Shown: piece after piece, positions 1-42,150 of the stretch
Position numbering within the stretch: position 1 is the stretch's first letter
How the letters are laid out: every line of letters begins with the position of its first letter
DNA from: Pseudomonadota bacterium
GTDB lineage: Bacteria > Pseudomonadota > Gammaproteobacteria > Burkholderiales > JAKAFK01
Reading direction: 5' to 3'
NCBI GenBank assembly: GCA_021817985.1
Contig: JAKAFK010000003.1
Location: 71,136-113,285 of the forward strand
DNA length: 42,150 nucleotides
Notes under the pieces: generated by a model
Databases searched by the model: none
Told to the model about the DNA's origin: nothing
The model's input: the letters and a program-made list of their open reading frames with translations, nothing else
Program-made: the position numbers and the translations under genes

Positions 1-430
1 GCGCCTTCACTTCTGCCACTTCGCCCGCACACTTGCCGATCAGGGCGCGCGCGATGGGCGAACTGATGGAAATCTTCCCTTCCTTGATGTCGGCCTCGTC
101 GTCGCCCACGATCTGATACGTGGAGGTCTCTCCCGAATCTAGATCTTCGATCTCGACGGTCGCGCCGAAGACGCAGCGCCCATCCGCATCCAGCAGCTGA
201 GGATCAATGATCTGGGCGTTGCCGAGCTTCCCCTCGACTTCGGCAATGCGCCCTTCGATGAAGCTCTGCCGCTCCTTGGCGGCATCATATTCGGCGTTTT
301 CCGAAAGATCGCCGTGGGAGCGTGCCTCCGCGATGGCGGCAATGACCGCCGGCCGTTCGACCGTCTTGAGGCGATGCAGCTCGGCGCGAAGCTTTTCTGC
401 GCCGTTCACGGTTAAGGGAATCTTGCTCAT
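1..430 (-). CDS. greA: Transcript cleavage factor GreA (3' end outside window)
   Basis: GreA rescues backtracked RNA polymerase by stimulating cleavage of the nascent RNA. The first 143 codons are visible, of about 158 usual for the family, so only the last part of the C-terminal domain is missing. The protein begins [14 protein letters not shown] and forms the N-terminal coiled coil. The tip motif [13 protein letters not shown] at residues 41-53 supplies the two acidic residues (D41, E44) that position the catalytic metal. A clear GGAGA ribosome site precedes the ATG. It lies 78 nt downstream of carB on the same strand, the conserved carA-carB-greA order of pseudomonads, so co-transcription is likely. 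Confidence 0.96.
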
Positions 431-508
431 GATTTTTCTCCGTTGCGCCACTCCATGGCGCGTCAGCCTCCCGCCGCGGCCCTGCGGAATGGGTTGATAG
501 AATGTCGC

Positions 509-3718
<3,210 letters not shown>

Positions 3719-3777
3719 GATGGAGTCGTCGCTGGAATCAGCGTCCCGCGTGGCTGGCCCTCACCTGGTCCATGGGC

Positions 3778-4920
3778 TCAGGCCGCGTCCTTGCGGGCGC
3801 GCATGAGCGCAATGAAGCGGTCGAATAAATAGGCTACGTCATGGGGCCCCGGACTGGCTTCCGGGTGCCCTTGGAAGGAAAAGGCCGGAACGTCCGTCCG
3901 CTCGAGGCCTTGCGAGGTGCCATCGAAGAGCGAGACATGCGTGGGGCGCAGACTGGCCGGCAGCGTCGCAACGTCCACCGCGAAGCCGTGGTTCTGGCTC
4001 GTGATGACGACGCGCTTGCGGTCCAGGTCCAGCACCGGGTGGTTCGCGCCGTGGTGGCCAAATTTCATCTTGACCGTCTTCGCGCCGCTCGCGAGCGCCA
4101 ACAGCTGATGGCCCAGGCAGATGCCGAAGATGGGGATGCCGGTGCCCAACAGCTCGGTGATCGCGCGGATCGCATAATCGCAGGGTTCGGGGTCGCCCGG
4201 CCCGTTGGACAAAAAGATGCCATCGGGCTTGAGGGCCAGGCAATCGCGGGCCTCGGTCTTGGCGGGCAGCACGGTGAGCCGGCAGCCCCGGCTGACAATC
4301 ATGCGCAGGATGTTGCGTTTGATGCCGTAATCGAATGCCACGACGTGGAACGGCGTATCGGCCGGACGCTCGAACCCCCGTCCCAGCCCCCACTCCCCTT
4401 CGTCCCATCGGTACGGGGCCTGGCAGCTGACGACCTGGGCAAGGTCCATGCCGGCCAAGCCCGGGAATGCCCGCGCCGCCGCCAACGCCTCGCCCTCACT
4501 CACCGCGTCACCGGCCATGATCGCACCGGCCTGCGCGCCCTTCTCCCGCAGGCGCCGAGTCAGCGCACGCGTGTCGACGTCGGCGATCGCCACCGTGCCT
4601 TGCGACTTGAGATACTCGGACAACTCGCCCGTCTTGCGAAAACTCGAGGAGCGCAGGGGCAAATCGCGGATCACGAGACCGGCGGCGAACACCTTGTGCG
4701 ACTCGGCATCTTCGGGATTGACTCCCACGTTGCCGATGTGCGGATAGGTCAGGGTGACGATCTGCCGGCAGTACGATGGGTCGGTCAGTATTTCCTGGTA
4801 CCCGCTCAGAGCCGTGTTGAAGACGACTTCGCCAACCGTGATCCCGTCAGCGCCAATGGAAACACCCCGAAACACTGTGCCGTCCGCGAGCACGAGGACC
4901 GCAGGCTTTTGATGGGGCAC
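3778..4920 (-). CDS. carA: Carbamoyl-phosphate synthase small (glutaminase) subunit
   Basis: CarA hydrolyses glutamine and channels ammonia to CarB. I chose the GTG at 4918-4920 because a GGGAG ribosome site lies about 10 nt upstream and it gives 380 aa, matching the family (E. coli 382). The open frame runs further upstream, but that extension has no CarA similarity. The N-terminal CPSase small-chain domain covers about residues 5-140. The class I glutamine amidotransferase domain carries the nucleophile in GICLGHQ (C268) and the dyad in [11 protein letters not shown] (H352, E354). It is the first gene of the carA-carB-greA transcript, and a promoter is visible about 210 nt upstream. Confidence 0.97.
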
Positions 4921-5130
4921 CGAACAAAACTCCCGAAGACCCGCCGATGCGCCCCTGCTCAGGCCCAAACGCAGCCTTGAGCCGTTTGGTTCCGTGCGGG
5001 ACGCCAACCGCGTCGACCAAGCGTCCTCTACGGAACGCCTCCCCGGCATCCGCGACGGAAAGCGCCGATCGGCGAAGTATGCTAAAGAAACGGAGGAAGA
5101 ACGCCTTCCTGCCGCCCGACAAATCGCGCC

Positions 5131-5980
<850 letters not shown>

Positions 5981-6331
5981 TCAAGAAGCGCCCCCGACCT
6001 GCCCGCTGGGCACGACATCGCCGGCAACGCGCACGAGGCGGCCATCCTTGAAGAAGAGGGTGAGCCGCCGGCGGGCGACCAGCTTGCCCCCCTTCTCGTC
6101 GATATAGATGTAGTCCCAGCGGTCGCGATGGAAGATGTCGGTGAGCAAGGGTGTTCCCAGCGCGTAGCGCACGTCCGCCTGGGTCATCCCCAGTTTCAGC
6201 GCAGACGCCATGTGCTGCGTCACGACGTTGCCCTGCTGCACCTCGATCTTGTACGGCTTGAATCCTGGAAGAGAACAGGAACTGAGCGCCAGGAGAACAA
6301 TGGCGACACCTAATCTGTTGTATTTGCGCAT
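5981..6331 (-). CDS. bamE: Outer membrane protein assembly factor BamE (SmpA/OmlA)
   Basis: BamE is a small outer-membrane lipoprotein of the BAM complex that inserts beta-barrel proteins. The ATG at 6331 gives 116 aa with a lipoprotein signal peptide and lipobox LSSC, the cysteine being about residue 19. The SmpA/OmlA domain follows: GMTQADVRYALGTPLL, then FHRDRWDYIY, then LTLFFKDGRL. A TTG three codons upstream (6340) is an alternative start. It is followed by dapB after 3 nt. In pseudomonads this gene sits divergently next to fur. Here about 5 kb of other genes separates the two. Confidence 0.94.
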   Translation of the reverse strand: MRKYNRLGVAIVLLALSSCSLPGFKPYKIEVQQGNVVTQHMASALKLGMTQADVRYALGTPLLTDIFHRDRWDYIYIDEKGGKLVARRRLTLFFKDGRLVRVAGDVVPSGQVGGAS

Positions 6332-6443
6332 GCCCGTCAAAGAACCGAATTATCCTCGATCGCCGCGCCCATCGCTTGAGCGCGGGCGGCGGAACCCCGC
6401 CGGCATGGGAAGGCAGGGCCTTCGGACGTCGGCACAGGGGCGT

Positions 6444-6449
6444 ATTATA
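6444..6449 (-). promoter_or_regulatory. Possible -10 box for bamE-dapB
   Basis: A perfect TATAAT on the minus strand lies in an AT-rich island (6443-6453) of otherwise very GC-rich DNA. Transcription would begin near 6437, about 105 nt upstream of bamE. I see no good -35 at 16-18 bp. It is the best promoter candidate between the PadR cassette and bamE. Confidence 0.4.
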
Positions 6450-6589
6450 TAGTGCTTTCGTTTGCGCTGCTTGGGTGCGGCGAGAAGCCGGGCGGGAGCG
6501 CCTGGGCCTGACGGGTGCCCGGAAAGACGCGGCCGGGATGAATGCACTGCCCCAGGCCTGCTCGCGCGGGCGCCTGCGGTACGCCGGAC

Positions 6590-6791
6590 TCAGGCGGGTC
6601 CGGGGTGAACCCTGTCGCGAAGGCCTTTGACCCAGGCCTCCATGGCTTCATTGGCCGGCTGCATGGGGGCCTCCATGAAGCTCACGACAAATTGGTTTCC
6701 GAGGTCCACGATGCCAATGGCGCGAGGGCACACTGCCGATGAACTGCACCCGCGCATTCTCGGCGATGCGATCTAGCATGGTCTGCTTCAT
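6590..6791 (-). pseudogene. Frameshifted small ORF at the end of the PadR cassette
   Basis: An ATG at 6791 follows a strong ribosome site (GGAAAGGAG), nearly identical to that of the upstream pagL-like gene. The frame opens MKQTMLDRIAENARVQFIGS and then goes off into a different frame, stopping after about 48 codons. One nucleotide shift near the GGG run at 6726-6728 restores an open frame that continues IGIVDLGNQFVVSFMEAP and ends at 6590. The interval is 202 nt, so removing one base gives exactly 66 codons plus stop. The restored product would be a small, partly amphipathic helical protein, loosely phasin-like in character. I do not recognise the family. It could be a true decayed gene or a sequencing error. 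Confidence 0.45.
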
Positions 6792-6876
6792 GGAAGTCGT
6801 CTCCTTTCCCCTGCGCCATCAAGCGCGTGCCCCTCGCTTCGGCCTCCCCCGAACGCCGGTCACCGACCGCACGGGA

Positions 6877-7455
6877 TCAATGGAAATGGTAGGCGAAGCG
6901 TATCTCGTTAAAATTGGCCCCGCAGTTCGGTTCCTTGATCTCCGCATTGGACACGTGCTGGTAGATATAGGCGAGATCGTATGCGTCCCGAGGACCAAAA
7001 CGCACGCCGAAGCCCACGTGGTCGCCGAACTCGAAGGCGCTGCCCAGGCGCCGGGTCTCGCTCAGCCAAGTATGAGAAAGGAGATGAATACCCACAGCGC
7101 CTTCAAAGTACGGCATCCACCCCGCAACCGTGCGCTCCTCCAGACGGAATACCGGTGTCACCCCGACATCCCAGATGGTCGGATTCTTATTGGCCGCATC
7201 GTGCGGACGCCACGCACCGACCGAGACGTTCCAGTACCCGACCAGGTGCCACGGGTGCGACTGGAACCACTGCCGATGCCAGTCCCACATGAGGCTCAGG
7301 CGTGCGAGGTCCGTATGGTCGCCATGCCCGAGCAGGACCGACACGCCGTCCGCGGCCCAGGCCTGGCCCATGCCCACGAACAGCATCGCCCCAAGGGCGG
7401 CCGTGCGCACGCGCCGGCCGACGCTTCTCACGCGCCCTTCGTTTCCGGCCATCAT
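6877..7455 (-). CDS. PagL-like lipid A 3-O-deacylase / acyloxyacyl hydrolase
   Basis: PagL-type enzymes are outer-membrane beta-barrels that remove an acyl chain from lipid A. The ATG at 7455 follows GGAG with 6 nt spacing and gives 192 aa. A signal peptide ends at about AWAADG (residues 33-38). The family hallmark lies near the C-terminus: YQHVSNAEIKEPNCGANF, with the catalytic His and Ser in H-V-S. The protein ends in a typical barrel C-terminus with final aromatic and His residues (FAYHFH). In my alignment the position of the Pseudomonas catalytic Glu, 12 residues after the Ser, is Asn here, so activity is uncertain. It is the third gene of the padR cassette, 63 nt after the DUF2202 gene. 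Confidence 0.82.
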   Translation of the reverse strand: MMAGNEGRVRSVGRRVRTAALGAMLFVGMGQAWAADGVSVLLGHGDHTDLARLSLMWDWHRQWFQSHPWHLVGYWNVSVGAWRPHDAANKNPTIWDVGVTPVFRLEERTVAGWMPYFEGAVGIHLLSHTWLSETRRLGSAFEFGDHVGFGVRFGPRDAYDLAYIYQHVSNAEIKEPNCGANFNEIRFAYHFH

Positions 7456-7518
7456 CCCCGTCTCCTTTCCCCAACGGCGACCGCCGAAAGGCACCGCCCG
7501 TGCCCGCCGGGGGCGACA

Positions 7519-8151
7519 TCAATGGCAGCGCTCTTGCGCCGAGGTCGCTATCGAATAAAACTCCCTTTCCGTCAAATGCGTCGGGGCGTACGGGATTCCC
7601 AAGCGGCGCATCCATCGATGGAAGGCGCGCAAATGGTTGCGCGATCCGCGCTCGAGATCGGCGTAAACGGCAAGGATTTCCAGCCTGCGAGTGCGCCCGG
7701 CGGCTACGCGCAAATCCGCGATGTCCAGTTCTTCGATCAAAAGGCCCGCCCGAATGGCAGTTCCTTGCGTGTGCATCCCTTCCTGGACGAGGCGGTCATG
7801 GAGCGCCTGGATCTCCGGGGAGCGGAACTGCCCGACGCCCAGTCCTTGTACCGGATCCGGCACGCCATGATGGTCCAGGAGCGCGAGGATCGCATCCATA
7901 TGCCCTTGCTCCGAGCCGCTGATGTTCTCGAACGGACGCAACCCCCAGCGTTCGAACAGCCGCAGGTAGATATCCCGCGCCATCTTCTCTTCTTCGCGCA
8001 TCTTCAGCAGATCTTCACGTTCTCCCTGAGCAAGCGAACCCGGCGCGCTGGCCGCAAGACCCGCCCGAAGCGCTGCAAGATGTCTTTCCCGATGCGCGCC
8101 ACGCGCGCCGCCCGAGTTCGGGCGTCTGATGCTTCCAGCCGATGACGACAT
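7519..8151 (-). CDS. DUF2202 ferritin-like domain protein
   Basis: The start at 8151 follows GGGGAG and gives 210 aa. After a basic, low-complexity N-terminus of about 45 residues comes the DUF2202 domain: LLKMREEEKMARDIYL, then SEQGHMDAILALLDHHG, IEELDIADL and GSRNHLRAFHRWM. The Glu and His residues in these helices (EEEKMARD, SEQGHMD, EELD, NHLRAF) are arranged like the di-metal site of ferritin-like four-helix bundles. No exact function is established for the family, so a redox or metal-related role is inference. It starts 46 nt after padR and precedes the pagL-like gene, so it probably belongs to one PadR-regulated transcript. It has no obvious signal peptide. Confidence 0.85.
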   Translation of the reverse strand: MSSSAGSIRRPNSGGARGAHRERHLAALRAGLAASAPGSLAQGEREDLLKMREEEKMARDIYLRLFERWGLRPFENISGSEQGHMDAILALLDHHGVPDPVQGLGVGQFRSPEIQALHDRLVQEGMHTQGTAIRAGLLIEELDIADLRVAAGRTRRLEILAVYADLERGSRNHLRAFHRWMRRLGIPYAPTHLTEREFYSIATSAQERCH

Positions 8152-8197
8152 GGTTGACTCCCCTATTTCAGCATATGCAATTTCTGCCAACGACGGT

Positions 8198-8764
8198 TCA
8201 GATCTCCCTGATTTCCCGGGCCGCCCGGCTCAATATGGCTTGGATCTGCCTGATCTGTGCCTCCGAGAGCGTCTCGCCGCGCATGCGCGCGCCCAATGCC
8301 TCCTTGATCGCCTGCATGCCTTGCCGGGCCACGCCCTCACATCCTGGCTTCGACGACATGCGGGCTTCGACGGCATCGGCGAATGCGCGATTCTCATGCA
8401 AAAATGCGTCGCCCTGAGGCGTGATGGCGTAGAGCTTCCGATTGCCCTCCGATGACACGCAGACATGGCCAACGTCCTGAAGCCAGGACAGCATCGGATA
8501 GATCATCCCGGGGCTCGGGACGTAGCCGCCGCCGGATTTCCCCTCGATGGCCTTGATGATCTCGTAGCCATGGCGGGGTTGTTCGGCGATCAGCTTCAAC
8601 ACGACGTAGCGCAGCACGCCCCCCTCGAACATCCTTCGGCCACGCCCGCCGCGCCCCCCTCGAGCACACCGTCCTTCGCCCGTTTCGTCCTCAGCGCCAG
8701 CCTCCGTTCCGCGGACGCCGAAGACCCCCTCTTGCTGCACGCATCTGCACTTGCTCGAAAACAT
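8198..8764 (-). CDS. PadR family transcriptional regulator
   Basis: PadR proteins are winged-helix repressors, many responding to phenolics, antimicrobials or membrane stress. The ATG at 8764 follows GGAGAG and gives 188 aa. A basic Gly/Arg-rich N-terminal tail ending RGGRGGRGRR leads into the winged helix MFEGGVLRYVVLKLIAEQ, HGYEIIKAIE, PSPGMIYPMLSWLQDVG and YAITPQGDAFL (about residues 45-125). A C-terminal helical dimerisation region follows. It heads a cassette with the DUF2202 and pagL-like genes on the same strand. A double palindrome 12 nt upstream of its start suggests autorepression. The effector cannot be read from the sequence. Confidence 0.92.
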   Translation of the reverse strand: MFSSKCRCVQQEGVFGVRGTEAGAEDETGEGRCARGGRGGRGRRMFEGGVLRYVVLKLIAEQPRHGYEIIKAIEGKSGGGYVPSPGMIYPMLSWLQDVGHVCVSSEGNRKLYAITPQGDAFLHENRAFADAVEARMSSKPGCEGVARQGMQAIKEALGARMRGETLSEAQIRQIQAILSRAAREIREI

Positions 8765-8775
8765 CGCCGCTCTCC

Positions 8776-8798
8776 GATATATCTCAATACGATATATC
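8776..8798. promoter_or_regulatory. Probable PadR operator
   Basis: Two copies of the 8-bp palindrome GATATATC (8776-8783 and 8791-8798) are separated by 7 bp, 12 nt upstream of the padR start. Their centres are 15 bp apart. ATAT-rich palindromes are typical of PadR-family operators. The site overlaps a plausible padR promoter region, including a TATGAT on the minus strand at 8796-8801, so autorepression of the cassette is likely. The AT-rich motif is striking against the GC-rich background. Confidence 0.7.
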
Positions 8799-8961
8799 AT
8801 ACCTGTTTGAAGGCTTCGCTTACAAGGGCAAATTTTGGATGCTGCGCACGGCGGGCCTCCAGCGTTTACGCGCTCGCCGCGATCGGAGCAATCCGTTCAG
8901 AATCAAAATGCGCTACACTGGAGTTAAATAAAGGGATCTTATTGGCACAGAAGGAAAACAA

Positions 8962-9300
8962 ATGGTCGACCTACGCCTCAGAAAAAACGGCGTGCTATGG
9001 AGCTTGCGGCTTCTCCTGAAGCCAAAGCAGCAGGTCTGGGTCAATGCCCTGGATCCGAGGCACCCGGAGGGGGGCTTCCGCTTTGAGGCACGCGTCCCGA
9101 TCGAAGACGTTCTTGCGTTTGCCGAGGAAGGCGAAATTTACGCCATGTATACGGAAGATTGGGACTGGGTCGGTTGCGACTATCGTGGAGACTGGTTCCG
9201 CTTCGTCTCCACCTGTCCGGATGCGAGACATCCATCCTGCTCAGGAAGGCTTCGAACCGCCGAAGACTTGGGCTCATGGCTCCCGCCGTCGAGCCACTGA
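8962..9300 (+). CDS. Hypothetical protein, 112 aa
   Basis: I do not recognise this protein. The ATG follows AAGGAAA at reasonable spacing. The product is acidic and aromatic-rich (MYTEDWDWVGCDYRGDWFRF near residues 63-82), with no signal peptide or membrane segment. The middle part looks like a compact beta-rich domain. It has clean protein-like composition, unlike the opposite-strand frames. It diverges from padR across a 197-bp intergenic region that contains the PadR operator, so PadR could influence it too, although the operator lies much closer to padR. Confidence 0.6.
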   Translation: MVDLRLRKNGVLWSLRLLLKPKQQVWVNALDPRHPEGGFRFEARVPIEDVLAFAEEGEIYAMYTEDWDWVGCDYRGDWFRFVSTCPDARHPSCSGRLRTAEDLGSWLPPSSH

Positions 9301-9572
9301 CGCCCCGCGCAGAAACCTGAAGGTCACACGTTGCCCGCCGCGCCGAAGGGGCGGTTGCTCATCGCCAGCTTGGCGGGCGCTTCTATCGGCCCACCGTTCA
9401 TCCAGCCCCACCGTGGCGCGTGCGCCGCCCGGTGCGCCCGCATCCCCGACATTCGGCACGACATGGCCTTGCCCGACCCACAACGGACCCCATCCGGCGG
9501 CAGCAGGCGCAGGCTTCGAGCCCAAGTCCCGGGGGAAGCGGGGAGGCGCCGATCGATAGTATAATCGGCCGC
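9301..9572. other. Intergenic region, no gene recognised
   Basis: This 272-bp stretch between the 112-aa hypothetical gene and the ABC transporter has open frames on both strands. None has a ribosome site or recognisable protein features. No tRNA or convincing terminator was seen. The only feature I can support is the TATAAT near its right end. Confidence 0.5.
9560..9565 (+). promoter_or_regulatory. -10 box of a putative leaderless ABC transporter mRNA
   Basis: A perfect TATAAT ends 7 nt before the ATG at 9573, so the predicted transcription start falls on or next to the start codon. No Shine-Dalgarno sequence precedes the gene. No good -35 was found. The same arrangement occurs at nadK and hrcA in this window. 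Confidence 0.55.
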
Positions 9573-10379
9573 ATGGACGCGATCATCGAGGTCGAGCATT
9601 TGACCAAGCGCTTCGGCGGCAACCCCCCGGCCGTCGACGACCTGACGTTTTCCGTCGCCCAAGGCAGCGTGTTCGCCTTCCTGGGACCGAACGGCGCGGG
9701 AAAGTCGACGACCATCAAGATGCTCACCACCCTGCTTCGCCCAACGGCCGGCACAATACGCGTCGCCGGACACGATCCGACCGTGGATCCGGACGCCGTG
9801 CGGCATGCCTTCGGCATCGTGTTCCAGGACCCGTCACTGGACGACGACCTCACCGCCATCGAGAACCTCGAGTTTCACGGCATCCTGTACGGCGTGCCCA
9901 AAGAGACGCGCCGTACGCGCATACGAGAACTCCTCACGCTGGTCGATCTCATGGAGCGGAAGAACGACTTCGTCCGCAATTTCTCGGGCGGCATGAAGCG
10001 GCGACTCGAGATCGCCCGCGGGCTGCTGCACCACCCGCAGATCATCTTCCTCGACGAGCCGACCCTGGGGCTTGACCCGCAGACGCGCAACCACCTCTGG
10101 GGCCATGTCCAAACGCTTAACCGCGAGGAAGGCATCACGGTCTTCTTCACCACCCATTACATGGAGGAGGCAGACAGCATCGCCCAGCGCATCGCCATCA
10201 TCGACCACGGGCGCATCATCGCCGAGGGCTCGGGAGATGCGCTCAAGGCAACGACGAAGACCGACTCCCTCGAGGGGGCGTTTCTTGCGCTGACCGGCAG
10301 CGCAATCCGCGAAGAGGCCGGAAGCTCGACGGACCGCATGCGCCAGGCGCGTCAGATATGGGGCGGCCGTCGCCGCTGA
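9573..10379 (+). CDS. ABC-2 type transporter, ATP-binding protein (DrrA-like)
   Basis: This is the ATPase of a two-gene ABC-2 exporter. The frame is open upstream, but homology to the family begins at MDAIIEVEHLTKRFGG, giving 268 aa. Walker A is GPNGAGKST (residues 38-46), the signature is FSGGMKRRLEIARGL, and Walker B is IIFLDEPTLGLDP, followed by the H-loop FFTTHYMEEAD. This pattern is the DrrA/NodI/CcmA-like subfamily of drug, lipid or polysaccharide export ATPases, but the substrate cannot be assigned. The permease follows after 7 nt. The start codon lacks a ribosome site and lies 7 nt after a TATAAT, suggesting a leaderless mRNA. Confidence 0.94.
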   Translation: MDAIIEVEHLTKRFGGNPPAVDDLTFSVAQGSVFAFLGPNGAGKSTTIKMLTTLLRPTAGTIRVAGHDPTVDPDAVRHAFGIVFQDPSLDDDLTAIENLEFHGILYGVPKETRRTRIRELLTLVDLMERKNDFVRNFSGGMKRRLEIARGLLHHPQIIFLDEPTLGLDPQTRNHLWGHVQTLNREEGITVFFTTHYMEEADSIAQRIAIIDHGRIIAEGSGDALKATTKTDSLEGAFLALTGSAIREEAGSSTDRMRQARQIWGGRRR

Positions 10380-10386
10380 GCCGATC

Positions 10387-11139
10387 ATGGATCTGAATGG
10401 CGTCTATGTGATGTGGCTGCGGGAGGTGAAGCGGTTCTTCCGCTCCAAGTCCCGCATCGTGGGATCCCTCGGCCAGCCGCTTCTTTTCCTCGTCGCGCTC
10501 GGCTACGGGCTCGGACCGGTCTTCCAGAAGGCCGGACAGGGCGACTATCTCGCGTTCATCGCACCGGGCATCATCGGCATGTCCATCATCTTCACGTCCA
10601 TCTTCAACGGCATGCAGGTGATCTGGGACCGGCAGTTCGGCTTCCTCAAGGAAACGCTGGTCGCACCGGTCTCGCGCCTTTCCATCATGTTCGGCCGCAC
10701 GCTGGGCGGTGCCACGGTCGCCGCGCTTCAGGGCACGATCGTGCTCGCGCTCACCATCGTCGTGGGTTTCCGACCGGTATCCCTGACCGGCATCATCCCG
10801 GCGCTCGTGCTGATGCTCCTCATCGCGCTCCTCTTCAGCGCGCTGGGCATGGTCGTCGCCTCGCTTCTGCGCGACATGCAGGGCTTTCAACTCATCATGA
10901 ACTTTCTCGTGATGCCGCTTTTCTTCCTCTCCGGCGCGCTCTTCCCGCTTGAGCATATCCCTGAGGGGCTCCTCATCGTCGCACGCTTCGATCCGCTCTC
11001 CTACGGCGTGGACGCACTTCGCATTTTTCTGCTCGGACACGGCCTCTTCGGGATCGCACCCGATGTCACCGTCCTGATCGGCGCGATCGTGGCATTCCTC
11101 GTCCTGGGCTCCTACCTCTTCTCTAAAATCGAAATCTGA
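10387..11139 (+). CDS. ABC-2 type transporter permease (DrrB-like)
   Basis: This 250-aa membrane subunit pairs with the ATPase encoded 7 nt upstream. It has the ABC-2 layout: an amphipathic N-terminal helix (VMWLREVKRFFRSKSR), then about six transmembrane segments. Characteristic stretches include APGIIGMSIIFTSIFNGM, a cytosolic segment WDRQFGFLKETLVAPVSR, the FLVMPLFFLSGALFPLEH segment and a final helix VTVLIGAIVAFLVLGSYLF. Such permeases of daunorubicin-resistance or lipid-export type work as homodimers with two ATPases. The substrate is unknown. The pair lies between the PadR cassette and fur. Confidence 0.93.
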   Translation: MDLNGVYVMWLREVKRFFRSKSRIVGSLGQPLLFLVALGYGLGPVFQKAGQGDYLAFIAPGIIGMSIIFTSIFNGMQVIWDRQFGFLKETLVAPVSRLSIMFGRTLGGATVAALQGTIVLALTIVVGFRPVSLTGIIPALVLMLLIALLFSALGMVVASLLRDMQGFQLIMNFLVMPLFFLSGALFPLEHIPEGLLIVARFDPLSYGVDALRIFLLGHGLFGIAPDVTVLIGAIVAFLVLGSYLFSKIEI

Positions 11140-11330
11140 GCAGGCATCCGGGCATTTCCCCTTTCAGGCGACGACAAAGCCGCACCGGCCGCGCGCCGGC
11201 ACTCTCGCCGGCGACCCCGCTAAGCCCAGACGGGTCGGCGGATGAGCCGCGTCGAAAAGACAAGCGAGGGTCATCTGTGATAAGTTAGCGTACCAACTTT
11301 TCTTACGACCCTTACGACTACCGATCGGAC

Positions 11331-11768
11331 ATGAGCGATTCCACCAATCTCAAAAGCATGGGCCTGAAGGTCACATTGCCGCGCCTGAAGATTCTCAATC
11401 TTTTCGAGCACAGCGAGGAGCGCCACCTCACGGCGGAAGACGTCTACAAGAACCTGCTCGCCGAGGGCGAGGATGTGGGGCTGGCCACCGTCTATCGGGT
11501 GCTCACGCAGTTCGAGCAGGCGGGGCTCCTCACGCGCCATCACTTCGAAGGGGACAAGGCGGTCTATGAGCTCAACCAGGGCGGCCATCACGACCACTTG
11601 GTGTGCCTGCAATGCGGCCGCGTGGAAGAGTTCCTGGATGACGAAATCGAGCGGCGGCAGCGTGAAATCGCGCAGCAGCGGGGCTTTGAGATCCGCGAGC
11701 ACTCACTTTATCTTTATGCGGACTGCACCAACCCGCAGTGCCCGAACCGCAAAGGCCGCAGCGCATAG
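11331..11768 (+). CDS. fur: Ferric uptake regulator Fur
   Basis: Fur is the Fe(II)-dependent repressor of iron uptake. It is 145 aa, the usual length. The N-terminal winged helix covers about residues 1-82 with [16 protein letters not shown] and [17 protein letters not shown]. The metal-binding motif [11 protein letters not shown] is at 86-96 (C92, C95), and a second cysteine pair (C132, C137) is near the C-terminus. The ribosome site is weak. A 9-bp-spaced direct repeat TTACGAC (near 11303-11318) precedes it. It converges with recN. In pseudomonads fur is next to bamE and recN, but here only recN is adjacent. Confidence 0.97.
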
Positions 11769-11773
11769 CACAC

Positions 11774-11791
11774 CCCGCCCCGGAAGGCGGG
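11774..11791. terminator. Hairpin between convergent fur and recN
   Basis: CCCGCC (11774-11779) pairs with GGCGGG (11786-11791) across a 6-nt loop, in the 40-bp gap between the ends of fur and recN. There is no U-run on either strand, so it is a weak or Rho-assisted bidirectional terminator at best. Confidence 0.4.
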
Positions 11792-11808
11792 TCCACGCGG
11801 GTTGCCGG

Positions 11809-13461
11809 TCAGTGGTCCAGCATCTCCCGCGCATGACGGCGTGTCGTATCGGTAATGTCGACACCACCGAGCATCCGCGCGATCTCATCGACGCGCGCCG
11901 CATCGTTCAGAACACGGATCTCGCTCGCCACCGTCCCGTCTGCGGCGACCTTGACCACCTGCCAGTGTTGTTCGCCGAGGGAGGCTACCTGCGGCAGATG
12001 GGTGATGCACAGCACCTGGCGCGTGCGACCGAGGCGCTTTAGCATCTGCCCCACGATTTCGGCCACGCGCCCGCCGATGCCGACGTCGACTTCGTCGAAG
12101 ATCAGGGTGGGAATGGGAGAGACTTGGCTCGTCACCACATCAAGGGCTAGGCTGATGCGGGAGAGCTCCCCGCCTGAGGCGGTCTTGGCCACGGGCCGCG
12201 CGGGCAAGCCCGGATGGGGACTGACCCGAAACTCGACCTGGTCGAGCCCATGCGCCGTGCCCTCGGCCAGGGACGAGAGGGCGATCTCGAAGCGCCCCCC
12301 CTCCATGGCCAGTTCCTGCATCAGGCGCGTCGTTTCCTCGGACAGCGTGTCCGCGGCCTTGCGCCTGAGGTCCGACAGGCGCCGAGCCGCGGCCAGATAC
12401 TCCGCCTGCGCCGCGGCCGCCTGGGCCGACCAGTCGGCCTCTTCCAGAGAGCCCAACTCGGCCAGGCGCGTCCTCGCATCGGCGAGCAATCCGGCCAATC
12501 CTTCGGGGGTCGTTCGGTATTTCCGTGCGGCGCTGTGGATTTCGTCAAGACGCGCCTCGCATTGCTGCAGCCGCTGCGGATCGAGATCCAGCCGCTCGAC
12601 ATAACGCCGCAGCACGTGCAGCGCTTCCTGCAGCTGAATCTGCGCGGGCTCCAGGAGTTCAAGCGCCTCGCCGAGGGACTCGTCATATTCCAGCAGGGCG
12701 CGCAGACGCGAGATCAGGGCCGACAGGCTCTCAATGCACGCCCCCTCGCCTTCCGACAAGTCGTCCACGCCGGAGCGCGCCCCCTCGAGGAGACGCGTCG
12801 CATGGGACAGGCGGGCGTGCTCGGCGCGCAGGAGATCCCATTCGGCCTCGCCCAGGCCGAGGCCTTCCAGCTCGTTGACCTGCCAGGTCAATTCGTCGCG
12901 CTCCTTCACCAGCGCGTGCGCGTCTTCCTCCCATTCGCGCTGCCTTCGTGCCGCCTCAACCCAGCGCCGATAGTGCGCCGCCACGTCATGGCCCAGCGGG
13001 CCGGCCCCCGCAAAGCTGTCCACCAGCGCGCGCTGCGCATCGCTCCGGAGCAAGGACTGATGGGCATGCTGCCCATGGATGTCGACCAGAAACTCGCCGG
13101 CCTCGCGCAATTGCTGCAAAGTGGCCGCACGCCCGTTGATGAAGCCACGCGAGCGGCCGTTGGCCTCCATCACACGCCGCAGAAGACAAAGCCCGTCATC
13201 GCCGGCGAAGTCGCCCTCCTGCAGCCACGCGTCGAAGGCGGTCAGGCGCTCCACGGCAAACTCGGCGGCCAGTTCCGCGCGGTCGCTCCCGGCCCGGATC
13301 AGGCTGCTGTCCGCCCGCTCGCCGAGAATGCAGGCGACGGCATCGATGAGGATGGATTTTCCCGCCCCCGTTTCGCCGGTGAGGACCGTAAAACCGCCTG
13401 CGAAGTCCAGATCGAGCGATTCCACGATGACGAAATTGCGGATGCTCAGGCGAATCAGCAT
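11809..13461 (-). CDS. recN: DNA repair protein RecN
   Basis: RecN is an SMC-like ATPase that acts in double-strand-break repair. The product is 550 aa, close to E. coli RecN (553). It begins MLIRLSIRNFVIVESL. Walker A is TGETGAGKS (about residues 28-36), long helical coiled-coil regions occupy roughly 150-370, the ABC signature region is ASGGELSRISLAL, and Walker B is TLIFDEVDVGIGG. It follows nadK by 53 nt on the same strand and probably shares its transcript. A run of eight G (minus strand) lies just upstream of the ATG. Confidence 0.97.
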   Translation of the reverse strand: MLIRLSIRNFVIVESLDLDFAGGFTVLTGETGAGKSILIDAVACILGERADSSLIRAGSDRAELAAEFAVERLTAFDAWLQEGDFAGDDGLCLLRRVMEANGRSRGFINGRAATLQQLREAGEFLVDIHGQHAHQSLLRSDAQRALVDSFAGAGPLGHDVAAHYRRWVEAARRQREWEEDAHALVKERDELTWQVNELEGLGLGEAEWDLLRAEHARLSHATRLLEGARSGVDDLSEGEGACIESLSALISRLRALLEYDESLGEALELLEPAQIQLQEALHVLRRYVERLDLDPQRLQQCEARLDEIHSAARKYRTTPEGLAGLLADARTRLAELGSLEEADWSAQAAAAQAEYLAAARRLSDLRRKAADTLSEETTRLMQELAMEGGRFEIALSSLAEGTAHGLDQVEFRVSPHPGLPARPVAKTASGGELSRISLALDVVTSQVSPIPTLIFDEVDVGIGGRVAEIVGQMLKRLGRTRQVLCITHLPQVASLGEQHWQVVKVAADGTVASEIRVLNDAARVDEIARMLGGVDITDTTRRHAREMLDH

Positions 13462-13514
13462 GGCATCCCCCCCCGCCCTGCAACCTTCCCGTATCGCCCC
13501 ACGCGCACTCTCCT

Positions 13515-14387
13515 CTAGAGTTTCTCGCCCCAGTGGAGCTTTTGCCGCAGCATGGCATAGTAGCTGTGGTCCACAGGATGCAACAGCCGGATGGTGCGCT
13601 CGGCGCGGCCCACGCGCACCCGGTCGCCCTGGATCAGATCGAAGTGGCGCTGGCCGTCGAAGTGGACCCGCGCGTCATCGGCATGGGTGACCAGCACCTC
13701 GATCGACGCATGGCTGTTGAGCACGATGGGCCGAGCGCTCAAGGTGTGGGGGCAGATGGGCACCAGCGCCACCGCCTCGACCGACGGATGCAGGATAGGT
13801 CCGCCCGCCGAGAGGGCATAGGCGGTGGAGCCGGTCGGCGTCGCCACCACGATCCCGTCGAGCCGCTGACTGTAGACGAAGTCCCCATCGATGTAGATGA
13901 TCACCTCGATCAGTCGTCCGATGGTGCCCTTGCCCACCACGACATCGTTGAACGAACACCCGTCGAACACCTTCTCCCCCGCGCGCCAGACGCTCGACCG
14001 CAAGAGGATGCGCTCTTCGGTGATGTAGTCCCCGGCGAGCACCCGTCCGATGGTCTCGTCCATGGTGTCGATTGAAACATCGGTCAGGAAACCCAATCTT
14101 CCTTGATTGATGCCAAGGAGCGGCACGTCGTGTTCCACCAGCGTGCGCGCGATGTTGAGCATGGTTCCATCACCGCCCATGACGATGGCCAGATCGGCGC
14201 GAGCGGCCAGTTCCGGCAAATTCTCGGAGGGCAGTCCGAGCGTGCCGACGCGCTCGGCGGTTTGCCTGGCGAGGAGGACCTGTATCCCGCGTTCGGTGAG
14301 AAATCTTGCCAGCGTGCCCAAGGGGGCGGCAATGTCCGGGCTCTGGTATTTGCCAATCAATGCAATTGTCTTGAACTTTTCGGCCAT
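13515..14387 (-). CDS. nadK: NAD kinase
   Basis: NadK phosphorylates NAD to NADP. From the ATG at 14387 the product is 290 aa (E. coli 292). It contains the diagnostic GGDGT motif (residues 71-75), FNDVVVGKG corresponding to the NE/D motif, and the conserved VVATPTGSTAYALSAGGPI substrate-binding stretch. An ATG 12 codons upstream is possible, but the extension has no family similarity and would lie upstream of the best -10 box. No Shine-Dalgarno sequence is present. TATAAT ends 7 nt before the ATG, suggesting a leaderless mRNA. It is divergent from hrcA and followed by recN. Confidence 0.96.
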   Translation of the reverse strand: MAEKFKTIALIGKYQSPDIAAPLGTLARFLTERGIQVLLARQTAERVGTLGLPSENLPELAARADLAIVMGGDGTMLNIARTLVEHDVPLLGINQGRLGFLTDVSIDTMDETIGRVLAGDYITEERILLRSSVWRAGEKVFDGCSFNDVVVGKGTIGRLIEVIIYIDGDFVYSQRLDGIVVATPTGSTAYALSAGGPILHPSVEAVALVPICPHTLSARPIVLNSHASIEVLVTHADDARVHFDGQRHFDLIQGDRVRVGRAERTIRLLHPVDHSYYAMLRQKLHWGEKL

Positions 14388-14394
14388 GTCGTCG

Positions 14395-14400
14395 ATTATA
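14395..14400 (-). promoter_or_regulatory. -10 box of a putative leaderless nadK-recN mRNA
   Basis: On the minus strand TATAAT is followed by 7 nt (CGACGAC) and then the nadK ATG. The predicted start of transcription coincides with the start codon, and there is no ribosome site. The -35 region is not obvious. The spacing equals that at the ABC ATPase gene. Confidence 0.55.
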
Positions 14401-14450
14401 GCTTTGAGCCGTGACTTTGACACGCCATCCAGCCGGACGATTTTTTTGTG

Positions 14451-14456
14451 TAGAAT
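14451..14456 (+). promoter_or_regulatory. -10 box of a putative leaderless hrcA mRNA
   Basis: TAGAAT is followed by 8 nt and then the hrcA ATG (14465), with no Shine-Dalgarno sequence. A perfect TTGACA at 14417-14422 is 28 bp away, too far for a normal -35. No CIRCE-type inverted repeat is visible here, so autoregulation by HrcA at this site is not supported. Confidence 0.45.
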
Positions 14457-14464
14457 GAAGCATC

Positions 14465-15484
14465 ATGTTGAGCGAACGCGCACAAATCCTGCTTAAGACA
14501 TTGGTCGAGCACTACATTACCGAAGGGCAACCGGTCGGCTCGCGCACGCTGTCCAAATATTCGGGGCTCGATCTCAGCCCGGCGAGCATTCGCAATGTCA
14601 TGGCCGACCTCGAGGAATGCGGCTACATTGCGAGCCCCCACACCTCGGCAGGGCGCGTGCCCACCGCGCGCGGCTATCGTTTCTTCGTCGACAGCCTGAT
14701 CACCATCAAGCCGCTCCACGCGCTGGAGATCCACCAACTGGAGAACCAGCTCTTGCCGGACGATCCGAAACGGCTGGTGGCGGCAGCCTCGCAATTGCTG
14801 TCGCAATTGACCCGGTTCGCAGGGGTGGTCATGACGCCAAAGCGGCATAACGCGGCTTTCCGCCAGATCGAATTCCTCAAGCTCTCGGACAAAAGAATCC
14901 TGCTCATCATCGTCAACACCGACGGCGAAGTCCAAAATCGCATCATCGTCACCGAGCGGACCTACTCGCCGGCGGAACTCATGCGGGCGGCGAATTTCTT
15001 CAATCAGAACTGTGGCGGCCAAACCTTCGACGAGGTGCGCCAGAAGATCTGGGCCGAACTCAAGGCGCTGCGCGAGGACATGGCCGCGCTGATGAGCGCG
15101 GCCCTGGAGGCGGGGCGCGATGCGCTGGCGCAGCAGGATGAAGGTTACGTGCTGTCGGGAGAATCGAATCTGCTCCATATCGATGATCTGTCATCGAATA
15201 TGGCCAACCTGCGCAGGCTCTTCCAGATCTTCGACCAGAAGACCGCCCTCCTGGAACTGCTCGACCGCGGCCGCCGCGCGGATGGGGTACGGATCTTCAT
15301 CGGCGGCGAATCGGGCATTCTACCCCTCGATGAATGCAGTATCGTGACGGCCCCTTACGAGGTCGACGGACAGGTAGTGGGCACGCTGGGGGTGGTGGGG
15401 CCGACGCGGATGGCCTATGAGCGCGTGATCCCGATCGTCGACATCACTTCCCGGCTCCTGAGCAGCGCCCTGTCCTACCACTAG
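14465..15484 (+). CDS. hrcA: Heat-inducible transcription repressor HrcA
   Basis: HrcA represses heat-shock operons by binding CIRCE elements, its activity depending on GroEL. It is 339 aa, the normal length. The N-terminal winged helix contains [20 protein letters not shown] and [20 protein letters not shown], followed by the conserved [18 protein letters not shown]. The C-terminal domain includes the conserved [18 protein letters not shown]. It is divergent from nadK with 77 bp between start codons. Downstream lie hemH and murB instead of grpE. grpE-dnaK-dnaJ are 3 kb away behind a sigma32-type promoter, and I found no CIRCE copy in the window. Confidence 0.96.
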
Positions 15485-15529
15485 GGCGCCGGTTCCCCTT
15501 TGTTCCCTCTTGCGAGAAAGGACCGCCCC

Positions 15530-16585
15530 ATGGCTGCCTGCCCGCCCGAGACCGGACGCGCACCAGAACGCATCGGCGTCCTGCTCGTCAATCTGGGCAC
15601 GCCCGATGCCCCGACACGCGCGGCGCTCAAGCGCTTCCTCAAGGAGTTCTTGAGCGACCGGCGCGTGGTCGAGCTCTCGCCCGCCCTTTGGTGGCCCATC
15701 CTGCACGGCGTCATCCTCACCAGGCGTCCGGCCAGGTCAGCCCGCAAGTATGCGACGATCTGGACCGCCGAAGGCTCGCCGCTCAAAGTCCACGCCGACC
15801 GGCTGACACCGCTTCTCGCCCGTGCGCTGGCCAGCCCCTCCGACGCGATACGCGTTCACAGCGCCATGCGCTACGGCCACCCCTCGATTGCCTCAGGTTT
15901 GGCGACACTCGCGCAGGAGGGCTGCGAAAAGATTCTCCTGGCGCCCCTCTACCCCCAATACGCGGCAAGCGCCACCGCGACCGTGTTCGACGAGGCCTTC
16001 CGCGTGTGGGCGCGCATGCGCAACATGCCCGCCGTGCGCACCATCAAGGATTTTTTTGATCATGCGGGCTATATTCAGGCGCTCGCGGCCAGCGTGCGCG
16101 AGTACTGGCGCGACCATGGGCGCCCGGATCGCCTGCTCATGAGCTTCCACGGCATCCCGCGGGCGGCGGTCGACAAGGGGGATCCCTACCACAGCCAGTG
16201 CTGCGAGAGCGCACGGCTCCTCGGGGCCGCCCTCGAGCTCCCGGCAGACGCTTATGACCTCTCCTTCCAGTCGCGATTCGGCAGCGCCCGCTGGCTCGAG
16301 CCCTCCACCACGGGCATGCTCGCGCGGCTTGCGAGACAGGGCGTCAGGCACGTGGACGTCGTCTGCCCCGGATTCGTCGCCGACTGCCTGGAGACCCTCG
16401 AAGAGATCGCGATCGAAGGCAAGGCCACCTTTCTCAACACGGGGGGGACCCAATTCCGCTATATCCCCGCGCTCAACGAACGCACGGAATGGATTGCGGC
16501 CTTGGCGGATATCGTGCGCGAGAACATCCGTGGCTGGGAGCCCGCGGAGCGCGACACGCCGCCGGCGCGCGGCGAGACCCCATGA
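15530..16585 (+). CDS. hemH: Ferrochelatase
   Basis: HemH inserts ferrous iron into protoporphyrin IX, the last step of haem b synthesis. The ATG at 15530 follows AGAAAGGA and gives 351 aa. Conserved stretches are GVLLVNLGTPDAPT near residue 16, the active-site His motif LLMSFHGIPRAAVDKGDPY, LSFQSRFGSARWLEPST, and VVCPGFVADCLETLEEIAIEG with the catalytic Glu. The arrangement fits the proteobacterial ferrochelatase group. It lies 45 nt after hrcA and overlaps murB by an ATGA. Supplying haem suits the cytochromes expected in this organism. Confidence 0.97.
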   Translation: MAACPPETGRAPERIGVLLVNLGTPDAPTRAALKRFLKEFLSDRRVVELSPALWWPILHGVILTRRPARSARKYATIWTAEGSPLKVHADRLTPLLARALASPSDAIRVHSAMRYGHPSIASGLATLAQEGCEKILLAPLYPQYAASATATVFDEAFRVWARMRNMPAVRTIKDFFDHAGYIQALAASVREYWRDHGRPDRLLMSFHGIPRAAVDKGDPYHSQCCESARLLGAALELPADAYDLSFQSRFGSARWLEPSTTGMLARLARQGVRHVDVVCPGFVADCLETLEEIAIEGKATFLNTGGTQFRYIPALNERTEWIAALADIVRENIRGWEPAERDTPPARGETP

Positions 16586-17655
16586 CCCTGGGCTCGGGCA
16601 CCCCCCCACCGCCCCATGCGCGGGGAGGCGAGCGCTTGGTCGTCGAAACGGGGGTCTGCCTGCAAGACATGAATACGTTTGCCCTCGCCGCGACCGCCGC
16701 ACGATTGGTGCGCGTGCGAGAGGCGCGCGACGTGGCGGCGATCGCCCGTCATCCGGTGTTGGGGCCCGCGCCCAAATTGATCCTGGGAGGCGGCAGCAAT
16801 CTGCTGCTCGCACGCGACCCTGCCTTCCTGGTCGTGAAGGTCGAAATTGAGGGCATGCGCGTGCTGGAATCCACCCCCCAGGCCGCTCTCCTCGAAGCGG
16901 GAGCGGGCGTGCGCTGGCACGAATTCGTGCGCTGGAGCCTCGCCCAGGGGCATCCGGGCCTCGAGAACCTCGCCCTGATTCCCGGGACCGTGGGCGCCGC
17001 ACCGGTACAGAATATCGGCGCCTATGGACTGGACGTCGCCCAGCGCATCGAGTCGGTCATCGCCACCGACCTTTCCAGCGGGCAGACCATCGAGTTCGAT
17101 GCCGCGGCATGCCGCTTCGGTTATCGGGACAGCGTGTTCAAGCGGGAATGGGCCGGCAGATGCGTGATCACGCACGTCCGGTTCCGCCTGCCCAAACCCT
17201 GGTGTCCACTGCTCGGATACGCGGACCTCGATCGCCACTTCTCGCAGGCAGGCCTTGCCCACCCCGATGCACACCAGATCTTCGAGGCGGTGTGCGCCAT
17301 CCGCAAGACCAAACTCCCCGACCCCGCGGCGGTCGGCAACGCCGGGAGCTTCTTCAAGAATCCCATCGTGGACGCGGCGACCCGGGATGATCTCGGCCAA
17401 GCATTTCCAGGTCTCGTAAGCTATCCGCAAGACGATGGCAGCTACAAGCTCGCGGCGGCCTGGATGATCGAATCCTGCGGCTGGAAAGGACGAAGCGTGG
17501 GGCGGGCCGCCGTCCACGACCGGCACGCCCTGGTGCTCGTCAACCTTGGCGGTGCCGAGGGCGCCGACATCATCGCCTTGGCGGAAGCCGTGCGCGCGGA
17601 TGTCCTGGCGAAATTCGGCGTGCGCCTTGAGTACGAGCCCGTGGTCGTCCGCTAG
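16582..17655 (+). CDS. murB: UDP-N-acetylmuramate dehydrogenase
   Basis: MurB reduces UDP-GlcNAc-enolpyruvate to UDP-MurNAc with NADPH and FAD in peptidoglycan synthesis. The start overlaps the hemH stop as ATGA, giving 357 aa and translational coupling. FAD-binding signatures are LGGGSNLLL (about residues 68-76) and LIPGTVGAAPVQNIGAYG (132-149). The type I features are the GYRDSVFK loop (Y181, R182), the catalytic Ser in NAGSFFKNP (S256), and the C-terminal Glu in RLEYEP (about E350). Its TAG stop shares the CTAG tetranucleotide with the stop codon of the convergent hemerythrin gene. Confidence 0.97.
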   Translation: MTLGSGTPPPPHARGGERLVVETGVCLQDMNTFALAATAARLVRVREARDVAAIARHPVLGPAPKLILGGGSNLLLARDPAFLVVKVEIEGMRVLESTPQAALLEAGAGVRWHEFVRWSLAQGHPGLENLALIPGTVGAAPVQNIGAYGLDVAQRIESVIATDLSSGQTIEFDAAACRFGYRDSVFKREWAGRCVITHVRFRLPKPWCPLLGYADLDRHFSQAGLAHPDAHQIFEAVCAIRKTKLPDPAAVGNAGSFFKNPIVDAATRDDLGQAFPGLVSYPQDDGSYKLAAAWMIESCGWKGRSVGRAAVHDRHALVLVNLGGAEGADIIALAEAVRADVLAKFGVRLEYEPVVVR

Positions 17656-18398
17656 CGATCCTCGTCAGCATCCCCCTCTTTCGCCGAGGCGCGGCCCTCC
17701 ACCGCCTCCCGCGCCGTGGCGAGCAGGTGCGCGCCAACCGCCGTCGGGGCGTGGCTGATGGCCGCACGCCAATAGGGGAAGAGCCCGATTTCCTCCCGGT
17801 GCTCGTGCTTCGCCAGCAAGCCGGAGAGGATGGCGAAAAACGCCGCCACCTCCTGCGCGCGCGGCAACCCGGACGCGAAGAAGTCTTCCAGAAGAGCCGT
17901 CTGCGCGAGAATCTCTTCGTGCTCGCGCAGCATGGCGACGGCCGATTCCGCCTCCGGGGAGCCCTGGGGTCTCGAGAACAGAGGGTGCAAAACGTCGTTC
18001 TCCACATGGATGTGACGTCGTAGACCTTCTGCGAACCCCTGAAGGTCCGCAGCCGTCTGCCTCATGCGGCCCTCGTTGACGCTTTGGAGCGCATGCGCAA
18101 AGAGCGCATCCAGGCGCTTGTGATCCCGCATGAGGACATCGACGGCATCGCTCGGGGCCACGTCCTCACGGCGACGCACGACCGTGCGCCACCGCCCGCG
18201 CCCCGCCGTCCGCGTTTCCCAAGCCAGCATGTCGCGCCATTGGAGATTCGCCACCGCCATGGCATGCGCCGGATCCACCGCGGTCAGGAACTCGACGGCC
18301 TCGCCGCGCGCCAGCGCCTGGAGGGCATGCAAGACTGCCCCTGGCACGCGTGCAGGCAACTGGTTCGTAAGATCGATGTGCCGTATCTGATCGCCCAT
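17652..18398 (-). CDS. DUF2249-hemerythrin HHE domain fusion protein
   Basis: A GGAGG site precedes the ATG at 18398, giving 248 aa. Residues about 3-72 form a DUF2249 domain (IDLTNQLPARVPGAVLHAL, LARGEAVEFLTAVDP, HAMAVANLQ). Residues about 85-225 form a hemerythrin-like four-helix bundle with the di-iron pattern: LMRDHKRLD, HIHVENDVLHPLF, LREHEEIL and HEHREEIGLFPYW. DUF2249-hemerythrin proteins often accompany oxygen, NO or iron-sulfur stress functions. A sensing or detoxifying role is inference. It converges with murB, sharing CTAG at the stops, and diverges from grpE, whose sigma32 promoter lies just upstream. Confidence 0.88.
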   Translation of the reverse strand: MGDQIRHIDLTNQLPARVPGAVLHALQALARGEAVEFLTAVDPAHAMAVANLQWRDMLAWETRTAGRGRWRTVVRRREDVAPSDAVDVLMRDHKRLDALFAHALQSVNEGRMRQTAADLQGFAEGLRRHIHVENDVLHPLFSRPQGSPEAESAVAMLREHEEILAQTALLEDFFASGLPRAQEVAAFFAILSGLLAKHEHREEIGLFPYWRAAISHAPTAVGAHLLATAREAVEGRASAKEGDADEDR

Positions 18399-18454
18399 GA
18401 TTCGCCTCCGGCCGCCGCCTACCGAAAAAAACCACAATGATTTTACGGTTTCCT

Positions 18455-18482
18455 CTTGAAATGCCGCGCTCCGCCTCTATAT
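18455..18482 (+). promoter_or_regulatory. Sigma32 (RpoH) heat-shock promoter for grpE-dnaK-dnaJ
   Basis: CTTGAAA (18455-18461) is followed after 12 nt by CCTCTATAT (18474-18482), close to the RpoH consensus (CTTGAAA, 11-16 nt, CCCCATNT). Transcription would start near 18488-18490, about 43 nt before the grpE ATG at 18532. Confidence 0.75.
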
Positions 18483-18531
18483 GCAACGGATAAGCCACAC
18501 GGAGACCCCAGAGACGCTACGGAGACCATCG

Positions 18532-19086
18532 ATGCAAGACGACAAGCCAACCCCCGCAACCTCTCAATCCGAACCCTCCGCCGCCAGCCGGGAGCCCGAG
18601 CCCGCGGAGGCCGTGGAAACCATGCCGAGCCTCGAAGAGCTCCTCAAACAAGCCGAGCTCCAGGCGAAGGAGCACTACGACGCGTGGCTGCGCGCCAAGG
18701 CGGAGACCGAGAACATCCGCAAGCGCTCGCAAGCGGAAGTCGCGAGCGCGCACAAATTCGCCATCGAGGGGTTCGCCTCGGAACTCCTCGCCGTCCGGGA
18801 CAGCCTGGAGGCTGCCTTGCACGCCAAGGACGCCTCCGCCGAGAACCTGCGCAACGGCGTGGAGCTCACCCTCAAGCAGCTCACGGCAGTATTCGACAAG
18901 TTCAATGTGGCCGAGGTCAATCCGGTGGGCGAGAAATTCGATCCCCATTACCACCAGGCGATGAGCATGGTGCCCGCGGAAGCCGCGCCCAATACGGTCG
19001 TCGGCGTCATGCAGAAGGGCTATCGCCTTAATGATCGCATGCTGCGGCCGGCGCTCGTCACCGTCGCCAAGGCGCCGGACGCTTGA
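18532..19086 (+). CDS. grpE: Nucleotide exchange factor GrpE
   Basis: GrpE releases ADP from DnaK. The ATG at 18532 follows GGAG and lies downstream of the predicted heat-shock start site, giving 184 aa. A disordered Pro/Ser/Glu-rich N-terminus (residues 1-30) leads into the long dimerising helix [20 protein letters not shown] and [16 protein letters not shown]. Then come the four-helix region and the C-terminal beta-wing with [17 protein letters not shown] and [21 protein letters not shown]. An in-frame ATG at 18481 is unlikely because it overlaps the -10 box. dnaK follows after 79 nt. Confidence 0.97.
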
Positions 19087-19165
19087 AAACAGGGGCTGGG
19101 CGCCCAATCTTGGGGGCATCAGCTTTCAACTTTAGACTTAAATTTCGTCAAGAAGGGACGTGATG

Positions 19166-21076
19166 ATGGGAAAAATCATTGGCATTGACCTGGGCACCAC
19201 GAACTCGTGCGTGGCCATCATAGAAAGCGGCAAGCCGAAGGTGATCGAGAATTCGGAAGGCGCGCGCACGACGCCCTCGATCGTGGCTTACACCGAAGAG
19301 GGCGAGGTGCTGGTAGGCGCGCCCGCCAAGCGCCAGGCGGTCACCAACCCGCGCAACACCTTGTTTGCGGTCAAGCGCCTGATCGGCCGCCGCTTCGAAG
19401 AAGACACTGTGAAGAAGGACGTCGGCCTGATGCCGTACCGGATCGTCAAGGCGGACAACGGCGATGCCTGGGTGGAAGTGCGCGGCAAGAAGATCGCCCC
19501 GCCGGAGATATCCGCCCAGGTGCTGCGCAAGATGAAGAAGACGGCCGAAGACTATCTCGGCGAGGAAGTCACGGAAGCCGTGATCACGGTGCCCGCCTAC
19601 TTCAACGATTCGCAACGCCAAGCCACCAAGGATGCGGGACGCATCGCCGGGCTTGAGGTCAAGCGCATCATCAACGAACCGACCGCGGCGGCCCTTGCCT
19701 TTGGCCTCGACAAGAAGGCGGGCGACCGCAAGATCGCGGTCTACGACCTGGGCGGCGGCACCTTCGACATCTCGATCATCGAGATCGCGGAGGTGGAAGG
19801 CGAACACCAGTTCGAAGTCCTCTCGACGAATGGCGACACCTTTCTCGGGGGGGAAGACTTCGACCAGCGCGTCATCGACTATCTGGCCGACGAGTTCAAG
19901 CGCGAGAGCGGCATCGACCTGCGCAGCGACGTGCTTGCCCTGCAGCGCCTGAAGGAAGGCGCGGAAAAGGCCAAGATCGAGCTCTCCAGCAGCCAGCAGA
20001 CGGAAGTCAACCTGCCGTACATCACCGCCGATGCGACCGGACCCAAGCATCTGGCCGTCAAAATCACCCGGGCGAAGTTCGAAAGCCTGGTGGAGGATCT
20101 GATCGAGCGTACGATCGCGCCGTGCAAGATCGCCATCAAGGATGCCGGCGTCAAGATCTCGGAGATCGACGATGTGATCCTGGTCGGCGGCCAATCCCGC
20201 ATGCCCAAGGTGCAAGACAAGGTCAAGGAGTTCTTTGGCCGCGAACCGCGGCGGGACGTGAACCCGGACGAGGCAGTGGCGATCGGGGCGGCGATCCAGG
20301 GCGGCGTCCTGCAAGGGGAAGTGAAGGACGTCCTGCTGCTCGACGTCACGCCGCTGTCCCTGGGCATCGAAACGCTGGGCGGGGTGATGACCAAGCTCAT
20401 CCAGAAGAACACCACGATCCCCACCAAGGCCTCGCAAGTGTTCTCGACGGCTGACGACAACCAGTCGGCGGTGACCATCCACGTGCTGCAGGGCGAGCGC
20501 GAAATGGCCTCCGGCAACAAGAGCCTGGGCCAGTTCAACCTCACGGATATCCCGCCGGCGCCGCGCGGCATGCCGCAAATCGAGGTGACCTTCGATATCG
20601 ACGCGAACGGGATCTTGCATGTCTCGGCCAAGGACAAGGCGACCGGCAAGGAAAACAAGATCACCATCAAGGCAAGCTCGGGGCTCTCCGAGGATGAGAT
20701 CCAACGCATGGTGCGCGATGGCGAGACACACGCCGAAGAGGACCGCAAGACGCTTGAACTCGTCAATGCGCGCAACCAGCTGGACGCGCTCATCCATTCG
20801 GTGAAGAAGTCGCTGGCCGAGCACGGCGCCAAGATCGGCGAGGCGGACAAGTCGAAGATCGAATCCGCCCTCAAGGACGCGGAGGAAGCCATCAAGGGCA
20901 ACGACAAGGCGACCCTCGAGGCGAAGATGCAGGCGTTGAGCGAGGCCTCGCACAAGCTGGCCGAGCACATGTATGCGGGCGCACAGGGGGCCTCCGAGCA
21001 GGGCGCTTCCGGCCAAAAGGCCGAAGAGGAAGTGGTCGACGCGGAATTCGAAGAAGTCAAGGACGACAAGAAGTAG
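19166..21076 (+). CDS. dnaK: Chaperone DnaK (Hsp70)
   Basis: DnaK is the main cytosolic Hsp70. I chose the ATG at 19166 ([18 protein letters not shown]) because that is the conserved start. An ATG at 19163 and a GTG at 19160 are alternatives behind AAGAAGGG. The product is 636 aa. The ATPase domain (about 1-385) includes [11 protein letters not shown] and [14 protein letters not shown]. It is followed by the substrate domain and an acidic C-terminal tail ending in a variant EEVD-like stretch ([14 protein letters not shown]). Heat-shock control is from the promoter before grpE. A hairpin separates it from dnaJ. Confidence 0.98.
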
Positions 21077-21090
21077 AAGTCAAAGGGTCG

Positions 21091-21136
21091 GCGACAGGCG
21101 GCAGGACACCAGCGTCCCGCCGCCTTGTCGCATTTT
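21091..21136 (+). terminator. Long hairpin with short U-run between dnaK and dnaJ
   Basis: The arm beginning GCGACAGGCGGC (21091) pairs with the arm ending GCCGCCTTGTCGC (to 21131), forming a stem of about 17 bp with one bulge and one mismatch, followed by ATTTTG. It looks like an intrinsic terminator or attenuator 15 nt after the dnaK stop. Read-through would lower dnaJ relative to dnaK. It could also be an RNA-processing or 3'-end stabilising structure. Confidence 0.7.
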
Positions 21137-21188
21137 GTGTTCCGTTGACCGGGTTGCCCGGCCACGTCTTGCCTACTGTGTCTAGGAC

Positions 21189-22307
21189 ATGTCAAAGCGC
21201 GACTACTATGAAACCCTGGGGGTCAACCGCAGCGCCTCCGATGAAGAAATAAAGAAGGCCTACCGCAAGCTGGCCATGAAACATCATCCGGATCGCAATC
21301 AGGACGACCCGAAGGCGGAGGAGCGGTTCAAGGAAGCCAAGGAAGCCTACGAGGTACTCTCCGACAGCTCGAAACGTTCCGCGTACGACCAGTTCGGGCA
21401 TGCCGGCGTGGATCCGAACGGCCAGGGATTCGGCGGCGGCTCCGCCGGGTTTGGCGGCTTCGCCGACGCCTTCGGCGACATCTTCGGGGAGATGTTCGGC
21501 GGCGGGCGCCGCTCGAATGTATACCGCGGCGCGGATCTGCGCTACAACCTCGAGATCGCCCTGGAGGAGGCCGCCCACGGCGCCGAGACCAAAATCCGGA
21601 TTCCCACCCTGGATCCGTGTGAGACTTGCCACGGCAGCGGCGCCAAGCCGGGAACCGAGCCCGTCACCTGTCCGACCTGCGGCGGCCATGGCCAAGTGCG
21701 CATGCAGCAGGGCTTCTTTTCCATTCAGCAGACCTGTCCACAGTGCCAAGGCCACGGCAAGGTGATCCAGACCCCCTGTCCCGACTGCCGGGGCGCCGGC
21801 CGAGTCAAGAAACACAAGACGCTGTCGGTCAAGATTCCCGCCGGGGTGGACGAAGGCGACCGCATTCGCCTGAGCGGCGAAGGCGAGGCCGGGGTCAACG
21901 GCGGCCCCCCGGGCGATCTCTATGTGCAAATCCACCTCAAGGCGCACGCGGTCTTCACGCGCGAGCACGACGACCTCCATTGCGAGATGCCGATCAGTTT
22001 CGCCACGGCCGCGCTGGGCGGGGAGATCGAGATCCCGACTCTGGACGGTTCCGCACTCCTCAAGATTCCGGCGGAAACCCAGACAGGCAAGGTCTTCCGT
22101 CTGCGCGACAAGGGCATCAAGGGCGTCCGCAGCCATACCCGCGGCGACCTGCTATGCCATGTGGTCGTGGAAACGCCAATCCATCTGACCGAACGGCAAA
22201 GGGAAATCCTTCAGGAGTTCGAGTCCATCACCCTGGCCAACAGGGACCTTCACAACCCGCGGGCAAAATCCTGGATGGACAAGGTCAAGGCCTTCTTCAC
22301 GCAGTGA
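21189..22307 (+). CDS. dnaJ: Chaperone DnaJ (Hsp40)
   Basis: DnaJ stimulates DnaK ATPase and delivers clients. It is 372 aa. The J domain (1-70) has the HPD motif at residues 33-35. A Gly/Phe-rich linker (about 75-105) contains [18 protein letters not shown] zinc domain carries four CXXCXGXG repeats ([32 protein letters not shown]), and the C-terminal substrate domains follow. All features of a class A DnaJ are present. It lies 112 nt after dnaK, beyond a terminator-like hairpin, and has a weak ribosome site (TAGGAC). It is convergent with the glycerate kinase gene. Confidence 0.98.
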
Positions 22308-22345
22308 TGCGCGGTGCGCCCGCCGCGCAGCCGCGCCGACAGACG

Positions 22346-23512
22346 TTAGCCTTTGCGGCAAACGGCGGCGCGCAGGCGCGCCAGTTGCTCCACGCTCGCC
22401 GACAGGCGAGCCGCCGCGTCCTCCAGGGGATGCTCTTCACCGGGCGCAAAGGTCGTCGCGAAAGCGCCGTCAAACCACGGCGCGAGGGTACCTAAGGCGC
22501 GCCGGTCGATGCTTCCGGCTACCAAGGTCACAGGCACGCCGACGCGCCGCGCGCGCTTCGCCACCGCGAGCGGCGCTTTGCCCGAGAGCGTTTGGACATC
22601 CGAACGGCCTTCGCCGGTCAGGACCCAGCCCGCCCCCTGCAGTGCCGTCTCGAAATGGAGCAGGTCGAGCATCGCGTCGGCTCCGGAACGAAGAACCGCG
22701 CCCAACAGCAAGAAGGCGTACCCCAACCCCCCGGCCGCCCCGCTGCCGGGGCGTTCGTGAAGCGGCGATCCCCGCCATTCGCCGCAGTGCTCCGCAAAGC
22801 GTGAGAGCCAGCCATCGACCAAAGCCACCTCACCGCTTGCCAAGCCCTTCTGCGGGCCATAGACGGCGCTCGCGCCCTGAGGGCCGCACAGCGGATTGCC
22901 CACATCCGAAAGAACAAGGATTTCGGTGTCGCGAAGCCGCGCATCCAGCCCCGATGCATCGATGCGGGCAAGCCGCCCCAATCCATCGGGGGTCGGCGCC
23001 ACGGCAGCGCCATCCGGACCCAGGAGCTTCACCCCCAAGGCCGAGAGGAGACCGGCCCCTCCATCGTTCGTACTGCTGCCCCCAAGCCCCACCCAGATGC
23101 GTCGGATACCACGATCCAAGCAGGCGGAGAGCATTTCCCCCACCCCAATGCTGGACCGTTCGCGCACCTTCGACGTCCCCGCGCAGGCAAGCCCGATCAC
23201 CTGCGCCACCTCGATCACCGCAATGGGCCCTGCGTCATCCTCAAGCCGCCCCCACGCCGCCGATCGGGGGCGAGAGTCCGCACCATGGACCACCGTCATC
23301 TGCCGTTCGCCCTTGCGGGCCTGCAAGATCAGATCCAGCGTGCCCTCGCCCCCGTCGGCCAGCGGAAAAAGGCGTACGGGCCAGCCGGGCTGGGCGCGCC
23401 TGATGCCCTCTTCCATCGCGCGAGCCGCTTGAAGCGCTGTGAGCGATCCTTTGTAGGATGCCGGCGCAACGATGATCGACAAGCCCTTCTCAGGGCAGAC
23501 GGAATCCTCCAC
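22346..23512 (-). CDS. Glycerate kinase (GlxK/GarK family)
   Basis: This type of glycerate kinase phosphorylates D-glycerate, usually to 2-phosphoglycerate. The open frame extends upstream, but family similarity starts at LSIIVAPASYKGSLTA. I chose the GTG at 23512, behind GGGGAGAAAGG, giving 388 aa (E. coli enzymes about 381). Conserved parts are FPLADGGEGTLDL, GLGGSSTNDGGAGLLSALG, LSDVGNPLCGPQGASAVYGPQKG and VLTGEGRSDVQTLSGKAPLAVA. A TTG at 23482 is an alternative start. It follows the GNAT gene by 83 nt on the same strand. No glyoxylate-pathway partner is adjacent, so the physiological route is unclear. Confidence 0.93.
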   Translation of the reverse strand: MEDSVCPEKGLSIIVAPASYKGSLTALQAARAMEEGIRRAQPGWPVRLFPLADGGEGTLDLILQARKGERQMTVVHGADSRPRSAAWGRLEDDAGPIAVIEVAQVIGLACAGTSKVRERSSIGVGEMLSACLDRGIRRIWVGLGGSSTNDGGAGLLSALGVKLLGPDGAAVAPTPDGLGRLARIDASGLDARLRDTEILVLSDVGNPLCGPQGASAVYGPQKGLASGEVALVDGWLSRFAEHCGEWRGSPLHERPGSGAAGGLGYAFLLLGAVLRSGADAMLDLLHFETALQGAGWVLTGEGRSDVQTLSGKAPLAVAKRARRVGVPVTLVAGSIDRRALGTLAPWFDGAFATTFAPGEEHPLEDAAARLSASVEQLARLRAAVCRKG

Positions 23513-23595
23513 GCGTGCAGCCTTTCTCCCCTTCGTCACCCGAAACCCGTCGACGGCGGACCCTCTCGTCGATTCGGCCCGTCCTCGACGACCCG

Positions 23596-24027
23596 TCAGG
23601 CGTTCTCCTCGCACGTCGCCGTGAAGGAGAACCGACACAGATCATCCCGGCTTTGCCACCCGAGTCGTTCCCAAAAAGCCATGCCGTCGGCATTGCCGGC
23701 GAGCACGTCGATGTGCATCTTGCGAATGCCTTGACTGCGGAGCGCGCTTACGCAAGCGGCCACGAGCGCGCGGCCCAGGCCCCTCCTGCGATATGCTGGC
23801 GCAACGGCGAGGTGGTAAAGAAAACCCCGTCGCCCATCGTGCCCAGCCAGGACGCAACCCACAATCTCCCCGGCGATCTCGGCCACGAGACTCAATCCCG
23901 GGTTTCTGTCCAAGTAGCGCGCTATGGCGGCGCGGCTGTCCGCCTCGCGCAGACAGACACCCGGGGTGTCCCGAAGCAGCCGCATCACGCGGTCGTAATC
24001 GGAAAGGCGCATGGGCCGCAGCGGCAC
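23596..24027 (-). CDS. GNAT family N-acetyltransferase
   Basis: The GTG at 24027 follows GAAGGAG and gives 143 aa starting MPLRPMRLSDYDRVM, the usual GNAT beginning. The acetyl-CoA loop motif is RRRGLGRALVAA, preceded by the strand LYHLAVAPAY. The C-terminal part has IRKMHIDVLAGNADGMAFWERLGW, typical of small-molecule or protein acetyltransferases of this superfamily. The substrate cannot be assigned. It lies upstream of the glycerate kinase gene with an 83-nt gap, and the two may be co-transcribed. Confidence 0.9.
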   Translation of the reverse strand: MPLRPMRLSDYDRVMRLLRDTPGVCLREADSRAAIARYLDRNPGLSLVAEIAGEIVGCVLAGHDGRRGFLYHLAVAPAYRRRGLGRALVAACVSALRSQGIRKMHIDVLAGNADGMAFWERLGWQSRDDLCRFSFTATCEENA

Positions 24028-24180
24028 GATGGCTCCTTCTCCTTTCGTCTCGGCCGTCCGGCGGCTGAATCGGGTTTCCCCCGGTGTTTTGAGCAAATCG
24101 CCCGTCCGCATCCGGCGGGCTTGAGGGGAAAGTCTAGCATGCTCGCGAATGCGCCGGCCGGCACGCCATGCAGGGCGCGG

Positions 24181-25134
24181 CTAGGTCCAAACCAGCCATA
24201 CCGGCAACGTCACCCAGAAAAGCAGGGTACTCCAGCCGATGGTCAAAGCCACGACCTCGGTGTCCAGCCCAAACTGATCGCTTAGGACCAGCGCCATCAG
24301 CATGGTCGGCATCGCGCCCTCCAGAATGACGGCTTGCTGCGCTTCTCCAAGCGGGCGAAAGAAGAGCCACGCGAGCCCCATGACCAACGCGGGGAGCACG
24401 AGAAGCTTCAGGGCGGCGGCAGCCAGGATAGGCTTGCTGGGTTTTAGCGCTCGCCAGGGAATCGACAGGCCCAGCACGAACATCATGACCGGCACGGTAG
24501 CCTGTCCGATGAGGTGGGTCGCATGAATCAGCGCCGACACGTCCCATCCCGTCCAGTTGACCAGCAACGCAACCCAGAAGGCCCACACCGGGGGAAGGCG
24601 AAAGAAGGTGCGCGCGAAATGCTCCGGGCCATGGCGGCCGCGTCCTTCCGAGCCGAGATGGGCGGCAATCCACACGCCCAGGCTCCAGACCAGCGGGGTA
24701 GAGCCGACAGAATCGGCGAAGATGGTGTAGCGCGATCCCTCGGGCCCATAGAGAAACGTCAGCACCGGAAAGCCGATGAAGAACGTGTTCCCGAACATAC
24801 CCGCGACCATGAGGGCCGCTCGAGTGGGATTCGAAAGATGCGCGCCTACCCGGGTTCGGTACAGAACGACGTAAAGAATGAGTCCAACCGGGAGCGTTCC
24901 CGCGATCATCAGCAGCGGAATGCTCCAGACCGCTGCCGTGAGGTGCTGGCCCGCCACTGCCGAGAACGTAAGCGCCGGCGCGAAAAGATAAAGGGCGAGC
25001 CGGCTGAGCTGCATGCGCAAGACGTCGGGGCTAAGCTCCCGGTGATATCTCGGCCAGAGCGCGCCCGCCGCCACCAGGATGAGGATGGGGAGCGCGACCT
25101 GCAGGAAAAGGTGGACCAAGAGGGACACGTTCAT
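24181..25134 (-). CDS. AEC (auxin efflux carrier) family transporter
   Basis: This 317-aa integral membrane protein has about ten predicted hydrophobic segments and the AEC family pattern: a two-halved repeat, with GMFGNTFFIGFPVLTFLYG in the first half (asparagine-containing crossover) and ATVPVMMFVLGLSIPW plus EGAMPTMLMALVLSDQFGLD in the second. Bacterial members export organic acids such as malate or malonate. The substrate here is unknown. The ATG at 25134 has a weak ribosome site. A 327-bp intergenic region separates it from egtD upstream. Confidence 0.9.
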   Translation of the reverse strand: MNVSLLVHLFLQVALPILILVAAGALWPRYHRELSPDVLRMQLSRLALYLFAPALTFSAVAGQHLTAAVWSIPLLMIAGTLPVGLILYVVLYRTRVGAHLSNPTRAALMVAGMFGNTFFIGFPVLTFLYGPEGSRYTIFADSVGSTPLVWSLGVWIAAHLGSEGRGRHGPEHFARTFFRLPPVWAFWVALLVNWTGWDVSALIHATHLIGQATVPVMMFVLGLSIPWRALKPSKPILAAAALKLLVLPALVMGLAWLFFRPLGEAQQAVILEGAMPTMLMALVLSDQFGLDTEVVALTIGWSTLLFWVTLPVWLVWT

Positions 25135-25461
25135 CGTCAGCGATTCGTACCTGCGGCGTTCAAGCGGCAAAGGAAAGGCAAGGCGCCGCGCCGCTGGAAA
25201 CGGTCATCGCCGGTCTGGCCTCGATTCAGTGATTCGGGATGGTACCGGCTTGTCCGCCACCGGGCAAGCCAAGGGATGAGCGATCCGGGTCACCGTGCGA
25301 TGCGCTGCAAAGATCCCGCGATACGGCGCGAGCGCGTACGCGTTGCCGACCCCGCAGCGAAGGTGCATGGGGTCCCTGGCACCGGGCGAATGCGGGCCCT
25401 ATCTCCCTGATCCTGGGCATTGGCCTGCCAGGGCCTGCGGCATCGCGAGCACGGCCGCCCC
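25135..25461. other. Intergenic region with one stable hairpin
   Basis: No convincing gene lies in these 327 bp. A hairpin at 25247-25270 pairs GGCTTGTCC with GGGCAAGCC (9 bp including a G-U) around GCCACC. It has no U-run on either strand. It could terminate egtD transcription with Rho or act as a processing site. Confidence 0.45.
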
Positions 25462-26439
25462 TTAGCGGCTGACTAAGCAATGCACGCTGAAGCGGCGGGC
25501 CTCATCGGTCCAGACAGCCTGCGAGTCAAAGCCGGCCCGATCCGCCAGGGCTTGAAACTCCGTCGCCGTGTATTTGTAGGAGTTTTCGGTATGGATGCTT
25601 TCCCCTTCCTCGAAGCGGAACGACACCCCCATGACGTGCACCACTTGCGCCCGGGTGCTGACCAGATGCATCTCGACGCGCCCAAGCGCCTCATTATAGA
25701 AGGCCCGATGGCGGAACGTCCGGCAGTCGAAGTCCCCCTCCAATTCCCGGTTGATCCGTTCAAGCACATTCAGGTTGAAGGCCGCCGTGACCCCGGCGGG
25801 ATCGTCATAGGCCAGATTCAGGATGCGGGCATCCTTCTTGAGATCGACGCCCACGAGCATCACGCCGCCGCGCCCGACGAGGCGCGCCGCGCGTTCCAGG
25901 AAAGGCACCGCTTCCTCGGGGGTGAAGTTGCCGATCGTCGAACCGGGAAAGAAAATCGAGCGGCGAAGCTCGACGTCCAACGCCCAGCCCGGCAGTTCGA
26001 AGGCGCCGGTATAATCGGCACACAGCGCCTCGATCGTGAGCCACGGATAATCGCGATGCAGGCTTGCACAGGCGTCGCGCAACTGTTCGTGGGAGATGTC
26101 GACAGGCAGATAAGCCAGCGGGCGCACGGATTGGAGCAGCAAGCGCGTCTTCTCGCTGTTGCCGCTGCCATACTCGATCAGGACGCAGCGCTCGCCGAGC
26201 AGCGGAATCATTTCCGGCAGGCATCGCGCCAGAATGCCCATCTCGGTCCGCGTCGGATAGTACTCGGGCAGTTGGCAGATCTGCTCGAACAAGGCAGAGC
26301 CGCGCTGGTCGTAAAAGAATTTCGCAGGCAGCGCCTTATGGGGTAGCGCCAAGCCCCCCAGCACCGCCCGGCCGAACGCCTCGCCGCCATGCGGCTGAAG
26401 ATCCTGGAATGCAACGCGCTCGCTAGGCGGATTCTCCAT
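25462..26439 (-). CDS. egtD: L-histidine N(alpha)-methyltransferase (EgtD)
   Basis: EgtD trimethylates histidine to hercynine, the first step of ergothioneine synthesis. It is 325 aa, as expected (mycobacterial EgtD about 321). Family landmarks are LPAKFFYDQRGSALFEQI, LPEYYPTRTE, the SAM loop IEYGSGNSEKTRLLL, LPVDIS, the substrate Asn in STIGNFTPEEA, AFYNEALGR, and the substrate-recognition motif HTENSYKYT, which retains the key Glu and Ser. No egtB (sulfoxide synthase), egtC or egtE is adjacent, and the neighbours are unrelated. Either EgtB is elsewhere, or hercynine or another methylated histidine is the product. Confidence 0.93.
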   Translation of the reverse strand: MENPPSERVAFQDLQPHGGEAFGRAVLGGLALPHKALPAKFFYDQRGSALFEQICQLPEYYPTRTEMGILARCLPEMIPLLGERCVLIEYGSGNSEKTRLLLQSVRPLAYLPVDISHEQLRDACASLHRDYPWLTIEALCADYTGAFELPGWALDVELRRSIFFPGSTIGNFTPEEAVPFLERAARLVGRGGVMLVGVDLKKDARILNLAYDDPAGVTAAFNLNVLERINRELEGDFDCRTFRHRAFYNEALGRVEMHLVSTRAQVVHVMGVSFRFEEGESIHTENSYKYTATEFQALADRAGFDSQAVWTDEARRFSVHCLVSR

Positions 26440-26470
26440 GCGTGATCACGCGCATCGAGAACCGGCGGGC

Positions 26471-27739
26471 CTAGGCATCATTGGCCCGCCGATGCCTGCG
26501 GGCCAGTTGGGCGGCGTGCGCGCTCTCGATCCAGCTCCTGACGGCATCGGCATCGCTGAATCGTGCAAACGGCCCCCACGAGTCGAGCAAGACAATGATA
26601 TAAGGCGTATGGGCGATCTTCGCCCGCATGACCAGGCACTGCCCTGCCTCGTTGATGAACCCGGTCTTGCTGAGGCCGATGTGCCAAAAGCGGTTTCTCG
26701 TCCGCACAAACAAATCGGTGTTGCGGAATAGGACAGGGCGCCGATCTCCGTGCACATCTTCGGTGTACTGGGCCGTCGTCGTGAATTGGCGGATGAGGGG
26801 GTAACGGTACGCCGCCTGGACCATCAGCGCCAAGTCTTCCGGGGTCGACTGGTTCTGGCTGTGCAGGCCGGTCGGGTCGAGGAATGTGGTCTGCATCATC
26901 CCCAACGCCCGCGCCTTTCGGTTCATGGCGGCCACGCACGCCTGCTCCCCTCCCGGGTAGGTTCTGGCGAGCGCATAGGCCGCGCGATTTTCCGAGGCCA
27001 TGAGCGCGAGGCGCAGCAGTGCCCGCCGGGTGAGCGTCGTGCCGACGTTCAGTCGGGAAGCCGACCAGCGCAGCCGATCCACATCCTGACTCGTCACGGT
27101 AATGAGCTGATTCATGGGCAAATGGGCGTCCAAGACCACCATGGCCATCATCAGCTTGCTGATGGATGCGATGGGACGAGGCACATCCACATTCTTGCCG
27201 TATATCATTTCCCCTTGCCGCTCATTCACCACGATGGCCTCGGCGGAGCGCAGGTGAAGCAGCCAGGGGTCGAACAGCGATTTCCCTTTGGGCGGCGGAA
27301 AAATCGCCTCGGGCACCGCCGCCAGCGGCTGGGACGGCATCCTTGCCTGGGGCGGTTGAGGCTTGCCAATGGCGGCGCCGGACGCCGTGGCCAGTGTCGG
27401 CCGGGCCGCAGGGGAGAGCCCCGCCGCTGCGGGGGCCGTCGGTGCCGGGATAGGCGCCGCCGGAGTGCCAGACCATGTCTCGGGCACGGGAGTGAGCGAA
27501 GGGGGCGCCACCGGCACGGTGACGGCCTGGGCCGCACGGGAGGGCGGCACGGGGGAAGCCGGCGGCCGTGCGGCCGACTGTCCCCCATCGCCGATCGCGG
27601 GGCGCAGCCACCCCAGAGCCGCAACGGCCGCCACGACGGCAAGAATCGCGCCGACGGCCAGGAATCCCACGGTACGCGCCGGGCGACGCGACCGCTGGCG
27701 CACCGGAGAATCACGAAAAGCCGACCAATACATGCGCAT
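26471..27739 (-). CDS. D-alanyl-D-alanine endopeptidase, peptidase S11 (PBP7/PbpG-like)
   Basis: The ATG at 27739 follows GGAGG and gives 422 aa. Residues 23-45 form an N-terminal membrane anchor. About 105 residues of Pro/Ala-rich linker lead to the S11 peptidase domain (about 155-405). Catalytic motifs are complete: SISK (S192, K195), SEN (249-251) and KTG (358-360). This arrangement suits a periplasmic enzyme cleaving peptidoglycan cross-links, tethered to the inner membrane. It lies 31 nt upstream of egtD on the same strand and diverges from the two-component genes, whose regulator could control it. Confidence 0.92.
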   Translation of the reverse strand: MRMYWSAFRDSPVRQRSRRPARTVGFLAVGAILAVVAAVAALGWLRPAIGDGGQSAARPPASPVPPSRAAQAVTVPVAPPSLTPVPETWSGTPAAPIPAPTAPAAAGLSPAARPTLATASGAAIGKPQPPQARMPSQPLAAVPEAIFPPPKGKSLFDPWLLHLRSAEAIVVNERQGEMIYGKNVDVPRPIASISKLMMAMVVLDAHLPMNQLITVTSQDVDRLRWSASRLNVGTTLTRRALLRLALMASENRAAYALARTYPGGEQACVAAMNRKARALGMMQTTFLDPTGLHSQNQSTPEDLALMVQAAYRYPLIRQFTTTAQYTEDVHGDRRPVLFRNTDLFVRTRNRFWHIGLSKTGFINEAGQCLVMRAKIAHTPYIIVLLDSWGPFARFSDADAVRSWIESAHAAQLARRHRRANDA

Positions 27740-28133
27740 GATTGTCCTCCGCCTGCTTGTGCACCCATCTGCCGCGTGCCTGCGCGGCCTCGTTTCTTGA
27801 GGACGAATTATGAACAAGAATCGGACACTAGGCAAAAATCTTTAGGAACTTCTTACAAAGCAAAGGCGTCCGATCACTGACCCCCGCCTATCCACACCAT
27901 AGCATAGGCCGGGGCAATGCGTGGCCGCGCGCCATGGCTCGGCGCGCCCGAACGCCCTTGGCGCGATGCGGTGGAGTCGGCCCTCGCATTTTGATAGCAT
28001 GATGGGAACCGTCGCCGGTGCCAGGCTTGAGGACGCACCGGCCGGGCTGCATGGGCTTGAGCGGGGCCGTTCACCCCGCAGGCGCTTTCGGGTCGCCGAA
28101 ACCCAACGAATGAGGTGTCGCGCGCAGATCATC
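27740..28133. other. Divergent regulatory region between pbpG-like and two-component genes
   Basis: No gene of supportable size lies in these 394 bp. The part nearest the peptidase gene (27790-27870) is unusually AT-rich for this genome and should hold promoters for one or both directions. A candidate response-regulator site is listed separately. Confidence 0.5.
27842..27856. promoter_or_regulatory. Possible PmrA/QseB-type response-regulator site
   Basis: TTAG (27842-27845) and TTAC (27853-27856) occur as half-sites 11 bp apart, inside CTTTAGGAACTTCTTAC. Tandem half-sites one helical turn apart are the usual binding pattern of OmpR-family regulators such as PmrA (CTTAA repeats). The match is loose. 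It lies between the peptidase gene and the two-component operon. Confidence 0.3.
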
Positions 28134-28808
28134 ATGAGAATTTTGATCGTTGAGGACGATGCGGTATTGGCCGATGGATTGACCCGGGCGCTACGCCAGT
28201 CGGCGTATGCCGTGGACTGGGTCCGGACCGGCGTCGAGGCCGATCAGGTGCTCTCGAGTGCCGTTCACGACGTGGTCATCCTGGATCTCGGATTGCCGAA
28301 GCTGGACGGCTTTGACGTCTTGCGCCGCTTGCGCGAACGCAGTTCGCCGGTGCCGGTGCTGATCCTGACCGCGCGCGACTCCCTGGACGACCGGGTGACC
28401 GGGCTCGATCTCGGCGCCGATGACTACATGACCAAGCCGTTTGACCTGCCGGAACTGGAAGCCCGCATCCGGGCCCTGATTCGGCGCGGGCAATGCGGCA
28501 CGAGCACCACCATCATCGTCGGCACCTTGCGCTATGACAGCGTCGGCCGCCGCGTCCTCGCCAACGATGCCCCCGTCGACCTCTCGGCCCGTGAACTCGG
28601 CGTTCTCGAGGCGCTGATGCTGCGCGCCGGCCGCGTGGTGAGCAAAGAGCAGCTCGTGGAGCACTTGTGCGATTGGGGCGAAGAGGTCGGAATCAACGCC
28701 ATCGAAGTCTACGTGCACCGGTTGCGGAAAAAGCTGGAGAAAAGCGGGATCCATTTCCGGACCATCCGCGGGCTGGGGTATCTGCTGGAAAAGCCGAGTG
28801 GCCCCTAA
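28134..28808 (+). CDS. OmpR-family response regulator (PmrA/QseB-like)
   Basis: This is the DNA-binding partner of the histidine kinase encoded just downstream. The ATG at 28134 begins MRILIVEDDAVLADGL, giving 224 aa. The receiver domain (1-115) has the acidic pocket EDD, phospho-acceptor D51 in ILDLGLPKLDG, T79 and K101 in TKPFD. The winged-helix effector domain (about 130-220) has LSARELGVLEALMLRAGRVV, IEVYVHRLRKKLEKSG and TIRGLGYLL. An ATG eight codons earlier (28110) is an alternative start. The kinase start overlaps its end by 11 nt, so the two are translationally coupled. Confidence 0.95.
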   Translation: MRILIVEDDAVLADGLTRALRQSAYAVDWVRTGVEADQVLSSAVHDVVILDLGLPKLDGFDVLRRLRERSSPVPVLILTARDSLDDRVTGLDLGADDYMTKPFDLPELEARIRALIRRGQCGTSTTIIVGTLRYDSVGRRVLANDAPVDLSARELGVLEALMLRAGRVVSKEQLVEHLCDWGEEVGINAIEVYVHRLRKKLEKSGIHFRTIRGLGYLLEKPSGP

Positions 28809-30192
28809 CGGCACGACCCTGCGTGGCCGGCTCCTGCAGTGGCTGCTGATCCCGCTGGGCGTGATCTGGCTCATCGGCGCCGTCGCCACTTACTATATCG
28901 CGAGGGGCTATGCGAATGCCGGCTATGATCAAGCCCTGTTCGAATCGGCGCGCGCGTTGGGCGCCCAAGTGCGCGTCGAGGCAGGCCGCATCCGAGTCCA
29001 TGCGCCAAGCGCCGCGCTCGGGATGCTGCTCGCGGATCGCCACGATCGGACTTTCTATCAGGCAGCCTCGACAACAGGCCTGATCTTCTCCGGCGACCCG
29101 TCCATCGCCTTGCCTTCCCTCGAGCACTGGCAGCTCAAGAAGCCGCTGCTGCGCAATGCCACCCTGCATGGGCAGCGCGTGCGCATCGCGGCCATCTATC
29201 TTCCGCTGCGGCAACCGGTCCCCGGGCAGGGTGTCATCGTCCAAGTCGCCCAGACCCTTGTCCGGCGCGACCGGGTCATGCGGGAAATCGTCACCGGTGT
29301 CGTGCTTCCGCAGCTGCTGTTGATCATGCTTGCCGGCATTTCCGTGTGGTACGGCGTAGGCCGCGGCCTGTTGTCGCTCAATCGCGTGCAGCAGGCCATC
29401 GCCAACCGCTCGCACCGAGACCTGAGCCCGGTCGATGAGGCCGGCGCGCCAGAGGAAGTACGCCCGCTGCTGCGGTCCATCAATGGCCTCCTGGAGCGCC
29501 TCGACAGCGCCTTGACCGCGCAGCAGCGCTTCATCGCCGACGCTGCGCATCAGCTGCGCACGCCCCTGGCCGGCCTGAAGACGCAAACCGACGTGGCCTT
29601 GCGCCAGTCCCGCATCGAAGATGTCCAGCATGCGCTCACGCAGCTGTCGATCAGCGCTCAGCGCGCCACGCGACTTGCCAATCAGCTGCTCGCTCTGGCG
29701 CGCGCCGAACCGGAATCCCTGCGCGCGAGGCCCCTCAACCGGCTGGAACTCGGCGAGCTCTGCCGGACGGTCACCTCCGAATGGGTGCCGGAAGCGATGG
29801 CCAAGGACATCGACCTCGGCTTCGAACCGTGCGCGGGGTCCGCCATGATCGCAGGCGATCGCCTTCTTTTGCGGGAGATGCTCGCCAATTTGCTGGACAA
29901 CGCCATACGCTACACGCCGCCGCGCGGCAAAGTCACGGTCTGCGTCACGGATTCGCCAAGCCCCGCCGTCGCCATCGACGACAACGGGCCAGGCATTCCG
30001 CCCAGCGAACGCGAGCATGTCTTTCAGCGCTTTCACCGAATCCTGGGGGAAGAACAGGACGGGAGCGGGCTGGGGCTGGCCATCGTGAAGGAAATCGTCG
30101 TGGCGCATGGGGCGACCATCTTGCTGGACCGAAGCGCGTCACACGGCGGCACCCGGGTCGTGGTCAGGTTTCCCGCCAATCCCCGTCCATGA
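28798..30192 (+). CDS. Sensor histidine kinase (QseC/TctE-like)
   Basis: The GTG at 28798 lies within the regulator gene and gives 464 aa. A first membrane segment (about 15-36) is followed by a periplasmic sensor region of roughly 130 residues of the 2CSK_N type, then a second membrane segment (about 166-186). The H-box FIADAAHQLRTPLAGLKT carries phospho-acceptor H251. The ATPase region has MLANLLDNAIRYTPP, IDDNGPGIPPSER and GSGLGLAIVKEI. The signal is unknown. Relatives sense catechols, metals or tricarboxylates. It overlaps mobA by ATGA. Confidence 0.95.
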   Translation: MAPNGTTLRGRLLQWLLIPLGVIWLIGAVATYYIARGYANAGYDQALFESARALGAQVRVEAGRIRVHAPSAALGMLLADRHDRTFYQAASTTGLIFSGDPSIALPSLEHWQLKKPLLRNATLHGQRVRIAAIYLPLRQPVPGQGVIVQVAQTLVRRDRVMREIVTGVVLPQLLLIMLAGISVWYGVGRGLLSLNRVQQAIANRSHRDLSPVDEAGAPEEVRPLLRSINGLLERLDSALTAQQRFIADAAHQLRTPLAGLKTQTDVALRQSRIEDVQHALTQLSISAQRATRLANQLLALARAEPESLRARPLNRLELGELCRTVTSEWVPEAMAKDIDLGFEPCAGSAMIAGDRLLLREMLANLLDNAIRYTPPRGKVTVCVTDSPSPAVAIDDNGPGIPPSEREHVFQRFHRILGEEQDGSGLGLAIVKEIVVAHGATILLDRSASHGGTRVVVRFPANPRP

Positions 30193-30806
30193 GCGCCCCT
30201 TATCGCCGCGGCGCGCAGCGTGGACGAGTGACCGGCATCATTCTCTCCGGCGGGCGCGCCCGGCGAATGGGCGGCTGCGACAAGGGACTTCAGCCGTTTC
30301 GCGGCCGCCCGCTCATCGAATCGGTAGTGGAGCGATTGGCCCCGCAAGTCGATGAGCTCCTGATCAGTGCCAACCGGAACATCGACCGCTATGCCCTCCT
30401 AGGCCGCCCGGTGCTCCCCGACCCCACCCCTGGGTTCCGAGGACCGCTCGAGGGCGTGCAGCGCGCGCTCTCGCAAGCCAGGCATCCGCTTGTCGTCTCG
30501 GTTCCCTGCGACGCCCCGCTGCTGCCCCGGGATCTGGTCGAGCGGCTACTGCTGGCTCTGGAGGCCGCCGATGCGGCGGTTGCGAAGGTCGGCAGCCAAA
30601 CACATCCGGTTTTTGCGCTATACCGAAAGGAAGTGCTTGGATCCTTAGCGGCGTATATGGCGGCTGGCGGACGCGCGATCCACGAGTGGCATCGGCAGCT
30701 TCGGGTCGCCGAGACGTGTTTCGATGACCAGTCGGCGGCGTTCACGAACTTCAATACGCTCGAAGAACTCGGGGCCGCATGCCGTAGCGATCCTCCCGCG
30801 CCTTAG
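30189..30806 (+). CDS. mobA: Molybdenum cofactor guanylyltransferase MobA
   Basis: MobA links GMP to molybdopterin, making the guanine dinucleotide cofactor used by DMSO-reductase-family enzymes such as formate dehydrogenase and nitrate reductase. The ATG overlaps the kinase stop (ATGA), giving 205 aa. The N-terminal nucleotide-binding loop is ILSGGRARRMGGCDKGL (about residues 18-34), and further signatures are VVSVPCDAPLLPRDLVE and FTNFNTLEEL. The coupling to a two-component operon is unusual. The fdhE gene 334 bp downstream agrees with a formate dehydrogenase encoded elsewhere in the genome. Confidence 0.94.
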   Translation: MSAPYRRGAQRGRVTGIILSGGRARRMGGCDKGLQPFRGRPLIESVVERLAPQVDELLISANRNIDRYALLGRPVLPDPTPGFRGPLEGVQRALSQARHPLVVSVPCDAPLLPRDLVERLLLALEAADAAVAKVGSQTHPVFALYRKEVLGSLAAYMAAGGRAIHEWHRQLRVAETCFDDQSAAFTNFNTLEELGAACRSDPPAP

Positions 30807-31140
30807 CCCGCCCTCACGGTATGCGGTCAGGTGCGCGCCAGGCTGCGCTGCCCCCATGCACGCAGCTTGGGGCGCATGCTGCCTTCATGCGTCAGAATCT
30901 CGTGCGAGGGGCAAGAACAAGCGCCCCCTGGAAGCCGAGCACTTGAGAGGTGCCAGTGGCCGGACGCGACGGTCACATCGCGCGTGGCCCCGCGTGTCGG
31001 GCGGATTCAACATTCGGGCCGCCGCCGCACGAGGCATTGCGTACCGGCATTGCCGATTGGTTCAACGCGGCGACGGCCGGCCCCCCGGAACGGAGGGCCG
31101 TGTCGGGACCGGAAACATCGGGATTTCCCGCCCTTAGCTG
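30807..31140 (+). other. Region between mobA and fdhE with a small candidate ORF
   Basis: A 63-codon frame starts at a GTG (30950) preceded by GAG and stops in a TGATG that overlaps the fdhE start, ending at 31141. Its Pro/Ala/Arg-rich product resembles no family I know and does not match the twin-arginine region-of-formate-dehydrogenase peptide often found beside fdh genes. It may be a coupling ORF, a remnant or chance. The first 140 bp contain nothing I can name. Confidence 0.3.
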
Positions 31141-32037
31141 ATGAGTATTCCACCCAACGACACGTGGCACATCGTGCTGCCTGACAAGGCCCAAGTCTTC
31201 CGGCGGCGCGCGATGCGTTTCGAGGTTCTCCTGACCCACCGCCCGGACTGGGCCTATCTGGCATTCGCCGAGCAGATTGCCAGCGCGCAGCAGCACAGCA
31301 TGACGGACCATCCGAGCCCGCGCCTGCCTGACGAGCGATTATTGCGTCTGCGCAATGCCCATGCCGTCCCCCCGCTGTGTGCCCACAGCGGGCGACAAGA
31401 GAACGGTTGGCACGAAGCACTCGCCGTCATTGGATCGCGGGTCTCGCATGCCACGACAGGGAAAACGCGAACGGCCATCGAACGTCTGCTCGACACCCCC
31501 GGCGCGCAGATCGAGTCCTTCGCCCGCGGCGTACTGTGTGGCTATTACGGTGGCGTTGATTCGGAGGCGCGCGTCCTTCTCGCCGCCGCGCTGCAGGTTC
31601 ACTGGGTCGCCATGGCGGCAGAGGCCGCCGCCCGCGCGGCCTTCGGCCCCACCGAGGTCCCATCCTTGTGCCCGGTGTGCGGCTCTCCGCCCGTGGCCAC
31701 CGTGCTGCGCCGACACGGCGGCACACTGGACCGCTATCTCCATTGCTCGCTGTGCGCGACGGAATGGTCCATGGCGGTCGATCGCTGCACAAGCTGCGGC
31801 TCGCGAGGATGGCTACACTATTTCCGCGCCGGCGGCGCGCACTCGGCCGTCCGGGCGGAAGCTTGCGACGAATGCGGGAGCTACTTGAAGATCTTGAATC
31901 TGGACCACGCCCCGACGCTCGATCCCACGGCCGACGATCTTTTCACCCTGGAACTCGACGCCGCGGCTCAGGATGCCGGCTTCGCCCGCAGCGGCCCGAA
32001 TCTCTTGTTCGTTCCCGGCATCGAGCCCAGCGTATAA
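31141..32037 (+). CDS. fdhE: Formate dehydrogenase accessory protein FdhE
   Basis: FdhE is an iron-binding rubredoxin-like chaperone needed for assembly of respiratory formate dehydrogenases. The product is 298 aa (E. coli 309). The C-terminal half carries four CXXC pairs: C177/C180, C202/C205, C216/C219 and C242/C245, in CPVCGSPP, CSLCATEW, CTSCGSRGW and CDECGSYLKI. The LCPVCGSPP element is diagnostic. No formate dehydrogenase subunit lies in the window. mobA upstream serves the same kind of enzyme. A small ORF overlaps the start as TGATG, and fdhE itself has no clear ribosome site. Confidence 0.92.
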   Translation: MSIPPNDTWHIVLPDKAQVFRRRAMRFEVLLTHRPDWAYLAFAEQIASAQQHSMTDHPSPRLPDERLLRLRNAHAVPPLCAHSGRQENGWHEALAVIGSRVSHATTGKTRTAIERLLDTPGAQIESFARGVLCGYYGGVDSEARVLLAAALQVHWVAMAAEAAARAAFGPTEVPSLCPVCGSPPVATVLRRHGGTLDRYLHCSLCATEWSMAVDRCTSCGSRGWLHYFRAGGAHSAVRAEACDECGSYLKILNLDHAPTLDPTADDLFTLELDAAAQDAGFARSGPNLLFVPGIEPSV

Positions 32038-32060
32038 CAGGGCGCCCGCGCGCCGTGGGA

Positions 32061-32333
32061 TCAGGCGAGCGGAGGCGCCAGCCGCTCTCCCGTGCACACT
32101 TCCTCGATGCCATAGAAACTGCCGGCTTGCGTATGGACGATCGGCGCAATCGCCATGGCATAATCCATGGCCCGGTCGCGCTCCGAAATATGGAAACGCA
32201 CGACCCCCGCCCGCCCCTTCCACCAATCCGCATAGGGCTCCCTCTTGCGGCTGGCATGCACATAGATCTGAGCGGTTTCATGATTGTGCTCGAGGACCAC
32301 GCGCTTGTATTGGCTTTGCATCGTCTGGCTCAT
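32061..32333 (-). CDS. Hypothetical protein, 90 aa
   Basis: I do not recognise this protein. The ATG at 32333 follows GAGGGG at good spacing. The product is soluble, with a beta-rich look in its first half (YKRVVLEHNHETAQIYVHAS) and a helical second half (ISERDRAMDYAMAIAPIV), and has one Cys near the end. It converges with fdhE, 23 nt away. Nothing suggests a link to formate metabolism other than position. Confidence 0.6.
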   Translation of the reverse strand: MSQTMQSQYKRVVLEHNHETAQIYVHASRKREPYADWWKGRAGVVRFHISERDRAMDYAMAIAPIVHTQAGSFYGIEEVCTGERLAPPLA

Positions 32334-32453
32334 CGACCCCTCGCTGCCTGGTTAGAAACTCAATCCTGTGTCCCACCGGTGCACTGCCCGGAGAGCGAAC
32401 AGGTCACCCCCCGGCGCCCGTCTTGCCCCCAGACACCGTCCGGGAGTATAGCC

Positions 32454-32738
32454 ATGGAATATTGCATTTTCCTGCACGGCGCGACCGCGCGGGGGAAGCG
32501 CCCGGAGCCCGCCCCCTGGGGCGTCTACAAGAGTTGCAGTTTCAACCGTCAAACGGATGGCCGAGCCCACCCGAGATATTTGCCGGGCGAGACGGCCACA
32601 GCTGGAAGTGCACTTGCAACGGACAGCGGGGCTCGACGCAGTGCAGAATCGATCCGGCGGAAGCTTTGCGGGCTTCGCGCGCAGGACCTGATCGAGCAGA
32701 GATCTATCGCGGCCACCGCTTCTGGTGAGAAGGGATGA
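32454..32738 (+). pseudogene. Possible frameshifted cysteine-rich small gene
   Basis: An ATG at 32454 has a very good ribosome site (CGGGAG, 7 nt). The frame opens MEYCIFLHGATARGK and includes WGVYKSCSFNRQTDG, then loses protein-like character. Another frame takes it up from about 32570 with GRDGHSWKCTCNGQRGSTQC and AEIYRGHRFW, stopping at 32728. That second frame has no start codon of its own. This is the pattern of a short gene broken by a frameshift, but I know no homologue. The unbroken first frame (94 codons, to 32738) is the alternative. Confidence 0.28.
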
Positions 32739-32803
32739 ATTTCATAGGAGATACTATAGGGAACAACAACAGTTTTCGCAATACGCTAGAATGGCGTGAT
32801 ACC

Positions 32804-32828
32804 GGCCGCCACTTGGCGGCGCGCCCCT
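32804..32828. repeat. Hairpin repeat, copy 1
   Basis: GCCGCC and GGCGGC form a perfect 6-bp stem with a 4-nt loop (32805-32820), followed by CGCGCCCC. A similar element is at 34070-34095. Both share CTTGGCGGCG and similar flanks, and they bracket the two small hypothetical genes at 32907 and 33662. Confidence 0.35.
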
Positions 32829-32906
32829 TGACTCCCATCCAACCGATGAGACGCAATCGGGCACGCAGATGTGCCGATCAACGCGTGGGCGAAGGGAAAC
32901 ACTGAC

Positions 32907-33251
32907 ATGTACCAAATAGACCGCGGCATGGCTCTAATAAAACCCAAACAGGCCTTCCTGGATTGGCTCAAGGCGCTGCCCGGGTCCGAGCTGGACATCA
33001 CGCTGGAGCAATTGCGGGGCGACTGCACATCGGTACTGCTCCCGTTGTTTTCCGAGCTGGAAGAGGCGCTGGCAGCCATCGACGAGATCTACGACGAGAT
33101 TTTCGAAATGGAACTCTCCTCGTGGTCGGATGAGGAATCGCTGTGGCCATCCGAACGAACCGTGCAGCTTTTCTGGGAATGGTTTGATGTCGAACTCCAC
33201 TCGCTCGTCGTGGACGCCATGGAAGACATTCCCGAGGCCGAACTGCCTTAA
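32907..33251 (+). CDS. Conserved acidic hypothetical protein, 114 aa
   Basis: The ATG at 32907 follows GAAGGGA. An in-frame ATG seven codons later (32928) is also possible. The product is strongly acidic and soluble. It contains MALIKPKQAFLDWLKALPG near the start, LDITLEQLRGDCTSVLLP, then ELSSWSDEESLWPSERTVQL and FWEWFDVELHSLVVDAMED. From memory this pattern (KPKQ-FLDWL and ESLWP-R-FWEWFDVE-H) recurs in proteobacterial proteins of unknown function. I cannot give a role. Confidence 0.75.
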   Translation: MYQIDRGMALIKPKQAFLDWLKALPGSELDITLEQLRGDCTSVLLPLFSELEEALAAIDEIYDEIFEMELSSWSDEESLWPSERTVQLFWEWFDVELHSLVVDAMEDIPEAELP

Positions 33252-33661
33252 CCCAAGCGATGCCGTCCCCGCCAAGTCGGCGCGGGCTAAGGAAAATGCC
33301 GGGATTCGGCGCCATCCGAGTATCCCGGTGCCCGGTTGACAGCCCAGGCGCATGTCCTATAGTACGTTATGAATGGCTCCATGTGCGCATCAGGCCGATC
33401 CGGGGCCGTTCGTTAAAGGAAGGCAGGGATCCTCATGGCGGCGCGACCTGCTTGTGTTCGCCCGATCTCGGCGCATGCCGAGCGAGTGGGATGACGGTCA
33501 AGACGCCGGGATGTTGGGGATAGGGTGTCGCTCAAAGACGGCCCCCGATGGAACCTGAAAGATAGCTCTTGGAGAAAAGGAGAGCGGGAATTTGGGCTTG
33601 TCTCGCAAGCCGTGCTATCCATCCTGGCCGCTTTCAGCCGGGTCTCCCGCGTACATCAACG
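33252..33661. other. 410-bp region holding a strong promoter and a long leader
   Basis: The sigma70-like promoter at 33336-33363 would start a transcript near 33370, with about 290 nt before the gene at 33662. The leader contains a 19-codon frame (ATG 33435, behind CAGGGA) that could be a leader peptide. I do not recognise a riboswitch family in it. Confidence 0.45.
33336..33363 (+). promoter_or_regulatory. Strong sigma70-like promoter
   Basis: TTGACA (33336-33341) is a perfect -35 box, followed after 16 bp by TATAGT (33358-33363). This is the best sigma70 match seen in the window. No large gene starts directly behind it. The first well-supported frame begins about 290 nt downstream. Confidence 0.7.
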
Positions 33662-33922
33662 ATGGAAGAAGCCATAGATTTCGGCAGTCTGCTCAACGGA
33701 TTGCAACACATGCCCGAAAAGGACAAAATCGTCCTACTGGCGCTGATCGACCGACAAAGTGGCGCCCAGAATGGGGAAGTGGCGAAAATCGAGCGCATCA
33801 TAGGCCAGATGATGGTATCTGCCGCGCGCGAGAAACAACGGGTTGCCCAAGTGCAGGTGCTGCGTGACGAAGACGTCACGCACATTTCCCTGGTCGCCAA
33901 CGACGAACCCGTGCGGGGTTGA
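33662..33922 (+). CDS. Hypothetical protein, 86 aa
   Basis: I do not recognise this protein. The chosen ATG (33662) gives a product with a helical, protein-like middle (LLNGLQHMPEKDKIVLLALI, then AKIERIIGQMMVSAAREKQR) and a short beta-like end (THISLVANDEP). There is no signal peptide, and the ribosome site is poor. A TTG at 33569 would extend it by 31 residues of unconvincing composition. It lies downstream of the strong promoter at 33336, with a long leader. Two hairpins follow it. Confidence 0.5.
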   Translation: MEEAIDFGSLLNGLQHMPEKDKIVLLALIDRQSGAQNGEVAKIERIIGQMMVSAAREKQRVAQVQVLRDEDVTHISLVANDEPVRG

Positions 33923-33934
33923 TCCTGCGCGCAT

Positions 33935-33973
33935 GCCTCCGCTGGACGCCAGACGTCGGCTTTCGGCGGAGGC
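33935..33973. terminator. Hairpin after the 86-aa gene
   Basis: GCCTCCGC (33935-33942) pairs perfectly with GCGGAGGC (33966-33973), enclosing 23 nt. It starts 13 nt after the stop codon. No U-run follows, so termination is uncertain. Confidence 0.35.
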
Positions 33974-34069
33974 ACGGCAGTCGACGAAGCAACGCGCTCG
34001 ACGCATCCATCTCATGCCCCTGTGCGCCCGGGCTTTAGAACGCACCGAAACCCTGCGCTAAAGACGGCG

Positions 34070-34095
34070 TCGCCGCCTGCTTGGCGGCGTGCCTC
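34070..34095. repeat. Hairpin repeat, copy 2
   Basis: CGCCGCC (34071-34077) pairs with GGCGGCG (34083-34089) around TGCTT. It resembles copy 1 at 32804-32828. It lies between the 86-aa gene and the cytochrome gene, which end towards each other, so it may serve as a bidirectional terminator. Confidence 0.35.
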
Positions 34096-34175
34096 CCCGA
34101 TGTCCCATCGCCGCGCGCAGCAACGGGCACGCTTCGAAAACCAAACCCCGATCATTCGCGCACGACGGTTCTTGC

Positions 34176-34916
34176 TCAGTTCTTGCTGGAGAGGTAAAGG
34201 GCAATGTCCTGGATTTGGGCATTGGTCAGCGAGGACGTCACGGCCTGCATCAAAGGATCCATGCGCTGACCGTTGTGCGCCCGATAGCGCGACAAGGACA
34301 GCACCAGGTATTCCGGATGCTGCCCCGCCAGGCGTGGAATGCGCTCATCTCCCATCGCGGTTGTCCGATGGCATTGCACGCAGCGCTGGCTGAACAGAGA
34401 GGCTCCCGTCTGCCACTGCGCGGTATGTGCCACCACGGCGGGACGCACCGCCTGGCTGGCGAAGTACAGGCTGATGTTGATCTTGTCGGTATCACTGAGC
34501 ACTTTCACGAGGCCTTGCATGAACGCGCTGCTCTGCCGGCGCCCATCGGCGAATTTCTGGATCTGCGTCAGCAAATAGAAAGCATTCTGCCCTGCCAGGG
34601 TAGGCACCTCGCGAAAGGGACTATTGCCATCGACACCGTGGCAATTGGCGCAAAAGAAAGTTGCCTTGCGTCCCGCCGCAATGCTGCTCTGAAGCGCGTT
34701 CTTGTTTTTCCGGATGGCTTTGACCCGGGCCTCGAGCGCCGCGATATGCGGATCGACCGCGTTGATGCTCGCTTCCTCGGCGTTGACCGCGAGTCCTCCC
34801 GCATTGGCCGCCATCGCCATAGGCAGCGGGGTCATACACAACCAAACCCCCAGGCCCGCCCAGCCCAGTGCCCGCATGGCTCGGCCTCGCGAACCGACGC
34901 CCCAATCTTTCGTCAT
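34176..34916 (-). CDS. Di-haem c-type cytochrome (cytochrome c4-like)
   Basis: The ATG at 34916 follows GGAGG and gives 246 aa. A signal peptide with hydrophobic core LGWAGLGVWLCMTPLPMAMA ends near residue 36, so the protein is periplasmic. Two haem sites are present, CANCH (89-93) and CVQCH (179-183). Each is followed by the c4-type pattern with a candidate distal Met: LAGQ, then SAFMQGLVKVLSDTDKINIS in the first half, and LAGQHPEYLVL, then MDPLMQAVTSSLTNAQIQDI in the second. c4 cytochromes carry electrons to terminal oxidases in sulfur and iron oxidisers. No oxidase is adjacent. A helical insert of about 40 residues precedes the first haem. Confidence 0.92.
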   Translation of the reverse strand: MTKDWGVGSRGRAMRALGWAGLGVWLCMTPLPMAMAANAGGLAVNAEEASINAVDPHIAALEARVKAIRKNKNALQSSIAAGRKATFFCANCHGVDGNSPFREVPTLAGQNAFYLLTQIQKFADGRRQSSAFMQGLVKVLSDTDKINISLYFASQAVRPAVVAHTAQWQTGASLFSQRCVQCHRTTAMGDERIPRLAGQHPEYLVLSLSRYRAHNGQRMDPLMQAVTSSLTNAQIQDIALYLSSKN

Positions 34917-35180
34917 CTCCCCCTCCCTCACGTGCCTTTCTCAAACCGACGGCGTGCGATGCGCCGGGCCCATGCCAGTCCAAGGATCGCGTCTCGGAGA
35001 CACAGGAACCCGCACAGTCCAAACGATGCTTTCGTTTCGGACCGCCGTCGGGCGTTGCCCCGCGCACCCCCTTTTTCGAGCGTTGCGTCCGCGGCGATGG
35101 CGCTCATTCTACAATAAGACCCACATCTCTGAATATGCATATGGTATCGTGCGGTCCCGCCGCCTTGCACGTGCGTTCGA
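34917..35180. other. Upstream region of the cytochrome gene
   Basis: This holds a minus-strand -10-like TAGAAT (near 35107-35112) without a clear -35, a perfect palindrome ATATGCATAT (35133-35142), and a 58-codon minus-strand frame ending 11 nt before the cytochrome start that lacks a ribosome site. I do not call a gene here. Confidence 0.35.
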
Positions 35181-36053
35181 TCAGGCCGGTCCGTCCGCGC
35201 CCGCCTCGCCGGTCTCGGCGCGGGCGAGCTGCCGCAGACCTTCGACCGCTTGCGCAAGAAACGTGTCCGCACGCGTCAGGGGAAACACCACATAAGCGGG
35301 AAGCCGGAATGCGGGCGCGTCTTTGACGCGGTGCAGGCGGCCTGCCTGCAACGCCTCCCGTGCCATGCGCAACGGAAAGTAGCCAGAGCCTCCGCTCTCG
35401 GTCAGGTGCTGCAGGCCCAGCCACCCAATGTTGGCATAGAGCGCCGGCGGCGGATGGTCGGGGAAGTAGACCGAGAACTGATGGAAGAACTCCGGCCCCC
35501 AATCCACATGAACATACCCGGGATCCGGCCATGGGCGATCCGGAGCGGTCGACACAAGCACCAAGGTTTCATCGAACAAGCGCTCGACGGCCAGCCCGGG
35601 ACGCGCCTCGGGCGTATACATGACGCCGACGTCGATGGTGTTGTGGATCAGCCCCTGCATGATGTCCGCCTCAAAGCCGATTTCCAGCCGCAGCGAAATG
35701 GTCGGCGCGCTCGTCCGCATCCAGGCCACCCAACGCGGCAGAAAGCCTTCCCAAAGCGCGATGCGTCCGGAGAGCGTCAACCCGGCGGAATACCCCTCGG
35801 GCAAGCCCACGTCTTGGCGTGCGGTCTCCACCGTTCGCACCAGCGTCTGGGCATGCCGCAGAAACCGCCGGCCTGCCGCGGTCAACTCCGCTCCATGCTT
35901 GCCCCGCGTGAAAAGCTTGGCGCCGAGCTGATTCTCCAGCGTCTGGATGCGCGCGCTCACCGTGGATTGCGTGACATGGAGCCGCTGCGCGGCGGCCAGA
36001 AAATTGCCGGCGGTAACCACATTGAGAAAGGTACGGGCTTGTTCGGTATCCAT
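35181..36053 (-). CDS. LysR-family transcriptional regulator
   Basis: The product is 290 aa. The N-terminal helix-turn-helix (about 1-65) reads MDTEQARTFLNVVTAGNF, AAAQRLHVTQSTVSARIQTL and ENQLGAKLFTRGKHGAELT. The LysR substrate-binding domain covers about 90-280. The effector is unknown. It is divergent from the dsrC-like gene, with 178 bp between start codons. A perfect inverted repeat immediately upstream of its own start is a probable autoregulatory site. LysR regulators usually control the divergent gene, so the DsrC-like protein and HPP protein are the likely targets (inference). Confidence 0.95.
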   Translation of the reverse strand: MDTEQARTFLNVVTAGNFLAAAQRLHVTQSTVSARIQTLENQLGAKLFTRGKHGAELTAAGRRFLRHAQTLVRTVETARQDVGLPEGYSAGLTLSGRIALWEGFLPRWVAWMRTSAPTISLRLEIGFEADIMQGLIHNTIDVGVMYTPEARPGLAVERLFDETLVLVSTAPDRPWPDPGYVHVDWGPEFFHQFSVYFPDHPPPALYANIGWLGLQHLTESGGSGYFPLRMAREALQAGRLHRVKDAPAFRLPAYVVFPLTRADTFLAQAVEGLRQLARAETGEAGADGPA

Positions 36054-36054
36054 T

Positions 36055-36071
36055 TATCGGATTCTCCGATA
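36055..36071. promoter_or_regulatory. Probable LysR operator (perfect inverted repeat)
   Basis: TATCGGATTCTCCGATA is a perfect 7-3-7 inverted repeat containing ATC-N9-GAT and T-N11-A, the classic LysR box. It ends 2 nt upstream of the lysR ATG and about 160 bp upstream of the divergent dsrC-like gene. Confidence 0.7.
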
Positions 36072-36231
36072 GAAAACACCAAAATATTCCGTTTTTCTTC
36101 TAGACGCAATCCCCCTAAACTTTGTCCTGTGTATTGCCGTCGCCTGGTGATGCGTCGCCTGAAGCGCGAAATGCTCGGTGCCGTATCGCGGGAAGACGCT
36201 AAGGCGCGCAGTTCAATGAAGGAGGACAAAC

Positions 36232-36555
36232 ATGGAAGCAGAAGCCTTGCAACTCAATACCGACGAAGAGGGCTATCTGATCGAGCCCGAGTCATGGACG
36301 GAGGCTGTGGCCGCGGAGCTTGCGCAGCAGGAGGGGATCACGCTCACGCCTGAGCATTGGGACGCGATCCGCTTCATGCGGGAGTACTACGACGAACACC
36401 AAAAGGCCCCCGATGCCCGGTTCGTGATCAAGTATCTGACGGAAACCAGCGGTGCCGATCGCAACCAGCTCTCCCGTCTGTTCCCCTACGGCTATGTGAA
36501 GCAGGCGTGCAAGATCGCAGGCATGAAGCGGCCGCGCGCCTGGAGTTCGGGCTAG
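36232..36555 (+). CDS. DsrC/TusE-like sulfur relay protein lacking the C-terminal Cys
   Basis: The ATG follows GGAGGA and gives 107 aa, the normal size. DsrC-family landmarks are LNTDEEGYLIEPESWTEAVA, LTPEHWDAIRFMREYYDEH and the C-terminal arm LFPYGYVKQACKIAGMKRPR. In true DsrC, two cysteines 11 residues apart form the redox pair, and TusE keeps only the penultimate one. Here the inner Cys (C93) is present, but the position 11 residues later is Trp (W104, in RPRAWSSG). It is therefore a paralogue of the DsrC family rather than canonical DsrC or TusE. A role in cytoplasmic sulfur transfer or its regulation is inference. No dsrAB, tusBCD or hdr genes are adjacent. Confidence 0.9.
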   Translation: MEAEALQLNTDEEGYLIEPESWTEAVAAELAQQEGITLTPEHWDAIRFMREYYDEHQKAPDARFVIKYLTETSGADRNQLSRLFPYGYVKQACKIAGMKRPRAWSSG

Positions 36556-36642
36556 CGGGCGCGGCCCTCACGGGCCGCACCCTCCGCGCGGTTCGCCGCC
36601 TCGCTTTCCCCAGCGCCCCCTCGACAACTCAAGAAAGAATTT

Positions 36643-37347
36643 ATGGAACGGGCCCTCAAGCTTTTTCTCACGCCAACCGTCGTTCACCTTCCCACCCACA
36701 GTCATCTCGAAAAATGGATCTCCGGCCTCGGCGGATTCCTGGGCATCGCGTTGACCGTGATGCTCAGCCGCTTCCTGCTCGGCGACCATGTCGCAGTGCA
36801 GATCGTCGCCTCGATGGGCGCGAGCGCCGTGCTGCTCTATGCGGTTCCCCACAGCGCGTTTTCCAGCCCGTGGGCCGTGCTCGGCGGGCATTGCGTGTCC
36901 GCCCTGGTCGGCGTGATCCTCGCCCGGCTTGTTCCGGACCCGCTGCTGGCGACCCCGCTGGCGGTGGGGCTCGCGATCACCGCCCAGTACTATCTGCGCT
37001 GCATCCATCCGCCTGGCGGCGCCACTGCGTTCTTCGCCGTCATGGGGGGACCGGCCGTGCGCGCGCTAGGGTTCAACTATGTGTTCTTCCCCGTCATGCT
37101 GAACGCCCTCATCATCCTGAGCGTGGCGGTCATCTTCAACAAGCTGTTGCGGGCAAGACAGGACGCCCACGTGCGCGCGCTGGAATCGCATCTGCAAGTT
37201 CCGGAGAAATGCTTCATCCGTCACAGCGATCTCGTGTACGCGCTTTCCGAGATCCAGTCCTATATTGACGTGGGCGAAGAGGATCTCATGCATATTTACA
37301 AACTTGCCGTCCAGCACGCCTTCCCGTCCACCGCCGTGCAGCACTGA
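36643..37347 (+). CDS. HPP family membrane protein
   Basis: The product is 234 aa with about four transmembrane helices in residues 25-165. It contains the family signature CIHPPGGATAFFAV, plus GASAVLLYAVPHSAFSSPW and FNYVFFPVMLNALIILSV. HPP proteins are integral membrane proteins, and some cyanobacterial and plant members transport nitrite. The function in this lineage is unknown. A cytosolic C-terminal tail of about 60 residues follows. It starts 87 nt after the dsrC-like gene and may share its transcript and LysR control. Confidence 0.9.
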   Translation: MERALKLFLTPTVVHLPTHSHLEKWISGLGGFLGIALTVMLSRFLLGDHVAVQIVASMGASAVLLYAVPHSAFSSPWAVLGGHCVSALVGVILARLVPDPLLATPLAVGLAITAQYYLRCIHPPGGATAFFAVMGGPAVRALGFNYVFFPVMLNALIILSVAVIFNKLLRARQDAHVRALESHLQVPEKCFIRHSDLVYALSEIQSYIDVGEEDLMHIYKLAVQHAFPSTAVQH

Positions 37348-37450
37348 GGCCTCTCAGGGGATCCGGCTGACCCTCATGGGCGGTCGGCACGGAGCGAAAC
37401 TGGCATAGGATAAAAGAAAGGCCATCGACGGGGATGCCGGACTCTGAACC

Positions 37451-37495
37451 CCGTTCGATGGGTCCATACGAACGGACGACGAGCATACCCTCGTC
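37451..37495 (+). promoter_or_regulatory. Tandem hairpins in the leader of the endonuclease V gene
   Basis: CCGTTCG (37451-37457) pairs with CGAACGG (37469-37475), and immediately afterwards GACGAG (37478-37483) pairs with CTCGTC (37490-37495). The two perfect stems end a few nt before the AAGGAAG ribosome site of the gene at 37513, so they could affect its translation or mRNA stability. Confidence 0.4.
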
Positions 37496-37512
37496 TCAAG
37501 GAAGACGCGTCC

Positions 37513-38244
37513 ATGCCGTGGATCCTCGACCAGCCCCGCTCCGTGCAAGAAGCCCAGGCGATCCAAGAGCGCCTGCGCGAGCAAGTCGTACGGGAGGACC
37601 GGCTGGGCACGGTACGGCATCTATGCGGCCTCGACATCGGACTGCTCAAGGCCAATACCGTCGCGCGCGCGGCGGCGGCAGTATTCACCTTTCCCGATCT
37701 CCAACCGGTCGAATGCGCGATCGCCTGCACGCCGGTGACCTTCCCGTACGTGCCGGGGCTCCTCTCCTTCCGGGAGGCGCCGGCCGCGCTTGCTGCCCTG
37801 GCCAAGCTCGCGCGCAAACCGGATCTACTCCTGTACGACGGCCAGGGCTTGGCCCACCCACGCCGCTTCGGCATCGCCTGCCACGTCGGCCTGGCCGCGG
37901 ACATTCCGGCCATCGGCGTCGCCAAGACCCGGCTCATCGGGACCCATGCGGAGCCCCCTGACACGCGCGGCGCATGGACCCCGCTCCTCGACGGAGACGA
38001 AACCATCGGCGCCGTGCTGCGCACCCGTCCGGGAACCCAGCCCATCTACGTATCCATCGGCCACCGGATCAGCCTGGACACTGCGGTACGCTATGTCATG
38101 GCGTGCGTCACCCGCTACCGACTGCCCGAGACGACCCGGTGGTCGCATCGGCTGGCCTCCGGTCAAGGGGAGGCGGCGGCCGCCGGCTGCACCGACGATT
38201 CCGATGGAGCGGCGGCCACGCGCGAGCCCCGGGCGGAGCCCTAG
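37513..38244 (+). CDS. nfi: Endonuclease V (deoxyinosine 3' endonuclease)
   Basis: Endonuclease V nicks DNA one nucleotide 3' of deoxyinosine, starting repair of deaminated adenine. The ATG follows AAGGAAG and gives 243 aa, with the core enzyme in residues about 10-220. Catalytic carboxylates align with E. coli D35, E89 and D110: D41 in GLDIG, E88 in PYVPGLLSFREAP and D109 in YDGQGLAHPRRFG. SIGHRISL near the end is also conserved. The last 30 residues are Ala/Gly-rich and probably disordered. The MBL-fold gene starts 16 nt downstream. Confidence 0.94.
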   Translation: MPWILDQPRSVQEAQAIQERLREQVVREDRLGTVRHLCGLDIGLLKANTVARAAAAVFTFPDLQPVECAIACTPVTFPYVPGLLSFREAPAALAALAKLARKPDLLLYDGQGLAHPRRFGIACHVGLAADIPAIGVAKTRLIGTHAEPPDTRGAWTPLLDGDETIGAVLRTRPGTQPIYVSIGHRISLDTAVRYVMACVTRYRLPETTRWSHRLASGQGEAAAAGCTDDSDGAAATREPRAEP

Positions 38245-38260
38245 CCCTCGGGACCCCCTC

Positions 38261-39283
38261 ATGCGGCCGCTATTTCGCCCTGCGCTCGTCAACGATCCTT
38301 ACGGCGATCCCGCGCTCTTCGTCGATTGCCTGTTCGAACGGCGTGCCCTGCTCTTCGATTTGGGCAATATTCTTGCGCTTCCTCCGCGCAAGATCCTGCG
38401 CATCACCGATGTCTTCGTATCCCATGCCCATATGGATCACTTCATGGGATTCGACTGGCTCCTGCGGATCGGCCTCGGTCGCGATCGCACCGTGTCGCTG
38501 TTCGGCCCCGCAGGGTTCGTCGCGCAGGTCGAGCATAAGCTCGCCGCGTACACCTGGAACCTGGTAACAAGCTATGAAACCGATTTCACCGTCCTCGCCA
38601 CGGAACTCCTCCCGGGCGGCACGGCACGGCGCGCGGCGTTCCATTGCCGGGAGGCCTTCCGGCGCCGGCACGACGAGGATTTTTGCATCCCCGACGGAAT
38701 CATCCACGACAGCCCCCTCTTTCGCGTGCACGCCGCCATCCTGGACCACGGCACCCCGTGCCTCGGCTACCTGCTGGAGGAGAAGCGGCACGTCAACATC
38801 TGGAAGGATCGGCTGGACGAGCTGGGTTTGCCGGTAGGGCCGTGGCTTCGCGAACTCAAGCAGGCGATCCTCCGCGACGAGCCCGAGGACGCGCCGTTTC
38901 GCGCATGGTGGCGCGAGGGCGAACACATCCGCAGCCAAATGCGGCCCTTGGGCGACTTCAAGAACCGCTTGGCCCATATTGTTTCGGGCGAGCGAATCGG
39001 CTATGTGACCGATATCGCCTTCCACGAGGACAACGTACGGCGCCTGGACGCGCTCCTGCGAGGCGCCGATCGGCTGTTCATCGAGACCTGCTTCCTCGAT
39101 GAAGATGCGGCGCGTGCGAAGGAGAAGCGCCATCTGACGGCTCGCCAGGCCGGCTGGATTGCAGCTCGCGTGCACGCAAGACAGGTGATCCCCTTCCACA
39201 TCTCGCCCCTGTATCGGGGCCGGGAGGACGCCCTCCGGGCCGAGCTGGCCACCGCCTTTCGTTCATCCGGCGGCGCTTCATAG
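38261..39283 (+). CDS. Ribonuclease Z-like MBL-fold hydrolase
   Basis: The ATG at 38261, 16 nt after nfi, gives 340 aa. The metal-binding motif is SHAHMDHFMGFD (H55, H57, D59, H60). Later metal ligands are in the ILDHGTPCLGYLLEE and YVTDIAFHEDN stretches, and the final His is in IPFHISPLYRG. This is the RNase Z/ElaC-like branch of the metallo-beta-lactamase fold, but it lacks the usual compact ElaC sequence. It could process tRNA 3' ends or be a phosphodiesterase of unknown substrate. I do not assign rnz. Confidence 0.85.
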   Translation: MRPLFRPALVNDPYGDPALFVDCLFERRALLFDLGNILALPPRKILRITDVFVSHAHMDHFMGFDWLLRIGLGRDRTVSLFGPAGFVAQVEHKLAAYTWNLVTSYETDFTVLATELLPGGTARRAAFHCREAFRRRHDEDFCIPDGIIHDSPLFRVHAAILDHGTPCLGYLLEEKRHVNIWKDRLDELGLPVGPWLRELKQAILRDEPEDAPFRAWWREGEHIRSQMRPLGDFKNRLAHIVSGERIGYVTDIAFHEDNVRRLDALLRGADRLFIETCFLDEDAARAKEKRHLTARQAGWIAARVHARQVIPFHISPLYRGREDALRAELATAFRSSGGAS

Positions 39284-39384
39284 CAATGGCGGCGCGGCCG
39301 CGCCCCGGCGCGGAACGCCCTGCCCTCCTCCCTGCCGTCGCCTATACTGGGGTAAGGCACCCCAGCCGTTCGCAGGAGACGATC

Positions 39385-39870
39385 ATGGCCATTGCGCAGA
39401 CAATCGAGAAGTATCTGGATGCGCATAGCATCCCGTACGATGTGCTCATCCATCCGCGCGCGAGCAACAGCCTGGAAGCGGCCGCATCGGCCCATATCGA
39501 AGGCGCCAGTCTTGCCAAGGCCGTGTTGCTTGAGGACGATGCGGGCTACATGATGGCGGTACTGCCGGCGACCCGGGATCTCGAACTTTCGAAGCTTCGC
39601 CAGAAGATCAGCCGCAAGGTCCGGCTCGCGACGGAAGACACCATTCCCAACGTCTTCAGCGACTGCCAGCTCGGCGCGATTCCGCCCCTCGGGCCCGCCT
39701 ACGGCGTCGACACCATCTGGGACGACAGCCTGGAAAACCGCTCCGACATCTATTTCGAAGCCGGTGACCATGAAGAACTCATCCATCTCGATGCGCGTGA
39801 ATTCCTGACTCTGCTGGGTGACGCGCCGCACGGGGAGATCAGCAGGCCCTTGCCTGCGACCGGCTGGTAG
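39385..39870 (+). CDS. YbaK/EbsC (aminoacyl-tRNA editing) domain protein
   Basis: An ideal ribosome site (AGGAGA) precedes the ATG at 39385, giving 161 aa. The YbaK/prolyl-tRNA-editing fold covers almost the whole chain: IEKYLDAHSIPYDVLIHPRA, LAKAVLLEDDAGYMMAVLPA, LRQKISRKVRLATEDTIPNV and LGAIPPLGPAYGVDTIWDDS. The GAIPP segment is the hallmark. Such stand-alone proteins hydrolyse mischarged tRNAs, but specificity cannot be read here. The BON gene follows after 38 nt. Confidence 0.88.
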   Translation: MAIAQTIEKYLDAHSIPYDVLIHPRASNSLEAAASAHIEGASLAKAVLLEDDAGYMMAVLPATRDLELSKLRQKISRKVRLATEDTIPNVFSDCQLGAIPPLGPAYGVDTIWDDSLENRSDIYFEAGDHEELIHLDAREFLTLLGDAPHGEISRPLPATGW

Positions 39871-39908
39871 GCGGCTGGAAGACTCGGAACGGACAGGGAG
39901 ACGGAAAC

Positions 39909-40631
39909 GTGAGCGAGACAAAGACGATTCCCGCTGAGGTCAGTGCCGCCTTCGAGCGGGAACCTCGCATCGGTATCCACCGCAATCTTATCACCCTGGC
40001 GCTTCGGGACGGCGTCCTGGTGCTCGAAGGCGAAGTCGATGCGCTGCCCGCCAAGCGCCTCGCGGCGGAGATCGCCCGCGAAATCATGGGGGTGCGCATC
40101 GATGACCGCCTGCGGGTCGCGCCCCTTGAACCCCTGGGAGACGGGGCGCTTCGCACCGCCTTCGCGGGCGCGCTGCTGAAGGAAAACAGCCTTCGCAACT
40201 GCGCCGTTCATGTGTGGGCCAACGGACGGGACGAAGAAGTCCGAACGGCCCCAGCCGATGCCTGCGGGACCCTCCACGTCCTGGTCGAGGACGGGGTGGT
40301 CACCGTTCAAGGCGAAGTGCTCAGCCTGTCGCATCGCCGGCTGGTGGAGCTTCTCGCTTGGTGGAGCCCGGGCTGCCGCAACGTCGTGAACGAGTTGCGC
40401 GTGCGTCCGCCCGAGCAGGATTCGGACGATGAGATCAACGACGCGGTCCGTTTCGCGATCGAAAAAGATCACCTGATCCCCTCCGGTCAGGTCAGCGCGC
40501 TCACGCGCGAGCGCACCGTGACCCTGGATGGGCTCGTCTTTCGAGGCGCCGAACGCGAGCGGGCACAGCTCGACGCCTGGTGCATCTCGGGCGTGCGCGA
40601 CGTGATCGATCGCATCGAAGTCCGAAGCTAG
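39909..40631 (+). CDS. Protein with three BON-like domains
   Basis: The GTG follows GGGAGACGG and gives 240 aa with no signal peptide. Three repeats of the BON type (alpha-beta-alpha-beta-beta) can be seen: about 11-72 (ITLALRDGVLVLEGEVDALP), 78-169 (LHVLVEDGVVTVQGEVLSLS, with VVNELRVRPPE) and 172-240 (INDAVRFAIEKDHLI, VTLDGLVFRGAERERAQ, VRDVIDRIEVRS). BON domains usually bind phospholipid or occur in envelope-stress proteins such as OsmY. Without a signal peptide this one is probably cytosolic, and its role is unknown. It lies between the YbaK gene and hfq. Confidence 0.82.
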   Translation: MSETKTIPAEVSAAFEREPRIGIHRNLITLALRDGVLVLEGEVDALPAKRLAAEIAREIMGVRIDDRLRVAPLEPLGDGALRTAFAGALLKENSLRNCAVHVWANGRDEEVRTAPADACGTLHVLVEDGVVTVQGEVLSLSHRRLVELLAWWSPGCRNVVNELRVRPPEQDSDDEINDAVRFAIEKDHLIPSGQVSALTRERTVTLDGLVFRGAERERAQLDAWCISGVRDVIDRIEVRS

Positions 40632-40740
40632 GTCCGCGCAAGAGGGCCGACCGAAGATCCGCTTCCGGCTAGAGTCGATTGCCTAACCCTGCTAAACTGG
40701 CCGGACGCCTGCCACTTCAGAATCAAGCGGGGAACACACC

Positions 40741-40977
40741 ATGGCCAAAGGGCCCCAATCGCTGCAAGAACCGTTTCTCAACACGCTGCGCAAAGAGCAC
40801 ATTCCCGTCTCCGTCTTTCTGGTGAACGGGATCAAGCTCGTCGGCAAGATCGAGTCTTTCGATCAATATCTCGTGATGCTGAGGGGCGCGGACAACGTCA
40901 CGCAAACCATCTTCAAGCATGCGATTTCGACCATTTCGCCGTCCCGGCAGGTCACTGTCCCGGCAAAGGAAGCTTGA
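40741..40977 (+). CDS. hfq: RNA chaperone Hfq
   Basis: Hfq is the hexameric Sm-like protein that pairs small RNAs with mRNAs. It is 78 aa. The start [20 protein letters not shown], the Sm1 motif [20 protein letters not shown] and the Sm2 motif [12 protein letters not shown] are all present, including Q8 and the KHA triplet. Compared with E. coli, the loop before Sm2 ([15 protein letters not shown]) appears two residues longer. The usual partners miaA and hflX are not adjacent. It converges with leuA, with 21 nt between stop codons. The unusual site suggests either a relocated hfq or a second copy. Confidence 0.95.
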
Positions 40978-40998
40978 TCGCCTCGGCGCGCGAAACCG

Positions 40999-42150
40999 CT
41001 ACAGTTGCGGGTTGAGACGCTCCAGGTTGGTGTGCAGCTTGTTCAAGGCGTGAATGTACGCCTTGGCCGAGGCCACGACGATGTCGGTATCGGCGCCTTG
41101 GCCGTTGACGATCCGCCCGCCCTTCGCCAGGCGCACGGTCACTTCGCCCTGGGCGTCCGTCCCGGAGGTGATATTGTTCACGGAGTAGAGCTGCAACTCC
41201 GCACCGCTGCCGACGATCGTCTCCAGGGCCTTGAACGCGGCGTCCACGGGACCGCTGCCCGGCGCCTCGGCATGCTTTTCCGCGCCGTTCTCCGAAATCA
41301 CGACGCGGGCCCGCGGGATCTCTCCCGTCTCCGAACACACCTTGAGCGAGACGAGCTTGAAGTGCTCGGGTTCGAGCAAGGCCACCTCATCGCTGATCAA
41401 TGCATGAATATCCTCGTCGAAGATCTCATGCTTCTTGTCGGCCACTTCCTTGAACCGCGTAAAGGCGGCATTGATCGCCTCTTCGGATTCCAGTTCGATG
41501 CCGAGCTCGCGCAATCGGGTGCGGAATGCATTGCGTCCGGAATGCTTGCCCAGGACCATTTTGTTGGCGGTCCATCCCACGTCCTCGGCCCGCATGATCT
41601 CATAGGTCTCCCGGCTTTTCAGCACGCCGTCCTGGTGAATCCCTGATTCGTGCGCAAAGGCGTTGGCGCCCACGATCGCCTTGTTGGGCTGCACCGCAAA
41701 ACCGGTGATGCCCGCCACCAACCGGCTCGCCGGCACGATCTGCGTCGCATCGATATGCGTCTCGCAGCCAAACACGTCCTGGCGCGTGCGAACCGCCATG
41801 ACGATCTCTTCCAGCGCGGCATTGCCGGCGCGCTCGCCCAGCCCGTTGACGGTGCACTCCACTTGGCGCGCGCCATTGATGACCGCCGAAAGGGAATTGG
41901 CCACGGCCAGCCCCAGGTCGTTGTGACAGTGAACGGAGAACACGACCTTGTCGGCATTCGGAATGCGCGCTTTCAGATCACGCACCAAGGCGCCGAAGGC
42001 ATCCGGCAGGCTATAGCCCACCGTGTCTGGGATATTGAGCGTCGTCGCGCCCGCATCGATCACGGCCTCCAGCACGCGGCACAGGAAATCCAGCTCGGAG
42101 CGGCCCGCATCCTCGGGAGAAAACTCCACGTTGTCCGTATAGCGCCGTGC
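40999..42150 (-). CDS. leuA: 2-isopropylmalate synthase (N-terminus outside window)
   Basis: LeuA condenses 2-ketoisovalerate with acetyl-CoA in leucine synthesis. The last 383 codons are visible, out of about 510. The visible catalytic part includes [10 protein letters not shown], the metal site [18 protein letters not shown] (HxH), [19 protein letters not shown] and [16 protein letters not shown]. The C-terminal LeuA dimer/regulatory domain (allosteric leucine site) follows from about residue 270 of the fragment. It ends LNRLNPQL-like (LERLNPQL), typical of the family. It is intact as far as visible and converges with hfq. Confidence 0.97.

What the first reader, a model, noticed from the sequence alone, without database searches (positions are those of the whole stretch)
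36232..36555. DsrC paralogue with the inner cysteine but Trp at the C-terminal cysteine position
Canonical DsrC needs both cysteines and TusE needs the penultimate one. This protein has C93 but RPRAWSSG instead of a C-terminal Cys. It cannot form the usual intramolecular disulfide or trisulfide, so it probably does something else: single-thiol sulfur carriage, regulation, or partner binding.
Basis: partly seen in the sequence, partly recalled or inferred. Interest (0 to 1): 0.6.

Follow-up and report, generated by a model that had tools for sequence, protein, structure and literature searches.

The report
Tryptophan-tailed DsrC paralogue of sulfur oxidizers
This small protein belongs to a well-conserved side branch of the bacterial sulfur-carrier protein DsrC in which the sulfur-binding tip cysteine is replaced by tryptophan; in the genomes sampled it is found almost only in bacteria that also have the Dsr sulfur enzymes, and in about a third of cases near nitrite or nitric-oxide genes, so it is more likely a regulator or guard of that machinery than a carrier.

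Summary
ORF 36232-36555 (+, 107 aa) is a DsrC-family protein that keeps the inner cysteine (C93) and has Trp exactly where canonical DsrC has its penultimate, sulfur-binding Cys. It is no sequencing slip: the 80 best homologues all keep C93 and the RPRxWS(T/S)G tail, and the type is one clade even with the tail cut off.

Distribution follows dsrA: in the order sample 52 of 52 W-type genomes have it (0 of 257 dsrA-less genomes have W); in the class sample 40 of 42 (2 of 250).

In A. vinosum DsrC, loss of the tip Cys abolishes sulfur binding and the inner Cys does not bind (PMC3397948), so sulfur carriage is unlikely. A divergent LysR (elsewhere MarR) regulator with a conserved operator adjoins part of the loci; HPP and NnrS genes cluster nearby more than expected, although W does not follow these genes between genomes.

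Best reading: a non-carrier, conditionally expressed DsrC paralogue that docks on the Dsr machinery or a partner and tunes or protects it, perhaps under nitrite/NO. The partner is not shown. New variant of a known kind.

The parts
36232..36555 (+). CDS of the W-type DsrC paralogue (107 aa); Cys93 codon 36508-36510, Trp104 codon 36541-36543, stop 36553-36555
36219..36225 (+). Shine-Dalgarno AAGGAGG, six bases before the ATG
   Evidence: sequence shown directly
35181..36053 (-). divergently transcribed LysR-type regulator (290 aa, no cysteine in its sequence), the likely regulator of this promoter
   Evidence: Pfam HTH_1 and LysR_substrate; best NCBIfam model HdfR but far below its cut-off, 120.7 against 240 bits; a homologue lies divergent in the same place in 21 loci, the window included
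36055..36096 (.). putative LysR operator TATCG-N7-CGATA-N8-CAAAA followed by a second AT-rich half site; the only exact match in the 3.97-Mb genome
   Evidence: similar architecture in the 21 LysR-type intergenic regions; own-genome scan
36643..37347 (+). HPP-family membrane protein, same strand, 87 bases after the dsrC stop; a family with reported nitrite transport
   Evidence: PF04982 E 7.6e-47; PMC7438415 passage citing Maeda 2014

Best explanation
The protein is a member of a monophyletic 'W-type' DsrC paralogue family found almost entirely in bacteria that have dsrA. SHOWN: DsrC fold and body; inner Cys and Trp tip kept; presence tied to dsrA; a divergent LysR or MarR neighbour with shared operator-like words in part of the lineages; physical clustering with HPP and NnrS genes in part of the loci. 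INFERRED: the Dsr pathway of these genomes runs in the sulfur-oxidizing direction. INFERRED: the protein is not a sulfur carrier, because the only residue shown to bind sulfur in A. vinosum DsrC is replaced by Trp. Instead it is made under particular conditions and uses the DsrC body and Trp-tipped flexible arm to dock on a DsrC partner (most likely DsrAB, which normally receives the DsrC arm), with Cys93 as a single redox, persulfide or nitrosation switch or as the site of a mixed disulfide. By docking it would hold, compete for or protect the sulfur-oxidizing machinery, perhaps when nitrite or NO is present. The docking partner and the switch are unproven.
For: The 80 best homologues all keep tail and C93. 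One clade with SH-aLRT 100 (57 W rows), still one clade at 95 with everything from about the inner Cys onward removed (30 W rows including the window). W nested in dsrA+ genomes: order 52/52 against 0/257; class 40/42 against 2/250. A. vinosum DsrC: sulfur and sulfite bind only Cys111, Cys100 is irrelevant, and C111S loses sulfur binding and binds DsrEFH much more weakly (PMC3397948 passages). In the 45-row alignment A2, taken from the window and the best-80 set, D61, Y88, C93, M98, R102, W104, S105 and G107 are invariant; the canonical rows have A, P, C, L, T, C, I/V and no residue there. Regulators: divergent LysR/MarR within 700 bases upstream in 25/80 and 15/60 loci; top 7-mer in 18 of 21 LysR regions against a shuffled maximum of 5, and in 16 of 19 MarR regions against 7; the extended LysR operator has one exact site in this genome. 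Clustering: HPP within 5 kb in 9 of 35 W+ genomes that have HPP (0.15 expected), NnrS in 6 of 38 (0.16), narG within 10 kb in 3 of 18 (0.14) but in 0 of 18 within 5 kb. An NsrR-like Rrf2 gene lies just before, and a hemerythrin gene just after, one W gene outside the class. Nitrite can bind the haem of dissimilatory sulfite reductase (PMC8840924 passage).
Against: No direct evidence of binding to DsrAB or any partner. Among the 73 dsrA+ genomes of the order, W is not associated with narG (W+ 18/52, W- 11/21), NnrS (38/52, 18/21) or HPP (35/52, 14/21), and no narG was found in the window genome. Most W loci show no gene of the nitrite/NO set within 6 kb (51 of 80 and 40 of 60; some contigs end earlier), and 5 of the 20 positive loci in the second set rest on partial NarG-like matches of 28-48% identity. 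Many dsrA+ genomes lack an exact W tail (21/73, 79/119), so W is dispensable for the pathway. dsrAB is near in only 3 of 60 and 0 of 80 loci. Five of 47 genomes behind W loci show no clear dsrA.
Confidence: 0.38

Rival explanations
1. Single-thiol sulfur carrier: Cys93 itself takes and passes a persulfide, as TusE does with its tip Cys.
For: C93 is kept in the 80 best homologues and is invariant in alignment A2; the family as a whole is a sulfur-relay family (TIGR03342).
Against: In A. vinosum DsrC the equivalent Cys100 binds no sulfur and the C111S mutant binds none (PMC3397948). The residue that does is Trp here. dsrAB is near in only 3 of 60 and 0 of 80 loci; dsrEFH and tus genes were not searched for around the loci.
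Confidence: 0.15
2. Transcriptional co-regulator: the DsrC helical body binds DNA or the paired LysR/MarR protein and adjusts sulfur or nitrogen-oxide genes; C93 is the sensor.
For: Divergent regulators and operator-like words; weak Foldseek resemblance of the model to winged-helix regulators such as Zur (E 0.36); DNA binding by A. vinosum DsrC is recalled, not looked up.
Against: Resemblance to regulators is far below significance; divergent regulators commonly just control their neighbour; no DNA-contact residues were tested.
Confidence: 0.17
3. Partner of the nitrate/NO enzymes themselves (for instance assembly or repair of Nar or metal centres) rather than of Dsr.
For: nar-FAD oxidoreductase-W-NnrS order in Thiobacillus and similar loci; a second DsrC paralogue class (tail TKGEH) lies about 3 kb from narG in G021 and G045.
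Against: Genome-level presence does not follow narG, NnrS or HPP but follows dsrA nearly perfectly; no narG was found in this genome.
Confidence: 0.15
4. Decaying DsrC copy without function.
For: It has lost the residue essential for the known function.
Against: Purifying selection (17 synonymous against 3 non-synonymous codon differences to G001); tail found across the order, the class and in three genomes beyond it.
Confidence: 0.02

Closest known systems
DsrC of reverse-Dsr sulfur oxidizers (A. vinosum DsrC, PDB 1YX3)
   Same: Fold (Foldseek E 1.5e-7, 43% identity), arm sequence FPYG..KQACKIAG, inner Cys
   Different: Tip Cys replaced by Trp, tail two residues longer, GP to GY and GL to GM in the arm; this gene is not in a dsr operon
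TusE (E. coli)
   Same: Family; a single arm Cys
   Different: TusE keeps the tip Cys and lacks the inner one, the reverse of this protein; the TusE equivalog cut-off is missed (89.1 against 191 bits)
DsrC-family proteins lacking one or both cysteines (phage dsrC/tusE-like AMGs, PMC8190135; SUP05 viral dsrC_1, PMC4164917)
   Same: Incomplete cysteine set; SUP05 dsrC_1 also lacks the second C-terminal Cys, and its authors suggest loss or change of function
   Different: Of 141 phage DsrCs only 1 had the first Cys motif alone, and most were taken as TusE-like; the viral-contig scan confirmed no relative of the W type
Extra DsrC genes of A. vinosum (Alvin_0028, 0345, 0732, 1508) and Thiocapsa bogorovii
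   Same: Additional chromosomal DsrC-family genes in organisms with dsrAB, role unestablished (PMC3368242, PMC11267869, PMC10892978; passages)
   Different: Their tails are not given in those passages, so whether any is W-type is untested here

Membership tests
TusE/DsrC/DsvC family (PF04358, TIGR03342) | family profile above curated cut-off | tested here: met
   115.1 against 24.9 bits; 102.3 against 53.5 bits
TusE/DsrC/DsvC family (PF04358, TIGR03342) | DsrC fold | tested here: met
   AF2 model pLDDT 84.3; the eight Foldseek hits with E <= 0.001 are all DsrC-family chains
canonical DsrC | inner Cys (CysB) | tested here: met
   C93, aligned with Cys in 14 of 14 canonical rows
canonical DsrC | penultimate sulfur-binding Cys (CysA) | tested here: not met
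   Trp104 in that column
canonical DsrC | persulfide/trisulfide chemistry with DsrEFH and DsrAB | not testable with these tools
   needs protein; the published C111S mutant predicts none
TusE | tip Cys without inner Cys | tested here: not met
   the reverse pattern
TusE | TusE equivalog NF008562 cut-off 191 bits | tested here: not met
   89.1 bits; E. coli TusE itself 243.7
W-type DsrC clade (defined here) | C-x3-GM-x2-PR-x-W-S-x-G tail and one clade | tested here: met
W-type DsrC clade (defined here) | dsrA in the same genome | tested here: met
   G000 dsrA at C46:2546-3793, 518.8 bits
RspA-type DsrC-like proteins (name recalled, no call) | published definition | not tested
   searched for RspA with DsrC and listed no relevant paper

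The most novel reading that the evidence does not exclude
The W-type protein is a molecular cork for DsrAB: it docks like DsrC, and the tryptophan at the arm's tip fills the siroheme channel where DsrC's sulfur-bearing cysteine normally goes. It would reversibly shut and shield the enzyme from nitrite and NO while the cell switches between sulfur and nitrogen-oxide chemistry, with Cys93 as the release switch. More broadly, DsrC paralogues would form a set of adaptors whose conserved C-terminal tails (TGC, AWSTG, GKGGY, TKGEH, FGSV) each specify a different partner.
Probability: 0.13. Interest if true: 0.75.

Novelty: new variant of a known kind. Interest (0 to 1): 0.5.

Why it matters
DsrC is the textbook sulfur carrier of dissimilatory sulfur metabolism, and extra 'TusE/DsrC/DsvC' genes are annotated as sulfur relay proteins. 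A conserved subfamily that has lost the sulfur-binding residue yet occurs almost only with dsrA suggests that this annotation is misleading for many genes. It also offers a testable, still unproven, link between sulfur oxidation and nitrite/NO handling.

Tried and rejected
Sequencing or frameshift artefact: rejected by the congeneric copy and 80 homologues. Pseudogene: rejected by codon differences. Phage-borne AMG: the viral-contig scan matched 26 stretches but confirmed no relative. Denitrification as the genome-level determinant: tested with narG, NnrS and HPP in the 73 dsrA+ order genomes and not supported; only physical clustering remains. Sigma-70 promoter and terminator scan of 35900-37600: none found. 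FNR-type box search in the window: none printed. The careful tree did not finish, so quick trees are used. The window row was missing from the tree (its duplicate stood under another locus id and was not picked); it is. In one search the window's own sequence stands twice among the 136 W rows, and those rows were classed by a motif holding C, GM, PR, W and S/T, so their invariance at those positions is by construction; searches are the fairer evidence. Paper searches (open-licence PMC papers only) listed no paper that, by title, start of abstract or the passages I read, treats a Trp-tailed DsrC; most listed papers were not opened, so absence from print is not shown. Rows dropped: four genomes (G145, G166, G172, G035) and four (G730, G384, G728, G513) whose only match does not read like DsrC; L052 (same protein and same 6208-base contig length as G001's); two partial DsrC-like fragments before both trees; four long-branch rows and every second W row.

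Full report
OBSERVATION. The reading frame 36232-36555 (+) exists as described: ATG start, TAG stop, 107 aa, AAGGAGG six bases before the ATG. It is a DsrC-family protein (PF04358 E 2.5e-33; TIGR03342 102.3 bits against a cut-off of 53.5). The C-terminus is QACKIAGMKRPRAWSSG. In an alignment of 136 W-type rows (the window's sequence twice), 14 canonical and 19 other DsrC-family rows, C93 falls on the inner Cys and W104 on the tip Cys, each Cys in 14 of 14 canonical rows. The tail runs two residues past the canonical end.

NOT AN ERROR. The congeneric genome G001 has the same protein (97%), with 17 synonymous and 3 non-synonymous codon differences. A scan of genome contigs with a nine-sequence profile found 519 relatives, of which the best 80 were kept. 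All 80 have the Cys and the Trp, with 14 variants of the 16-residue tail. The scan seeds were FPYGY(V/P)(K/A)Q and a (D/E)HW motif, so neither Cys nor Trp was a seed; but the ranking by similarity favours near kin, and the other 439 relatives were not seen.

ONE CLADE. Among 170 distinct DsrC-family sequences in the loci held at that point, 135 were W-type (window included), 14 had both Cys, 6 only the tip Cys (including E. coli TusE), 3 only the inner Cys and 12 none (the W count is inflated by the way loci were gathered). In a tree of 90 rows the 57 W rows are one side of a branch with SH-aLRT 100 (quick method, window row absent). With everything from about the inner Cys onward removed, four long-branch rows left out and the window included, the 30 W rows are still one clade at 95 (59 rows). 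The Trp tail thus marks a separate paralogue with its own body, not a repeated loss. In the 45-row alignment A2, D61, Y88, M98, R102, W104, S105 and G107 are invariant; the canonical rows have Ala, Pro, Leu, Thr, Cys, Ile/Val and nothing there.

DISTRIBUTION. A DNA pattern for C-x3-GM-x2-PR-x-W was run on 330 genomes of the order: 56 match, 4 of them only by a stretch that does not read like DsrC, leaving 52; the reversed control pattern matched none of the listed genomes. dsrA (TIGR02064) in the same 330: 70 over the cut-off and 3 split or partial (G015, G207, G307); the same search over 14 control genomes gave no match over the cut-off. All 52 W genomes are among these 73; none of the 257 others has W. 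In 369 genomes of the class, 46 match, 4 not DsrC-like, leaving 42; the reversed control matched 1. dsrA there: 112 over the cut-off plus 7 partial. 40 of 42 W genomes have dsrA; G692 and G644, both in many contigs, have no clear dsrA; 248 genomes have neither. Fisher p values are 7e-44 and 6e-20, but genomes are related, so these only show the size of the effect. The converse does not hold: 21 of 73 and 79 of 119 dsrA+ genomes lack an exact W tail. In a phylum sample 7 of 269 genomes match (reversed control 1): two are the window genome and G043, three lie outside the class and read as W-type (L210, L211, L213), and two are chance. Whether those three have dsrA was not tested. That the Dsr pathway runs in the oxidizing direction in these genomes is inferred from the families and from dsrE/dsrH-like genes beside dsrAB in this genome (read by eye), not tested.

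CONTROL OF THE GENE. The gene is divergent from a LysR-type regulator (35181-36053, -). Of 80 loci (window plus L053-L131) 25, and of 60 drawn loci (44 from the class sample, 16 from the order sample) 15, have a homologous LysR or MarR-type gene on the opposite strand within 700 bases upstream (the sets overlap in part). The 21 LysR-type intergenic regions share TATCG-N7-CGATA with small variations, usually followed by an A-rich stretch and ATCGTTTG: the top 7-mer is in 18 of 21, against a shuffled maximum of 5. The 19 MarR-type regions share TGTGATATAT/ATATCA words: 16 of 19 against 7. The shuffle control was crude (blocks of two bases) and related sequences share words by descent, although LysR identities to the window's fall to 51%. 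In this genome the extended operator has one exact match, its own promoter; six more carry two mismatches, one of them the overlapping reverse strand of the same site, and the reversed control pattern gave 3 matches. So the LysR looks dedicated to this promoter and probably to the downstream HPP gene as well (inferred).

NEIGHBOURS. Recurrent arrangements: LysR-W-HPP (window, L053, L085, L097, L116, L118); nar genes and a Pyr_redox_2 FAD protein before W with NnrS after it (Thiobacillus L090, L098, L100; also L103); MarR-W (Sulfuricella, Hydrogenophilus, Nitrosomonadales and others); a membrane protein without Pfam match, DUF2249 and hemerythrin (L061, L068, L095); DUF2844-DUF3443 (Ferrovaceae- or Ferrovum-titled and similar MAGs); MFS/efflux genes (SKS-series and other MAGs). 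A gene of the HPP/NnrS/NnrS-like/Nar/hemerythrin/DUF2249 set lies within 6 kb in 29 of 80 and 20 of 60 loci, 5 of the 20 only through partial NarG-like matches of 28-48% identity. Against genome-wide copy numbers, HPP lies within 5 kb in 9 of 35 W+ genomes that have HPP (0.15 expected), NnrS in 6 of 38 (0.16), and narG in 0 of 18 within 5 kb but 3 of 18 within 10 kb (0.14) (a flat 3-Mb genome was assumed). HPP proteins are reported nitrite transporters (PMC7438415, passage citing Maeda 2014). One W gene outside the class stands between an Rrf2 regulator whose best model is NsrR (87.9 bits, below the 182 cut-off) and a hemerythrin gene that begins just after its stop if its ATG at L210:1550 is used. 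dsrAB genes are within 1.5 kb in 3 of 60 loci (L163, L177, L201) and in none of the 80.

AGAINST A SIMPLE NITRATE STORY. Within the 73 dsrA+ order genomes, narG is in 18 of 52 W+ and 11 of 21 W-, NnrS in 38 of 52 and 18 of 21, HPP in 35 of 52 and 14 of 21 (matches over the cut-offs). W presence therefore follows dsrA, not denitrification genes; no narG was found in the window genome. The nitrite/NO link rests on gene order alone, and most loci do not show it.

STRUCTURE. The AF2 model (45-row alignment A2; pLDDT 84.3) has low confidence in residues 1-4 and 105-107. Best PDB matches are A. vinosum DsrC 1YX3 (E 1.5e-7) and other DsrC chains, including DsrC bound to DsrAB (2V4J, E 7e-5). No complex could be modelled here.

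MECHANISM. In A. vinosum DsrC, sulfur and sulfite bind only Cys111 (tip); Cys100 (inner) is irrelevant for binding; C111S loses sulfur and binds DsrEFH much more weakly (PMC3397948 passages). The W-type is a natural counterpart of that mutant, so a role as sulfur carrier is unlikely. Yet the inner Cys is kept, so a thiol is probably still needed: a switch, a mixed disulfide or a structural contact. Restriction to dsrA genomes makes a Dsr component the likeliest partner. In canonical DsrC the flexible arm brings the terminal Cys to the DsrAB catalytic site (PMC3397948 passage; that it lies next to the siroheme in a channel is recalled), and nitrite can bind the haem of dissimilatory sulfite reductase (PMC8840924 passage). 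Together these make a docked, Trp-tipped DsrC that competes with or shields DsrAB a coherent but unproven proposal.

COMPARISON. [quoted passage not shown]). [quoted passage not shown] the W-type is an exception within the same family. A. vinosum and Thiocapsa bogorovii are reported to have several extra DsrC-family genes (PMC3368242, PMC11267869, PMC10892978; passages); whether these include W-types was not tested. A published class named RspA is recalled from memory and was not found in the searches.

VERDICT. New variant of a known kind, interest 0.5: a real, widespread DsrC subfamily, with the mechanism open.

Noticed in passing
G000:C113:26056-26754 (L001/L008, 8051-8770 in L008): A fused tandem DsrC-DsrC protein (239 aa): the first half without arm cysteines, the second half ending in GCID; two neighbouring DsrC matches share one 272-aa frame in G029:C1:389750-390442.
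   Followed up: partly
L009 5176-5493 (G000:C46) and L033, L035, L037, L040, L050, L051: A DsrC-like class ending in GKGGY, mostly without arm cysteines, encoded on the opposite strand 1.1-1.4 kb from dsrA in seven genomes (G000, G001, G021, G025, G029, G037, G043); it may be a regulator of the dsr operon.
   Followed up: partly
L031 (G045:C105:960-1256) and L039 (G021:C1:757317-757616): A cysteine-less DsrC-like class ending in TKGEH sits about 3 kb from narG in both genomes.
   Followed up: no
L006 (G000:C2:6649-6909), L038, L053, L054: Another DsrC-like class with long tails ending in FGSV and a variable inner Cys.
   Followed up: no
L055, L056, L058, L059, L072: Ferrovaceae- or Ferrovum-titled and similar MAGs, a group known for iron oxidation (recalled), carry dsrA over the cut-off as well as the W-type gene; the Ferrovum-titled genome of L057 (G064) shows no dsrA.
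   Followed up: no
window 31141-32037 (+) and 34176-34931 (-): An FdhE formate dehydrogenase accessory protein and a cytochrome c with two Cytochrom_C stretches lie upstream of the LysR gene.
   Followed up: no
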